A stretch of DNA of 48,150 bases from assembly GCA_947623925.1 (NCBI GenBank), contig CANQID010000006.1:1-48150 (forward strand), written 5' to 3'. Below the pieces are notes generated by a model, which saw nothing but the letters and a program-made list of their open reading frames with translations, was not told the DNA's origin and did no database searches. The DNA is from an uncultured Bacilli bacterium. GTDB lineage: Bacteria; Bacillota_I; Bacilli_A; RF39; UBA660. Below are positions 1-48,150 of this stretch, piece by piece (within the stretch, counting starts at the first letter, position 1; each line of letters opens with the position of its first letter). A program made the translations under genes and the position numbers.

Positions 1-92
1 TTAAATACCATTAAAAGAATAAATGCAAGTTGAAAAAAAATAATAATAAAACTTGCTTTTACCTCTTGAAGTAAAAAATATATCCAAATAAT

Positions 93-121
93 TTGACTAA
101 ACGTATAAAATATATTATAAT
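93..121 (+). promoter_or_regulatory. sigma-A promoter for the adenylate-forming enzyme gene
   Basis: A TTGACT -35 box (93-98) and a perfect TATAAT -10 box (116-121) are separated by 17 bp. A start about 7 nt downstream gives a leader of roughly 60 nt before the ATG at 192. The DNA before it (1-92) holds no gene I can support, only a weak GCAAGT/ACTTGC hairpin with a 20-nt loop and a short T run (25-60), perhaps the terminator of a gene outside the window. Confidence 0.75.
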
Positions 122-191
122 ACGATTACTATTTTAACTCGAGCAGTATTAGAATTAAAGTAAGAAATTTATAATATTGGGGGTAAGTATA

Positions 192-2045
192 ATGGAAAAA
201 AACAAACTTCAGGCTTTAAAAAGGTTATTACCAACACTTTCAGAAGATGAAGCTAAATTGGTAACAGATTTATTTTATTCCTGTCAAAAAACGGGTTACG
301 CTACAGTTGATAGGCCTTGGGATATTTTTTATGAAAATATTAATAAAAAAAATTTATTTTTAAATACAACTCCTTATCAGGGACTAGTAAATAGTAATAT
401 AAGGCATTTATCTGAAATAGCATTAGAATATTTTGGTTCAAAAATTACTTTTGGTAAATTATTAAAAAGTATAGATTCTGTTGCAAAATCATTGGAGGAA
501 TATGGTGTTAAAAAAGGTGATTTTGTTACTATATGTTCAACCACAACACCAGAAGTTGTTTATATATTCTATGCAATTAGTAAAATTGGAGCAATTGCAA
601 ATATTATTTCACCATTTTATACAGCAGATGAATTAACTTCTAGGATTAATGAGTGTGAAAGTAAATTAATTATAATGGTTGATAAATTTTTTCCAAAGTT
701 TAAAAATGATTTAAATAAATTGACTAAAAAACAAATAGTAGTATTACCAATGATGAGCTCATCATTAATAAGATTTATAACACCAAAATATAAAGTTGAT
801 CGAAAATCTAATGAAACAGATTGGGAAACATTTATAAAAGATGGAAATTATCATCCAGAAGCAACTATTGATTTGTATGAAAAAAATAAACCTCAAGCTA
901 TGGTATACTCTAGTGGTACTACAGGTGCATCAAAGGGAATATTATTATCTGTAGATAGTTTTCAGAAACTTGTCAATGCATATGGAAATTCAGGATTTGA
1001 TACTTCCAGATTACAATCTGTATATCAAAATATTCCTCCTTGGCATTCTACTGGATTGAGTTTGGGAATAAATTTTCCTTTATCTTTTGGAGTTAAAGTA
1101 TGTACTGATCCTAGATTTGATCATGATGTTTTTATAAAAAATGTTTTGAAATTCAAACCTGAATATATATTGACAAATACTTCAATGTATCAAGGGTTTA
1201 CTTTTGATAAGAGTTTAAAAAGAATGAAAAAAAAGTCTTTATCATTTTTAAAGTATCCTGTTGAGGGTGGAGAACCATTAACAGAAAAAGATATAAATAG
1301 TATTGAGGAAGTTTTTAAGATTCATGGTTCTTCTGCTAGATTATTGAATGGTTATGGTGAATGTGAATGTGGTGCAACAATTACAACTGATATCACAGGA
1401 CATAAATTTTCAAATGAAGCTTCAGGCATTCCACTCCCAGAAATAATAACAATTGGAATATTTGATGATAATTTCAAAGAGTTAAAATATGGTGCAAGAG
1501 GAAATATAATGGCTAAAACTGAAATTGGTATGTTAGAATATTTTAAAAATCCAAAAGCAACCGAAAAATTTTTTCACACAGATATTAATGGGGAATGTTG
1601 GAGTCAAACAGGAGATATTGGATATATTAATGAAGATGGCAGTCTAGTCGTATTAGGAAGAAAAAGTGATTATTCAATAATAGATGGACAAAAAATATTT
1701 AACTTTGATGTAGAGAGAGTAATTCTAATGTCAAATAAAGTCAAATTATGTGAGATACAAACACATCCAGATGATGATAATAAATTAGTTGCTCATATAG
1801 TATGGGAAAATGAGGTATCTGAATTATTAAAACAACAACCTGAAAAAATAATTGAGTATTTAAAAGAAATACAAGACATAGTGTCAAAAACTATGAATAT
1901 TAAAGAGGCTATCCCTAATTGCTTTTGCATTAGAGAAAAATTTCCAAGTGCTCAATCAGGGAAAAGGGATATAAATTACATAAAAAATGATATTGAAGAT
2001 TTAATTGAATTAGAAAAAGTTAAAATTAAAAAATTGCAAAAATAA
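192..2045 (+). CDS. AMP-binding adenylate-forming enzyme (acyl-CoA synthetase-like)
   Basis: A full-length class I adenylate-forming enzyme (ANL superfamily) of 617 residues. The ATP-binding P-loop motif YSSGTTGASKG lies at about residues 239-249. It is followed by GYGECECGAT (A5-like motif), QTGDIGYINEDG, GRKSDYSI (hinge) and, near the C-terminus, SGKRD, which holds the expected catalytic lysine. Such enzymes activate a carboxylate as acyl-AMP and then pass it to CoA or a carrier thiol; the substrate cannot be read from the sequence. I start at ATG 192, 8 nt after a GGGGG Shine-Dalgarno site, not at the in-frame TTG at 177. No carrier protein or thioesterase gene adjoins it. It stands alone behind its own promoter. 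Confidence 0.85.
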   Translation: MEKNKLQALKRLLPTLSEDEAKLVTDLFYSCQKTGYATVDRPWDIFYENINKKNLFLNTTPYQGLVNSNIRHLSEIALEYFGSKITFGKLLKSIDSVAKSLEEYGVKKGDFVTICSTTTPEVVYIFYAISKIGAIANIISPFYTADELTSRINECESKLIIMVDKFFPKFKNDLNKLTKKQIVVLPMMSSSLIRFITPKYKVDRKSNETDWETFIKDGNYHPEATIDLYEKNKPQAMVYSSGTTGASKGILLSVDSFQKLVNAYGNSGFDTSRLQSVYQNIPPWHSTGLSLGINFPLSFGVKVCTDPRFDHDVFIKNVLKFKPEYILTNTSMYQGFTFDKSLKRMKKKSLSFLKYPVEGGEPLTEKDINSIEEVFKIHGSSARLLNGYGECECGATITTDITGHKFSNEASGIPLPEIITIGIFDDNFKELKYGARGNIMAKTEIGMLEYFKNPKATEKFFHTDINGECWSQTGDIGYINEDGSLVVLGRKSDYSIIDGQKIFNFDVERVILMSNKVKLCEIQTHPDDDNKLVAHIVWENEVSELLKQQPEKIIEYLKEIQDIVSKTMNIKEAIPNCFCIREKFPSAQSGKRDINYIKNDIEDLIELEKVKIKKLQK

Positions 2046-2089
2046 TACTAAAACTTAAAAATATGATATAATTACAATAGGTGATGATG

Positions 2090-3979
2090 ATGAAATTTTC
2101 TTTGTTGTTTTGTTCATACATTTTAAGTTTTTTTTATATATTATTTTTAATTGTATTATATTTTTCAAAACAAAGATTAGATAATAATGAAAATAAAATT
2201 TATAAAAGATTATTAATTTGTAATTCAGTTGGTATCATAATACAATTAGCTTGTGAAATTTTCTCAATTTACCAGATAGAATATTTAACATGTATTATTA
2301 CAAAACTATTATTAATTTATTTTATTGTGTGGATTAGTTTATTTTTAACATATGTCTTAGAAATATCAAACATTAAGAACAAAATAATAAGATATATTAA
2401 TGTATTTATAACTATTACGTCTTCTATTATTGCATTAATACTTCCATATGAAATGTACGTTAATTTTAATGACGGTATATATTATACTTTAGGGTTAGAT
2501 ACAAAATTCACTTATTTTATTTCTATAATATATACAACATGTATTTCCTTTTTGGCACTTATTAAACATAAGGAAATTTCAAATAAAAAAGCATTACCAA
2601 TATATATATTAGTAATATGTTTTATTATTTCAGGTATGATACAATACTTTTTTCCACAAATAACAATTATTGTACAAATTGAAGTATTTATTTGCTTAAT
2701 TATGTATTTCACTATAGAAAATCCTGATGTTAAAATGTTAAATCAAGTTATGTTAGCTAAAAACCAAGCAGAAAAAGCAAATAGAGCAAAATCAGACTTT
2801 TTATCAAGTATGAGTCATGAAATAAGAACACCTTTAAATGCAATAGTAGGTCTTTCAGAAGATATAACAACATATCAAGAGCAAGTACCAAAAGAAGTAA
2901 TAGAAGATATTAAGGATATACAAAATGCTTCACAAACTTTACTTGAGATAGTTGGAAATATTCTTGATATAAATAAAATAGAATCAGAAAAAATGGAAAT
3001 CATAGAAAATACTTATAAATTTAAAGAAGAAATTACAAAATTATGTAAAGTAACATCTACTCGTATAGGGGATAAACCTATAAAGTTTAATCTAAATATA
3101 GCTGATGATATTCCATATGAATTAATAGGAGATAAGGGGAAAGTAAAAGAAATAGTAAATAATTTACTTACTAATGCAATTAAATATACAGAACAAGGAG
3201 AAGTTAATTTAACTATAAAATGTATAAACGATATAAATAAAAATATTTCGAATTTAATTATAACTTGTCAGGATACAGGAAGAGGGATAAAAGCAGAAAA
3301 TATAAGTAAATTATTTACAAAATTTGATAGATTAGATGTAGATAGAAACACAACAACAGAAGGAACAGGACTTGGTCTTGCTATTACGAAAAGTTTAGTT
3401 GAAATGATGGGTGGAAAAATAAATGTTCAAAGTCAATTTGGAAAAGGTTCAATATTTGTTGTTCAAATTCCACAAAAAATTAGTAAATTAGTTACAACAG
3501 AAGAAATTATAGAAGAAAATAAAATAGATGATAATTATGGTCATAAAAAAATATTAGTTGTTGATGATAATGTACTTAATATAAAAGTCGCTAAAAGAGC
3601 ACTTTCAAATTTTGATTTTGAAATAGATGAAGCAATAAGTGGAGAAGAATGTATAAATAAAGTAAATAATAATAATTATGACTTAATTTTAATGGATATA
3701 ATGATGCCATATATGAATGGAGAACAAACATTACAAAAGTTAAAAGAAAATCCAAATTTTACAACACCTGTAATTGCGCTAACTGCTGATGCATTGACAG
3801 GCTCTAAAGAAAAGTATATTGAAAAAGGATTTAATGACTATATTTCTAAACCATTTAGTAGAGAACAAATAAAAGAAAAACTAAATTTAATTTTTAGTAA
3901 AAAATTAGATTCTAATAAAGAAGATATATGGGCAGATGCTCCAAAATATGTTGTAGCTGGTAAAGATAATGATTTTTAA
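2090..3979 (+). CDS. Hybrid sensor histidine kinase with C-terminal receiver domain
   Basis: A 629-residue hybrid histidine kinase. The first ~205 residues are very hydrophobic and predict six or seven membrane segments, suggesting an integral-membrane sensor. A HisKA domain follows with the phospho-acceptor His243 in SMSHEIRTP. The HATPase domain shows an N box ([12 protein letters not shown]), DTGRGIK and GTGLGLAI. The C-terminal receiver has the acidic pair VVDDN, phospho-acceptor Asp536 (LMDIMMP) and Lys in YISKPF. Four start codons overlap (GTG then three ATG from 2081). I prefer ATG 2090, which gives normal spacing after the AGGTG Shine-Dalgarno sequence. A hybrid kinase needs an Hpt protein to pass phosphate on, and an Hpt-receiver protein is encoded at 40504. 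Confidence 0.9.
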
Positions 3980-4001
3980 GCAAATTCGTATTTGCTTTTT
4001 T
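3980..4001 (+). terminator. Rho-independent terminator after the hybrid kinase
   Basis: GCAAAT and ATTTGC arms with a TCGT loop, followed by a run of six T. It starts at the base after the kinase stop codon. Confidence 0.85.
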
Positions 4002-4002
4002 C

Positions 4003-4031
4003 TTGTTTAAAAATAAAATATATAGTACAAT
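4003..4031 (+). promoter_or_regulatory. Putative sigma-A promoter for murE-truB
   Basis: TTGTTT (4003-4008), 17-bp spacer and TACAAT (4026-4031), directly after the kinase terminator and just upstream of the murE start. Moderate match. Confidence 0.5.
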
Positions 4032-4047
4032 TATAAAAGGTGATTAT

Positions 4048-5433
4048 ATGGAATTAGATATAAAAGTAGATTCAAGAAAAGTAAAAAAAGGCGATACCTT
4101 TATAGCGCTTAGAGGAGTTAGTTCAGATGGACATGACTATATTGATAAGGCAATAGAAAATGGAGCAACTAAATTAATCGTTGAAGAAGATAAAAATTAC
4201 AAAATACCATATGAAGTTGTAAAAGATACTAGAAAATATTTAATAGATTATTTAAAACAAAACTATACTTCATACTTAAATGAAATGAAAATAATTGGTA
4301 TAACAGGAACAAATGGAAAAACAACAAGTGCTTTTTTACTTCATAATGCACTAAATAGTGTTGGTATAAAAGCATCTTATATAGGAACAATAGGATTTTA
4401 TATAAATACAAAAGTAGAATCTTTATCAAATACAACACCTGATGTATTAGATTTATTTAATTTATTTTTAAAATCATATGAAGAAGGTTGTAAATATATA
4501 TGTATGGAAGTAAGTAGTCAAGGACTTTCTTATAAAAGAGTAGAAGGATTTTTATTTGACTATGTAGTATTTACAAATTTAACTCAAGATCATTTAGATT
4601 TTCATAAAACAATGGAAAATTATGTGCTTGCTAAACAAGAATTATTTAAAAAATTAAAACCAAATGGTATAGCTTTAGTAAATTATGATGATAAATATAA
4701 AGATTATTTTCTACTTAAAGAAAACAAAAACATAACTTATGGATTTAATGGTGGAGACTTTAAAATTGAACAATGTGAGATGAATAATTTAGGTACTAAA
4801 TTAGTATATAGTTACAATAATGAAAAATACTCTTTAACATCAAGATTAATAGGAAAATATAATATTTATAATTTGCTTATTACAATATCAATTCTTAATT
4901 TAATAGGAATAGATAAAGAAAAAATACAAAATATAATTTATAATTTAAAAACACCAAGTGGAAGAATGGAAACAATAATATATAAAAACAATAGTATTGT
5001 AATAGATTATGCACATACACCAGATGCAGTTGAAAAAATAATATCAACAATGAAAGAAATAACTAAAGGTAATATATATACAGTATTTGGATGTACAGGA
5101 GATAGGGATAGAACAAAAAGACCAATAATGACAAAAATAGTTTGTAATTTAAGTAAAAAGGCAATTATTACAAATGATGACCCACATTATGAAGACCCAA
5201 AACAAATAGTTAAAGATATGACCGATGGAATAGAAAATAAAAACTATGAAATCATTTTAGATAGAAAAGAAGCAATAAAAAAAGGAATTAGTTATTTAAA
5301 AGAATTTGATACATTATTAATATTAGGAAAAGGTCATGAAGAATATATATTATTTCAAGATAAAAAAATACCTTTTAATGATTGCAAAGCAGTACAAGAA
5401 ATAATAAACGAAAATAAAGAATTGGTGAAATAA
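4048..5433 (+). CDS. murE: UDP-N-acetylmuramyl-tripeptide synthetase MurE
   Basis: MurE adds the third stem-peptide amino acid to UDP-MurNAc-L-Ala-D-Glu in cytoplasmic peptidoglycan synthesis. The protein has 461 residues, a usual length. It shows the Mur-ligase ATP loop GITGTNGKTTS near residue 89, the central-domain TPD and TNLTQDHLDFH motifs, and the C-terminal GCTGDRDRTKRP motif. Where meso-diaminopimelate enzymes carry DNPR, this one reads DDPHYEDP, so the Arg that contacts mDAP is replaced by His. That leaves L-Lys or another diamino acid as plausible substrates. I start at ATG 4048 behind AAAGGTGAT; an in-frame upstream ATG at 4003 lies inside the promoter. It overlaps truB by one base (TAATG), implying translational coupling. 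Confidence 0.92.
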   Translation: MELDIKVDSRKVKKGDTFIALRGVSSDGHDYIDKAIENGATKLIVEEDKNYKIPYEVVKDTRKYLIDYLKQNYTSYLNEMKIIGITGTNGKTTSAFLLHNALNSVGIKASYIGTIGFYINTKVESLSNTTPDVLDLFNLFLKSYEEGCKYICMEVSSQGLSYKRVEGFLFDYVVFTNLTQDHLDFHKTMENYVLAKQELFKKLKPNGIALVNYDDKYKDYFLLKENKNITYGFNGGDFKIEQCEMNNLGTKLVYSYNNEKYSLTSRLIGKYNIYNLLITISILNLIGIDKEKIQNIIYNLKTPSGRMETIIYKNNSIVIDYAHTPDAVEKIISTMKEITKGNIYTVFGCTGDRDRTKRPIMTKIVCNLSKKAIITNDDPHYEDPKQIVKDMTDGIENKNYEIILDRKEAIKKGISYLKEFDTLLILGKGHEEYILFQDKKIPFNDCKAVQEIINENKELVK

Positions 5434-6302
5434 TGAATGGTGTATTAGTTGTAGATAAACCAAAGAATTGTACAAGTAGGGATGTTGTAAACGAAGTAAG
5501 TAAAATACTTAATATTAAAAAAATAGGACATACAGGTACATTAGACCCTTTAGCAACAGGTGTTTTAGTGCTTACTATAGGAAACGCTACAAAATTATGT
5601 GAAATCATTACTTCTGATTATAAAGAATATATAGCGTCAGTTATACTTGGAATAAAAACAGATACATTAGATATAACAGGAAATATTATAGAAGAACAAA
5701 ATGTTGATATAAAAAAAGAAGAAATAAAAAAACAAATAGAAAAAATGAAATGTACATATGAACAAGAAGTTCCAATATATTCTGCTGTTAAAGTTAATGG
5801 GAAAAAATTATATGAATATGCAAGAGAAGGGAAAGAAATTAATTTACCTAAAAGAAGTGTTACTATAAAAGAAATTGAATTAGTTAGTGATATAGAATAT
5901 ATCGATGGAAAAATATTATTTGATATAAGGTGTTTAGTAAGTAAAGGAACATATATTAGAAGTTTGATTAATGATTTAGCGACTCTTTTAAATACAATAG
6001 GAGTAATGAAAGATTTAAGAAGAATAAAACAAGGAAATTTTGGTGTTAATAATTCATATACATTGGAAGAAATAAGAAAAAATAATTATAAAATTATACC
6101 AATAGAAGATTGTTTAAGTAATTTTAAGGAAGTTATTACTAATAATGAAGATGAAATATTAAATGGTAAAATACTTGATAATATATATAATGAACCTATT
6201 TTATTTAAAAATAAAAATAATGAAATACTTGCTTTATATAAAGTATATGAGAAAGATAATACAAAAATAAAACCTTGGAAAATGTTTAAAAATAAGGTAT
6301 AA
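5433..6302 (+). CDS. truB: tRNA pseudouridine(55) synthase TruB
   Basis: TruB converts U55 of the tRNA T-loop to pseudouridine. The 289-residue protein begins with VLVVDKPKNCTS and contains GHTGTLDPLATGVL near residue 35, in which the Asp is the catalytic nucleophile. Further family motifs are VPIYSAVKVNGKKLYEYAREG and CLVSKGTYIRSLINDLA. The start codon shares one base with the murE stop, so the two are surely co-transcribed. truB usually sits near rbfA or ribF in Bacilli, so the murE-truB pairing is a lineage-specific arrangement. Confidence 0.95.
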   Translation: MNGVLVVDKPKNCTSRDVVNEVSKILNIKKIGHTGTLDPLATGVLVLTIGNATKLCEIITSDYKEYIASVILGIKTDTLDITGNIIEEQNVDIKKEEIKKQIEKMKCTYEQEVPIYSAVKVNGKKLYEYAREGKEINLPKRSVTIKEIELVSDIEYIDGKILFDIRCLVSKGTYIRSLINDLATLLNTIGVMKDLRRIKQGNFGVNNSYTLEEIRKNNYKIIPIEDCLSNFKEVITNNEDEILNGKILDNIYNEPILFKNKNNEILALYKVYEKDNTKIKPWKMFKNKV

Positions 6303-6543
6303 ATACAAAATTTGACAAATGTTAAATGATGTGCTAATATATTCGTCAATCACTTGGAAAAAGTGAAAAGGAAAAAGGGGGAAAATAAAATGAATAATGA
6401 ATATAATTACATTAAAAATAGTGGAGTTGTATCAGTAAAAGATGAGAATGATAATCCTAGATTGGTAGAGTATAGTGATAATTTGGAAGATATTTTAGCA
6501 ACTGAAAATATAGTTGAAGAGTTGGAAAATGAAATTGAAAAAA
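6303..6543 (+). repeat. 241-bp perfect direct repeat, copy 1 (promoter, leader and gene 5' end)
   Basis: Base-for-base identical to 7077-7317 (offset 774). It includes the whole promoter, a leader hairpin (TCACTT, loop GGAAA, AAGTGA at 6350-6366), the Shine-Dalgarno site and the first ~51 codons of the downstream gene. A second conserved block begins at about 6789 (matching 7518) and runs, nearly identical, past the stop codon. Confidence 0.95.
6312..6340 (+). promoter_or_regulatory. Strong sigma-A promoter, copy 1
   Basis: TTGACA (6312-6317), 17 bp, TAATAT (6335-6340), with an extended -10 TGC immediately before it. The identical promoter precedes the second paralogue. Confidence 0.85.
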
Positions 6544-7040
6544 GTAAAGATTTAAAAGAACAATTAAAATATCAAAAATATTGTTTGATTGTGGCTTCAT
6601 TGTTATTTTTAGTTGGTTTTGTGTTTTCTATGATAGATGGTTTTATGCTTTCTATGATAGAAGTAGCACCAAAATATTCCTTATTACTTGTATCTTCTGA
6701 TGGAGCTCTCAAGGTACTTGGTGTAATTGCAGTTTCATATGCTACTTATAAGCATCATAAAAATGTTATGCGTTTTAATCAAAGAAACAGTTATTTAAAT
6801 GAGCAGTTAAAACTTGCTAAATTTAAATTAAAAACATTAAGAAAAAACAAATCAAAAGTAAATGAACAAGAAATTACTCAAAATCAAGAAACACAAAGAG
6901 TAACTTCACACTTAGAATATTTAAATCAATTAAAAAGTTATCTTGAATCACTTCAAAATGGACAAATTCCAACTATACAACCTGAAATAGACTACAGTGC
7001 AGGATTACAAGACAAAACAAAAAAACTTTCAATTAAGTAA
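6390..7040 (+). CDS. Membrane protein with flanking coiled coils, paralogue 1
   Basis: No family recognised. The 216-residue protein has three parts: a polar acidic N-terminus ending in a short Glu/Lys coiled coil (about 1-60); a central hydrophobic stretch predicting two membrane segments (about 65-125); and a Lys/Gln/Glu-rich coiled coil to the end. It has no signal peptide, so both ends are probably cytoplasmic. ATG 6390 is chosen because AAGGGGGAAA sits just upstream; an in-frame TTG at 6354 lies within the leader hairpin. The N- and C-terminal parts are almost identical to the next gene while the membrane core differs completely. No terminator separates the pair, yet each has its own strong promoter. 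Confidence 0.75.
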   Translation: MNNEYNYIKNSGVVSVKDENDNPRLVEYSDNLEDILATENIVEELENEIEKSKDLKEQLKYQKYCLIVASLLFLVGFVFSMIDGFMLSMIEVAPKYSLLLVSSDGALKVLGVIAVSYATYKHHKNVMRFNQRNSYLNEQLKLAKFKLKTLRKNKSKVNEQEITQNQETQRVTSHLEYLNQLKSYLESLQNGQIPTIQPEIDYSAGLQDKTKKLSIK

Positions 7041-7076
7041 TTTTAAATAAAAAGAATAAGAAAGTATATATTATTT

Positions 7077-7317
7077 ATACAAAATTTGACAAATGTTAAA
7101 TGATGTGCTAATATATTCGTCAATCACTTGGAAAAAGTGAAAAGGAAAAAGGGGGAAAATAAAATGAATAATGAATATAATTACATTAAAAATAGTGGAG
7201 TTGTATCAGTAAAAGATGAGAATGATAATCCTAGATTGGTAGAGTATAGTGATAATTTGGAAGATATTTTAGCAACTGAAAATATAGTTGAAGAGTTGGA
7301 AAATGAAATTGAAAAAA
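7077..7317 (+). repeat. 241-bp perfect direct repeat, copy 2
   Basis: Second copy of 6303-6543, with no mismatch that I can see. It carries promoter, leader hairpin, ribosome-binding site and the N-terminal coding part of the second paralogue. Confidence 0.95.
7086..7114 (+). promoter_or_regulatory. Strong sigma-A promoter, copy 2
   Basis: TTGACA (7086-7091), 17 bp, TAATAT (7109-7114); identical to the promoter at 6312-6340. Confidence 0.85.
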
Positions 7318-7766
7318 ATAAAGATTTTGAAAAGGATTTAAAATACAAGAAATTTTATTTATTTGGTAATTTCTTAATATTTATATTTACTACTATACTT
7401 TTTGTAACAAGTGAATCTTGGCTACTTTTCTGTAGTTTAACACCATTATTAATCGCCGTATGTACTTTTATGAGTTTTCGTTACAGTAAAGATGTCACAA
7501 CTTTTAATAAAAGAAAAAGTTATTTAAATGAGCAGTTAAAACTTGCTAAATTTAAATTAAAAACATTAAGAAAAAACAAATCAAAAGTAAATGAACAAGA
7601 AATTACTCAAAATCAAGAAACACAAAAAGTAACTTCACACATAGAATATTTAAATCAATTAAAAAGTTATCTTAAATCACTTAATGGAACAATTCCAACT
7701 ACACAACCTGAAATAGACTACAGTGAAGGATTACAAGACAAAACAAAAAAACTTTCAATTAAGTAA
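7164..7766 (+). CDS. Membrane protein with flanking coiled coils, paralogue 2
   Basis: A 200-residue paralogue of the previous protein. The first ~51 residues are identical. The C-terminal ~85 residues match with only a few substitutions (for example GTIPTTQPEIDYSEG against GQIPTIQPEIDYSAG). The central two-membrane-segment region (about 55-118) is unrelated in sequence and about 15 residues shorter. Start ATG 7164 is placed as in paralogue 1. The mosaic pattern suggests tandem duplication followed by replacement or conversion of the core. Function unknown; the shared ends suggest a common cytoplasmic partner. Confidence 0.75.
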   Translation: MNNEYNYIKNSGVVSVKDENDNPRLVEYSDNLEDILATENIVEELENEIEKNKDFEKDLKYKKFYLFGNFLIFIFTTILFVTSESWLLFCSLTPLLIAVCTFMSFRYSKDVTTFNKRKSYLNEQLKLAKFKLKTLRKNKSKVNEQEITQNQETQKVTSHIEYLNQLKSYLKSLNGTIPTTQPEIDYSEGLQDKTKKLSIK

Positions 7767-7794
7767 ATTTAAATAAAAAGAATAAAAGGGTTAT

Positions 7795-7829
7795 AAAGAT
7801 ATTAATATATAAATTTAATATCTTTTTTT
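7795..7829 (+). terminator. Terminator after the paralogue pair
   Basis: AAAGATATTAA and TTAATATCTTT arms around a 9-nt loop, then a T7 run. It serves both paralogues, since none lies between them. Confidence 0.8.
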
Positions 7830-7895
7830 GTAAGTTAATAATTAAAAGTTCTTTTTTTAAAACATTTAACTATATTTTATATAGGTAGGTGAAAT

Positions 7896-9131
7896 ATGAA
7901 AAAAGTTATATTTATTTTAATACTTACCTTAATTATGATTTTTTTACTTGTTTTTTTTAAAGAAAATAAATATGAAGAAAATATAATACAAGATGATTAT
8001 AAACTTATAATATCTTATCCAATAATAAATAATAAACAAATAGATTTTAAAATAAAGGAATTTGTTAATCAAAATAAAAATATATATGAAAATGAATTAG
8101 ATAATATAAAAAATATGGTTGTAAATTATGAAAAACAAGAATACAAAGGAATAACATTTATAGATTTAAATTCTTATATATATTATGATAATTGTGTAAA
8201 AGAAAAAAATGAAGTAATAGTATTTGATAGCGATACAAAAGAAATATTAGAATTAAAAGATATATTCGATAATTCATATTACATATCACAACTTACGACT
8301 AAACTAAATGAATCAGAAGTATTTAATGAATTAAATTATAAGACAATTTCAACATTAAAAAAATTCATATTAAATAAAGATGGATTAACAATAAAGTATA
8401 ATTTTTTAAATAAAATAAAAGAATTTAAAATAGATTATCAAGATATAAACGAGTATTTAAAAAAAGAATATAAATTAGATATAACTTTGATACCTAATAT
8501 AATACCTTCAAAAAGGGATCTTGAAAAATATAGAGGAAAAAAATTAATCGCACTTACATTTGATGATGGACCTAGTTACAATACTAAATATTTATTAGAA
8601 CAACTTAAAGCAAGAGATGTAAGAGTAACATTTTTTGTTCTTGGTAGTAGAGTAAATGAATTTCAAGATACAATAAAACAAGCATATGAAGAAGGACATC
8701 AAATAGGAAGTCATACATATAATCATAAAAATTTATTTTATTTAACAGATGAAGAAATAAAAGATGAAATAGAAAAAACAAATAAAGCAATTAATGATGT
8801 AATAGGAGTAAAACCTAGTATAATAAGAGTACCATATGGGAATATAAATACAAAAATAAAAAATATAGCTAATATGTATCATATATTATGGAATGTTGAT
8901 ACATTAGATTGGAAATACAAAAATACAAATACAGTTTATAAAAAAATAATTAAAAATGCAAAAGATGGAAATATAATATTACTTCATGATATTTTTAAAA
9001 CATCAGTAAATGCTGCTTTAAAAGCTATAGATGAATTAAAAAAACAAGGATATGAATTTGTAACAATAGAAGAGATGGCATATTTAAAATCAGTAAATTT
9101 AGATAAAACAAAAACTTATTTTAATTTTTAA
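7896..9131 (+). CDS. Membrane-anchored polysaccharide deacetylase (PdaC-like)
   Basis: A 411-residue cell-surface carbohydrate esterase 4 protein. A single N-terminal membrane segment (about 4-21) is followed by a ~180-residue region resembling the DUF3298/DUF4163 part of Bacillus PdaC, then a NodB-type catalytic domain from about 212. Catalytic motifs are complete: TFDDGPS (Asp223/Asp224), SHTYNH (metal His), RVPYGN, DTLDW and LLHD. The likely role is deacetylation of GlcNAc or MurNAc in peptidoglycan, which raises lysozyme resistance. The substrate is inferred from family and anchoring. It stands alone, with a Shine-Dalgarno AGGTGAAAT before the ATG. Confidence 0.88.
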   Translation: MKKVIFILILTLIMIFLLVFFKENKYEENIIQDDYKLIISYPIINNKQIDFKIKEFVNQNKNIYENELDNIKNMVVNYEKQEYKGITFIDLNSYIYYDNCVKEKNEVIVFDSDTKEILELKDIFDNSYYISQLTTKLNESEVFNELNYKTISTLKKFILNKDGLTIKYNFLNKIKEFKIDYQDINEYLKKEYKLDITLIPNIIPSKRDLEKYRGKKLIALTFDDGPSYNTKYLLEQLKARDVRVTFFVLGSRVNEFQDTIKQAYEEGHQIGSHTYNHKNLFYLTDEEIKDEIEKTNKAINDVIGVKPSIIRVPYGNINTKIKNIANMYHILWNVDTLDWKYKNTNTVYKKIIKNAKDGNIILLHDIFKTSVNAALKAIDELKKQGYEFVTIEEMAYLKSVNLDKTKTYFNF

Positions 9132-9139
9132 TAAAATAC

Positions 9140-9168
9140 TTGTCAAAAAAAAAAAAATAGTGTATATT
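9140..9168 (+). promoter_or_regulatory. rpsO promoter
   Basis: TTGTCA (9140-9145), a 17-bp spacer that begins with a run of 12 A, and TATATT (9163-9168). The A tract may act as an intrinsic curve; that part is inference. Confidence 0.7.
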
Positions 9169-9184
9169 ATGTATGTACTTATTT

Positions 9185-9219
9185 ACTTGGAATTTAGAGT
9201 CTCCGACTTTATTCTAGGT
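9185..9219 (+). promoter_or_regulatory. Structured leader of rpsO (probable S15 autoregulatory site)
   Basis: The ~75-nt leader holds a long hairpin. ACTTGGAAT plus TTAGAGTC pairs with GACTTTATTCTAGGT around a three-base loop, with G-U pairs and a small bulge. It lies between the promoter and the GAAAGGAG Shine-Dalgarno site. Many bacteria regulate rpsO by S15 binding its own leader, and this position and size fit; the binding itself is inferred. Confidence 0.5.
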
Positions 9220-9250
9220 TATAAGCGTATAATATGAAAGGAGAAAAAGC

Positions 9251-9520
9251 ATGGCATTAAGTAAAGAAGTAAAATCACAAATAATAAAAAAGTATGCAAA
9301 AAGTGAAAATGATACAGGTTCAGCAGAAGTACAAATTGCAATACTTACAGAAGAAATAAATAACTTAACTGAACATCTAAAAGAACATAAGCATGATTTT
9401 CATTCTCGTCGTGGATTACTTAAGAAAGTAGGACAAAGAAGAAGTTTGTTACAATATTTAATTAAAACTGACGTAACAAGATATCGTGCAATTGTTAAAA
9501 GTTTAGGTTTAAGAAAATAA
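9251..9520 (+). CDS. rpsO: 30S ribosomal protein S15
   Basis: An 89-residue S15, the exact usual length, with conserved [47 protein letters not shown] and LLQYL motifs. It binds the 16S rRNA central domain early in 30S assembly. The rpsO-pnp neighbourhood is ancient and common; here one small ORF and a terminator separate them. The start ATG follows AAAGGAG by 7 nt. Confidence 0.98.
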
Positions 9521-9532
9521 TTATAATAAGTA

Positions 9533-9560
9533 GGCACTCTTTTTTGAGTGTCTTTATTTT
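9533..9560 (+). terminator. Terminator between rpsO and the downstream genes
   Basis: GGCACTC and GAGTGTC arms (one G-U pair) with a T6 loop, followed by TTTATTTT. It allows rpsO to be expressed separately from pnp. Confidence 0.75.
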
Positions 9561-9571
9561 GGAAGGAAAAT

Positions 9572-9787
9572 ATGGAATTAAGTAATATTTATATAGGAAA
9601 ACTAATTAATAATGACATTATTTATTATGATAAGAAAAACAATAAAATTAAATTAGAAAATGAAAATGTAACAACAACTTTAATATATAAAAAAAATGGT
9701 AATTATTATGATTTAAAAACTAAAGAAATTTATTATGAAGAAAAAAGTGATGGATTATTTATTAGTATAAGAAAAATAAAAGTGTAG
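9572..9787 (+). CDS. Small hypothetical protein between rpsO and pnp
   Basis: A 71-residue protein of no family I recognise. It is rich in Lys, Asn, Tyr and Ile, lacks a signal peptide or membrane segment, and looks like a small all-beta protein with alternating hydrophobic residues. ATG 9572 follows GGAAGGAAA and starts MELSNIYIGKL; an upstream ATG at 9548 lies inside the terminator. It ends 9 nt before pnp, so it is probably co-transcribed with it. Confidence 0.6.
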   Translation: MELSNIYIGKLINNDIIYYDKKNNKIKLENENVTTTLIYKKNGNYYDLKTKEIYYEEKSDGLFISIRKIKV

Positions 9788-9796
9788 GAGGAAAAT

Positions 9797-11926
9797 ATGA
9801 AAAAAACATTTGAACTAAATTTCAGGGGAAGAAAAATAATAGTAGAACATGGAGAACTTGCTAAACAAGCAAATGGCTCAGTTTTAGTTAGATATGGTGA
9901 TACAGTAATACTTTCAACAGTGTGTGTATCTAAAACAGCCAACATTTTATCAGATTTTTTTCCATTAATGGTTTTATATAATGAAAAATTATATTCAGTT
10001 GGAAAAATACCAGGTGGTTTTATAAAAAGAGAAGGAAGGCCTACAGATAATGCAACACTTGCTGCTCGTATGATAGATAGACCTATGAGACCTCTTTTTC
10101 CAGATAATTTTAGAAATGAAGTACAAGTTGTTAATACAGTTTTATCAGTAGAACAAGATAATTCACCTGAATTAACTGCTATGTTTGCATCTTCTTTAGC
10201 AACTTCAATATCTGAAGTTCCATTTGATGGACCTATTGCAGGAGTTAAAGTAGGACATATTGATGGAAACTTCATAATAAATCCGACACCTGACGAATTA
10301 GAGAAATCTGATTTGGATTTAACAGTAGCAGGAACAAAAGAAGCAATCAACATGGTAGAAGCAGGTGCAAAAGAAGTAAGTGAAGAATTAATGCTTGAAG
10401 CACTTATGTTTGGACATGAAGCAATTAAAGAATTAATCGATTTTCAACTTGAAATAATAAAAGAAGTTGGAAAACCTAAAATGGAATATGAAGTATTAAA
10501 TATAGAAGATGAATTAAAAGCAGAAATAAGAAATCTAGTACTAGATGACTTAAATAAAGCAATGAGAATTAAAGGTAAATTAGAAAAATATGAAGCAATT
10601 GATAAAGTAAAAGAAGATGTAGTTAAAAAATATGAAACTGAAAATTCTAATTTATCAGAATCAGAATTAAATGAGTTAATAACAAAAGTTAAATTAGTTT
10701 TAGAAGAAGCAGAATATGAAATATTTAGACAAATAGTTGTAAAAGAGCATACTAGAGCAGATGGAAGAAAAATGGATGAAATAAGACCACTTTCTACTGA
10801 TATTGACCTTCTTCCAAGGACTCACGGAAGTGCATTATTTACAAGAGGAGAAACTCAAGCATTAGCAGTTACTACATTAGGTGCTTTAGGTGAACATCAA
10901 ATACTTGATGGATTATCTTTAGAAGATGAAAAAAGATTTATGTTACATTATAATTTCCCAGCTTTCTCAGTTGGTGAAACAGGTAGATATGGTGCTCCGG
11001 GTAGAAGAGAAATAGGACATGGAGCCTTAGGTGAGAGAGCGCTTTCTCAAGTAATACCTTCAGAAGAAGAATTTCCATATACAATTAGAGTTGTATCAGA
11101 AATACTAGAAAGCAATGGTTCATCAAGTCAAGCAACTATATGTGCAGCTTGTATGTCATTAATGGCAGCTGGTGTTCCTATAAAAGCGCCTGTTGCTGGT
11201 ATTGCTATGGGATTAATTACAGCAGGAGATGATTATACAATACTAACTGATATTCAAGGTATGGAAGATCATTTAGGAGATATGGATTTTAAAGTAGGAG
11301 GAACAAAAGATGGTATTTGTTCACTACAAATGGATATAAAAATAAAAGGTATAACTAAACAAATATTAAAAGAAGCATTAGAACAAGCTAAAAAAGCAAG
11401 ACTTGAAATATTAGATGTTATGACTAAACAAATAAGTGAGCCAAGAAAAGAAGTAAGTAAATATGCACCAAAAACAATGACATTTATGATTAATCCAAAT
11501 AGAATTAAAGAAGTTATTGGAAAAGGTGGAGAAATGATTACAAAAATCATTTGTGAGGCTAGTAATGTTACATCAGTAACTGATATAAATGCAGTTAAAG
11601 TGGATCTTGAAGATAGTGGTAGAGTTATTATATATCATTCAGATCAAAATATAATTGATAAAACAGCAGAGATGATAAAATCAGTTGTTAGAGAAGTAGA
11701 AGATGGTATGGTTTATACAGGTAAAGTAGTAAAAGTAGAAGATTTTGGATGCTTTGTAGAACTATGGCCTGGTTGCGAAGGATTAGTACATGTTTCTCAT
11801 CTTGCTAATGAAAGAGTTGAAAAACCTTCAGATGTAGTAAAAGTCGGAGATGAAATAATAGTTAAATCTCTTGGATATGATAAAAAAGGAAGACTTAATC
11901 TTTCTAGAAAAGAAGCATTAAAATAA
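9797..11926 (+). CDS. pnp: Polyribonucleotide nucleotidyltransferase (PNPase)
   Basis: A 3'-5' phosphorolytic exoribonuclease of the RNA degradosome, 709 residues, full length. Two RNase PH domains are present (for example [14 protein letters not shown] and RIIDRP-like [10 protein letters not shown] in the first; [19 protein letters not shown] and [10 protein letters not shown] in the second). A KH domain follows ([13 protein letters not shown]), then an S1 domain ([26 protein letters not shown]) to the C-terminus. The start ATG follows TAGGAGGAAAAT. PNPase genes are often autoregulated through RNase III cleavage of the leader; no such structure is evident here. Confidence 0.98.
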
Positions 11927-11934
11927 ATTTTTAT

Positions 11935-11962
11935 CTCATGTCATATAGACATGAGTTTTTTT
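11935..11962 (+). terminator. pnp terminator
   Basis: Perfect 8-bp stem CTCATGTC/GACATGAG with an ATATA loop and a T7 run. Confidence 0.9.
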
Positions 11963-12004
11963 AATATAAATATTAATTTAGTTAATAATAATATTGGTGA
12001 TTAG

Positions 12005-12790
12005 ATGAAAAATATATTATTAACAGGAGCAAGAAGTGGAATATCTAAAGGTGTATTAGATAAAATAAAAAATAAAAATTATAAAATATATGTAACAGTA
12101 CATACAGATATACAATTAAAAATATTAAAAGAAAAATATAAAAATTATAAAAATATAGAGTGTTTTAAATTAGATGTAACAGATAAAAATGATATAAAAA
12201 AATTAAATAATTTAGATATAGATATTTTAGTATGCTTTGCTGCTGTTGGAGAAGGTGGCTCTATTACTGAAATAGATATGGATAGAGTAAGATATAATTT
12301 TGAAGTAAATGTTTTTTCAAATTTTGAAGTTGTACAAACTGTTCTTAAAAAAATGATAAAAAAAGATAAAGGAAAAATAATAATGATTTCTTCTTTAGCA
12401 GGAATACTTCCAATTAAATTTTTAGGAAGTTATTGTTCAACTAAATCAAGTATAATAATGCTTACTCAAGTTTTAAAAAAAGAGATTAAAATGTTATCTA
12501 ATAATATAAAAATAGTATTAATAGAACCTGGAATGTATCATACAGGATTTAATCAAGTAATGCTTGAAAATAAATATAAATATATGGATATAAATAGTTA
12601 TTTTAATGCTCAATTAGATTTAATTAGAAAAAGAGAAAATTTGTTTTTTGGACTTTTAGAAAAACATAATTTAAATTCTATATCAAATAAAATAGTAAAG
12701 TCTATTATAAAAGATAATCCTAAATTTATTTATCGTGCGCCTCTATTACAAGTAATAGGTACAAAAATATATCAAATATTTAAAACATAG
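12005..12790 (+). CDS. Short-chain dehydrogenase/reductase
   Basis: A 261-residue SDR-family NAD(P)-dependent oxidoreductase. It shows the Rossmann glycine motif TGARSGISKG near residue 7, the LDVTD motif, a variant of NNAG (CFAAVGEG), the catalytic Ser in MISSLAG, the YCSTK catalytic Tyr and Lys, and the EPGMYHTGF segment. The substrate is not predictable. The last ~40 residues (after NPKFIYRAPLLQ) resemble the tail of SDRs that act on lipids; this is weak. It starts at ATG behind GGTGATTAG and is 7 nt upstream of the serine hydrolase gene, so both form one operon. Confidence 0.82.
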   Translation: MKNILLTGARSGISKGVLDKIKNKNYKIYVTVHTDIQLKILKEKYKNYKNIECFKLDVTDKNDIKKLNNLDIDILVCFAAVGEGGSITEIDMDRVRYNFEVNVFSNFEVVQTVLKKMIKKDKGKIIMISSLAGILPIKFLGSYCSTKSSIIMLTQVLKKEIKMLSNNIKIVLIEPGMYHTGFNQVMLENKYKYMDINSYFNAQLDLIRKRENLFFGLLEKHNLNSISNKIVKSIIKDNPKFIYRAPLLQVIGTKIYQIFKT

Positions 12791-12797
12791 GTGAGAT

Positions 12798-13841
12798 ATG
12801 AATAATTTAGAACAATTTTTAAATGAACTTGTAAAAGAAAAAGCAATACCAGGTGCGACATATTCACTAATAGTTAAAAATAATGTTTATATGGGAGTAG
12901 TTGGTAATAAATCATTATTTCCGCATATAGAAAAGAATAATTTAAATACTTTATATGATTTAGCATCACTTACTAAAGTAGTAGTAACTAATACTATAAT
13001 AGGTCGTATGTTAATGAATAAAAAAATAAACTTAAAAGATAAAGTTTCATTTTATTTAAAAAAATTTAAATACAAATATATAACAATATACGATTTACTT
13101 ACACATTCATCAGGATTACCTGCTAGTTTAGATTTATCTAAAATTAAAAATAAACAACAATTAATAGATGAAATATATAATGTAAAATTAAAATATAAAA
13201 CAGGAACAGATGTAGTTTATTCTGATATAGGTTTTATATTACTTGGATTTATAATAGAAAAGATATATTCATTATCACTTGATGAAGTCGCTAAAATAGA
13301 AGTGTTTGAGCCACTTAAAATGAATAATACATGTTATAATCCAAATAATAAAAATTTATGCGCACCAACTGAATATACATTTGATAGAGGACTTGTTAGA
13401 GGTATTGTACATGATAAAAAGGCTTATTATTTAAATGGTATTGCAGGACATGCTGGAGTTTTTTCAAATATATGTGATTTAACAAATTTTTGTAAAATGG
13501 TTTTGAATAATGGAGTATTTAATAATAAAAAATACTTATCTAAAGAAATAATAGATTCTTGGTTTATTCCATATTCAAAACAAAAAATAAATAATAAATA
13601 TAGAAGTATAGGTTGGATAGTTGGAAAAAATAAAGATATTACAGGAGAAAACTATACTTTAGGCACCATTACACATGCAGGATTTACAGGTACTAGTATT
13701 TTAATAGATAGAGTTAATAAAATGGCTTCTATATTATTAACTAATAGAGTTCATCCTATAAGAACAAATAATAAATTGTCAAAAAAAAGAAATAAATTTA
13801 TAAAAATATGTTATAACATAAATAAAAGTATTAAAAATTAA
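12798..13841 (+). CDS. Beta-lactamase/transpeptidase-like serine hydrolase
   Basis: A 347-residue serine hydrolase of the class C beta-lactamase / penicillin-binding-protein-like family. The nucleophile motif SLTK spans Ser57-Lys60, YSDIG matches the YxN position (Asn replaced by Asp, common in the esterase-like branch), and HAGFTGT matches the KTG/HxG site near residue 295. It lacks a signal peptide, which points to a cytoplasmic esterase or amidase rather than a cell-wall enzyme. Co-transcribed with the SDR upstream (7-nt gap), so the two may act on the same substrate; that link is inference. Confidence 0.82.
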   Translation: MNNLEQFLNELVKEKAIPGATYSLIVKNNVYMGVVGNKSLFPHIEKNNLNTLYDLASLTKVVVTNTIIGRMLMNKKINLKDKVSFYLKKFKYKYITIYDLLTHSSGLPASLDLSKIKNKQQLIDEIYNVKLKYKTGTDVVYSDIGFILLGFIIEKIYSLSLDEVAKIEVFEPLKMNNTCYNPNNKNLCAPTEYTFDRGLVRGIVHDKKAYYLNGIAGHAGVFSNICDLTNFCKMVLNNGVFNNKKYLSKEIIDSWFIPYSKQKINNKYRSIGWIVGKNKDITGENYTLGTITHAGFTGTSILIDRVNKMASILLTNRVHPIRTNNKLSKKRNKFIKICYNINKSIKN

Positions 13842-13845
13842 AAAA

Positions 13846-13872
13846 TTTAGTAAAAATTTACTAAACTTTTTT
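13846..13872. terminator. Bidirectional terminator between serine hydrolase and HIT genes
   Basis: TTTAGTAAA and TTTACTAAA arms around AA, with T-rich DNA after the stem on both strands. It overlaps the HIT stop codon on the minus strand, serving the two convergent genes. Confidence 0.7.
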
Positions 13873-14229
13873 TAATATTTCATATATTTCTTTAACATCT
13901 TTTAATTGTTGTTTTTCATTATAATAAGGTTTTAAATGTAAATGATAATGTTTAACTTCTTGTACATCTCCATTATTTTGTATTAATGTTAAACCATCAA
14001 TATTTAACTTTTCTTCTAATAAAGATTTTATTTTTTTTGTTACATCTAATATATGTAGTAAAGTATCATTATCAATATCATTTATGTCCTTAAAATGTTT
14101 TTTTGGTATTATCAAAGTATGTCCATTTACATCAGGATTAATGTCTAAGAAACATTTTACTAAATTATCTTCATATATTGTATATGAAGGGATACTACCA
14201 TCAATAATTTTACAAAATATACAATCCAT
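13861..14229 (-). CDS. HIT family nucleotide-binding protein
   Basis: A 122-residue histidine-triad hydrolase of the HINT/protein kinase C-interactor type. It has the CIFCKI start with two Cys that often bind zinc, PDVNGHTLIIPKKHF, and the triad His94-x-His96-x-His98 in HYHLHLKP. Family members cleave nucleotide phosphoramidates or AppppA-like dinucleotides. The start is supported by AAAGGAG upstream on the minus strand. It is transcribed against the SDR operon. Confidence 0.93.
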   Translation of the reverse strand: MDCIFCKIIDGSIPSYTIYEDNLVKCFLDINPDVNGHTLIIPKKHFKDINDIDNDTLLHILDVTKKIKSLLEEKLNIDGLTLIQNNGDVQEVKHYHLHLKPYYNEKQQLKDVKEIYEILKKV

Positions 14230-14272
14230 AAATATTCTCCTTTACAAATTAATTATATCATACTTATAAAAA

Positions 14273-14312
14273 AAGAAGAATAATCTTCTTAGTGAATATC
14301 TGCGAATATTCA
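14273..14312. other. Two adjacent hairpins in the HIT-sufC intergenic region
   Basis: AAGAAGA/TCTTCTT (14273-14290) followed by TGAATAT/ATATTCA (14293-14312). On the minus strand the first is followed by a T7 run and resembles a terminator, but it lies upstream of the HIT promoter with no known gene before it. Role unclear. Confidence 0.35.
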
Positions 14313-14409
14313 TTTATATTATAGTTATTTAAAATAAATTTAAACATAAAATATATAATTTCTTTTATTTTAAAACATAATTTAGTATAATATCTATGGA
14401 GATGAGATT

Positions 14410-15195
14410 ATGCATAGTTTAAAAATAATTAATTTATGTGTTGATATAGATAATAAAAATATATTAAATAATTTTAATTTAGAAATAAAAAGTGGAGAAA
14501 TACATGCAATAATGGGTCCAAATGGAACAGGTAAATCTACATTACTAAAAGTAATAATGGGAGATTCTAATTATAAAATTACATCTGGAGAAATATATTT
14601 TGATGATACTTTAATTAATAATTTAGAAGTAGATAAAAGAGCAAATTTAGGACTTTTCTTAGGATTACAACTACCTCCTGAAATAGAAGGAGTTACAAAT
14701 GCAGATTTTTTAAGAACTGCTTTACATTCTAAAGAAAAAGAAAATTTTAAATTATTTGATTTTATAAAAAAACTTGATGAAAATGTAGAAAAATTAAAAA
14801 TGGATAAAAGTATGATACATAGAGATATAAACGAAGGCTTTTCTGGTGGAGAAAGAAAGAAAAATGAAATACTTCAAATGTATACTTTAAAACCAAATAT
14901 AGTAATGCTTGATGAAATAGATTCAGGATTGGATGTTGATAGTTTAAAAATAGTTGGTGAAAATGTAATGGATTATTATAATGAATATAACCCTGCTATA
15001 TTAGTTATAACTCACTATAAAAGATTATTAAGTTATATAAAACCTACTCATGTTCATATAATGAAAAATGGAACAATAATTAAAAGTGGAGATAATACTT
15101 TAGTAGAATATATAGAAAAAAATGGATATGATAATTTAGAAAAAATTGAATTAAATAGTACTTGTATCGTTGAGGAAAATAAAAAAAATGAATAA
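14410..15195 (+). CDS. sufC: Fe-S cluster assembly ATPase SufC
   Basis: A 261-residue cytoplasmic ABC-type ATPase of the SUF iron-sulfur cluster machinery. Walker A is GPNGTGKST (about residues 36-44), the Q-loop region reads GLFLGLQLPPEIEGV, the signature is FSGGERKKNE, and Walker B is IVMLDEIDSGLD. SufC drives the SufB-SufD scaffold. The start follows GGAGATGAG. The gene overlaps sufD by 8 nt, so the two are translationally coupled. Confidence 0.95.
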   Translation: MHSLKIINLCVDIDNKNILNNFNLEIKSGEIHAIMGPNGTGKSTLLKVIMGDSNYKITSGEIYFDDTLINNLEVDKRANLGLFLGLQLPPEIEGVTNADFLRTALHSKEKENFKLFDFIKKLDENVEKLKMDKSMIHRDINEGFSGGERKKNEILQMYTLKPNIVMLDEIDSGLDVDSLKIVGENVMDYYNEYNPAILVITHYKRLLSYIKPTHVHIMKNGTIIKSGDNTLVEYIEKNGYDNLEKIELNSTCIVEENKKNE

Positions 15196-15979
15196 AATAG
15201 AAATAGTTAATGATAATATAAATATTATTAACTTAAATAATGACATCACATGTATAATAGATGAAAATAGTTTAGTAAAAACATTAAAACTAAAAATTTT
15301 AAAAGATACAAGTTTATTTATAAATTATAATTTTGATAATCTTACAAAATTAGAAGTTATTTTTGAATTAAACGAATTTACTAATTTAAAATTATATGAA
15401 ATAAAAACAGGTGTTGAATCAAAAATAAGAACAAAATATTTATTAGAAAAAGAATCAAATTTAAATGTTTTAAAATTTAATGATGTTGATACAATTAATG
15501 AAAATGTAGTTGTAAACTTAAATGGAAAAAATTCTAAAATAAATTATATATTTAAAACAATAAGCACATCAAAAGAAAAATATGATCTAACAATATATCA
15601 TAATTATTCAAATACAGAAAGTTATATAAAAAATAATGGTGTTGCGATAAAAGATGGAAAAATTAAATTTAATGTTTCTTCATTTGTAGAAAAAGGTAAT
15701 AAAGAATGTAATGTAAATCAAGTAAATAGAATAATTAATTTAACTGATAATAAATGTGAAATATATCCTAATTTATATATAGATGAATATGATGTAAATG
15801 CTGCACATAGTGCTTTAATAGGTAAGTTTAGTGATACTGAAATGTTTTATTTACAAAGTAGGGGTATAAATGAAAAAGATGCTTTAATGCTTCTTATAAA
15901 AGGATTTATATTAAGTGATATAGATTTAGAGGATATAAAAGAAATGATTTCAAAAAAAATACAAGAATATTGGAGGTGA
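15188..15979 (+). CDS. sufD: Short SufD/SufB-type Fe-S scaffold protein
   Basis: A 263-residue protein with the SufBD core. It is mostly beta-strand and carries the C-terminal block DEYDVNAAHSALIGKFSDTE then MFYLQSRGI and LLIKGFI, in which the conserved His matches the SufD site. Bacillus SufD is about 430 residues; the N-terminal helical third is missing here without any frameshift, so this is a compact form. ATG 15188 is used, overlapping the sufC stop. It ends in TGA, which shows that TGA is a stop codon in this genome. No sufB is present nearby. Confidence 0.8.
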   Translation: MNKIEIVNDNINIINLNNDITCIIDENSLVKTLKLKILKDTSLFINYNFDNLTKLEVIFELNEFTNLKLYEIKTGVESKIRTKYLLEKESNLNVLKFNDVDTINENVVVNLNGKNSKINYIFKTISTSKEKYDLTIYHNYSNTESYIKNNGVAIKDGKIKFNVSSFVEKGNKECNVNQVNRIINLTDNKCEIYPNLYIDEYDVNAAHSALIGKFSDTEMFYLQSRGINEKDALMLLIKGFILSDIDLEDIKEMISKKIQEYWR

Positions 15980-15982
15980 GTT

Positions 15983-17176
15983 ATGAATAGAGAAGATTTT
16001 CCAATGTTAAAAGAAAATATAGTATATTTTGATAATGCAGCAACTACTTTAAAACCAAATGTAATGTTGGATTATTTAAAGGAGTATTATTATAAATATT
16101 GTTCTAATGCTCATAGAGGAGACTATGATATAAGTTTAAAAACAGATGAAATGTACGAAAATACTAGAAATATTGTAAAAGAATTTATAAATGCAAATGA
16201 TAGTAAAGAAATAATTTTTACAAGTGGATGTACTGATTCTTTAAATAGAGTTATTTTTGGATATTTTAAATATATTTTAAAACAAGGTGATGAAGTAATT
16301 ATAACTAAAAGTGAACATGCATCAAATATTTTACCTTGGTTTGAATTAAAAGAAAAAATGGGTATAAATATAAAATATGCAAAATTAAATAGTAATTATG
16401 AATTAACATTTGAAAATTTAAAAGATTCAATTACTGAAAAAACAAAAGTTATTTCTATTGCTCATATTACAAATGTAGTAGGTGATATAAGACCTATTAA
16501 ACAGATAATTAAATATGCACATGAAAGAGGTATTTTAGTTATTGTTGATGGGGCACAAAGTGTACCACATATTAAAGTAGATGTTAAAGATTTAGATATA
16601 GACTTTTTAGCGTTTTCTGCTCATAAAATGTGTGGTCCAACAGGTGTTGGAGTACTTTATGGAAAAGAAGAATTACTTAATAATATGAAACCTTTATTAT
16701 TTGGTGGTGGAATGAATGCTTCTTTCGATAATGAAGGTGTTAGAATTTATAAAGATTTACCATATACATTTGAGGCAGGAACACCTAATATTGCAGATGT
16801 TATTGCATTTGGGGGTATAGTTAAGTATATAGAACAAATTGGAATTGAAAATATAAGTAAATATGAAAAAGAATTAAAAAAATATGCAATTTCAAGATTA
16901 AAAGAAGTAAAAGATATCATAATATATAATGAGGAGAGTGAGAATGGGATAATATCATTTAATATTAAAGATGTTTTTTCACAAGACCTTGCTATATATT
17001 TAAATAAATATAAAATTTGTGTTAGAGCAGGTAATCACTGCGCTAAAATATTAAAGGATGAATTAGGAGTTAAAAATACTTGTAGAGCTAGTTTTTACTT
17101 TTACAATACAAAAGAAGAAATAGATATACTTGTAAATGCTCTTAAAAATCCTAATTTAAAATCAGAAATTATATAA
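15983..17176 (+). CDS. sufS: Cysteine desulfurase SufS
   Basis: A 397-residue PLP-dependent cysteine desulfurase that supplies sulfur to the SUF system. It contains YFDNAATT, the PLP-binding region TSGCTDSLN, EHASN, DGAQSVPH, the PLP-lysine motif SAHKMCGPTGVG, and the C-terminal active-site loop with the catalytic cysteine in RAGNHCAK. It starts 3 nt after sufD behind GGAGGTGAG. The usual next genes (sufU, sufB) are absent; secG follows from a separate promoter. Confidence 0.95.
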   Translation: MNREDFPMLKENIVYFDNAATTLKPNVMLDYLKEYYYKYCSNAHRGDYDISLKTDEMYENTRNIVKEFINANDSKEIIFTSGCTDSLNRVIFGYFKYILKQGDEVIITKSEHASNILPWFELKEKMGINIKYAKLNSNYELTFENLKDSITEKTKVISIAHITNVVGDIRPIKQIIKYAHERGILVIVDGAQSVPHIKVDVKDLDIDFLAFSAHKMCGPTGVGVLYGKEELLNNMKPLLFGGGMNASFDNEGVRIYKDLPYTFEAGTPNIADVIAFGGIVKYIEQIGIENISKYEKELKKYAISRLKEVKDIIIYNEESENGIISFNIKDVFSQDLAIYLNKYKICVRAGNHCAKILKDELGVKNTCRASFYFYNTKEEIDILVNALKNPNLKSEII

Positions 17177-17178
17177 AC

Positions 17179-17207
17179 TTGCAATGATTAAAAAAATGTG
17201 GTATATT
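17179..17207 (+). promoter_or_regulatory. secG promoter
   Basis: TTGCAA (17179-17184), 17 bp, TATATT (17202-17207) with an extended -10 TGG. It starts directly after the sufS stop and leaves a leader of only about 15 nt. Confidence 0.75.
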
Positions 17208-17228
17208 ATATACCTAAGGAGGATGTCT

Positions 17229-17441
17229 ATGCAAGTAGTACTCATTATAGTGTCAATATTATTGATTGCAATTGCGCTTTTACAAAGTGGTAAAGCGGAA
17301 AGTGCATCTAACGCTATAACAGGTGGAAATGATAGTTTATTCGCTAATCGTAAAGAGCGTGGTGGAGAACTATTCATGAGCCGTTTAACACTAGTATTAG
17401 GAATAGTATTCTTTATAATCTGTACATTTTATGGAATATAA
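17229..17441 (+). CDS. secG: Preprotein translocase subunit SecG
   Basis: A 70-residue membrane protein, the usual size for SecG, with two hydrophobic segments (about 1-18 and 49-68) joined by a loop with LLQSGKAES and GGNDSLFANRKERGGE, typical of the family. It joins SecY and SecE in the translocon. ATG 17229 has an ideal AAGGAGGATG site; the ATG at 17223 overlaps that site and is rejected. Confidence 0.92.
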   Translation: MQVVLIIVSILLIAIALLQSGKAESASNAITGGNDSLFANRKERGGELFMSRLTLVLGIVFFIICTFYGI

Positions 17442-17454
17442 GGATAATATATAT

Positions 17455-17480
17455 AAGTACACTTTATGTGTACTTTTTTG
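17455..17480 (+). terminator. secG terminator
   Basis: AAGTACAC/GTGTACTT stem with a 5-nt loop and a T run. Confidence 0.85.
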
Positions 17481-17556
17481 TTAATTAATAATTTTTATAA
17501 ATCTGTAAAGTAGATAGTAAAATAATTATTTTTTAAATATTATTTTTATACGATAC

Positions 17557-17586
17557 TTGACAAAAGTTATAAAGTTTATATATTAT
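17557..17586 (+). promoter_or_regulatory. Promoter for the pseudopilin-LRR gene
   Basis: TTGACA (17557-17562) with TATTAT 18 bp downstream (17581-17586). Other -10 registers are possible in the AT run. Confidence 0.5.
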
Positions 17587-17610
17587 ATACTTAAGATAGG
17601 AGAGTTGTAA

Positions 17611-18945
17611 ATGAAAAAAGGATTTACATTAGTAGAATTATTAGCAGTAATAGTAATACTTGCAATAATAGCGTTAATAACAGTACCACTAATAATAAAT
17701 ATAGTGGAATCATCAAGAAAAGGTGCAGCAAGATCATCAGCATATGGATATATGGAAGGAGTAAATATATTTTATTCAAAAGAATTATTAAAAGGAAGCA
17801 ATTTTACATTAAATGGTACACTTAATGTAGATGAAAATGGATATTTAGAAGATAATAAAATAGAAGTAGAAGGAACAATGGCAAAAGGAGGACATTTAAC
17901 ATATAATAATGGAAAAGTAAGTGAAGGATGTCTAACAATAAATGAATATAAAGTAAGCATAGAAAATGATGAAGTAACAAATATAGAAAAAGGTAGTTGT
18001 GATGGAACAAGTACAGGACCAGTTGAACCAGATGTAGAAGAAAGTTCAACAGATTGGTTTACATTTGAAGATAATGATGATGGAACAGCAACAATAACAG
18101 GAGTATCTGATGTATGGAAGAATTTAGAAGATGAAAACAAATATGATATAGCAATACCATCAAAATCAACTAATGGAAATAGTGTTACAAAAATAGGTAA
18201 TAATGCATTTGCAAGTTGTACAGATGATATTTATGATTATGGAACATGCAATTTGAAAGGTGTTATCATTCCAAACAGCGTAATAGAAATAGGAGAAATG
18301 GCATTTGTTTTTAATAAACTCACAAGTATAAAAATCCCAAATAGTGTAACAACAATAGGAGAAGCTGCATTTATGAATAACAATCTCACAAGTGTAGTAA
18401 TTCCAGAAAGTGTTATAACAATATGCAATAGAGCATTTGCGGTAAATCAACTTACAAGTGTTAAAATTCCAAATAGTGTCACAATGATAGGATATGCTGC
18501 ATTTAATATAAATTTATTACCAGATGATCAAGCATTCATTTATAAAAGAAATGAAGATGGAACTGAGGATAGAACTATAATAGTAAGTTACGGTGGTAGT
18601 AAAAAGGATATAAAAATACCTAATAATATTATAACAATAGAAGGAGATGCATTTAGTGGAAATCAGCTCACAAGTGTTGTCATTCCAAACAGTGTCACAA
18701 CAATAGGGGAATATGCATTTGGAGAAAACAATCTAACGAGTATAATAATACCTGAAAATGTTATAACAATAGAATCAGGTGCTTTTCGTAAAGATGATTA
18801 TTCAAATTCAAATTTAACAAAAATAATAAATAAAACAGGGAAAGAATTTGATTGGGGTAGTATAACTGGTGGTACTACTGCTACTTTTAAGACAGGAACA
18901 ATAGAAAATTATAGTGGAAATATAGAAGTAACAGATACTGAATAA
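17611..18945 (+). CDS. Pseudopilin-like protein fused to BspA-type leucine-rich repeats
   Basis: A 444-residue protein with an N-terminal type IV prepilin signal: MKKG then FTLVELLAVIVILAI, with Glu at mature position 5, cleaved by prepilin peptidase. A pilin-like region of about 130 residues follows, then a Pro/Glu/Ser linker and, from about residue 195, five or six BspA-type (LRR_5) repeats with the pattern LTSVxIPNSVTxIGExAF. Such repeats occur in surface adhesins. The fusion suggests a pilus-associated or surface-displayed adhesive protein. No pilus assembly genes lie in the window, so the export route is inferred from the signal alone. Start: AGGAG before ATG 17611. Confidence 0.82.
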   Translation: MKKGFTLVELLAVIVILAIIALITVPLIINIVESSRKGAARSSAYGYMEGVNIFYSKELLKGSNFTLNGTLNVDENGYLEDNKIEVEGTMAKGGHLTYNNGKVSEGCLTINEYKVSIENDEVTNIEKGSCDGTSTGPVEPDVEESSTDWFTFEDNDDGTATITGVSDVWKNLEDENKYDIAIPSKSTNGNSVTKIGNNAFASCTDDIYDYGTCNLKGVIIPNSVIEIGEMAFVFNKLTSIKIPNSVTTIGEAAFMNNNLTSVVIPESVITICNRAFAVNQLTSVKIPNSVTMIGYAAFNINLLPDDQAFIYKRNEDGTEDRTIIVSYGGSKKDIKIPNNIITIEGDAFSGNQLTSVVIPNSVTTIGEYAFGENNLTSIIIPENVITIESGAFRKDDYSNSNLTKIINKTGKEFDWGSITGGTTATFKTGTIENYSGNIEVTDTE

Positions 18946-18951
18946 AAAGAT

Positions 18952-18990
18952 AAACTATTGACTTTAAAAATCAATAGTTTTAACTTTTAT
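18952..18990 (+). terminator. Terminator after the pseudopilin-LRR gene
   Basis: Ten-base arms AAACTATTGA and TCAATAGTTT with a 9-nt loop, followed by TAACTTTTAT. Confidence 0.75.
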
Positions 18991-19083
18991 AAAATCTATT
19001 AATATATTTCGAATATGCATTAATGAATATGTATTAAAAATGATATTATGTAAAAAATAATAGTTTTAGAAGGGAAGTATAAA

Positions 19084-19803
19084 ATGAAAATTAAAGTTAT
19101 AGGTAGCGGTAGTATGTGGACACAATATAATAGTGCTTCATATATGATAGACGATGATATTTTAGTAGATATGCCTAATGGGATGTGTAAAAACTTATTT
19201 AAATTAGAAATAAATCCTAGAAAAATAAACAATGTATTAATAACTCATTTTCACGGTGACCATTATTTTGATATTCCATTTTATTTTTTATTAAAATCAA
19301 AAAGTGATAATAAAAACATTAGTATTTATTGTAGTAAAGATGGAAAGAAAAAGAATCAAGAATTATTGAAATTAGCGTTTCCTAACTCTGTAAAAAGCAT
19401 AAATAAGTCTTTTAATTTAAAATACATATTTGATAATAAATTTAGAATTAATGAATATGAAGTAGAAAAAATTTTAGTAAATCATGGGAACATGAAACCT
19501 GCTTACGCATATATATTTAATAACAAAAATAAAAAAATCGGTTTTACAGGAGATACCTCATTATGTAAAAATGTAGAATATATGGCAAATATTTGTGATT
19601 ATTTATTTTGTGATTGCATGTTCATAAAAGGAACTTCTAAACATATGGGAATAGATAACATTAAATATTTAAGTGAAAAATATGTAAATTGTAGATTTGT
19701 TGTTAGCCATTTAGATGATAGTACGAGAGTAGAACTAAATAAATTAAAATTAAATAATATAATAGTTCCAAATGATTCAGATATAATTAAAATAGATAAC
19801 TAA
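19084..19803 (+). CDS. MBL-fold metal-dependent hydrolase (RNase Z-like family)
   Basis: A 239-residue metallo-beta-lactamase-fold protein. The metal motif HFHGDH is at residues 55-60, the mid-sequence metal His in NHGNM, the bridging Asp in GFTGDTSLC, KHMG supplies a further His, and SHLDD near the C-terminus the last. The layout resembles the RNase Z/arylsulfatase-like branch, but the long exosite arm of tRNase Z is not seen, so the substrate is uncertain. Start behind GAAGGGAAG. It has no close operon partner. Confidence 0.82.
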   Translation: MKIKVIGSGSMWTQYNSASYMIDDDILVDMPNGMCKNLFKLEINPRKINNVLITHFHGDHYFDIPFYFLLKSKSDNKNISIYCSKDGKKKNQELLKLAFPNSVKSINKSFNLKYIFDNKFRINEYEVEKILVNHGNMKPAYAYIFNNKNKKIGFTGDTSLCKNVEYMANICDYLFCDCMFIKGTSKHMGIDNIKYLSEKYVNCRFVVSHLDDSTRVELNKLKLNNIIVPNDSDIIKIDN

Positions 19804-19805
19804 AA

Positions 19806-19834
19806 TTGACAATACTTATAAAATAATGTATTAT
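19806..19834 (+). promoter_or_regulatory. Promoter for the kinase-like gene
   Basis: TTGACA (19806-19811), 17 bp, TATTAT (19829-19834), with an extended -10 TG. It begins 3 nt after the stop of the MBL gene. Confidence 0.8.
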
Positions 19835-19857
19835 ATGCTCTATAAAGAAGGGGTATT

Positions 19858-20625
19858 ATGTTAAAAAATATAGATATAAAAGAAATAGATTTTTATAAAT
19901 TATACGAAATTAATTGTCTATCCAATAGTGAAGGAAATATTTATCATGATAAAAAGTATTTCTATAAAATATATAAAAATATGCCTTCATATATTATTAA
20001 AAGAAAAGAATTAAAAATAAACATGTTAGATGGTTATGATATCGAAAATGTAATTTTACCAAAAGGAAAATTAAAACTAAATGGTAAATTTAAAGGAATA
20101 TATAGTGATTATATAAAAACTTCACATTCTTTATATGATTTTAAACAGATAAATAATAAATTATCTGATTATTTAAAAATAATAAATGAATGTACAACAA
20201 CTTTAAAAAATATACATGAAAATGAAATAGTAGTTTCAGATTTAAGTTTTGATAATATAATATTTGATAAAAATTATAAACATTATTTTATAGACTTTGA
20301 AAGTTGTAGTTTAAATAATGTAGTTGGAGATAAAATTCCACTTTTAACTCAAGATTATGTAAAATATAGACAATGTGATTATGAAGTTGATTATAACTTT
20401 GATAGATTATCAATGTTATTAAGTTTTATATTTTCAATATTTTATAAAGAAATATTTGAAATAGATGAGTACGAATATGATAAACTAAGCGAAAAAATAA
20501 AAACATTAAAAAATATGAAAAAAATATTTATTGAACTTAAAAAAAGATATAAAGACTTACCATATATACCTTATATGGATGAATTAATAGAAAAAGACGA
20601 ACAATACACTTTTACTAGATATTAA
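19858..20625 (+). CDS. Atypical protein-kinase-like fold protein
   Basis: A 255-residue protein with traces of the protein kinase / aminoglycoside phosphotransferase fold. FYKIYK (Lys37) fits the ATP-anchoring lysine. IHENEIVVSDLSFDNIIF places Asp128 and the following Asn at the catalytic-loop positions (HxDxxxxN, with the His replaced). YFIDFES puts Asp146 at the DFG aspartate. There is no glycine-rich loop I can trust and no membrane segment. It could be a small-molecule kinase, a protein kinase or a pseudokinase. Start ATG follows AAGGGG. A terminator overlaps its stop codon, so it is a single-gene unit. Confidence 0.55.
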   Translation: MLKNIDIKEIDFYKLYEINCLSNSEGNIYHDKKYFYKIYKNMPSYIIKRKELKINMLDGYDIENVILPKGKLKLNGKFKGIYSDYIKTSHSLYDFKQINNKLSDYLKIINECTTTLKNIHENEIVVSDLSFDNIIFDKNYKHYFIDFESCSLNNVVGDKIPLLTQDYVKYRQCDYEVDYNFDRLSMLLSFIFSIFYKEIFEIDEYEYDKLSEKIKTLKNMKKIFIELKKRYKDLPYIPYMDELIEKDEQYTFTRY

Positions 20626-20640
20626 TCTAGTTTTTCTTTT
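20614..20640 (+). terminator. Terminator overlapping the kinase-like stop codon
   Basis: ACTAGAT/ATCTAGT stem with loop ATTA, then TTTTCTTTT. The TAA stop is in the loop and 3' arm. Confidence 0.75.
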
Positions 20641-20678
20641 GTAAATATGATAATATATGTAAAGTTAGGAGTGGTAAC

Positions 20679-22271
20679 ATGCTTAAAATAGAAAATTTAT
20701 CAATAAGATTTGGAACAAAAACATTATTTGAAAATGTTAATTTAGAATTTAAAGAAGATTGTTGTTATGGAATAATAGGGGCAAACGGAGCAGGTAAATC
20801 AACACTTTTAAAAATAATAAGCGGTGAAATTGAATCAACAAAAGGTAATATAATAATAGGTAAAAATGAAAGAATATCAGTATTAAAACAAAACCATAAT
20901 GAATTTAATGAGTATACGGTATTAGAAACAGTCATAATGGGTAATAAAGAACTATATGAAATAATGAAAGAAAAAGAAGCATTATACATGAAAGAAGACT
21001 TTAATGACGAAGATGGAATAAAAGTAGCAGAACTAGAAGCAAGATTTGATGAAATGAACGGTTGGCAAGCAGAAAGCGATGTAGGAATATTATTATCAGG
21101 ACTTGGTATTAGTAATGATTTTTTAGATAAAAAAATGATAGAACTTAAAGATAAAGAAAAAGTTAAAGTTTTACTTGCAAGAGCATTATTTGGAAATCCA
21201 GACATACTTTTATTAGATGAGCCAACAAATGGGCTTGATTTAAAAAGTAAAATGTGGTTAGAAGAATTTTTAATAAACTTTAAAAACACAGTATTAGTAG
21301 TATCACATGATAGATATTTTTTAAATAAAGTATGTACACATATGGTAGATATAGATTATGGGAAAATAACTTTATTTGTAGGTAACTATGATTTTTGGTT
21401 AAAATCTAGTGAACTTATACAAAAACAAATGAAAGATTCAAATAAGAAAAAAGAAGAAAAAATAAAAGAATTACAAGATTTTATTGCTAGATTCAGCGCC
21501 AATGCATCAAAATCAAAACAAGCAACATCAAGAAAAAAATCATTAGAAAAAATAGTACTTGAAGATATAAAACCATCTAATAGGAAATATCCTTATATTA
21601 ATTTTGAATTTGATAAAATGATAGGAAAAGAAGGAATCAAATTAGAAAATATAAATTACTCATTAAATGGTAAAGAAATATTAAAAAATATAAATATAAC
21701 AATAAGACCTAATGATAAAATCGCACTTATAGGAGAAAATGAAATAGCAAAAACATCCTTTCTTAATATAATAAGTGGTAAAATAAAACAAGATAGTGGA
21801 GAGATAAAATATTCTAGCAACACTAAAATATCTTATTTTATGAAAAACCATGATGAATATTTTAATGAAAAAATAACATTAGTAGATTTCTTAAGAAAAT
21901 ATTCTGAAAATAAAGAAGAAAGTTATATAAGAGGATTTTTAGGAAGAATGTTATTTTCTGGAGAAGATGGATTAAAACAAATAACAGTTTTATCAGGAGG
22001 AGAAAAAGTTAGATTAATGCTTAGTAAGATGATGCTTGAAAAAGGTAATATTTTACTTTTAGATGAACCAACTAATCATTTGGATATGGAATCAATTACT
22101 TCACTAAATAATGGACTTGAAAAATATATGGGACCTATTTTATTTTCTACATTTGATGAACAATTAATAGAAACTATTTCAAATAGAATTATAGAAATTA
22201 AAAAAGATGGAACTATAAGGGATAAACAAATGACATACCAAGAATATATTGAAAAATTTAAAGAAAGTTAA
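20679..22271 (+). CDS. ABC-F family ATPase with degenerate half-sites
   Basis: A 530-residue soluble protein with two ABC domains and no membrane segments, as in ABC-F translation factors and ribosome-protection proteins. Domain 1 has an intact Walker A (GANGAGKST, about 33-41) and Walker B (ILLLDEPTNGLD), but its signature reads LKDKEKVKV instead of LSGGEK. Domain 2 has the signature LSGGEKVRL and LLLDEPTNHLD, but its Walker A reads GENEIAKTS with the Gly before Lys replaced. A basic linker (about 245-300) joins them. The degeneracy is complementary: the intact Walker A and the intact signature belong to the same composite site. Closest in feel to YkpA/YbiT-type members; this is uncertain. 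Confidence 0.85.
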   Translation: MLKIENLSIRFGTKTLFENVNLEFKEDCCYGIIGANGAGKSTLLKIISGEIESTKGNIIIGKNERISVLKQNHNEFNEYTVLETVIMGNKELYEIMKEKEALYMKEDFNDEDGIKVAELEARFDEMNGWQAESDVGILLSGLGISNDFLDKKMIELKDKEKVKVLLARALFGNPDILLLDEPTNGLDLKSKMWLEEFLINFKNTVLVVSHDRYFLNKVCTHMVDIDYGKITLFVGNYDFWLKSSELIQKQMKDSNKKKEEKIKELQDFIARFSANASKSKQATSRKKSLEKIVLEDIKPSNRKYPYINFEFDKMIGKEGIKLENINYSLNGKEILKNINITIRPNDKIALIGENEIAKTSFLNIISGKIKQDSGEIKYSSNTKISYFMKNHDEYFNEKITLVDFLRKYSENKEESYIRGFLGRMLFSGEDGLKQITVLSGGEKVRLMLSKMMLEKGNILLLDEPTNHLDMESITSLNNGLEKYMGPILFSTFDEQLIETISNRIIEIKKDGTIRDKQMTYQEYIEKFKES

Positions 22272-22288
22272 TATTTTAACTTTTTTTT
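22264..22288 (+). terminator. Terminator after the ABC-F gene
   Basis: AAAGTTAA/TTAACTTT stem overlapping the stop codon, followed by more T. Confidence 0.7.
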
Positions 22289-22345
22289 GTAATATATTTT
22301 TTATTTAAAAATATTATTTAATAGAAAAAGTATTGGAGGAATAAT

Positions 22346-22858
22346 ATGATTAATAAAAGAAGTATTTGGTTTTTAACGCTTTTTTGTTTAATTTTAGTTT
22401 TAAGTGTATATTATGTCACTATGCCTAGTGAGTTATTATTAACAACAAATAGTAATTATACAAGCAGTGAGACAGAGGAAAGTAATGAACAACCTGTTGT
22501 ACAAGTAGAAGAAAATACAATCCTTACAAGCCTTAGAGTAGAAGCAGATGAACAAATGATGAATGAAATTGAACAATTGCAAGCGATCTTAACTAATAGT
22601 GAATCAACAGTAGAACAAAAAAATGATGCATATGAAAAAATAAAATCACTTAATTTAAATAAAGGTGAAGAACAACAAATAGAAAAGCAAATTTTAGATA
22701 CATATAAATTAAAATCTTTTGTTAAAGTAAATGGAAATCAAGTTAGAGTAGTTGTATTAAGTAAAGAGCATGATTCCTCTTTAGCAAATAATATTATGAG
22801 AACAGTACAAAGTAATTATGATAGTGAAATGTATGTCTCAGTTAAGTTTCAACAGTAA
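22346..22858 (+). CDS. spoIIIAH: Stage III sporulation protein AH (SpoIIIAH-like)
   Basis: A 170-residue single-pass protein whose start, KRSIWFLTLFCLILVLSVYY, closely matches SpoIIIAH. An acidic linker, a helical region (about 65-125) and a C-terminal ring-building-motif-like segment follow (KSFVKVNGNQVRVVVLSKEH). SpoIIIAH sits in the mother-cell membrane and binds forespore SpoIIQ across the intermembrane space. It usually ends the spoIIIAA-AH operon; here it is next to gerE and gerM with no other spoIIIA gene in view. Start behind TTGGAGGAATA. Confidence 0.85.
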   Translation: MINKRSIWFLTLFCLILVLSVYYVTMPSELLLTTNSNYTSSETEESNEQPVVQVEENTILTSLRVEADEQMMNEIEQLQAILTNSESTVEQKNDAYEKIKSLNLNKGEEQQIEKQILDTYKLKSFVKVNGNQVRVVVLSKEHDSSLANNIMRTVQSNYDSEMYVSVKFQQ

Positions 22859-22945
22859 TAGTTAGTAGTCCCTCACATAAGTTTCGTGGTTACATAAAAT
22901 AATATGAGTAAGTATAAACCACCCAACTAGGAAGTGAGGGAAATA
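22859..22945 (+). promoter_or_regulatory. Structured RNA sequestering the gerE ribosome-binding site
   Basis: The gap between the spoIIIAH stop and the gerE start forms a clear nested structure. CCCTCAC (22870-22876) pairs with GTGAGGG (22934-22940), which is the gerE Shine-Dalgarno region. Inside, GTGGTT (22886-22891) pairs with AACCAC (22917-22922), capped by TTAC-ATA/TAT-GA-GTAA. A further 5-bp pairing, TAGTT (22859-22863) with AACTA (22925-22929), would cross the first stem as a pseudoknot or an alternative. The spoIIIAH stop is 11 nt before the first arm, so a terminating ribosome could open the stem. Confidence 0.65.
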
Positions 22946-23152
22946 ATGACCAAGAGTATTCTAACAAAAAGAGAGAAAGAAGTTTTCGAACTACTTGTTT
23001 CAAATAAAACAACTAGTGATATTGCAAATGAATTAAAAATAAGTGAAAAAACAGTTAGAAATCATATATCAAATGTTATGCAAAAACTTGGAGTTAAAGG
23101 AAGAGCTGGAGCAATAGTAGAACTTTTAAAAATTGGCGAAATTTCGTTATAA
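22946..23152 (+). CDS. gerE: Spore transcription factor GerE
   Basis: A 68-residue LuxR/GerE-type DNA-binding protein consisting only of the helix-turn-helix domain, as in Bacillus GerE (about 74 residues). Motifs: LTKREKEVFELL, TTSDIANELKISEKTVRNHISNV split over the HTH, and MQKLGVKGRAGAIVELLKIGEI. GerE acts late in the mother cell, modulating sigma-K-dependent coat genes. ATG 22946 is used; the in-frame GTG at 22934 is part of the Shine-Dalgarno stem. gerE lying near gerM is also the arrangement in Bacillus subtilis. Confidence 0.88.
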   Translation: MTKSILTKREKEVFELLVSNKTTSDIANELKISEKTVRNHISNVMQKLGVKGRAGAIVELLKIGEISL

Positions 23153-23178
23153 AAAGCGTATTATTATATGCTTTTTTT
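23152..23178 (+). terminator. Terminator between gerE and gerM
   Basis: AAAAGCGTAT/ATATGCTTTT stem (one G-U pair) with loop TATT, then T run. It starts at the last base of the gerE stop. gerM begins 25 nt later, so expression of gerM may depend on partial read-through. Confidence 0.75.
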
Positions 23179-23202
23179 CATATGTTTTATTAGAGGTGAA
23201 CT

Positions 23203-24162
23203 ATGTTAAAAAAAATATCTATTAGAAAATTTATAATATCTTTTTCATCTTTATTTGCTTTGTTTCTAATTTATTTAATTCCAAATGATAAAAAAGAATT
23301 AGATAGTATTCCACAAGAACTTGAATATGTAAATACAAACATAGAAACTTCTAGTGTATATTTAATGGATAAATATAATATGCTAGGAAGGGCAGAAGTT
23401 GCAATAAGTTCTAAAGATATAGTTGATATTGCAAAAGAAACATTAGAAGTTCTTATAAGCGGAGGTACTAATGAAGATAAAATACCAAATGGGTTTAAGT
23501 CTTTATTACCTAGTGATACTAAAATACTTAGTTTAAGTTATAGTGATGGCTTAATAAAAGTAGATTTTTCTAAAGAATTATTAAATACAACTAAAGAAAT
23601 GGAAGAAAAAATAGTTGAAGCAATAGTTTATACTTTAACTAGTATTGATGGTGTAGATAAAATAATAATATATGTGGAAGGGGATATTTTAACTAAGTTG
23701 CCACAAACAAACATTAACTTGCCTAGTACATTAGATAGAAGTTTTGGCATAAATAAGGAATATGATATAAGTTCAATAAAAAATATAAATCAAGTAACAG
23801 TTTATTATATAAATAAAAATAATGACAATTATTACTATGTACCTGTAACAAAATATTTAAATGATGATAGAGATAAAATAAAAATAGTCATTGATGAACT
23901 AAGTGGTAATTCTATTTATAATACTAATTTAATGAGTTTTTTAAATAGCAATGCTGAACTAATATCAGCAGAAGAAATAGATGACATGATGCATCTTAAT
24001 TTTAATGAATATATTTTTAGTGATGTAGAGGAGAAAAATATTTTAGAAGAAGTAATTTATACAATAAGTTTATCAGTATGTGATAATTATGATGTAGATG
24101 GTGTAGTTATAAATGTTGCTGATGAAGAAATTTATAAAACTGTTTTAAAAAGTATTGAATAA
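23203..24162 (+). CDS. gerM: Spore germination protein GerM
   Basis: A 319-residue protein with an N-terminal membrane segment (about 9-27) and two GerMN domains: about 70-155 (LSLSYSDGLIKVDFSKELL, EAIVYTLTSIDGVDKIIIYV) and about 195-315. The second repeats the pattern less well (MHLNFNEYIFSD, EEVIYTISLSVCDNYDVDGV). In Bacillus GerM is a lipoprotein that helps localise the SpoIIQ-SpoIIIAH complex. No lipobox Cys is present here, so the anchor is probably the membrane helix. Its neighbourhood with spoIIIAH fits that partnership directly. Confidence 0.85.
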   Translation: MLKKISIRKFIISFSSLFALFLIYLIPNDKKELDSIPQELEYVNTNIETSSVYLMDKYNMLGRAEVAISSKDIVDIAKETLEVLISGGTNEDKIPNGFKSLLPSDTKILSLSYSDGLIKVDFSKELLNTTKEMEEKIVEAIVYTLTSIDGVDKIIIYVEGDILTKLPQTNINLPSTLDRSFGINKEYDISSIKNINQVTVYYINKNNDNYYYVPVTKYLNDDRDKIKIVIDELSGNSIYNTNLMSFLNSNAELISAEEIDDMMHLNFNEYIFSDVEEKNILEEVIYTISLSVCDNYDVDGVVINVADEEIYKTVLKSIE

Positions 24163-24183
24163 ATGCAAAAATTATAGTATAAT
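24155..24183 (+). promoter_or_regulatory. tRNA-Arg promoter overlapping the gerM stop
   Basis: TTGAAT (24155-24160), 17 bp, TATAAT (24178-24183). The predicted start, near 24190, falls at the beginning of the palindrome at 24188. Confidence 0.8.
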
Positions 24184-24187
24184 CAAT

Positions 24188-24209
24188 TTGTTCTAAAATT
24201 TTAGAACAA
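24188..24209. repeat. Perfect 22-bp palindrome abutting tRNA-Arg
   Basis: Two 11-base arms (TTGTTCTAAAA and its exact complement) meet without a loop, one base before the tRNA. It covers the predicted transcription start, so it may be a dyad operator or may form a 5' hairpin on the tRNA precursor. Confidence 0.85.
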
Positions 24210-24210
24210 T

Positions 24211-24287
<77 letters not shown>

Positions 24288-24297
24288 GATTGATACT

Positions 24298-24325
24298 AAC
24301 TCTTTATTTTAAAGGGTTTTTATTT
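24298..24325 (+). terminator. tRNA-Arg terminator
   Basis: AACTCTTT/AAAGGGTT stem (one G-T pair) with loop ATTTT, then a T-rich run. The tRNA is therefore a single-gene transcript. Confidence 0.8.
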
Positions 24326-24408
24326 TTTTAGGTACTGTTTAGATCTTAATTTTGGTCTTATCTAATCGATTAGAAATTTGATAGTTTTTAGTGAAATAAT
24401 AAAACAAC

Positions 24409-24437
24409 TTGCAAAAAGGTCGTTTTTATGTTATCAT
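24409..24437 (+). promoter_or_regulatory. Antitoxin RNA promoter, locus 1
   Basis: TTGCAA (24409-24414), 17 bp, TATCAT (24432-24437). The spacer and both boxes are nearly identical to those of locus 2, where 13 bases after TTGCAA differ at one position only. Confidence 0.8.
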
Positions 24438-24443
24438 GAATAT

Positions 24444-24555
24444 GTCAAGGGAACTTGAATAAAATAAAAAAGGAACATTCAATATCGCATGTTGAGTGTT
24501 GCCATATAATGTGCATCACCTAAATCATTGCTGAGTTAGGTGGTTTTCTTTTTAT
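24444..24555 (+). ncRNA. Antitoxin antisense RNA, locus 1
   Basis: A predicted RNA of about 110 nt. It has an internal hairpin (GGAACATTCAA at 24472 with TTGAGTGTTGCC at 24492) and ends in a terminator CACCTAA/TTAGGTG (24517-24542) plus a T-rich tail. It is fully complementary to the 3' untranslated part of the toxin mRNA and just reaches the toxin stop codon. It contains no plausible ORF. Confidence 0.7.
24466..24503 (-). terminator. Toxin mRNA terminator, locus 1
   Basis: Read on the minus strand, GGCAACACTCAA and TTGAATGTTCC form the stem and TTTTTTATTTTATT follows. The same DNA encodes the antitoxin's 5' hairpin on the other strand. Confidence 0.75.
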
Positions 24556-24635
24556 ATTAAAACTATAAATAGTAATAATACTAATAGGAAGATAAGAATT
24601 ACTAAAGATAGAATTAAAAAATCCTTCTTGTTCAT
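24552..24635 (-). CDS. Small hydrophobic toxin-like peptide, locus 1
   Basis: A 27-residue peptide: a charged start MNKKD followed by 22 residues that are almost all Leu, Ile, Val and Phe, a single membrane span without a signal cleavage site. Its ATG follows a very strong site, AAGGGAGGCG, 5 nt away. That site lies in a hairpin of the leader (GCC/GGC with CTTC/GAAG inside), so it is probably masked. Composition and size are those of membrane-acting type I toxins. No homologue is recognised by eye. A longer reading frame over the same DNA (24520-24711) is in another frame and lacks support. Confidence 0.7.
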   Translation of the reverse strand: MNKKDFLILSLVILIFLLVLLLFIVLI

Positions 24636-24697
24636 TATATCGCCTCCCTTCTTTATGAAGTTTGGCAGTCACCCAACTATTAAATGTTCCTAATAGA

Positions 24698-24726
24698 ATT
24701 ATACCAAACATTTGTTCTTAAAACAA
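24698..24726 (-). promoter_or_regulatory. Toxin promoter, locus 1
   Basis: On the minus strand TTGTTT (24726-24721), 17 bp, TATAAT (24703-24698), with extended -10 TGG. The spacer segment AAGAACAAATGTTTGG is identical in locus 2. Transcription should start at about 24691, placing GGAACATT at the very 5' end. Confidence 0.82.
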
Positions 24727-24898
24727 TATATTTTCTAATAAATTATGACAAATTATAAGATATGCTTGTATATTGACAGTTAATAAGAAGATGAATAAAT
24801 ACATTGGAAGTATTAAGACATAAAGTGGTGGAATTAAATCTTTCTTGTAATATTAGATTAATAGAAATTTTCATTTTCTAGTAAAGTAACAAAATAAG
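24727..24898. other. Intergenic spacer between the two toxin-antitoxin loci
   Basis: AT-rich DNA with no ORF with a ribosome-binding site, no terminator and no RNA fold that I can support. About 60 bp before 24899 resemble the DNA before locus 1 (an A/T-rich stretch with TAGAAATTT), which marks the upstream edge of the duplication. Confidence 0.6.
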
Positions 24899-24927
24899 TT
24901 GCAAAAAGGTCGCTTTTATGTTATCAT
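24899..24927 (+). promoter_or_regulatory. Antitoxin RNA promoter, locus 2
   Basis: TTGCAA (24899-24904), 17 bp, TATCAT (24922-24927). Confidence 0.8.
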
Positions 24928-24933
24928 GTATAT

Positions 24934-25050
24934 AGATGTGAGAAATCGCATACAATAAAAAAGGATACATTTGATTGGTAGAATCAGATGTTATCCCTTA
25001 TGGATTCCATCTGAAATCAACTATTGTTGAAATCAGATGTTTTTATTATT
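24934..25050 (+). ncRNA. Antitoxin antisense RNA, locus 2
   Basis: A predicted RNA of about 115 nt. The first hairpin pairs GGATACATTTGATT (24963) with AATCAGATGTTATCC, and a strong terminator pairs CATCTGA (25008-25014) with TCAGATG (25033-25039) around an inner AATCAAC/GTTGAAA stem, then TTTTTATTATTT. It is complementary to the toxin mRNA 3' region and overlaps the last codons of the toxin. Confidence 0.72.
24949..24997 (-). terminator. Toxin mRNA terminator, locus 2
   Basis: On the minus strand GGATAACATCTGATT and AATCAAATGTATCC form a long stem followed by TTTTTTATTG. Confidence 0.78.
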
Positions 25051-25123
25051 TAAATAGTAAGGTGATTACTATAAAGAATAATAGTAGTATTACAATAAAT
25101 TGAGAAAGTTCTCTTTTTGTCAT
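25046..25123 (-). CDS. Small hydrophobic toxin-like peptide, locus 2
   Basis: A 25-residue peptide: MTKRELSQ, then a Phe/Ile/Val/Leu membrane span, ending in Lys. The ATG follows AAAGGTGGTGG. In the mRNA this site is masked: CCTTTC (complement of 25161-25166) pairs with GAAAGG (complement of 25136-25141), extended by TTATC/GATAA inside. The open frame continues upstream in frame to 25231 (61 residues), but that would begin at the promoter itself and lacks a binding site, so the short form is taken. Paralogue of the locus 1 peptide by position and character, not by close sequence. Confidence 0.72.
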   Translation of the reverse strand: MTKRELSQFIVILLLFFIVITLLFK

Positions 25124-25202
25124 AATGAACCACCACCTTTCTCTTATCTTTTTGATAATTGAAAGGGAAAACATCTGATATATTTCAAATGTATCCACTG
25201 AT

Positions 25203-25231
25203 ATTATACCAAACATTTGTTCTTGATACAA
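25203..25231 (-). promoter_or_regulatory. Toxin promoter, locus 2
   Basis: On the minus strand TTGTAT (25231-25226), 17 bp, TATAAT (25208-25203), extended -10 TGG. It shares with locus 1 a 22-base block covering the spacer end and the -10 box. The start falls at about 25196, exactly at GGATACATTTGA. From 25232 to 25430 I see no further gene. Confidence 0.82.
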
Positions 25232-25430
25232 GATATTTTAAATTAAATTATTTTATAAGGAAAAGTATACTAAAAAATAATAAATTGTAATCAATATTTG
25301 TTTTTGTAAAAGTTTTTACTTTCTTTTTTTTATTAATAGTATTATGTAAAAAATAAGATTTATTTTCATAGTTTGCTTAACTAAGTTCAATATTGTGTTT
25401 TTCATATGATATTATTAAGGAGATGAAAAG

Positions 25431-26033
25431 ATGAACGAAGAAAATTTTGATAAATGTGTGCAAGAAAAAATACTTAAACCTTGTTGTAGCCCTTGTTATG
25501 TATTAGGTCCAGCAGGACCAAGAGGTTCAATAGGTCCAACAGGGCCAACAGGGCCAATAGGTCCAACGGGCCCTGCTGGTATACCAGGTCCACAAGGAGA
25601 GGTAGGACCAACAGGACCTGCTGCAGGTCTTAATGCTTACGGAGGACTTTATTCAACTTCAGCACAAGCATTTCAAAAACAACAAAATCCTATTACTATT
25701 AATTTAGATAATCCAATGCAAGATTATGATGTGACAGGAGATAATAATGCTATACAAATAATAGAAGGTGGAATATATGAAGTAACTTACACTCTTACAG
25801 CAACTTTGAATGAAGCAGGTAATCTTGTTGTTGGAGTAAAAGAAAACGACAAGGATGTAGTAGGATCTTCCTCAACTATTACTTTAACGGAAGCAGGAAC
25901 TGGAATGATAGCAAATAATATCATTGTTAGATTGATAGATAAATCTTTAATTTCACTTGCAATACTTCCTACAACGACAGTTTCAGGAGCTACTATCAAT
26001 CAAGCATCTTTATCAGTTAAGTTATTAGACTAA
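25431..26033 (+). CDS. BclA-like collagen-repeat spore-surface protein
   Basis: A 200-residue protein with a Cys-rich N-terminus (Cys9, 18, 19, 22), then 13 uninterrupted Gly-X-Y triplets (residues 26-64; [15 protein letters not shown] type), and a ~130-residue C-terminal beta domain beginning NAYGGLYS, which resembles the trimeric C-terminal domain of BclA-type exosporium glycoproteins. The Thr in the triplets is a usual O-glycosylation site in such proteins. There is no signal peptide, consistent with assembly on the spore from inside the mother cell. A CATATGATA element at 25403-25411 resembles a sigma-K -10 box; this is weak. Start: AAGGAGATG. Confidence 0.82.
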
Positions 26034-26050
26034 TTCTAATAGAATAAAAA

Positions 26051-26077
26051 AATTGCAAAATTTGCAATTCTTTTATT
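26051..26077. terminator. Bidirectional terminator between the collagen-like and Fic genes
   Basis: AATTGCAA/TTGCAATT stem with a 3-nt loop; T-rich after the stem on plus (CTTTTATTTTAT) and a T7 run on minus. Serves the two convergent genes. Confidence 0.8.
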
Positions 26078-26091
26078 TTATAAAAATATAA

Positions 26092-26820
26092 TTATATTTT
26101 TAATTTTAAATATTTTGATTTTTGTTCTTCTGTAAATTTATTCTCTTTAATCAATCCTTTATCATCAAGATCTTTATATAATGATACCATCGTGCTAAGT
26201 TCTGTTTTAGATAACTCTTTAAATAATTTTGCTAAACCTTTGTAATCACTGTTTTCTATTAAATCACAATACATTTTTTTATGTTCATTAGATATTATAC
26301 AAGGTGCTAAACAGTTTTTGCACATATTATATGCAAGTATAACTCTTGCTGTTCTACCATTGCCATCTTCAAATGGATGAATATGTAATAATTTTATATG
26401 AAAATCAGCCTCAATCTCATATAGTTCATCTTCACTTTTACAATTATTAATTAAATAATTGTAATTATCAATTAAATACCATAAACTGTTTCTAATCATT
26501 TGTGGTTTGGTTCTAACTACATTAGAACCAACAACAGAAGCATCTGTTGTTCTAAAATTACTTACTTCCTCACCGGTTACTCTTTTTGCTACTTCGCACA
26601 ATAAATTTGTAAATTCATAGTGAGAAAAATTTTCTTCTTTGGTTAAATCAAATATATAATTTATTGCTTGTAATTGATTAAATATTTTAATTGATTGCCT
26701 AGTGTTAGCTAAATCATCAGATATACCTTCTAATTCTAGACTTGCAAACGCTAGTCTATATTTAAGTGTTTCAAAATAACTAGTTTTAAACTCATTATCA
26801 CTTTTTAATTCTAAAAACAT
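26092..26820 (-). CDS. Fic-domain protein with N-terminal self-inhibition helix
   Basis: A 242-residue Fic protein. The catalytic motif HPFEDGNGRTAR is intact at residues 148-159, predicting AMP transfer (or another nucleotide transfer) to a protein hydroxyl. The N-terminal SLELEG at 27-32 matches the inhibitory (S/T)xxxE(G/N) motif of class II Fic proteins, in which the Glu blocks ATP binding, so it should be self-restrained and needs no separate antitoxin. The C-terminal 40 residues (LSTMVSLYKDLDDKGLI) may be a small regulatory helix bundle. ATG at 26820 follows AAGGTGATTTT; an upstream ATG at 26838 has no such site. Targets unknown; lone gene. Confidence 0.9.
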   Translation of the reverse strand: MFLELKSDNEFKTSYFETLKYRLAFASLELEGISDDLANTRQSIKIFNQLQAINYIFDLTKEENFSHYEFTNLLCEVAKRVTGEEVSNFRTTDASVVGSNVVRTKPQMIRNSLWYLIDNYNYLINNCKSEDELYEIEADFHIKLLHIHPFEDGNGRTARVILAYNMCKNCLAPCIISNEHKKMYCDLIENSDYKGLAKLFKELSKTELSTMVSLYKDLDDKGLIKENKFTEEQKSKYLKLKI

Positions 26821-27110
26821 AAAATCACCTTGGTGCATATTATAACATATATGATTATAAAATCAACATAAATTATTAAATTTCAATAATTTATATTATT
26901 TAGTCATTATAAAACGAGCACTAAGAGTAATTGTATTATCATATGGCATTAATTAATCTTGATATGATATTATTAAAAATTATCTTCATATAGTTTAATT
27001 ATATATAATTAAATTTATTAAAAAACAATATTTATATTTGTTATAACTTGACATTTAAGAAAATTTATATATATAATCATATTAATAGGGTAGTAAGGTG
27101 TGACTTTATC

Positions 27111-29351
27111 ATGGAGAGTAAAAAAAAATATTATAAATATTTAGATTTTATTAGAATAATATCTTGTTTTGCTGTATTATTGTACCACTTAAATATATTA
27201 AAAGGTGGATATTTAGCAGTTTGTTGTTTTTTTGTATTAAGTAGTTATTTATCTTGTGTTTCATCTTTTAAAAAAGAAAAATTTTCATTTAAATCTTATT
27301 ATTCTAAATTATTATTGAAAATATATTTGCCATTAATATTAATTGTATTTATAACAATCGCAGTTTTATCATTATTTCCAAATATTAATTGGCTTAATTT
27401 AAAACCTGAAACAACATCCGTTATATTTGGATATAATAATTTTTGGCAATTAGGCGCTAATTTGGATTATTTTGCTAGACATATTAGTTCTCCATTTATG
27501 CATTTATGGTATATATCAATCCTTTTGCAGTATGACTTAATATTTCCTTTTATATATTTAACTCTTCGTAAAATAGGAGATAAAATTCATAAATTTATTC
27601 CATGTCTTATTACGGTTTTATTATGTGTAATATTTAGTATATACTTTTATATATCATATTTTAATAAAGGTATGATGTTTACATATTACAATACTTTTAC
27701 TAGACTATTTTCTTTATTATTTGGTTTATCACTTGGTTTTATTCATTCATATTATGGTTCATATATACCTTCATTATTAAAGCGACAGTCGGTAAGTAAA
27801 ATTATGTTTTGGTTTTATGCTTTGATTTTAATTTCTATGTTTATTTTTATAGGATATGATTCAAAATATTTCCCACTTTATATGGTTTTATCAACTATAT
27901 TTACATGTAGATTAATAGATTATGGTGTAATTATTATAAAAAGAAATATATCAAAATTAGATAAACTTATTAGATCTTTGTCACTTACAAGTTATGAGAT
28001 ATATTTATTTCAATACCCAGTTATATATTTATTTCAATATGTAAATATTAATTCAAATTTAGAAACATTTATTATAATCATGTTAGTTCTTTTATTATCT
28101 TATATTTTATACTTGTCTATAAATTTTTATAAAGGAAAATTCAAATTAATAAAATATTTTATTTTTATAGTCGTTGTATTTATCTCTTTATTTGGGTTAT
28201 ATAAATATTGCTTATCTAAAGATTATACAAAAGAGATGAAGAAATTAGAAGAACAGTTAGAAGAAAATGAAAAAATAATTCAAAATAAACAAGAAGAATA
28301 TGAAGCTAAATTACAACAAGAACAAAATGATTGGGAAATGGTTTTATCAGATTTAGAAAACAATGAAGAAAAAGTTAATCAAATTATAAAAAAAATGCCA
28401 GTTATTGGTATAGGTGATTCAGTTATGTTAGGTGCGATAGAAAATTTGTATAACGAGTTTCCAAATGGATATTTTGATGCAAAAATATCTCGTACTGCTT
28501 GGGTAGTAAGTGGTATGTTACAAGATTATAAAAATAGAAATATGCTTAGTGAAATTGTTATTTTACATCTTGGTACTAATGGAGATTGTTCATCTTCTTG
28601 TAAAACTGCAATTATGAAAATTTGTGAAAATCATGAAGTATTTTGGGTAAATACTACTAATGATGATGTTGTTCATGTTAATGACAAATTATTATCACTT
28701 GCTAATGAATATAGTAATTTACATATTGTTGATTGGAATTCTATTTCAAAAGGCCATGAAGAATATTTTTATGCAGATGGTATTCATTTGACTCCATCCG
28801 GAAGAAAAGCATATACAAATGCTATATATGATAATATTTATAAAGTATATTTGAAAAAATATAAAATAGAAAAAGAAAAAATAATAAAAGAACATGAAGA
28901 AAAGCAGAAAAATAAAATAAGTTTTTATGGTAATGATATTTTAATTAATTCTTTTGATTATTTACAAAATAGTTTCAAAGATGCAAAATTTGATATTAAA
29001 AAAGATTTTAACTATGATACATTAAAAGAAGAAATAGAAAAATCAATAAAGGATGGTACTTTAAATAACAAAATAGTATTTGCGTTTGATGATTCCACTT
29101 ATTTAGATTTAAATCAATATAAACATTTAATAGAACTTTGTAAAGAACATAAAATATATATTGTTTGTTTAAATGAAAAAATATTTAATGATCTTAATAA
29201 AGAAAATTATGAAAATGTTACACTTGTAGATTTTTATAAAGAAATTAAATTAAATGAATACTTAATGCCTGATAAAATACATTTAAATGAAAAGGGTAAT
29301 GAGGCATTTAATAATGTTTTAAAAGATGCACTAAATAATATAAATCATTAA
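27111..29351 (+). CDS. OatA-like acyltransferase 3 protein with two SGNH domains
   Basis: A 746-residue membrane protein. Residues 1-370 form an acyltransferase 3 domain with about ten membrane segments; [13 protein letters not shown] carries the family Arg and His. A coiled-coil spacer (about 375-425) leads to an extracellular SGNH esterase domain with nucleophile Ser437 (GIGDSVMLG), a GTN motif and Asp556/His559 in DGIHLT. This is the layout of OatA peptidoglycan O-acetyltransferases. A second, weaker SGNH-like unit follows a linker: block I reads YGNDIL near 606 without Ser, but Asp721/His724 in DKIHLN are kept. ATG 27111 follows AAGGTGTGAC; an upstream in-frame start at 27048 is less likely. 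Confidence 0.87.
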
Positions 29352-29457
29352 TATATTAAATGTTTTCTCTTTATTTACTAATAATAAACATTTTTACTAC
29401 AAAAGTACTAGTTTTAATTTATATATTGTGGTACAATACACGAAGAGGTGGGAAGGT

Positions 29458-29937
29458 ATGAAAAAAGAAGATAAAAAAACAGAATCAAAAAAAGAAAAAA
29501 TAAAAATTGAAAAAACAAAAATAATAGAAAAAGGTAGTAGTTCAATTAAAGAATTTAAACAATTTATTTCAAAAGGTAATGTAATTGATTTAGCAGTTGG
29601 TGTTATCATAGGTACAGCGTTTGGTAAAATTGTTACATCAATTGTAAATGATATTTTAATGCCATTAATTGGTATAGTAATAGGTGGACTTAATTTTTCT
29701 GGATTAAGTTTAAAAATAGGAGAAGCAACTATAAATTATGGTGTTTTTATACAAAATGTAATTGATTTCTTAATAGTATCTTTATGTGTATTTATATTTA
29801 TAAAAATGATTTCTAAATTAACTAAAAAAGAAGAAAAGGAAGAAGAAAAAGAAGAAACAAAGAAAGATGAACAAATAATTTTATTAGAAGAAATAAGAGA
29901 TTTATTAAAACAAAATAATAAAAAAAGTAAAAATTAA
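29458..29937 (+). CDS. mscL: Large-conductance mechanosensitive channel MscL
   Basis: A 159-residue osmotic safety-valve channel. The family core starts at about residue 24: [20 protein letters not shown], then [20 protein letters not shown] (first helix), a short loop, the second helix ([20 protein letters not shown]) and a charged C-terminal helical bundle ending [11 protein letters not shown]. Unusually it has an extra ~23-residue Lys/Glu-rich N-terminal extension. ATG 29458 fits GAGGTGGGAAGG; an in-frame ATG at 29428 is less likely as it precedes the probable -10 box TACAAT (29432-29437). Confidence 0.95.
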
Positions 29938-29950
29938 TTACTTTTTTTAT
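29922..29950 (+). terminator. mscL terminator
   Basis: AAAAAGTAA/TTACTTTTT stem that spans the mscL stop codon, followed by a long T-rich tract. Confidence 0.7.
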
Positions 29951-30029
29951 TTTTTTTTTATATTTGCTTTTAAAAATCATTTATTTGTGCTATCATTAGT
30001 ATGATATGAAAGGTACAAGGTGAGTATAA

Positions 30030-30581
30030 ATGGTAACAGCATCAGTAGAAGAATTAAAAAAAGAACCATATGAATATTTTGAGAATATAATAAAACAACT
30101 TATTGAAAAATATAAAAATGATACTAATCGTGTAAATTGGTATGCAGCAATAGGTGATAATTGCGATGGAAAAACCAATGAAAATTTTATATCAATTGGA
30201 ATGATTAATAATGATGGAAAAATTGTTTTTAGTAGAGTTAGAATACCTAAAACAGAACTTGGTAAAATGTTAATTGAAAAATTTATGAAATCATATTGGG
30301 TAGATGGTGGAGGAATAAAAGAAATTAACGTTGTAAAAGCTAAAGGTGAAAGTTTAAACACTATTGGATATTTTAGAACAAACAAAGGTGGATATTTTGA
30401 AATACTTACTGTTAAACCAGATTTAATTGTAGATGGTATTTCAGTAGATTTAGATTATTTTGGTAATTGGGCAAAAGAAAATTTAAGTAATAAATATGAA
30501 GAAAATTATAGATTGAATTGGTTAAATGAAAATTTACTTAATAATGATATACTTAATAATGATAAAGGAAGACATGTTTAA
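30030..30581 (+). CDS. Hypothetical protein
   Basis: A 183-residue soluble protein that I do not recognise. It has an N-terminal helix (VEELKKEPYEYFENIIKQL), a beta-rich middle (WYAAIGDNCDG, ENFISIGMINNDGKIVFSRVRIPK), a conserved-looking GGGIKEINVVKAKGES segment and a hydrophilic C-terminus. No signal peptide, membrane segment or obvious catalytic motif. Start behind AAGGTGAG. It converges on, and overlaps by 4 nt, the YigZ-type gene. Confidence 0.6.
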   Translation: MVTASVEELKKEPYEYFENIIKQLIEKYKNDTNRVNWYAAIGDNCDGKTNENFISIGMINNDGKIVFSRVRIPKTELGKMLIEKFMKSYWVDGGGIKEINVVKAKGESLNTIGYFRTNKGGYFEILTVKPDLIVDGISVDLDYFGNWAKENLSNKYEENYRLNWLNENLLNNDILNNDKGRHV

Positions 30582-30604
30582 GAAATATAGGTGTCTTCCT
30601 TTAT
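30562..30604. terminator. Hairpin inside the overlapping ends of two convergent genes
   Basis: A perfect 13-bp stem (ATAAAGGAAGACA with its complement at 30592-30604) around a 17-nt loop. Each arm is coding sequence for one of the two genes and the loop holds both stop codons. It probably terminates both transcripts, though T runs after the stem are short on each strand. Confidence 0.6.
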
Positions 30605-31165
30605 GTTTATTTTGTTGCACAATTCTTTAAGAATATTTTCTATTGATTCAAATTCTTTATTTTTTATAATAATAGTATATTTTATAAATTCATTAAATTC
30701 TTTATCTAAAATAATAACATTTTTAAGAATATTATTTATTTTTTTTGAGGTTTCATATGAAAAATAAATTTCTATTTTTTTTGCTTCTATTAAATTTATA
30801 ATTTCAGTTTCATTTAAAGTTTTACTTGTTGCTGATGAATAAGCACGAATAAGACCTCCTGCCCCTAATTTTATACCACCAAAGTATCTTATAACTACAC
30901 ATAATATATTATTTAAATCATTATTTTCAAGAACATTTAATATAGGAATACCTGCTGTACCACTTGGTTCATTATCATCATTAAATCTTTTTATATTTCC
31001 AACTATATATGCGTAACATATATGTGTAGAATCTTTATATTCATTTTTGATGTAATCTAAAATGTTCTTAATTTCTAATTCGTTATTAACCGTATATAAT
31101 TTTGTTATAAATTTAGATTTTTTTATTATAAATTCTTTTTCTATATTGAATTTAATAGTTTTCAT
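30578..31165 (-). CDS. yigZ: YigZ/IMPACT family protein
   Basis: A 195-residue protein of the UPF0029/IMPACT family. KKSKFIT, DSTHICYAYIVG, the DDNEPSGTAGIPIL motif and VIRYFGGIKLGAGGLIRAYSSA are diagnostic. A C-terminal DUF1949-like ferredoxin-fold part follows. The role in bacteria is unclear; eukaryotic IMPACT regulates the eIF2-alpha kinase GCN2. ATG 31165 follows TTGGTGATTTT. Overlaps its convergent neighbour by 4 nt. Confidence 0.93.
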   Translation of the reverse strand: MKTIKFNIEKEFIIKKSKFITKLYTVNNELEIKNILDYIKNEYKDSTHICYAYIVGNIKRFNDDNEPSGTAGIPILNVLENNDLNNILCVVIRYFGGIKLGAGGLIRAYSSATSKTLNETEIINLIEAKKIEIYFSYETSKKINNILKNVIILDKEFNEFIKYTIIIKNKEFESIENILKELCNKINIKEDTYIS

Positions 31166-31276
31166 AAAATCACCAATATAATTATATATTAGACAGTTTT
31201 ATAAATCAAATATTGATGTTCTATTTATGTTTTAAAATGAATATTATTATGGTATAATATGTGAGAAGGTGATAGA

Positions 31277-32359
31277 GTGAGAGTAATAATAAGCGCTGGT
31301 GGGACAGGTGGTCATATTTACCCTGCACTTGCTATTATAAATAAAATAAAAGAATTCGAACCAGATAGTGAATTTTTATATATAGGTACTCATAATAGAA
31401 TGGAAAAAGATATTATACCAAAATATAATATACCATTTAAAACTATTGAGATGTATGGATTTAATAGAAAAAAAATATTTAAAAATTTTAAAACATTAAA
31501 ACATTTAATTACAAGTTATAAACAATGTAAAATTATGATAAAAGAATTTAATCCAGATATAGTAATAGGTGTAGGAGGTTATGTTACAGGCCCTGTTATT
31601 TATGCAGCAAAAAAACTTGGATTTAAAACATTTATACATGAACAAAATAGTATTCCTGGTAAATGTAATTTATTTTTAAGTAAATATGTAAATAAAATAG
31701 GAATTTCACTAAAATCATCAATAAAATATTTTCCTGAATATAAATGTGTATTCACTGGAAATCCTTGCAGTGAGGATGCAATAAATAAACCACCTCAAAG
31801 TAAAAAGGAATTTGGTTTAGATGAAAATAAAAAATTAGTTCTTTTTGTTATGGGCTCACTTGGTTCATCAAAAATAAATGATATTGTTATAAAAGCAATG
31901 AATTTATTTAAAGAGAAAGATTATGAAATATTATATGTAACAGGAAATTCTTCATATGAAGAAATTTCAAAGTTAAAATTTTCTTCTAATGTTAAAGTTG
32001 TTCCATATATAGAAAATTTAACAAGAATAATGAAAAATACAGATTTAATTGTATCTAGAGCAGGGGCTTCAACATTAAGTGAATTAATTGCTCTTAAACT
32101 ACCATCAATATTAATACCTAGCCCTTATGTTCCTGATAATCATCAATATAAAAATGCTCTTGATTTATGTAAAAATAATGCAGCAGTATTAATTGAAGAA
32201 AAAAATTTAAATGGAAATATATTAATTAAAACAATAGATGATTTATTAACAGATGATGAAAAAATGTTAGAAATGAAAAAAAATTTAGAAAAATTGTATG
32301 TCCCTAATAGTGCGACTAAAATATATGAAACTATTAGAAGTATAATAGATGGGAAGTAA
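31277..32359 (+). CDS. murG: UDP-GlcNAc transferase MurG
   Basis: The 360-residue glycosyltransferase that makes lipid II from lipid I on the cytoplasmic membrane face. It has the GGTGGHIYPALAI N-terminal glycine loop, GVGGYVTGPV, HEQNSIPGKCN, the second loop GSLGSSKIN, and the UDP-GlcNAc site SRAGASTLSELIALKLPSIL. The start is GTG at 31277 behind GAAGGTGAT. First gene of a murG-murB-divIB run with 2- and 11-nt gaps. Confidence 0.97.
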   Translation: MRVIISAGGTGGHIYPALAIINKIKEFEPDSEFLYIGTHNRMEKDIIPKYNIPFKTIEMYGFNRKKIFKNFKTLKHLITSYKQCKIMIKEFNPDIVIGVGGYVTGPVIYAAKKLGFKTFIHEQNSIPGKCNLFLSKYVNKIGISLKSSIKYFPEYKCVFTGNPCSEDAINKPPQSKKEFGLDENKKLVLFVMGSLGSSKINDIVIKAMNLFKEKDYEILYVTGNSSYEEISKLKFSSNVKVVPYIENLTRIMKNTDLIVSRAGASTLSELIALKLPSILIPSPYVPDNHQYKNALDLCKNNAAVLIEEKNLNGNILIKTIDDLLTDDEKMLEMKKNLEKLYVPNSATKIYETIRSIIDGK

Positions 32360-32361
32360 AT

Positions 32362-33255
32362 ATGGAAATTACAAATATAAAAAAAATAAAATGTGGAAAA
32401 ATACTTGAAGAAGTTGATTTAAAAAAATATACTACTTTCAAGTTAGAATCAAAAGCAAGATATTTAGTTATTCCTAAATCTATAAGTGAACTTGTAAATT
32501 TACTTAAATTTTTAAGAACAAATAATATAAAACATAAAATAATAGGAAATGGTTCTAATTTGATATTTTTAAATAGTTATTATGATGGAGTACTCATAAA
32601 ATTAGAAGAACTAAAAGATTTAAAAATATATGACAATAAAGTAATAGTAGGATCAGGATATAGTTTAATTAAACTAGCTAATAAAATGTCAAGACTTGGG
32701 TATACAGGTTTAGAATTTGCAACCGGTATACCGGGTACAGTAGGTGGCGCCGTATATATGAATGCTGGTGCATATAATAGTGATATGGGTTATATAGTAA
32801 GTGAAATAAAAGTTTTAACGCCATCATTAGAAATAAAAACTATTTATAATAAAGATTTAAATTTTCATTACAGACAATCTTTTTTACAAAAAAATAAAGA
32901 CTATATATGTTTAGAAGCAACTATAATACTTAAAAAAGGAAATAAAGAAGAAATATTAGAACTTATAGAAGAAAGAAAGAGTAGAAGACTTATGAGCCAA
33001 CCTCTTGAATATCCATCTGCTGGATCTGTATTTAGAAATCCGGCAAATGATTATGCTGGAAGATTAATAGAAGAAATTGGATATAAGGGTAAAAAAATTG
33101 GTGGAGCACAAGTAAGTGAAAAACATGCAAATTTTATTATTAATACTGGAAATGCAACAGGTAAAGATGTTAGTTCATTGATATATGAAATAAAAGACAA
33201 AGTAAAGAAAAAATATAATATTGAATTAAAAGTTGAACAAGAATTTATAGAATAA
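32362..33255 (+). CDS. murB: UDP-N-acetylenolpyruvoylglucosamine reductase MurB
   Basis: The 297-residue FAD-dependent reductase of the first committed peptidoglycan step. Motifs: KYTTFKLESKARYL, GNGSNLIF (FAD), GLEFATGIPGTVGGAVYMNAGAY, the catalytic Ser region PSAGSVFRNP, and LIEEIGYKGKKIGGAQVSEKHANFIIN. It is a type II MurB, the form usual in Gram-positives (no Tyr loop insert). Two nt after murG. Confidence 0.96.
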   Translation: MEITNIKKIKCGKILEEVDLKKYTTFKLESKARYLVIPKSISELVNLLKFLRTNNIKHKIIGNGSNLIFLNSYYDGVLIKLEELKDLKIYDNKVIVGSGYSLIKLANKMSRLGYTGLEFATGIPGTVGGAVYMNAGAYNSDMGYIVSEIKVLTPSLEIKTIYNKDLNFHYRQSFLQKNKDYICLEATIILKKGNKEEILELIEERKSRRLMSQPLEYPSAGSVFRNPANDYAGRLIEEIGYKGKKIGGAQVSEKHANFIINTGNATGKDVSSLIYEIKDKVKKKYNIELKVEQEFIE

Positions 33256-33266
33256 AAGGTGAAATT

Positions 33267-33989
33267 ATGGCTAGTAGAACCGACCGATATAATAAATCTA
33301 AAAAGATCAATACTAAAAAGAAAGAAAAACATAAAGTAAAAATAAAATATAAAAAAGTAATAATTTTTTTAATAGTTTTAATATTAATTGTATTTTTAGC
33401 GTTGTCCTTTTTTAAATTAAAAATAACAAATATATATATATCTGGAAATAGTTTATTAAGTGAAAAAGAAATAATTAATATCGCACAAGTTTCTAATTAT
33501 CCAAATACATTTTTAAATTTATCACCAATAATTGAAAGTAGATTAGAAAAGAATATATATATAAAAGATGCAAAAGTATATAAAAAATGGTTTACAATTT
33601 TATATATTAAAGTAGAAGAAAATAGACCTATTTTTTATAACGATTCTAGTAAAGAAACTGTTTTACTTGATGGTAGTACTGTTAAAGAAAAGTTAGAAGC
33701 ACCATTACTTATAAATTTAATACCAGATACATTATATGAGAAATTTGTTCAAAAAATTTCAGAAATAGATGAAGATGTATTAAATAGAGTATCTGAAATA
33801 AAATATGATAAAAATGATGTTGATGAAACTAGGTTCTTATTTACTATGAAAGATGGAAATTATGTATATTTAACTTTAAATACTTTTGAAAAAATAAATA
33901 ATTACATAAATATTGTAAAATCATTTAATAATGCAAAAGGAATTTTATATCTTGATTCAGGTGAATATTTTCAAAAATTCGAAAATTAG
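33267..33989 (+). CDS. divIB: Cell division protein DivIB/FtsQ
   Basis: A 240-residue bitopic division protein. A ~30-residue Lys-rich cytoplasmic tail precedes one membrane segment (about 30-50). The extracellular POTRA domain follows (KITNIYISGNSLLSEKEIIN, LNLSPIIESRLEKNIYIKDA), then the beta domain. It links the FtsZ ring to septal peptidoglycan synthesis. The beta domain and tail are shorter than in Bacillus DivIB (about 263 residues). Start behind AAAAGGTGAAA. Confidence 0.9.
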   Translation: MASRTDRYNKSKKINTKKKEKHKVKIKYKKVIIFLIVLILIVFLALSFFKLKITNIYISGNSLLSEKEIINIAQVSNYPNTFLNLSPIIESRLEKNIYIKDAKVYKKWFTILYIKVEENRPIFYNDSSKETVLLDGSTVKEKLEAPLLINLIPDTLYEKFVQKISEIDEDVLNRVSEIKYDKNDVDETRFLFTMKDGNYVYLTLNTFEKINNYINIVKSFNNAKGILYLDSGEYFQKFEN

Positions 33990-34020
33990 ATTATTTTTTC
34001 TAATTTTTTCTTTTTTTTTT
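33982..34020 (+). terminator. Terminator after divIB
   Basis: AAAATTAGA/TCTAATTTT stem spanning the stop codon, then CTTTTTTTTTTTTTT. It separates murG-murB-divIB from ftsA-ftsZ. Confidence 0.8.
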
Positions 34021-34066
34021 TTAATAAGTATAGTATAATTGTATTTAGATTATAGGAGATGATACA

Positions 34067-35302
34067 GTGAAGCATATATACACAAGCGTTGATATTGGTT
34101 CAGATACTATAAAAGTTGTAACGGCTGAATTGTATAAAGGTAAATTAAATTTACTTGCTGCGTCATCAGCAAAATCAAAAGGAATAAAAAAAGGATTAAT
34201 AACAGATGTAAATATGGCAACAGCATCATTAAAACAAGCAATAGCTGAAGTAGAAGATATGCTTGGAATAAAAATAAAAAAAGTTATTACAACTATTCCT
34301 AGTTATTTTGCAGAATTCACTAAAATAGATGGTGAAATTAAAATATCAAATGAACAACATATGGTAACAGGAGACGATGTTATTAAGGTATTGCAACAAT
34401 CTATGAGGGCAAAACTTACATCAAATAAGGAAATGGTAACTATAATACCAATTGATTTTTCAGTCGATAGCAAGACAGGTATCATGGATCCAAAAGGTAT
34501 GACAGGTAATATATTAAGAGCACGTGGTATACTAATTTCTACTCCTAAAAAAAATATTTACTCAGTTGTTAGTTTGATTGAAAGCATTGGTATAGAAGTT
34601 ATAGATATATCTTTAAATAGTATAGGAGATATAAATGCTTTAAAAACAAAAGGTATGGAAGAAAAATTAGGAGCAATTATAAATATTGGTTGTGAGACAA
34701 CAACTGTTTCTATATATAACAAAAACATATTAATAAAAAATAGTATAATAGGTATGGCTGGAAAAGATGTTGATAGTGATATTGCATATATGTATAAAAT
34801 TGATTTAGAAACTGCAAAAAAAATAAAAGAAAAATTTGCTCTTGCACATAAAAAATATGCAAGTAATTCAGAAATATATGAATTAAATGGAGATAGAAAA
34901 ATAAATCAATTAGAAGTTTCTGAATATGCAATGTCTAGATTAGAAGATATACTTTCTTTAGCAAAAAAAGAACTTTTAGAATTGACAAATCGTGAAATGG
35001 AATATATTATTATAACAGGAGGTATGAGTAACATGAATCATTTTGATCTTGTTGCAGAATCTATCTTCGGTAAAAATGTTACTATAGGTAATGTTAAATT
35101 AATTGGAATTAGAAACAATAAATATTCATCAGCTATAGGTAATATTGTATATTTTATAAATAAATTGAAAATAAAGGGGAAAAATTATACGATGGTAAGT
35201 GATTCTGATATGGAAGTTTTATCATCAACTAAAAAAAATCTAATAAATGTTTCAAACGATTCGATGTTAGGTAAAGTATTTGGATACTTTTTTGGTGAAT
35301 AG
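34067..35302 (+). CDS. ftsA: Cell division protein FtsA
   Basis: The 411-residue actin-like membrane tether of FtsZ. ATPase motifs are YTSVDIGSDTIKVV (phosphate 1), INIGCETTTVSIY (phosphate 2) and IITGGMSNMNHF (adenosine). The inter-domain 1C region lies at about 85-165. The C-terminus MLGKVFGYFFGE is the amphipathic membrane-targeting helix. The start is GTG at 34067, 6 nt after GGAGATG. ftsZ begins 11 nt downstream. Confidence 0.96.
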   Translation: MKHIYTSVDIGSDTIKVVTAELYKGKLNLLAASSAKSKGIKKGLITDVNMATASLKQAIAEVEDMLGIKIKKVITTIPSYFAEFTKIDGEIKISNEQHMVTGDDVIKVLQQSMRAKLTSNKEMVTIIPIDFSVDSKTGIMDPKGMTGNILRARGILISTPKKNIYSVVSLIESIGIEVIDISLNSIGDINALKTKGMEEKLGAIINIGCETTTVSIYNKNILIKNSIIGMAGKDVDSDIAYMYKIDLETAKKIKEKFALAHKKYASNSEIYELNGDRKINQLEVSEYAMSRLEDILSLAKKELLELTNREMEYIIITGGMSNMNHFDLVAESIFGKNVTIGNVKLIGIRNNKYSSAIGNIVYFINKLKIKGKNYTMVSDSDMEVLSSTKKNLINVSNDSMLGKVFGYFFGE

Positions 35303-35313
35303 GAGGAAAATAA

Positions 35314-36381
35314 ATGTTTGAATTAGAAATGGATCAATTAGCAAAAATAAAAGTAATAGGTGTTGGTGGTGGAGGCGGAAACGCTGTAAATCGTATGATA
35401 GAATCAGGTGTAAAAGGAGTAGATTTCATTGTTGCTAACACAGATTTGCAAGTTTTAAATAATTCTAAAGCACCTGTTAAAATTCAAATAGGCGCAGAAC
35501 TTACAAATGGATTAGGAGCAGGTGCAGATCCACAAAAAGGGAAAGAGGCTGCATTAGAATCAAAAGCCGAATTAGAAGCTGCATTAGAAGGCGCAGATAT
35601 GGTTTTCATTACTTGTGGAATGGGTGGTGGAACAGGTACAGGAGCAGCTCCAATTATTGCAGATATTTCTCAACAATTAGGTGCTTTAACTGTTGGTATT
35701 GTTACAAAACCATTTTCATTTGAAGGTAAAAAAAGAATGAAACATGCTTTAGAAGGCCTTGAAGAATTAAAAAAACATGTTGATACTTTAATAGTTATTC
35801 CAAATGATAGATTAAGAGAAATAATTGACAAAACAACACCTCTTTTAGAGTCATTTAGAGAGGTTGATAATGTATTAAGAAGAGGAGTTCAATCAATTTC
35901 TGATCTTATTGCAGTAGCAGGATTAATAAACCTTGATTTTGCTGATGTTAAAGCTGTAATGGAAAAAAGAGGAAATGCATTAATTGGTATAGGAATAGGT
36001 GTTGGTGAGAATAGGGCAACAGAAGCGGCATTACAAGCAGTTTCAAGTCCATTACTTGAAACAAGTATCGATGGGGCTACTGATGCTATAATAAATGTAA
36101 CTGGTGGTTCTAATTTAACTTTATTTGAAGTTGAAGAAGCAGCAGAAACAATTAGAACTAGTGCTAATACAGATATTAATACAATTTTTGGAGCAGTAAT
36201 AAATGAAAATCTAAATGATGAAATAATTGTAACTGTTATTGCAACAGGATTTGAAGACAATAAAGATCCATTATATCAATCATATGATAAAAAAGCTGAT
36301 TCTAAAATTGAGGCAACAGTACCATCTGATGATGATAATGATACAAATATACCTTCTTTCTTAAGAAAAAGAGGATTTTAG
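35314..36381 (+). CDS. ftsZ: Cell division protein FtsZ
   Basis: The tubulin-like division GTPase, 355 residues. It has [16 protein letters not shown], the GTP-binding signature [20 protein letters not shown] and the synergy-loop region [11 protein letters not shown]. The short linker ends in the conserved C-terminal peptide [11 protein letters not shown] that binds FtsA and other partners. The linker is brief (about 25 residues). Start behind ATAGGAGGAAAA. Confidence 0.98.
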
Positions 36382-36444
36382 TTATCGAAACGAATAAAAA
36401 TATTTATTTTGTAAAATATAGTAATGTAAAATTAATTATTAATT

Positions 36445-36470
36445 AACTCCATTTATGTGGAGTTTATTTA
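36445..36470 (+). terminator. ftsZ terminator
   Basis: AACTCCA/TGGAGTT stem with a 6-nt loop, then TATTTAAT; modest T run. Confidence 0.65.
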
Positions 36471-36494
36471 ATATTTGAAATATTAAAAAAAATA

Positions 36495-36523
36495 ATGACA
36501 AATAATAATTACTATGATATAAT
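36495..36523 (+). promoter_or_regulatory. Promoter of the SipW-type secretion cluster
   Basis: ATGACA (36495-36500), 17 bp, TATAAT (36518-36523), extended -10 TGA. Confidence 0.7.
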
Positions 36524-36548
36524 TTTCATAGAAAGTAGGGGATGATTT

Positions 36549-37064
36549 ATGGTGAGAAAAAGAGATCGAAGAAATATTTTAATAGGGGTGTTATTAGTTG
36601 CTATAGTAATTATGTCAGTTGGTTATGCAGCATTTGCAACGACATTTACAATTGGTGGTACTGCAACTATTCCAAATAATTGGAATGTTGCTATAACTAA
36701 TATTTCAGTAACAGATACTCAAGGTAATGCAACTAGTACTACATCTACATATACAGCAACAACAGCAACATTTGCAGCAAACTTAACCGCTCCGGGTGAC
36801 AGCATAGAATATACTATAACTGTTACTAATAGTGGAACTGTTGATGCAAGATTAAAACAGTTAGTTCCAGTCATTACAGGTGATGCTGGTGCAATAAAGT
36901 ATGAACTAGTAAATGCACCTGAAACAGATAGTATTTTAAAAGCTGGTGAAGTAATAACATTAAAAATACGTGCAGAATATGATTCTAACTATGAAGGAAT
37001 AGTAGATCCAGATGCTAATACAAGAGCAATAACTCTTACATTAGATTATGTTCAAAATAGTTAA
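36549..37064 (+). CDS. Probable SipW-dependent secreted surface/matrix protein
   Basis: A 171-residue secreted protein. A basic start (VRKRDRRN) and hydrophobic segment run into VGYAAFATTFTIGG, which resembles the SipW-type signal sequence (small residues, then an AxFT/xFTIGG-like mature start). The mature part is Thr-rich and beta-structured. A central portion looks like a DUF11/Ig-type fold: LTAPGDSIEYTITVTNSGTV. A SipW-like peptidase gene follows, as with TasA and camelysin. Its function (fibre or matrix subunit) is inferred from this pairing. A terminator between the two genes would make this product more abundant than the peptidase. Confidence 0.7.
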   Translation: MVRKRDRRNILIGVLLVAIVIMSVGYAAFATTFTIGGTATIPNNWNVAITNISVTDTQGNATSTTSTYTATTATFAANLTAPGDSIEYTITVTNSGTVDARLKQLVPVITGDAGAIKYELVNAPETDSILKAGEVITLKIRAEYDSNYEGIVDPDANTRAITLTLDYVQNS

Positions 37065-37078
37065 TTTTATAAATATTT

Positions 37079-37110
37079 AGCATCAACTTTGTTGTTGGTG
37101 CTTTTATTTT
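37079..37110 (+). terminator. Attenuating terminator before the SipW-like gene
   Basis: AGCATCAAC/GTTGGTGCT stem with loop TTTGTT and then TTTATTTT, directly before the AAGGTGTG site of the next gene. No separate promoter is visible, so downstream genes probably rely on read-through. Confidence 0.75.
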
Positions 37111-37123
37111 AAGGTGTGATATA

Positions 37124-38269
37124 ATGAAAAATATAAAATTTATTTTGCCATTAATAATTGTTATTTTGTATTTATTAATATCGAATATATTTTTAATAAA
37201 TAATTTTAATACTGTATATTATTTATGGATAAATCCTATTTTTTGGATTGTAATGTTTATAATTTGTATTATATTAAAAAATAAATATAATAGGTATAGA
37301 AATAAAATAAATAATATTCAAAAAGTATTTATAATTATGTTATTTTTTATAATTATTTATTATCTTTTAGGATTAATATTTGGTTTTAATTATAGCCCTT
37401 ATTCACATGATATTTTATCTATTATAAAAAACATTTGGCAATTTATAATTATAATATTTTTTCAAGAGTATATAAGAAATTATTTTATTTCAAACTCAAA
37501 AACTAAAAAAGATTTTATAATTATAACATTGTTATTTATATTCGTAGGATTAAATTTTAAAACATTAATTTCTAGTTTAAATAATATAAGTGATTTATTT
37601 ACTTATTCTATATCAACTTTATTACCTCTTATTTGTTCAAATATATTATGTACTTATTTATGTAAAATTGGATCTTATAAATTATCTTTAGTTTATAAAA
37701 TACCAATAGAACTAATATATATAATATCTCCAATTTTTCCTTCTATTAACTTTTTATTAAATAGTATTATTAACATTTTTTTAGCATTTTTGATTTACTC
37801 ATTTATAAGTTATGATTATCAAAAAAATAATCAAGAACTATCAAGAAAAAAAATAAAAAAAGAAAATCCTTTTTTGTTAATTCCTTTTTTGTCAATTTGT
37901 ATAATATTAATTTGTTTTGTAGTAGGAGTTTTTAAATATAAACCAATGGCAATATTATCTAATAGTATGGTACCAACATATAGTAGAGGGGATGTAGTTA
38001 TTTACAGTAAACCAAATCAAAAAGAATTGGAAAATCTTGATTTATATAATATAATAGTTTATAGATTAGATGATATTATAGTGGCTCATAGAATTGTTGA
38101 AATTGAAAAAAGTAACAATGGAGAAATATTATATATTACAAAAGGAGATAATAATCCTACTAATGATAATAAAAAAGTAAAAGGTGAAGAAATAATAGGA
38201 GTTGTAAAATTAATAATACCATATATTGGCTATCCTACAGTATGGGTTCATGATATGTTTACAAATTGA
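37124..38269 (+). CDS. SipW-like (ER-type) signal peptidase I
   Basis: A 381-residue membrane protein. The first ~240 residues form about seven membrane segments with no family I recognise. The C-terminal part is a signal peptidase of the SipW/archaeal-ER type: a membrane anchor, then nucleophile Ser281 in LSNSMVPTYSRGD, His322 in VAHRIVEI (His in place of the Lys of bacterial LepB) and TKGDNNPTND. The long multi-span N-terminal extension is much larger than in B. subtilis SipW (about 190 residues). It ends in TGA. Follows its probable substrate and precedes a DUF5305-like gene. Confidence 0.85.
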   Translation: MKNIKFILPLIIVILYLLISNIFLINNFNTVYYLWINPIFWIVMFIICIILKNKYNRYRNKINNIQKVFIIMLFFIIIYYLLGLIFGFNYSPYSHDILSIIKNIWQFIIIIFFQEYIRNYFISNSKTKKDFIIITLLFIFVGLNFKTLISSLNNISDLFTYSISTLLPLICSNILCTYLCKIGSYKLSLVYKIPIELIYIISPIFPSINFLLNSIINIFLAFLIYSFISYDYQKNNQELSRKKIKKENPFLLIPFLSICIILICFVVGVFKYKPMAILSNSMVPTYSRGDVVIYSKPNQKELENLDLYNIIVYRLDDIIVAHRIVEIEKSNNGEILYITKGDNNPTNDNKKVKGEEIIGVVKLIIPYIGYPTVWVHDMFTN

Positions 38270-38286
38270 AATGGATGTGAAAATTT

Positions 38287-39324
38287 ATGACTATAAAAAT
38301 ACATAAAAGAAAAGTTTTAAAAGTATGGGTAAGAATAACTATATTTGTAGTTTTATGTATTTCATCTTTGTTTGCAGTATATTTAATTTATTATGGATTT
38401 TCTTCAAATAAAAATTCTAATAATTTATTTAAATATGATATTACAAATAATGCAGATTATAAAATATACCTTAATGATGGTTCGGTAAAAGGAAATGATC
38501 AACCAGTTGTATCAAATGATATAAACAATATAGATATTAGATATAACTATAATTTTAAAGGTGATACTGATTCTGAAGTTGATTATTCTTATAATATTAT
38601 AGGTACACTTATTATTGAATATCAAAATGTTGAATATGGAAAACAAACATTGGATTCTAAAGATTATATTTTATTAGAAGAAAAAAATGGTAATTTTAAA
38701 TCAACTTCTAGTTTCAGTTTGAGTGATAAAATACAATTAGATTATCAAAAATATGCTGAAATGATAAAAGATTATATAACACAAAAAGGTATAAATGTTA
38801 CTGGAAGAATCGAATTAAAAATGAATATTGATACAAATGGAACTTTAGAAAATGGTAAAACTTATTCTTATAACGATGTGATTAAAGTTAATGTTCCACT
38901 ATCAGAAAAAGTAATAATGCTTACAACAGATTATAAAAAGAATGATAGTGGTATAGTTAAAAGTGATATTAATAATAATAAATTAGAATTATTACCAATT
39001 ACTATAGGTTCAGTTACATTATTAACATCATTAGTATTACTTATCTATTTATCTAAAAAAATTATATTTATAAATATTAAATCAGAATATAGAAAACAAA
39101 TAGATAAAATATTTAAAGAATATAGTGAAATATTAGTTGAGGTAAGTTCATCAATTGAATATGAAGATTATACATTTATTGATATAAAAGAATTTGAAGA
39201 TATGATTGATTTAGAAGAAGAATATAAATCACCAATTCTTTATTATGAAAAGATAAGTGGTTATGAAAGTTGGTTTGTTATAATTAAAGATAATTTTATG
39301 TATAGATATATACTAAAGGCTTAG
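38287..39324 (+). CDS. DUF5305-like membrane protein
   Basis: A 345-residue protein with an N-terminal membrane segment (about 12-35), a ~190-residue extracellular beta-rich part (YKIYLNDG, IDIRYNYNFKGDTDSEVDY, YNIIGTLIIEY), a second membrane segment (about 235-257) and an ~85-residue cytoplasmic tail. The architecture and the SipW neighbour match DUF5305 proteins, whose function is not known. A role in guiding or assembling the SipW substrate is inference. Starts 17 nt after the peptidase gene. Confidence 0.6.
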   Translation: MTIKIHKRKVLKVWVRITIFVVLCISSLFAVYLIYYGFSSNKNSNNLFKYDITNNADYKIYLNDGSVKGNDQPVVSNDINNIDIRYNYNFKGDTDSEVDYSYNIIGTLIIEYQNVEYGKQTLDSKDYILLEEKNGNFKSTSSFSLSDKIQLDYQKYAEMIKDYITQKGINVTGRIELKMNIDTNGTLENGKTYSYNDVIKVNVPLSEKVIMLTTDYKKNDSGIVKSDINNNKLELLPITIGSVTLLTSLVLLIYLSKKIIFINIKSEYRKQIDKIFKEYSEILVEVSSSIEYEDYTFIDIKEFEDMIDLEEEYKSPILYYEKISGYESWFVIIKDNFMYRYILKA

Positions 39325-39332
39325 GAGTTATT

Positions 39333-40430
39333 ATGAAAAAATTTATATGTGTTTTGTTACCTATAATACTTGTTATTTTAGTAACTATATATTTTGTATT
39401 TAGTAATTCTAAGGAAATTACATTAAAAAAATTAAACTATAATAGTGAAGCAATAAGTAAGATAAATGATTTTGATATTTATGATATTGTAGTTAAAGAA
39501 AAATATTCAAAAACATTAGAAATGTCTTTATTATCAGATGAGTTTAATTCTAAATATGTAAATGATTACATTAAAATAAATTATGTAGATAGTATAAACT
39601 TTATAGAATATGTAAACAAATTATTAGATATAGGATATTCTTATATTGAAATAAATATGATTCATGATAAATTAGAAAATGATAGTATAAAATATATTTT
39701 AGAAAATAATTATATAGATAATTTAGAACAATACTTGAGTTTAGTATATTTTAAGAGTGAAAATTTAGTTAGATATATAGATTATAGTAAAAAAAATAAT
39801 TCAGATGTTGTTGATACTGTTACATATGTAAATATGGATTTAGATTATGATTTTTACACAAATATAAAAGAAGTGGAAAAACCAGATGATTTGCTTGTAA
39901 CTGTTAATAAATATAATCAATTACCAAGTGATTATGAACCAAGTAATTTAGTTTTAATAGATAGTAGTTGTTCAACAGGAAATAATTATATTAGAAGTGA
40001 GGCTAAAATTCCTTTTGAAACATTATGCAATGATATAAAAAAAGAAGGACTATTTGTTAAAGCAATGTCTACATATAGAAGTTATAAAACACAAAATAGC
40101 ATCTATAATGGTTATGTAAACAGAAACGGAGTTGAAGAAGCAGATACTTATTCTGCAAGACCAGGTCATTCTGAACATCAAACCGGTTTAGCGATCGATG
40201 TTATGAATAATACTACATCTTATACTAATTTTGGTTCAACTAAAGAGTATAAGTGGATGCAAGAAAATGCGCATAAGTATGGTTTTATTTTAAGTTATCC
40301 TAGTGACAAAGTATCTATTACAGGCTATGTTAGTGAACCATGGCATTATAGATATGTTGGGGTAGAATTGGCTACTTATTTACATGAAAATAATTTAACT
40401 TTAGATGAATATATGGCTAGACAAGTATAA
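39333..40430 (+). CDS. D-alanyl-D-alanine carboxypeptidase (VanY/M15B family)
   Basis: A 365-residue membrane-anchored wall enzyme. A membrane segment at about 4-23 is followed by a ~150-residue helical region and then the M15B peptidase domain: MSTYRSYKTQ, the metal site SARPGHSEHQTGLAIDV (His279, Asp286) and EPWHYRYVG (His338 and catalytic Glu). It removes the terminal D-Ala of stem peptides. A single VanY-type enzyme without van regulators is a housekeeping peptidoglycan-trimming enzyme, not evidence of glycopeptide resistance. Follows the DUF5305-like gene by 8 nt. Confidence 0.92.
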   Translation: MKKFICVLLPIILVILVTIYFVFSNSKEITLKKLNYNSEAISKINDFDIYDIVVKEKYSKTLEMSLLSDEFNSKYVNDYIKINYVDSINFIEYVNKLLDIGYSYIEINMIHDKLENDSIKYILENNYIDNLEQYLSLVYFKSENLVRYIDYSKKNNSDVVDTVTYVNMDLDYDFYTNIKEVEKPDDLLVTVNKYNQLPSDYEPSNLVLIDSSCSTGNNYIRSEAKIPFETLCNDIKKEGLFVKAMSTYRSYKTQNSIYNGYVNRNGVEEADTYSARPGHSEHQTGLAIDVMNNTTSYTNFGSTKEYKWMQENAHKYGFILSYPSDKVSITGYVSEPWHYRYVGVELATYLHENNLTLDEYMARQV

Positions 40431-40503
40431 TTGTGTAAATAATAAAAAAAATAGTTAAAAGTAATAAAAATATGATATAATAAACTTGATAGGATGTGAA
40501 AAT

Positions 40504-41271
40504 ATGAAAGATATAAATTTCTTAATAAGTAATGGTGTAGATGTAAATAGTAGTTTGGAATTATTTGGAGATGTTAATATATATAATGAAACATTAGAAG
40601 ATTTTTTAAATACTATAGATAATAAATTATCTGATATTAAAAAATATAAAGAAGAATCTGATATGAAAAATTACGCTATATTAGTTCATTCATTAAAAAG
40701 TGATTCAAAATATTTAGGATTTACTAAATTAGCAGAACTTGCTTATAATCATGAAATGGAAAGTAAGGCAAATAATAATTTATATGTTTATGATAATTAT
40801 GATGAATTAGTTCAAGAAACAAATAAAATGGTTGATTTAGTTAGATCTTATTTAGGAAAAGAACCAGTTGTTAGAACAGAAGTTGGAACACTTAGTTCAA
40901 ATTATAAAAAAATATTAGTTGTTGATGATTCTGATATAATAAGAAATTTGATTGCTAAAATGTTTTCAGATGAATATAAAATAATTACTGCTAATGATGG
41001 AAAAGAAGCCTTAGATATAGTTTCAAATAATGATGATTTATTTGGAGTATTGTTAGATTTAAATATGCCTAATGTTAATGGATTTGCAGTATTAGAATAT
41101 TTTAAAGAACATGGTTTATTTTCTAAAATACCTGTTGCTATAATAACAGGAGATGATACAAAAGAAACAATTGAAAAAGCATTTACTTATACAATTGTAG
41201 ATGTTTTATCAAAACCATTTAATGAAATGAATGTAAGAAGAGTAATAACTTCAATGGAAAATTTTAAATAA
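40504..41271 (+). CDS. Hpt-receiver phosphorelay protein
   Basis: A 255-residue protein with an N-terminal histidine-phosphotransfer domain (His62 in LVHSLKSDSKYLGF, about 15-120) and a C-terminal receiver domain (VVDDSD, phospho-acceptor Asp185 in LLDLNMPN, VLSKPF). There is no DNA-binding or enzymatic output domain. It could shuttle phosphate between a hybrid kinase and an unseen regulator; the only hybrid kinase in the window is at 2090. ATG 40504 follows AGGATGTGAAA; an in-frame ATG at 40486 precedes that site. Confidence 0.88.
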   Translation: MKDINFLISNGVDVNSSLELFGDVNIYNETLEDFLNTIDNKLSDIKKYKEESDMKNYAILVHSLKSDSKYLGFTKLAELAYNHEMESKANNNLYVYDNYDELVQETNKMVDLVRSYLGKEPVVRTEVGTLSSNYKKILVVDDSDIIRNLIAKMFSDEYKIITANDGKEALDIVSNNDDLFGVLLDLNMPNVNGFAVLEYFKEHGLFSKIPVAIITGDDTKETIEKAFTYTIVDVLSKPFNEMNVRRVITSMENFK

Positions 41272-41276
41272 ATTTA

Positions 41277-41302
41277 AAAAGTGAATTTTTTTCACTTTTT
41301 TT
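41277..41302 (+). terminator. Terminator after the Hpt-receiver gene
   Basis: AAAAGTGAA/TTCACTTTT stem with loop TTTTT and an extended T run. Confidence 0.8.
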
Positions 41303-41324
41303 TTAATTTACAAACTTTATAAAT

Positions 41325-41440
41325 TAAAAAAATAATAAAAAAAAATAAAAAAAGAATTTAAAAATTATATAAATAAAAATAAAAAATCAAATAAAAAAAT
41401 AAAACAAAATTTAAAAATCATTGATTTTACATAAAAAAAT
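41325..41440. repeat. Extremely A-rich low-complexity tract
   Basis: About 115 bp composed almost only of A runs broken by single T, with very few G or C. No ORF or hairpin. It lies just upstream of the Rpn-family gene. It would be strongly bent or stiff DNA and could act as an UP-element-like region. Confidence 0.7.
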
Positions 41441-41478
41441 ACAAATGATATTCTTACCTCAGAAGAGGAGGAAAAATA

Positions 41479-42351
41479 ATGACATCAACTAAATTATTAG
41501 ATCCAACTTATGATTGTATATTTAAAGCAATAATGTTGGATAAAGATAATAAAGAATATTTAAAAAAATTAATAAGTTTAATAACTAATATAAATATTAA
41601 GTATTTAAAAAATATGCATATAGAAAATGTAGAACATAAAATAGGAAATAAAAAAGATAAAATATTAAAATCAGATATAATAGTAACAGTAGATAACCAT
41701 ATAATAAATTTAGAAATGAATAGAGAATATTATGAAGGAGTAAAAGAGAAGAATAGTATGTATATGCATAAAATAATGGGAGAACAAATGTCAGTAGGAG
41801 ATAAATATAGAGATATAAAAATAGTAATCCAAATAAACTTTGATAATTATAATAAATTTAAGAAAGAAAAAGAAGTATATGAATTTATAATGAAAGAAAG
41901 AGAAACGAATGAAATATTAAGTGAAAAATTTAGAGAGTATCATGTAAATCTTGAATATATAAGAAAAAAATGTTATGATAAAAAAGAAATAAATCAGTTA
42001 GAAAGATATTGTATGCCATTAGTAATAGAAATATTAGAGGAATTAGAAGAAAAAGTAAAAGGAGATGAGATATTGGAAAGTGTAATGGTGAAAATGACAA
42101 GATTATTAGAAGATAAGAAGATATTAGGGTTATATGATGCAGAAAAACAAGATAGAATGATAAAAGATGCACAAATAGAATATGCAACAAAATTAGGGTT
42201 AGAAGAAGGAGAAAAAATTGGAATTGAAAAAGGAAAAATAACAGTCCAAAAAAGTATAATAGAAAACATGATAAAAGAAGGACTTGATTATGATACAATA
42301 TCAAAATATACAAATATAAGTATAGATGATATTAATGAAATATTAAAATAA
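41479..42351 (+). CDS. Rpn-family PD-(D/E)XK nuclease/transposase-like protein
   Basis: A 290-residue protein of the Rpn (RpnA-like, YhgA/PDDEXK_2) group. The opening LLDPTYDCIFKAIMLDKDN is typical. The nuclease core shows the acidic residue in SDIIVTVDN and NLEMNREYY at the ExK-like position. The C-terminal half is helical, with LGLEEGEKIGIEKGKI, the repeated charged helix common to this family, and a final segment resembling a small helix-turn-helix (YDTISKYTNISIDDINEIL). Known members promote RecA-independent recombination. Start behind GAGGAGGAAAA. Lone gene. Confidence 0.82.
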   Translation: MTSTKLLDPTYDCIFKAIMLDKDNKEYLKKLISLITNINIKYLKNMHIENVEHKIGNKKDKILKSDIIVTVDNHIINLEMNREYYEGVKEKNSMYMHKIMGEQMSVGDKYRDIKIVIQINFDNYNKFKKEKEVYEFIMKERETNEILSEKFREYHVNLEYIRKKCYDKKEINQLERYCMPLVIEILEELEEKVKGDEILESVMVKMTRLLEDKKILGLYDAEKQDRMIKDAQIEYATKLGLEEGEKIGIEKGKITVQKSIIENMIKEGLDYDTISKYTNISIDDINEILK

Positions 42352-42357
42352 TATGTA

Positions 42358-42382
42358 ACATGAGTTTTTTACTCATGTTTTT
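42358..42382 (+). terminator. Terminator after the Rpn-family gene
   Basis: Perfect 8-bp stem ACATGAGT/ACTCATGT with loop TTTTT and then TTTTA. Confidence 0.88.
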
Positions 42383-42770
42383 AGTTATTAAAATTTTATA
42401 TTTTTTTATTTTATTTACATTGAAATAAATTGTTGTAAAAGTTATAGTATAAATAGTTATTTTATAGAAGTTTAGGAATATTTTAATAGTTAAATATTAA
42501 AAACATATTATCAAAATTGATAGTATATTTTCATAATTTTTATGTTATTTAAATATATATTTAATGATTGTATTTATGACATACAAATTGGTAAAAATTA
42601 GTTATGCTTATTTTTTACTTAAGTCTTGATTTAATCTTTTTGCTATGTTACAATTTTATCAAGACATGATATGTCGAAATTTGAAAGGAGTCTGTGTTGT
42701 AGTAGAAATTTGTTATTTTGTATGCATTCTATGCATTATTTAAAGAAAGGAGAAAAGAGGAGTAAAATAT
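42383..42770. other. 388-bp intergenic region upstream of the surface-protein island
   Basis: No gene supported. It contains the promoter at 42626-42654, a small GACAT/ATGTC dyad (42663-42675), an isolated AAAGGAG site with only a 2-codon frame after it, and a direct repeat of ATGCATT/ATGCATT (near 42722 and 42731). The 5' leader of the next gene would be about 110 nt. Confidence 0.6.
42626..42654 (+). promoter_or_regulatory. Promoter of the surface-protein island
   Basis: TTGATT (42626-42631), 17 bp, TACAAT (42649-42654). Confidence 0.65.
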
Positions 42771-42833
42771 ATGAAAGAAGAAAATAAAAAAACTTTGGTA
42801 GGAATAATAGTATTTGCAGTAGTAGTTATAGCG
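42757..42833 (+). repeat. 77-bp perfect direct repeat, copy 1 (gene start)
   Basis: Identical to 48074-48150. It covers the ribosome-binding site GAGGAGTAAAATAT and the first 21 codons. Copy 2 is cut by the window end, so the true repeat may be longer. Confidence 0.95.
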
Positions 42834-44099
42834 GTAATAATACTATTATTATTAAGAGGATGTGGAACACCAGAGTATAAAATTACATTTGATACAAACG
42901 GAGGTAGTACAGTAAGTGAGATAGTAATAAAACAAAATGGAACAATTACGAAACCAACAGATCCAACAAAAGAAGGATATAAATTTGCTGGATGGTACTA
43001 CAATGATGAATTATTTGATTTTAGTACAAAAGTAACAAAAGACATGGTATTAGAAGCAAGATGGGAAGCAGAAGAAATAGATGAAGGTAAAATTACATTA
43101 GATGTAACAACGACATCATTAAAAGTAAATGAGAAAGGTGTTATAGAAGTAATGACATTACCTGAAGGAGTAACAGAAGAAGATTTGGTTTGGACATCAA
43201 GTGATGAAAGTATATTAACAGTAGATGAAAAAGGGAACATAGTTGCTCTAAAAGAAGGAACAGTAACAGTAACAGTAAAAACAAAAGATGGAAAATATAC
43301 AACAACATGTGAAGTAACAGTAACAGCGGTAGAGGTAAAAGGAATAACAATAAGTGGAGCAAGTAGTGTAACAGTAGGAAGTACAGTAAAATTAACAGTA
43401 ACACCAAATCAAAAAGTAACATGGAAAAGTAGCAATACAAGTATAGCAACAGTAGATGCAAACGGAAAAGTAAAAGGAACAAAAGCAGGAAAAGTAACAA
43501 TAACAGCAACAACAGAAGATGGAACAACAGCAACAAAGACAATAACAGTAAAGGCAAAACAAACAACACAGCCAAGTACACCAACAACACCAAGTGAAGT
43601 AAGTGTAACAAGTGTAAAGATAAATGGAAGTAAAAAAGAAATATATGTAAATGAAACTTTACAATTGACAGCAACAGTAGAACCAAGTGATGCAACAAAT
43701 AAAAAAGTAACATGGAAAAGTAGTAATCCAAGTGTAGCAACAGTAGATGCAAACGGAAAAGTAACAGGAGTAAAAGCAGGAAAGGTAACGATAACAGTAA
43801 CAACATCAAATGGAAAAACTGCAACATACGAAGTTACAGTAAAAGAAAAAGAGCCAAGTTATGTAATTTATTTAACACAAAGGAAACAAGAAGTAACAGG
43901 TGGAGCAATGCAATATGACTTCAGTGTAACAAAGAATGGGGCTACATTCACAGATTATTTAGGATTTGAATATAATGGAACGAAGGTAGCAAAAAATCAG
44001 GGAACAGTTGCATCAACGGCCGTAGAAAATGGCGGAAGTACAGCCAAATTAAAATTATCAGATGAAACAATAGTAACAGCAACAGTAGTAGTAAGATAA
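42771..44099 (+). CDS. Membrane-anchored surface protein with InlB-type and Big2 domains
   Basis: A 442-residue protein with an N-terminal membrane anchor (about 9-28; no lipobox or cleavage site that I trust). One InlB-type (Flg_new) repeat follows at about 33-97 (YKITFDTNGGSTVSEI, GYKFAGWYYNDELFDF). Then come three bacterial Ig-like Big2 domains (about 103-180, 187-260, 280-365) with the typical VTWKSSNPSVATVDANGKV pattern, and a C-terminal ~75-residue beta domain. Such modules form extracellular stalks. Domains 2 and 3 are similar also at DNA level. It is co-transcribed with the next gene (18-nt gap). Confidence 0.8.
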   Translation: MKEENKKTLVGIIVFAVVVIAVIILLLLRGCGTPEYKITFDTNGGSTVSEIVIKQNGTITKPTDPTKEGYKFAGWYYNDELFDFSTKVTKDMVLEARWEAEEIDEGKITLDVTTTSLKVNEKGVIEVMTLPEGVTEEDLVWTSSDESILTVDEKGNIVALKEGTVTVTVKTKDGKYTTTCEVTVTAVEVKGITISGASSVTVGSTVKLTVTPNQKVTWKSSNTSIATVDANGKVKGTKAGKVTITATTEDGTTATKTITVKAKQTTQPSTPTTPSEVSVTSVKINGSKKEIYVNETLQLTATVEPSDATNKKVTWKSSNPSVATVDANGKVTGVKAGKVTITVTTSNGKTATYEVTVKEKEPSYVIYLTQRKQEVTGGAMQYDFSVTKNGATFTDYLGFEYNGTKVAKNQGTVASTAVENGGSTAKLKLSDETIVTATVVVR

Positions 44100-44117
44100 A
44101 AGAAAGGAAAGATATAA

Positions 44118-47100
44118 ATGAAAAAGAATGGTAAATTAATAACACTTGCATTATTTACTTTCTTAATGGGATCAGTTCCAGCATTTGCTCGTGAAATGAC
44201 ACTTAGTGAGTTAGGAGAAGAAGCAAGTAAAATTCAAAAAGATGCAGGTTATGTTTATATAATCGGAGATTATGCATTTACATCAAAGTTTAACATAAAA
44301 ACAGAAGATATTATGCTGGCATCTTCAACAATAAAACCTGAAAATCCAACAGATTCAAGTAAGATGGTAATAAATCAAATTACAAGAACTTACAATGATA
44401 GTTATGAACCAACAGGTTGGGCAAAAGGAACAAATGCTTTAGGAACAGCAGAATTACCTACAAAGGTTAATGTAAGGTATATTGACTATCATTATATAAA
44501 AGATATAACAAAAGTTGATACAGATGCATTAGTAAATAGTGCAGAGAATGCTGTCAGTACAGAATTATTTACTGTAGGTGAAGTATCTAATGGAGAAGTA
44601 GCAGTAACAATTAAAGAGGGAAAATTAAAAGAAACTATAGAAAAAGGAATGGGTTCAGGGGTATTCCCATTATTGGCTGGTATGTTACAAAATAAGCAAG
44701 TCCAATCAATAGATTTTGTTTATACATCAGGTGATACAGAAGTAACACTTACATTAGACAAAAGTACACTTGGCACTTTAGATCCTGAAACATGGTTAAA
44801 TGAAAATTGTGAAAAAATATTTGGAAAGAAATATGAAGAATTAATATTAGCAGAATTAATAGGAAAAGAATTTACTGCAACATTAAATTTAGCTGAGACA
44901 GATGAAACAGAGTATGTAACAGAAAAAGATGGAACAGCAGTAGCAGAATATAAAGTTAAATTTGATGGTAAAAAAGAAGAAGTTGATACAGATAATATAG
45001 TTAAAGAAGCTTCAGAAAATACTAAATTAAATGATGATATATTTACTACAAGTTTTGATAGTGCATCACATACTGTAACTGCAGATGTAAAAGATGTTTC
45101 AAAATCAATATATGAAGGAATGGGCTCAGGAGTAATTCAAACATTAATAGAAGTATTGAGTAAAGAAGATGTACAATCAATAGATTTTGTTTATACATCA
45201 GGTGAAACAAAAGTAACACTTACATTAGATAAAGATAAATTAAGTGAATTAGATCCAGAAGCATGGTTAGAAGAAAATTGTGAGAAAATATTTGGAAAAA
45301 AATTAGAAGAATTATATACAGCAGATTTAATAGGAAAATCATTTACAGCAAAAGTTAATTTAAAAAGTTATGCAGAAAAGAAATCAGAAAATCCTGAAGA
45401 GTATACATTTAAATTTACTGGTAAATTAAAAGAAATAGATACAGATACTCTAGTTAGTAATGCTTCTTCAAGTTCAAACTTAAATAATGATATGTTTACT
45501 GCAACATATACTGATGGAAAAGTGAATGTAACAGTGGTAGATGTTTCAAAATCAATAAAAGAAGGAATGGGCTCAGGAGTGCTTCAAACATTAGTTGAGG
45601 TATTTAGTAATGCTGATGTACAATCAATAGATTTTGTTTATACATCAGATGATACAGAAGTAACACTTACATTAGATAAAGATAAATTAAGTGAATTAGA
45701 TCCAGAAGCATGGTTAGAAGAAAATTGTGAGAAAATATTTGGAAAAAAATTAGAAGAATTATATACAGCAGATTTAATAGGAAAATCATTTACAGCAAAA
45801 GTTAATTTAAAAAGTTATGCAGAAAAAAAAGATGGAAATAAAGAAGAGTATACTTTCAGTTTCGATGGCACTTTAAAGCAAGTAAAATCAGAAGAATTAG
45901 CTAATAGCATTAAAGATGAAATAGATGATAGTGGAGTTTATACTGTAGAAGTAACAGAAAATAACATTGTTGCAACTGCAAAAGATTCTGAGACTACAAT
46001 AAAAGAAGGAATGGGTTCAGGAATAATTCAAGCATTAGTAGAAGTATTAAATAAAGACGAAGTACAATCAATAGATTTTGTTTATACATCAGGTGAAACA
46101 AAAGTAACACTTACATTAGATAAAGATAAATTAAGTGAATTAAATCCACAACAATGGTTAGAAGAAAATTCACAAGCAATATTTGGAAAAGAGTATTCAG
46201 AGGATATAACAAATAAAGATTTAAACGGTAAAACCTTTAAAGTAACAGTAAATTTAAAAAGTTATGCTGAATTTTCAGATGACAGTCAATCTACTACTTA
46301 TGATGTAACTATAAAATTAGATACTCATAAAGTAAGTTTTAATTATAATGGAAGTACAACTCCATCAACTGCTAAAGAAGTAGTTGATGGTTCTTCAGTT
46401 GAGGAACCAACAAATCCAACTTGGGAAGGACATGAATTTAATTATTGGTATGTTGAAGGTCATGAAGAAACAAAATATAATTTTGATAATAAAGTAAAAG
46501 ATGATATAACTTTATATGCAAAATGGACTTTATTAACAAAAACTGAAAATTATATTTTAGAAAAAAGTGTTTCTGGTCAGACAGTCGAAAATTTTGAATC
46601 TGAATATAATACAGAGTCAAACACCGTTAATATTACAGTTACAAAACCATCAGATGATATTTCTTCAATAGCGCTTGTTAATGATGTTAAAGGACTTTTA
46701 GAAAAAGATGAAGTAGAAAAAGTTATAATAACTTATAATGGTATACCAAGGGAATTTACAGATGTTTCAAGTGCTGAAGATGAAGTTATTGCTTTTTTAG
46801 AACAAGTAGCAAATAATACATTAGCTAATATAAGTTTATTTTCTACAAGATCAACTGGTTTAACTTTAAAAGCATTAGAAGGTAAAACGATACAAGTAAA
46901 AGTTGTTATTGATACAGATGTTGCTAAAGTAGATGATAATGAAGAATTAACTGAAATAATTTATAATATTTCATTTGATGTTTTAACACATAAAGTAACG
47001 CTTAATTATGAAGATGATGAAACAGAACAAGAAATTTTAACAATAGATAATCATGATAAATTAACGAAGGAAAATCCAACAAGAGAAGGATATAGATTTT

Positions 47101-47951
47101 TAGGTTGGTTTAAAGAAGGAGAAGAAGAACCCTTTAATTTACAAACAGAAATAACTGAAGATTTAAAATTAACTGCTAGATGGATTAAACAATATAGTGT
47201 AACATTAAACTATAACTATAGTAATTCACCTGAAACTAAGGCAACTTTAATGGATGAAGGCTCTGAATTACCAACTTTAGATAACAGAGAAGAAAATGGT
47301 AAACAATATAAATTTATGGGTTGGTATGAAGATATTTCAAGTGAAGATACTTTGACAACTAAAGTAGAAAAAGAAGTAACATTAACAGCAAAATGGGCAG
47401 AAATAGTAACGAGGGAGCAATTAAAGAGTTTAGGCGAAACACAAATTCCAAAAATCGACAACAATAAAATATATACTGTAAAAGTTGATGGAAATAATAT
47501 AGCTGTTTATTATACAAAAGAAAATGCAAATGCAAGATTAGGTGGATTTACAGGTACAGGATTAAAAGGTTCAGGAGTAAAAACCGCTATGAGAGATTAT
47601 TTAAAAACTTCAGAAACAGGGATTAAATCTCTTACATTATGCGCTGAAGATAAGTGCCAAGATGTAGTTTACGATGATGTTAATTTTGAAATAAGTTTTA
47701 CTGATTTTAGTTGGTTGAGTAAAGCAAATGATTTACTAGATAAATTCGGTGTTGTAATAAACAAAACATTAGAGGGTACAGGAAAAACAATAGATACTGT
47801 AACTAATGCTGATATGAAAGGTAAATCATTTACCGTAAAAGTTAATCTAGCAGATGGGAAAGTTTTTGCTGATGATCTAATTGCTGATGATCCAATTAAT
47901 AATAACTCTTATACTTATACTTATACAGTTACATTTAACGAAGGGGCTTAA
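44118..47951 (+). CDS. Large secreted repeat protein with InlB-type modules
   Basis: A 1277-residue secreted protein with a clear signal peptide (LITLALFTFLMGSVPAFA, cleavage after about 24). Residues ~140-725 hold four tandem ~150-residue units built on IKEGMGSGVLQTLVEV, VQSIDFVYTS, VTLTLDKDKLSELDPEAWL, CEKIFGKKLEEL and SFTAKVNLKSYAEK. InlB-type repeats follow near 735-795, 950-1010 and 1020-1090 (GHEFNYWYVEG, GYRFLGWFKEG, YKFMGWYEDI). Divergent copies of the large unit lie between and after them. No LPXTG, S-layer or other anchor is present, so it is released or held by its neighbour. The unit family is unknown to me. Start: AAAGGAAAG. Confidence 0.8.
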   Translation: MKKNGKLITLALFTFLMGSVPAFAREMTLSELGEEASKIQKDAGYVYIIGDYAFTSKFNIKTEDIMLASSTIKPENPTDSSKMVINQITRTYNDSYEPTGWAKGTNALGTAELPTKVNVRYIDYHYIKDITKVDTDALVNSAENAVSTELFTVGEVSNGEVAVTIKEGKLKETIEKGMGSGVFPLLAGMLQNKQVQSIDFVYTSGDTEVTLTLDKSTLGTLDPETWLNENCEKIFGKKYEELILAELIGKEFTATLNLAETDETEYVTEKDGTAVAEYKVKFDGKKEEVDTDNIVKEASENTKLNDDIFTTSFDSASHTVTADVKDVSKSIYEGMGSGVIQTLIEVLSKEDVQSIDFVYTSGETKVTLTLDKDKLSELDPEAWLEENCEKIFGKKLEELYTADLIGKSFTAKVNLKSYAEKKSENPEEYTFKFTGKLKEIDTDTLVSNASSSSNLNNDMFTATYTDGKVNVTVVDVSKSIKEGMGSGVLQTLVEVFSNADVQSIDFVYTSDDTEVTLTLDKDKLSELDPEAWLEENCEKIFGKKLEELYTADLIGKSFTAKVNLKSYAEKKDGNKEEYTFSFDGTLKQVKSEELANSIKDEIDDSGVYTVEVTENNIVATAKDSETTIKEGMGSGIIQALVEVLNKDEVQSIDFVYTSGETKVTLTLDKDKLSELNPQQWLEENSQAIFGKEYSEDITNKDLNGKTFKVTVNLKSYAEFSDDSQSTTYDVTIKLDTHKVSFNYNGSTTPSTAKEVVDGSSVEEPTNPTWEGHEFNYWYVEGHEETKYNFDNKVKDDITLYAKWTLLTKTENYILEKSVSGQTVENFESEYNTESNTVNITVTKPSDDISSIALVNDVKGLLEKDEVEKVIITYNGIPREFTDVSSAEDEVIAFLEQVANNTLANISLFSTRSTGLTLKALEGKTIQVKVVIDTDVAKVDDNEELTEIIYNISFDVLTHKVTLNYEDDETEQEILTIDNHDKLTKENPTREGYRFLGWFKEGEEEPFNLQTEITEDLKLTARWIKQYSVTLNYNYSNSPETKATLMDEGSELPTLDNREENGKQYKFMGWYEDISSEDTLTTKVEKEVTLTAKWAEIVTREQLKSLGETQIPKIDNNKIYTVKVDGNNIAVYYTKENANARLGGFTGTGLKGSGVKTAMRDYLKTSETGIKSLTLCAEDKCQDVVYDDVNFEISFTDFSWLSKANDLLDKFGVVINKTLEGTGKTIDTVTNADMKGKSFTVKVNLADGKVFADDLIADDPINNNSYTYTYTVTFNEGA
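45171..45379 (+). repeat. 209-bp near-identical internal repeat, copy 1
   Basis: Matches 45618-45826 with three mismatches that I can count, all within a 12-bp segment (the GETK/DDTE codons). A third partial copy starts at 46062 and is identical for roughly the first 110 bp. Confidence 0.92.
45618..45826 (+). repeat. 209-bp near-identical internal repeat, copy 2
   Basis: Second copy of 45171-45379, 447 bp downstream and in frame. Recombination between copies would remove or add exactly one 149-codon unit. Confidence 0.92.
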
Positions 47952-47967
47952 TAGTTAAAGTTTAAAA

Positions 47968-47996
47968 AACATAGAACATTTCTATGTTCTTTTTCG
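47968..47996 (+). terminator. Terminator after the large repeat protein
   Basis: AACATAGAA/TTCTATGTT stem with a 3-nt loop and CTTTTT. Confidence 0.82.
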
Positions 47997-48025
47997 TATA
48001 TTTTACCTTAAAGGAGTGATAATTG

Positions 48026-48053
48026 TTGAAAAAAATGATTTGTATGATATAAT
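48026..48053 (+). promoter_or_regulatory. Promoter of the window-edge surface gene
   Basis: TTGAAA (48026-48031), 16 bp, TATAAT (48048-48053) with extended -10 TGA. Unlike copy 1, which has a ~110-nt leader, the leader here is only about 28 nt, so the duplicated start is driven by a different promoter. Confidence 0.65.
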
Positions 48054-48073
48054 AATTATGTAAATTGAGTAAG

Positions 48074-48150
48074 GAGGAGTAAAATATATGAAAGAAGAAA
48101 ATAAAAAAACTTTGGTAGGAATAATAGTATTTGCAGTAGTAGTTATAGCG
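48074..48150 (+). repeat. 77-bp perfect direct repeat, copy 2 (cut by window end)
   Basis: Identical to 42757-42833 up to the last base of the window. Confidence 0.95.
48088..48150 (+). CDS. Partial: N-terminus of a second surface protein with identical anchor
   Basis: Only the first 21 codons are in the window (MKEENKKTLVGIIVFAVVVI and one more). They are identical in DNA to the gene at 42771, as is the ribosome-binding site AAGGAGGAG. The rest lies beyond the window, so it could be a full paralogue or a protein with the same membrane anchor and different outer domains. Confidence 0.8.
   Translation, partial: MKEENKKTLVGIIVFAVVVIA

Follow-up and report, generated by a model that had tools for sequence, protein, structure and literature searches.

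The gerE gene of the genome studied here is preceded by a short stretch of sequence that appears able to fold over the gene's own ribosome-binding site. The gene (22946–23152, plus strand; ATG at 22946) encodes a LuxR/GerE-type HTH protein (Pfam GerE, 74.5 bits) and lies within the window, the whole 48,150-nucleotide stretch of DNA from an uncultured Bacilli bacterium that was analysed. Its upstream neighbor is a spoIIIAH-like gene (22346–22858, plus strand; Pfam SpoIIIAH, 46.3 bits) and downstream is a Pfam-confirmed gerM-like 'Germane' gene (23203–24162). The original prediction held that RNA from 22859–22945 masks the gerE Shine-Dalgarno (SD) sequence, and that the mask could be opened either by ribosomes translating spoIIIAH or by a ligand. 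Which gerE RNA would be masked, and what would release it? Within the family, gerE is present in 329 of 386 genomes; the approximately 15% in which it was not found are possibly sporulation-losing lineages or incomplete genomes.

The hairpin in the window

The core of the predicted structure is exactly as described: CCCTCAC (22870–22876) pairs perfectly with GTGAGGG (22934–22940), the SD region of gerE. Folding of 22859–22945 with ViennaRNA gave a masking stem of 8 bp, comprising the 5' arm UCCCUCAC (22869–22876, plus strand) and the 3' arm GUGAGGGA (22934–22941, plus strand), with AAGTGAGG of the SD region kept in 65 of 111 relatives. The free energy is -20.7 kcal/mol (z = -3.1 compared to dinucleotide shuffles), which for one sequence is only moderately beyond chance; it is comparison with relatives that makes the predicted masking structure convincing.

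Within the masking stem a nested, two-part hairpin had been proposed. One part, GTGGTT (22886–22891, plus strand) with AACCAC (22917–22922), does pair and the elements of the other, TTAC-ATA/TAT-GA-GTAA, are present, but the two cannot both be complete because the second shares TT (22890–22891) with GTGGTT. The 5' strand of this middle helix is weakly conserved, reading TTGGTT in the closest relative, while its 3' strand is contained in a conserved leader element, AAACCACCC (22916–22924, plus strand); AAACCACC occurs exactly in 27 of 111 relatives, compared to an expectation of 0.2. The sequence that we describe below as a -10 element forms a small inner hairpin with TATG (22903–22906, plus strand). 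An alternative pairing, TAGTT (22859–22863, plus strand) with AACTA (22925–22929), is also present and, as noted originally, crosses the masking stem.

A sigma-K-type promoter within the hairpin

The region contains a feature that had escaped the original prediction: a sigma-K-type promoter, CAC-N16-CATAAAATA, at 22874–22901. Its -35 element, CAC (22874–22876, plus strand), overlaps the 5' arm of the masking stem, and its -10 element, CATAAAATA (22893–22901, plus strand), is situated in the loop; the layout, CAC-N16-CATA, is that of published SigK promoters (PMC4750369). From the position of these elements, transcription is predicted to begin near 22908 (plus strand), approximately 7 nt after the -10 element, give or take 2 nt. 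The predicted start is downstream of the 5' arm, so the SD of an RNA started there could not be masked by this stem, and the main gerE transcript should thus be without the masking arm. For this reason the masking finding at first seemed refuted.

The promoter is a common property of the locus, being found in 175 of 204 homologous gerE loci. Among the upstream regions of 127 gerE loci, all belonging to the same family and class, [CA]AC-N15-17-CATANNNTA stands directly 5' of gerE in 106, where dinucleotide shuffles predict 0.7; the strict form, CAC-N16-CATANAATA, occurs in 62 (0.04 expected from shuffles of the same set). In a second set of loci the pattern was present in 69 of 77. The pattern alone is not specific when applied genome-wide: CAC-N16-CATANNNTA occurs at 10 other sites, compared to 7 for a reversed control pattern, and exact -10-like matches elsewhere were set aside as chance-like. 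The genome encodes SigK (TIGR02846, 300.0 bits against a cut-off of 298.65, at G000:C5:41196), and also a SpoIIID-like protein whose match (E 9e-28) falls short of the curated cut-off. In B. subtilis, gerE is dependent on, and activated by, sigma-K (PMC517825). The promoter described here resembles the B. subtilis type (CAC-N16-CATAnnnTA; PMC4750369, PMC517825) in its -35, -10, spacing, the gene controlled and the presence of SigK; it differs in that the gerE -35 element doubles as a masking arm, and its start is a predicted one. Conservation of the loop sequence is explained mainly by the -35 and -10 elements of this promoter.

Two additional sequence features accompany the promoter. Upstream of the -35 element, 59 of 110 relatives carry a strand-specific TRGGY box (25.7 in shuffles), mostly 14–15 nt upstream of the -35 C. 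On the basis of the known GerE consensus we take this box to be GerE-type, and its placement suggests that GerE may regulate its own gene; in the window the same position is occupied by TAGTT, the box being degenerate in this genome and genus. The predicted initially transcribed region, TATGAGTAAATATAAACCACCC (22903–22924), is strongly conserved across genera, beyond the promoter and SD, and on the minus strand of this region AGTTGGGTGGTT resembles a GerE site.

Two of the 10 other sites in the same genome are CAC-N16-CATA promoters directly 5' of Tyr/Pro/Gln-rich ORFs of 306 and 66 aa (L035, C4:41348, and L038, C7:15929). Their SDs are AGGAGG and unmasked, the first 60 residues have no Pfam matches, and the products are probable spore coat proteins.

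Covariation of the masking stem

Absence of covariation between the arms in relatives had been named at the outset as a finding that would count against masking. Among some 160 related genomes the masking is conserved, and the arms of the stem covary. To quantify the effect, the duplex formed by each locus' own -35 region and SD was compared to duplexes in which partners were swapped among loci. Cognate duplexes averaged -11.4 kcal/mol, compared to -9.7 kcal/mol for swapped duplexes (z = -9.9; 168 loci); in the first set of loci the corresponding values were -11.4 and -9.6 kcal/mol. Swaps between nearest relatives, used to take out shared ancestry, again left the cognate duplex stronger (p = 4.7e-7 for the 168-locus set; p = 8.5e-4 for 51 pairs from the first set), and an independent replicate of 68 fresh loci gave the same result (z = -5.6, p = 4.4e-4). 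Control duplexes (far-upstream with SD, -35 with coding, and far-upstream with coding sequence) were flat, as was the downstream gene gerM when used as a swap control. A positional scan placed the maximum signal at -16 to +14 around the -35 element paired with positions of roughly -20 to -4 relative to the start codon, which coincides with the predicted location of the stem.

Column pairs in a fixed register showed only slight covariation (497 standard pairs against 478 expected), and much of the signal is from stems of variable register. Because of this weakness, register-free duplex swaps and full-fold swaps were used instead. Strong covariation is limited to the masking stem: swap tests of the middle helix gave a weak signal, and the inner hairpin (CATA/TATG) around the -10 element was not significant by nearest-relative swaps.

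The consequences for the SD were estimated from folds of whole leaders. Averaged across the family, the SD has a probability of 0.58 of being unpaired in the short sigma-K RNA, compared to 0.28 in the long RNA and 0.42 once the 5' segment of the long RNA has been shuffled; of 96 loci, 44% mask their SD better than 95% of their shuffles do. When whole RNAs were folded with either the native 5' segment or those of nearest relatives, the SD was unpaired at 0.274 and 0.331, respectively (p = 2e-5). For the window itself, the SD is on average unpaired at 0.48 in the short RNA and 0.25 in the long RNA, and at 0.21–0.23 when the long RNA carries segments of relatives; its arms differ little from the family consensus, so that its own stem performs no better than those formed with relatives' segments. 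Part of the arm complementarity is thus shared consensus, and a strong stem is absent in about a third of loci.

Could the complementarity be a by-product of two elements, the -35 (CTCAC) and the SD (GTGAG), each conserved independently and without selection on their pairing? Both are indeed conserved, CAC and GTG alone supply three pairs, and random swaps between relatives already reach -9.7 kcal/mol. Cognate arms nonetheless outperform swapped arms among loci with the common CAC/GTGAG core, among loci without that core, against nearest relatives and in the replicate. Moreover, loci with other SDs carry other, matching arms (ATACATCACCT/AGGTGGTGTAT in L133 and TCACTTTCTAT/ATAGAAAGTGA in L016), and L003 is a further case in which unlike sequences still pair (ATTTCCCTCACT/AGTGAGGGAAAT). 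We consider a by-product improbable. An earlier idea, that the supposed masking was a mere -35 box, with locus L002 breaking GTGGTT, was likewise overturned by the swap tests. A different possibility is that selection acts on an inverted repeat in DNA, bound by a regulator such as GerE, rather than on an RNA stem. Antisense energies also covary (z = -8.3) and the GerE-type TRGGY box holds a fixed place near the -35; against this, the register, length and bulges of the stem differ among loci, unlike those of an operator, one half-site is always the SD, and there is a slight preference for sense over antisense, as expected for RNA, although a weak one (z = -1.9). To this reading we assign little probability. 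Taken across the relatives, the sequences indicate that masking of the gerE SD is under selection.

Transcript length as the probable basis of control

The original prediction combined two claims, of which the first, that a structured RNA masks the gerE SD, is borne out by fold and covariation. The second, that translation of spoIIIAH may open it, is not supported. If ribosomes terminating on spoIIIAH were to open the stem, then gerE would be made in step with SpoIIIAH. In the window the geometry is precisely that described, with the spoIIIAH TAA at 22856–22858 followed by 11 nt and then CCCTCAC, and the stop lies within 13 nt of the -35 element in a quarter of loci. Over all loci, however, anything from -2 to 118 nt separates the stop from the -35 element (median 20 nt), and 51 of 149 loci have a terminator-like T-run in between. 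The covariation persists in loci with T-runs (z = -4.3), is also seen in those without them, and extends to 28 loci that have no recognizable spoIIIAH C-terminus (z = -3.5). Furthermore, the sigma-K promoter is downstream of the spoIIIAH stop, and coupling is therefore unnecessary for the main transcript. Coupling to spoIIIAH is thus not a conserved property, and as the explanation for the hairpin it is very improbable, but in the genus of the window it could modulate the long RNA. Even less can be said for a riboswitch that unmasks the SD upon binding a ligand, which we regard as extremely improbable. A conserved loop and an SD-masking stem are what such a switch would show; the loop, however, is mainly promoter and start region, the inner helices have weak or no covariation, no conserved covarying core exists outside the masking stem, and sigma-K RNA would be without half of the structure. 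As in the original prediction, no known riboswitch class could be matched: an Rfam search, at gathering and lenient thresholds, returned no family for the region, only a tRNA elsewhere and chance matches.

The overlap of promoter and hairpin points to a different solution. From what was computed (structure, covariation, promoter pattern, their overlap and the presence of sigK) we infer a start site, the existence of a long RNA and an effect on translation, and consider it probable that the promoter-embedded hairpin keeps read-through gerE RNA silent, thereby making GerE synthesis dependent on sigma-K. The gene would be transcribed from its own sigma-K promoter, with the -35 in the 5' strand of the hairpin and the -10 in the loop. 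RNA arriving from upstream, by read-through from the spoIIIAH-like gene (a possible source) or from a leaky upstream start, would contain both strands, fold, and be poorly translated; sigma-K-started RNA would begin after the 5' strand and leave the SD more accessible. The hairpin would then be a filter of transcript length that restricts GerE synthesis to the sigma-K stage. Its simplest function is most likely to prevent translation of gerE RNA of read-through or leaky origin before sigma-K becomes active. In the window there is no T-run between the spoIIIAH stop and the gerE promoter; in relatives with a terminator-like T-run at this place (the 51 of 149 above), the hairpin would serve as a second safeguard.

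Arrangements of this kind are known. In T4, genes e (lysozyme), soc, 49 and I-TevI have an SD-masking hairpin in a long early RNA, with the late promoter in its 5' strand (PMC3014915). The gerE locus resembles gene e in that the hairpin's upstream strand holds the promoter, a long RNA would be masked while the stage-specific short RNA would not, and the arrangement would serve developmental timing; it differs in being a bacterial sporulation gene with a sigma-K promoter, and in that its translational effect is predicted from sequence. For B. subtilis sigG, a large hairpin has been proposed to block translation of the spoIIGA-sigE read-through RNA (PMC5942855, citing Masuda 1988); RNA initiated at PsigG cannot fold into this hairpin (PMC5942855). 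Here too a late sporulation regulator is downstream of an earlier-expressed sporulation gene, and for gerE, as for sigG, read-through RNA would be masked and RNA from its own promoter free of the hairpin. The differences are that gerE belongs to the mother cell and sigma-K, whereas sigG belongs to the forespore and sigma-F/G, and that the gerE hairpin comes with family-wide covariation tests. We found no earlier report of a promoter-embedded SD hairpin for gerE in the open-access literature searched.

If this account of gerE is correct, then a translational lock has been added at the last step of the mother-cell program, such that GerE is made only from sigma-K-started RNA. Selection would also have maintained, in over a hundred genera of uncultured gut Bacilli, a mechanism that is otherwise known from individual cases (T4 gene e, B. 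subtilis sigG). Further cases could be sought by a simple rule: an SD hairpin whose 5' strand contains a stage-specific promoter. Outside the family, most gerE loci of named Bacillaceae and Sporolactobacillus (L249, L259–L305) share the promoter type but have a different conserved leader, with an SD-masking CCC/GGG stem that falls entirely after the predicted start and is thus part of the predicted sigma-K transcript; this stem could be a translational damper similar to the small sigG RBS hairpin. A broader and rather unlikely suggestion is that promoter-embedded SD hairpins are a general means of insulating the sporulation cascade (gerE here, sigG in B. subtilis), with Bacillaceae gerE damped by its leader-internal hairpin. 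As a general device, it would ensure that the RNA of late regulators is translated only when made by the correct stage-specific sigma factor.

Two other genes in the window deserve mention. That at 25431–26033 encodes a collagen-like protein with a weak match, below the Pfam cut-off, to the BclA C-terminal domain; it is likely to be an exosporium-type filament protein. The N-terminus of the 17611–18945 product is pilin-like (MKKGFTLVELLAVIVILAIIALI), and after it come repeated leucine-rich-like units (SVTTIG..AF).
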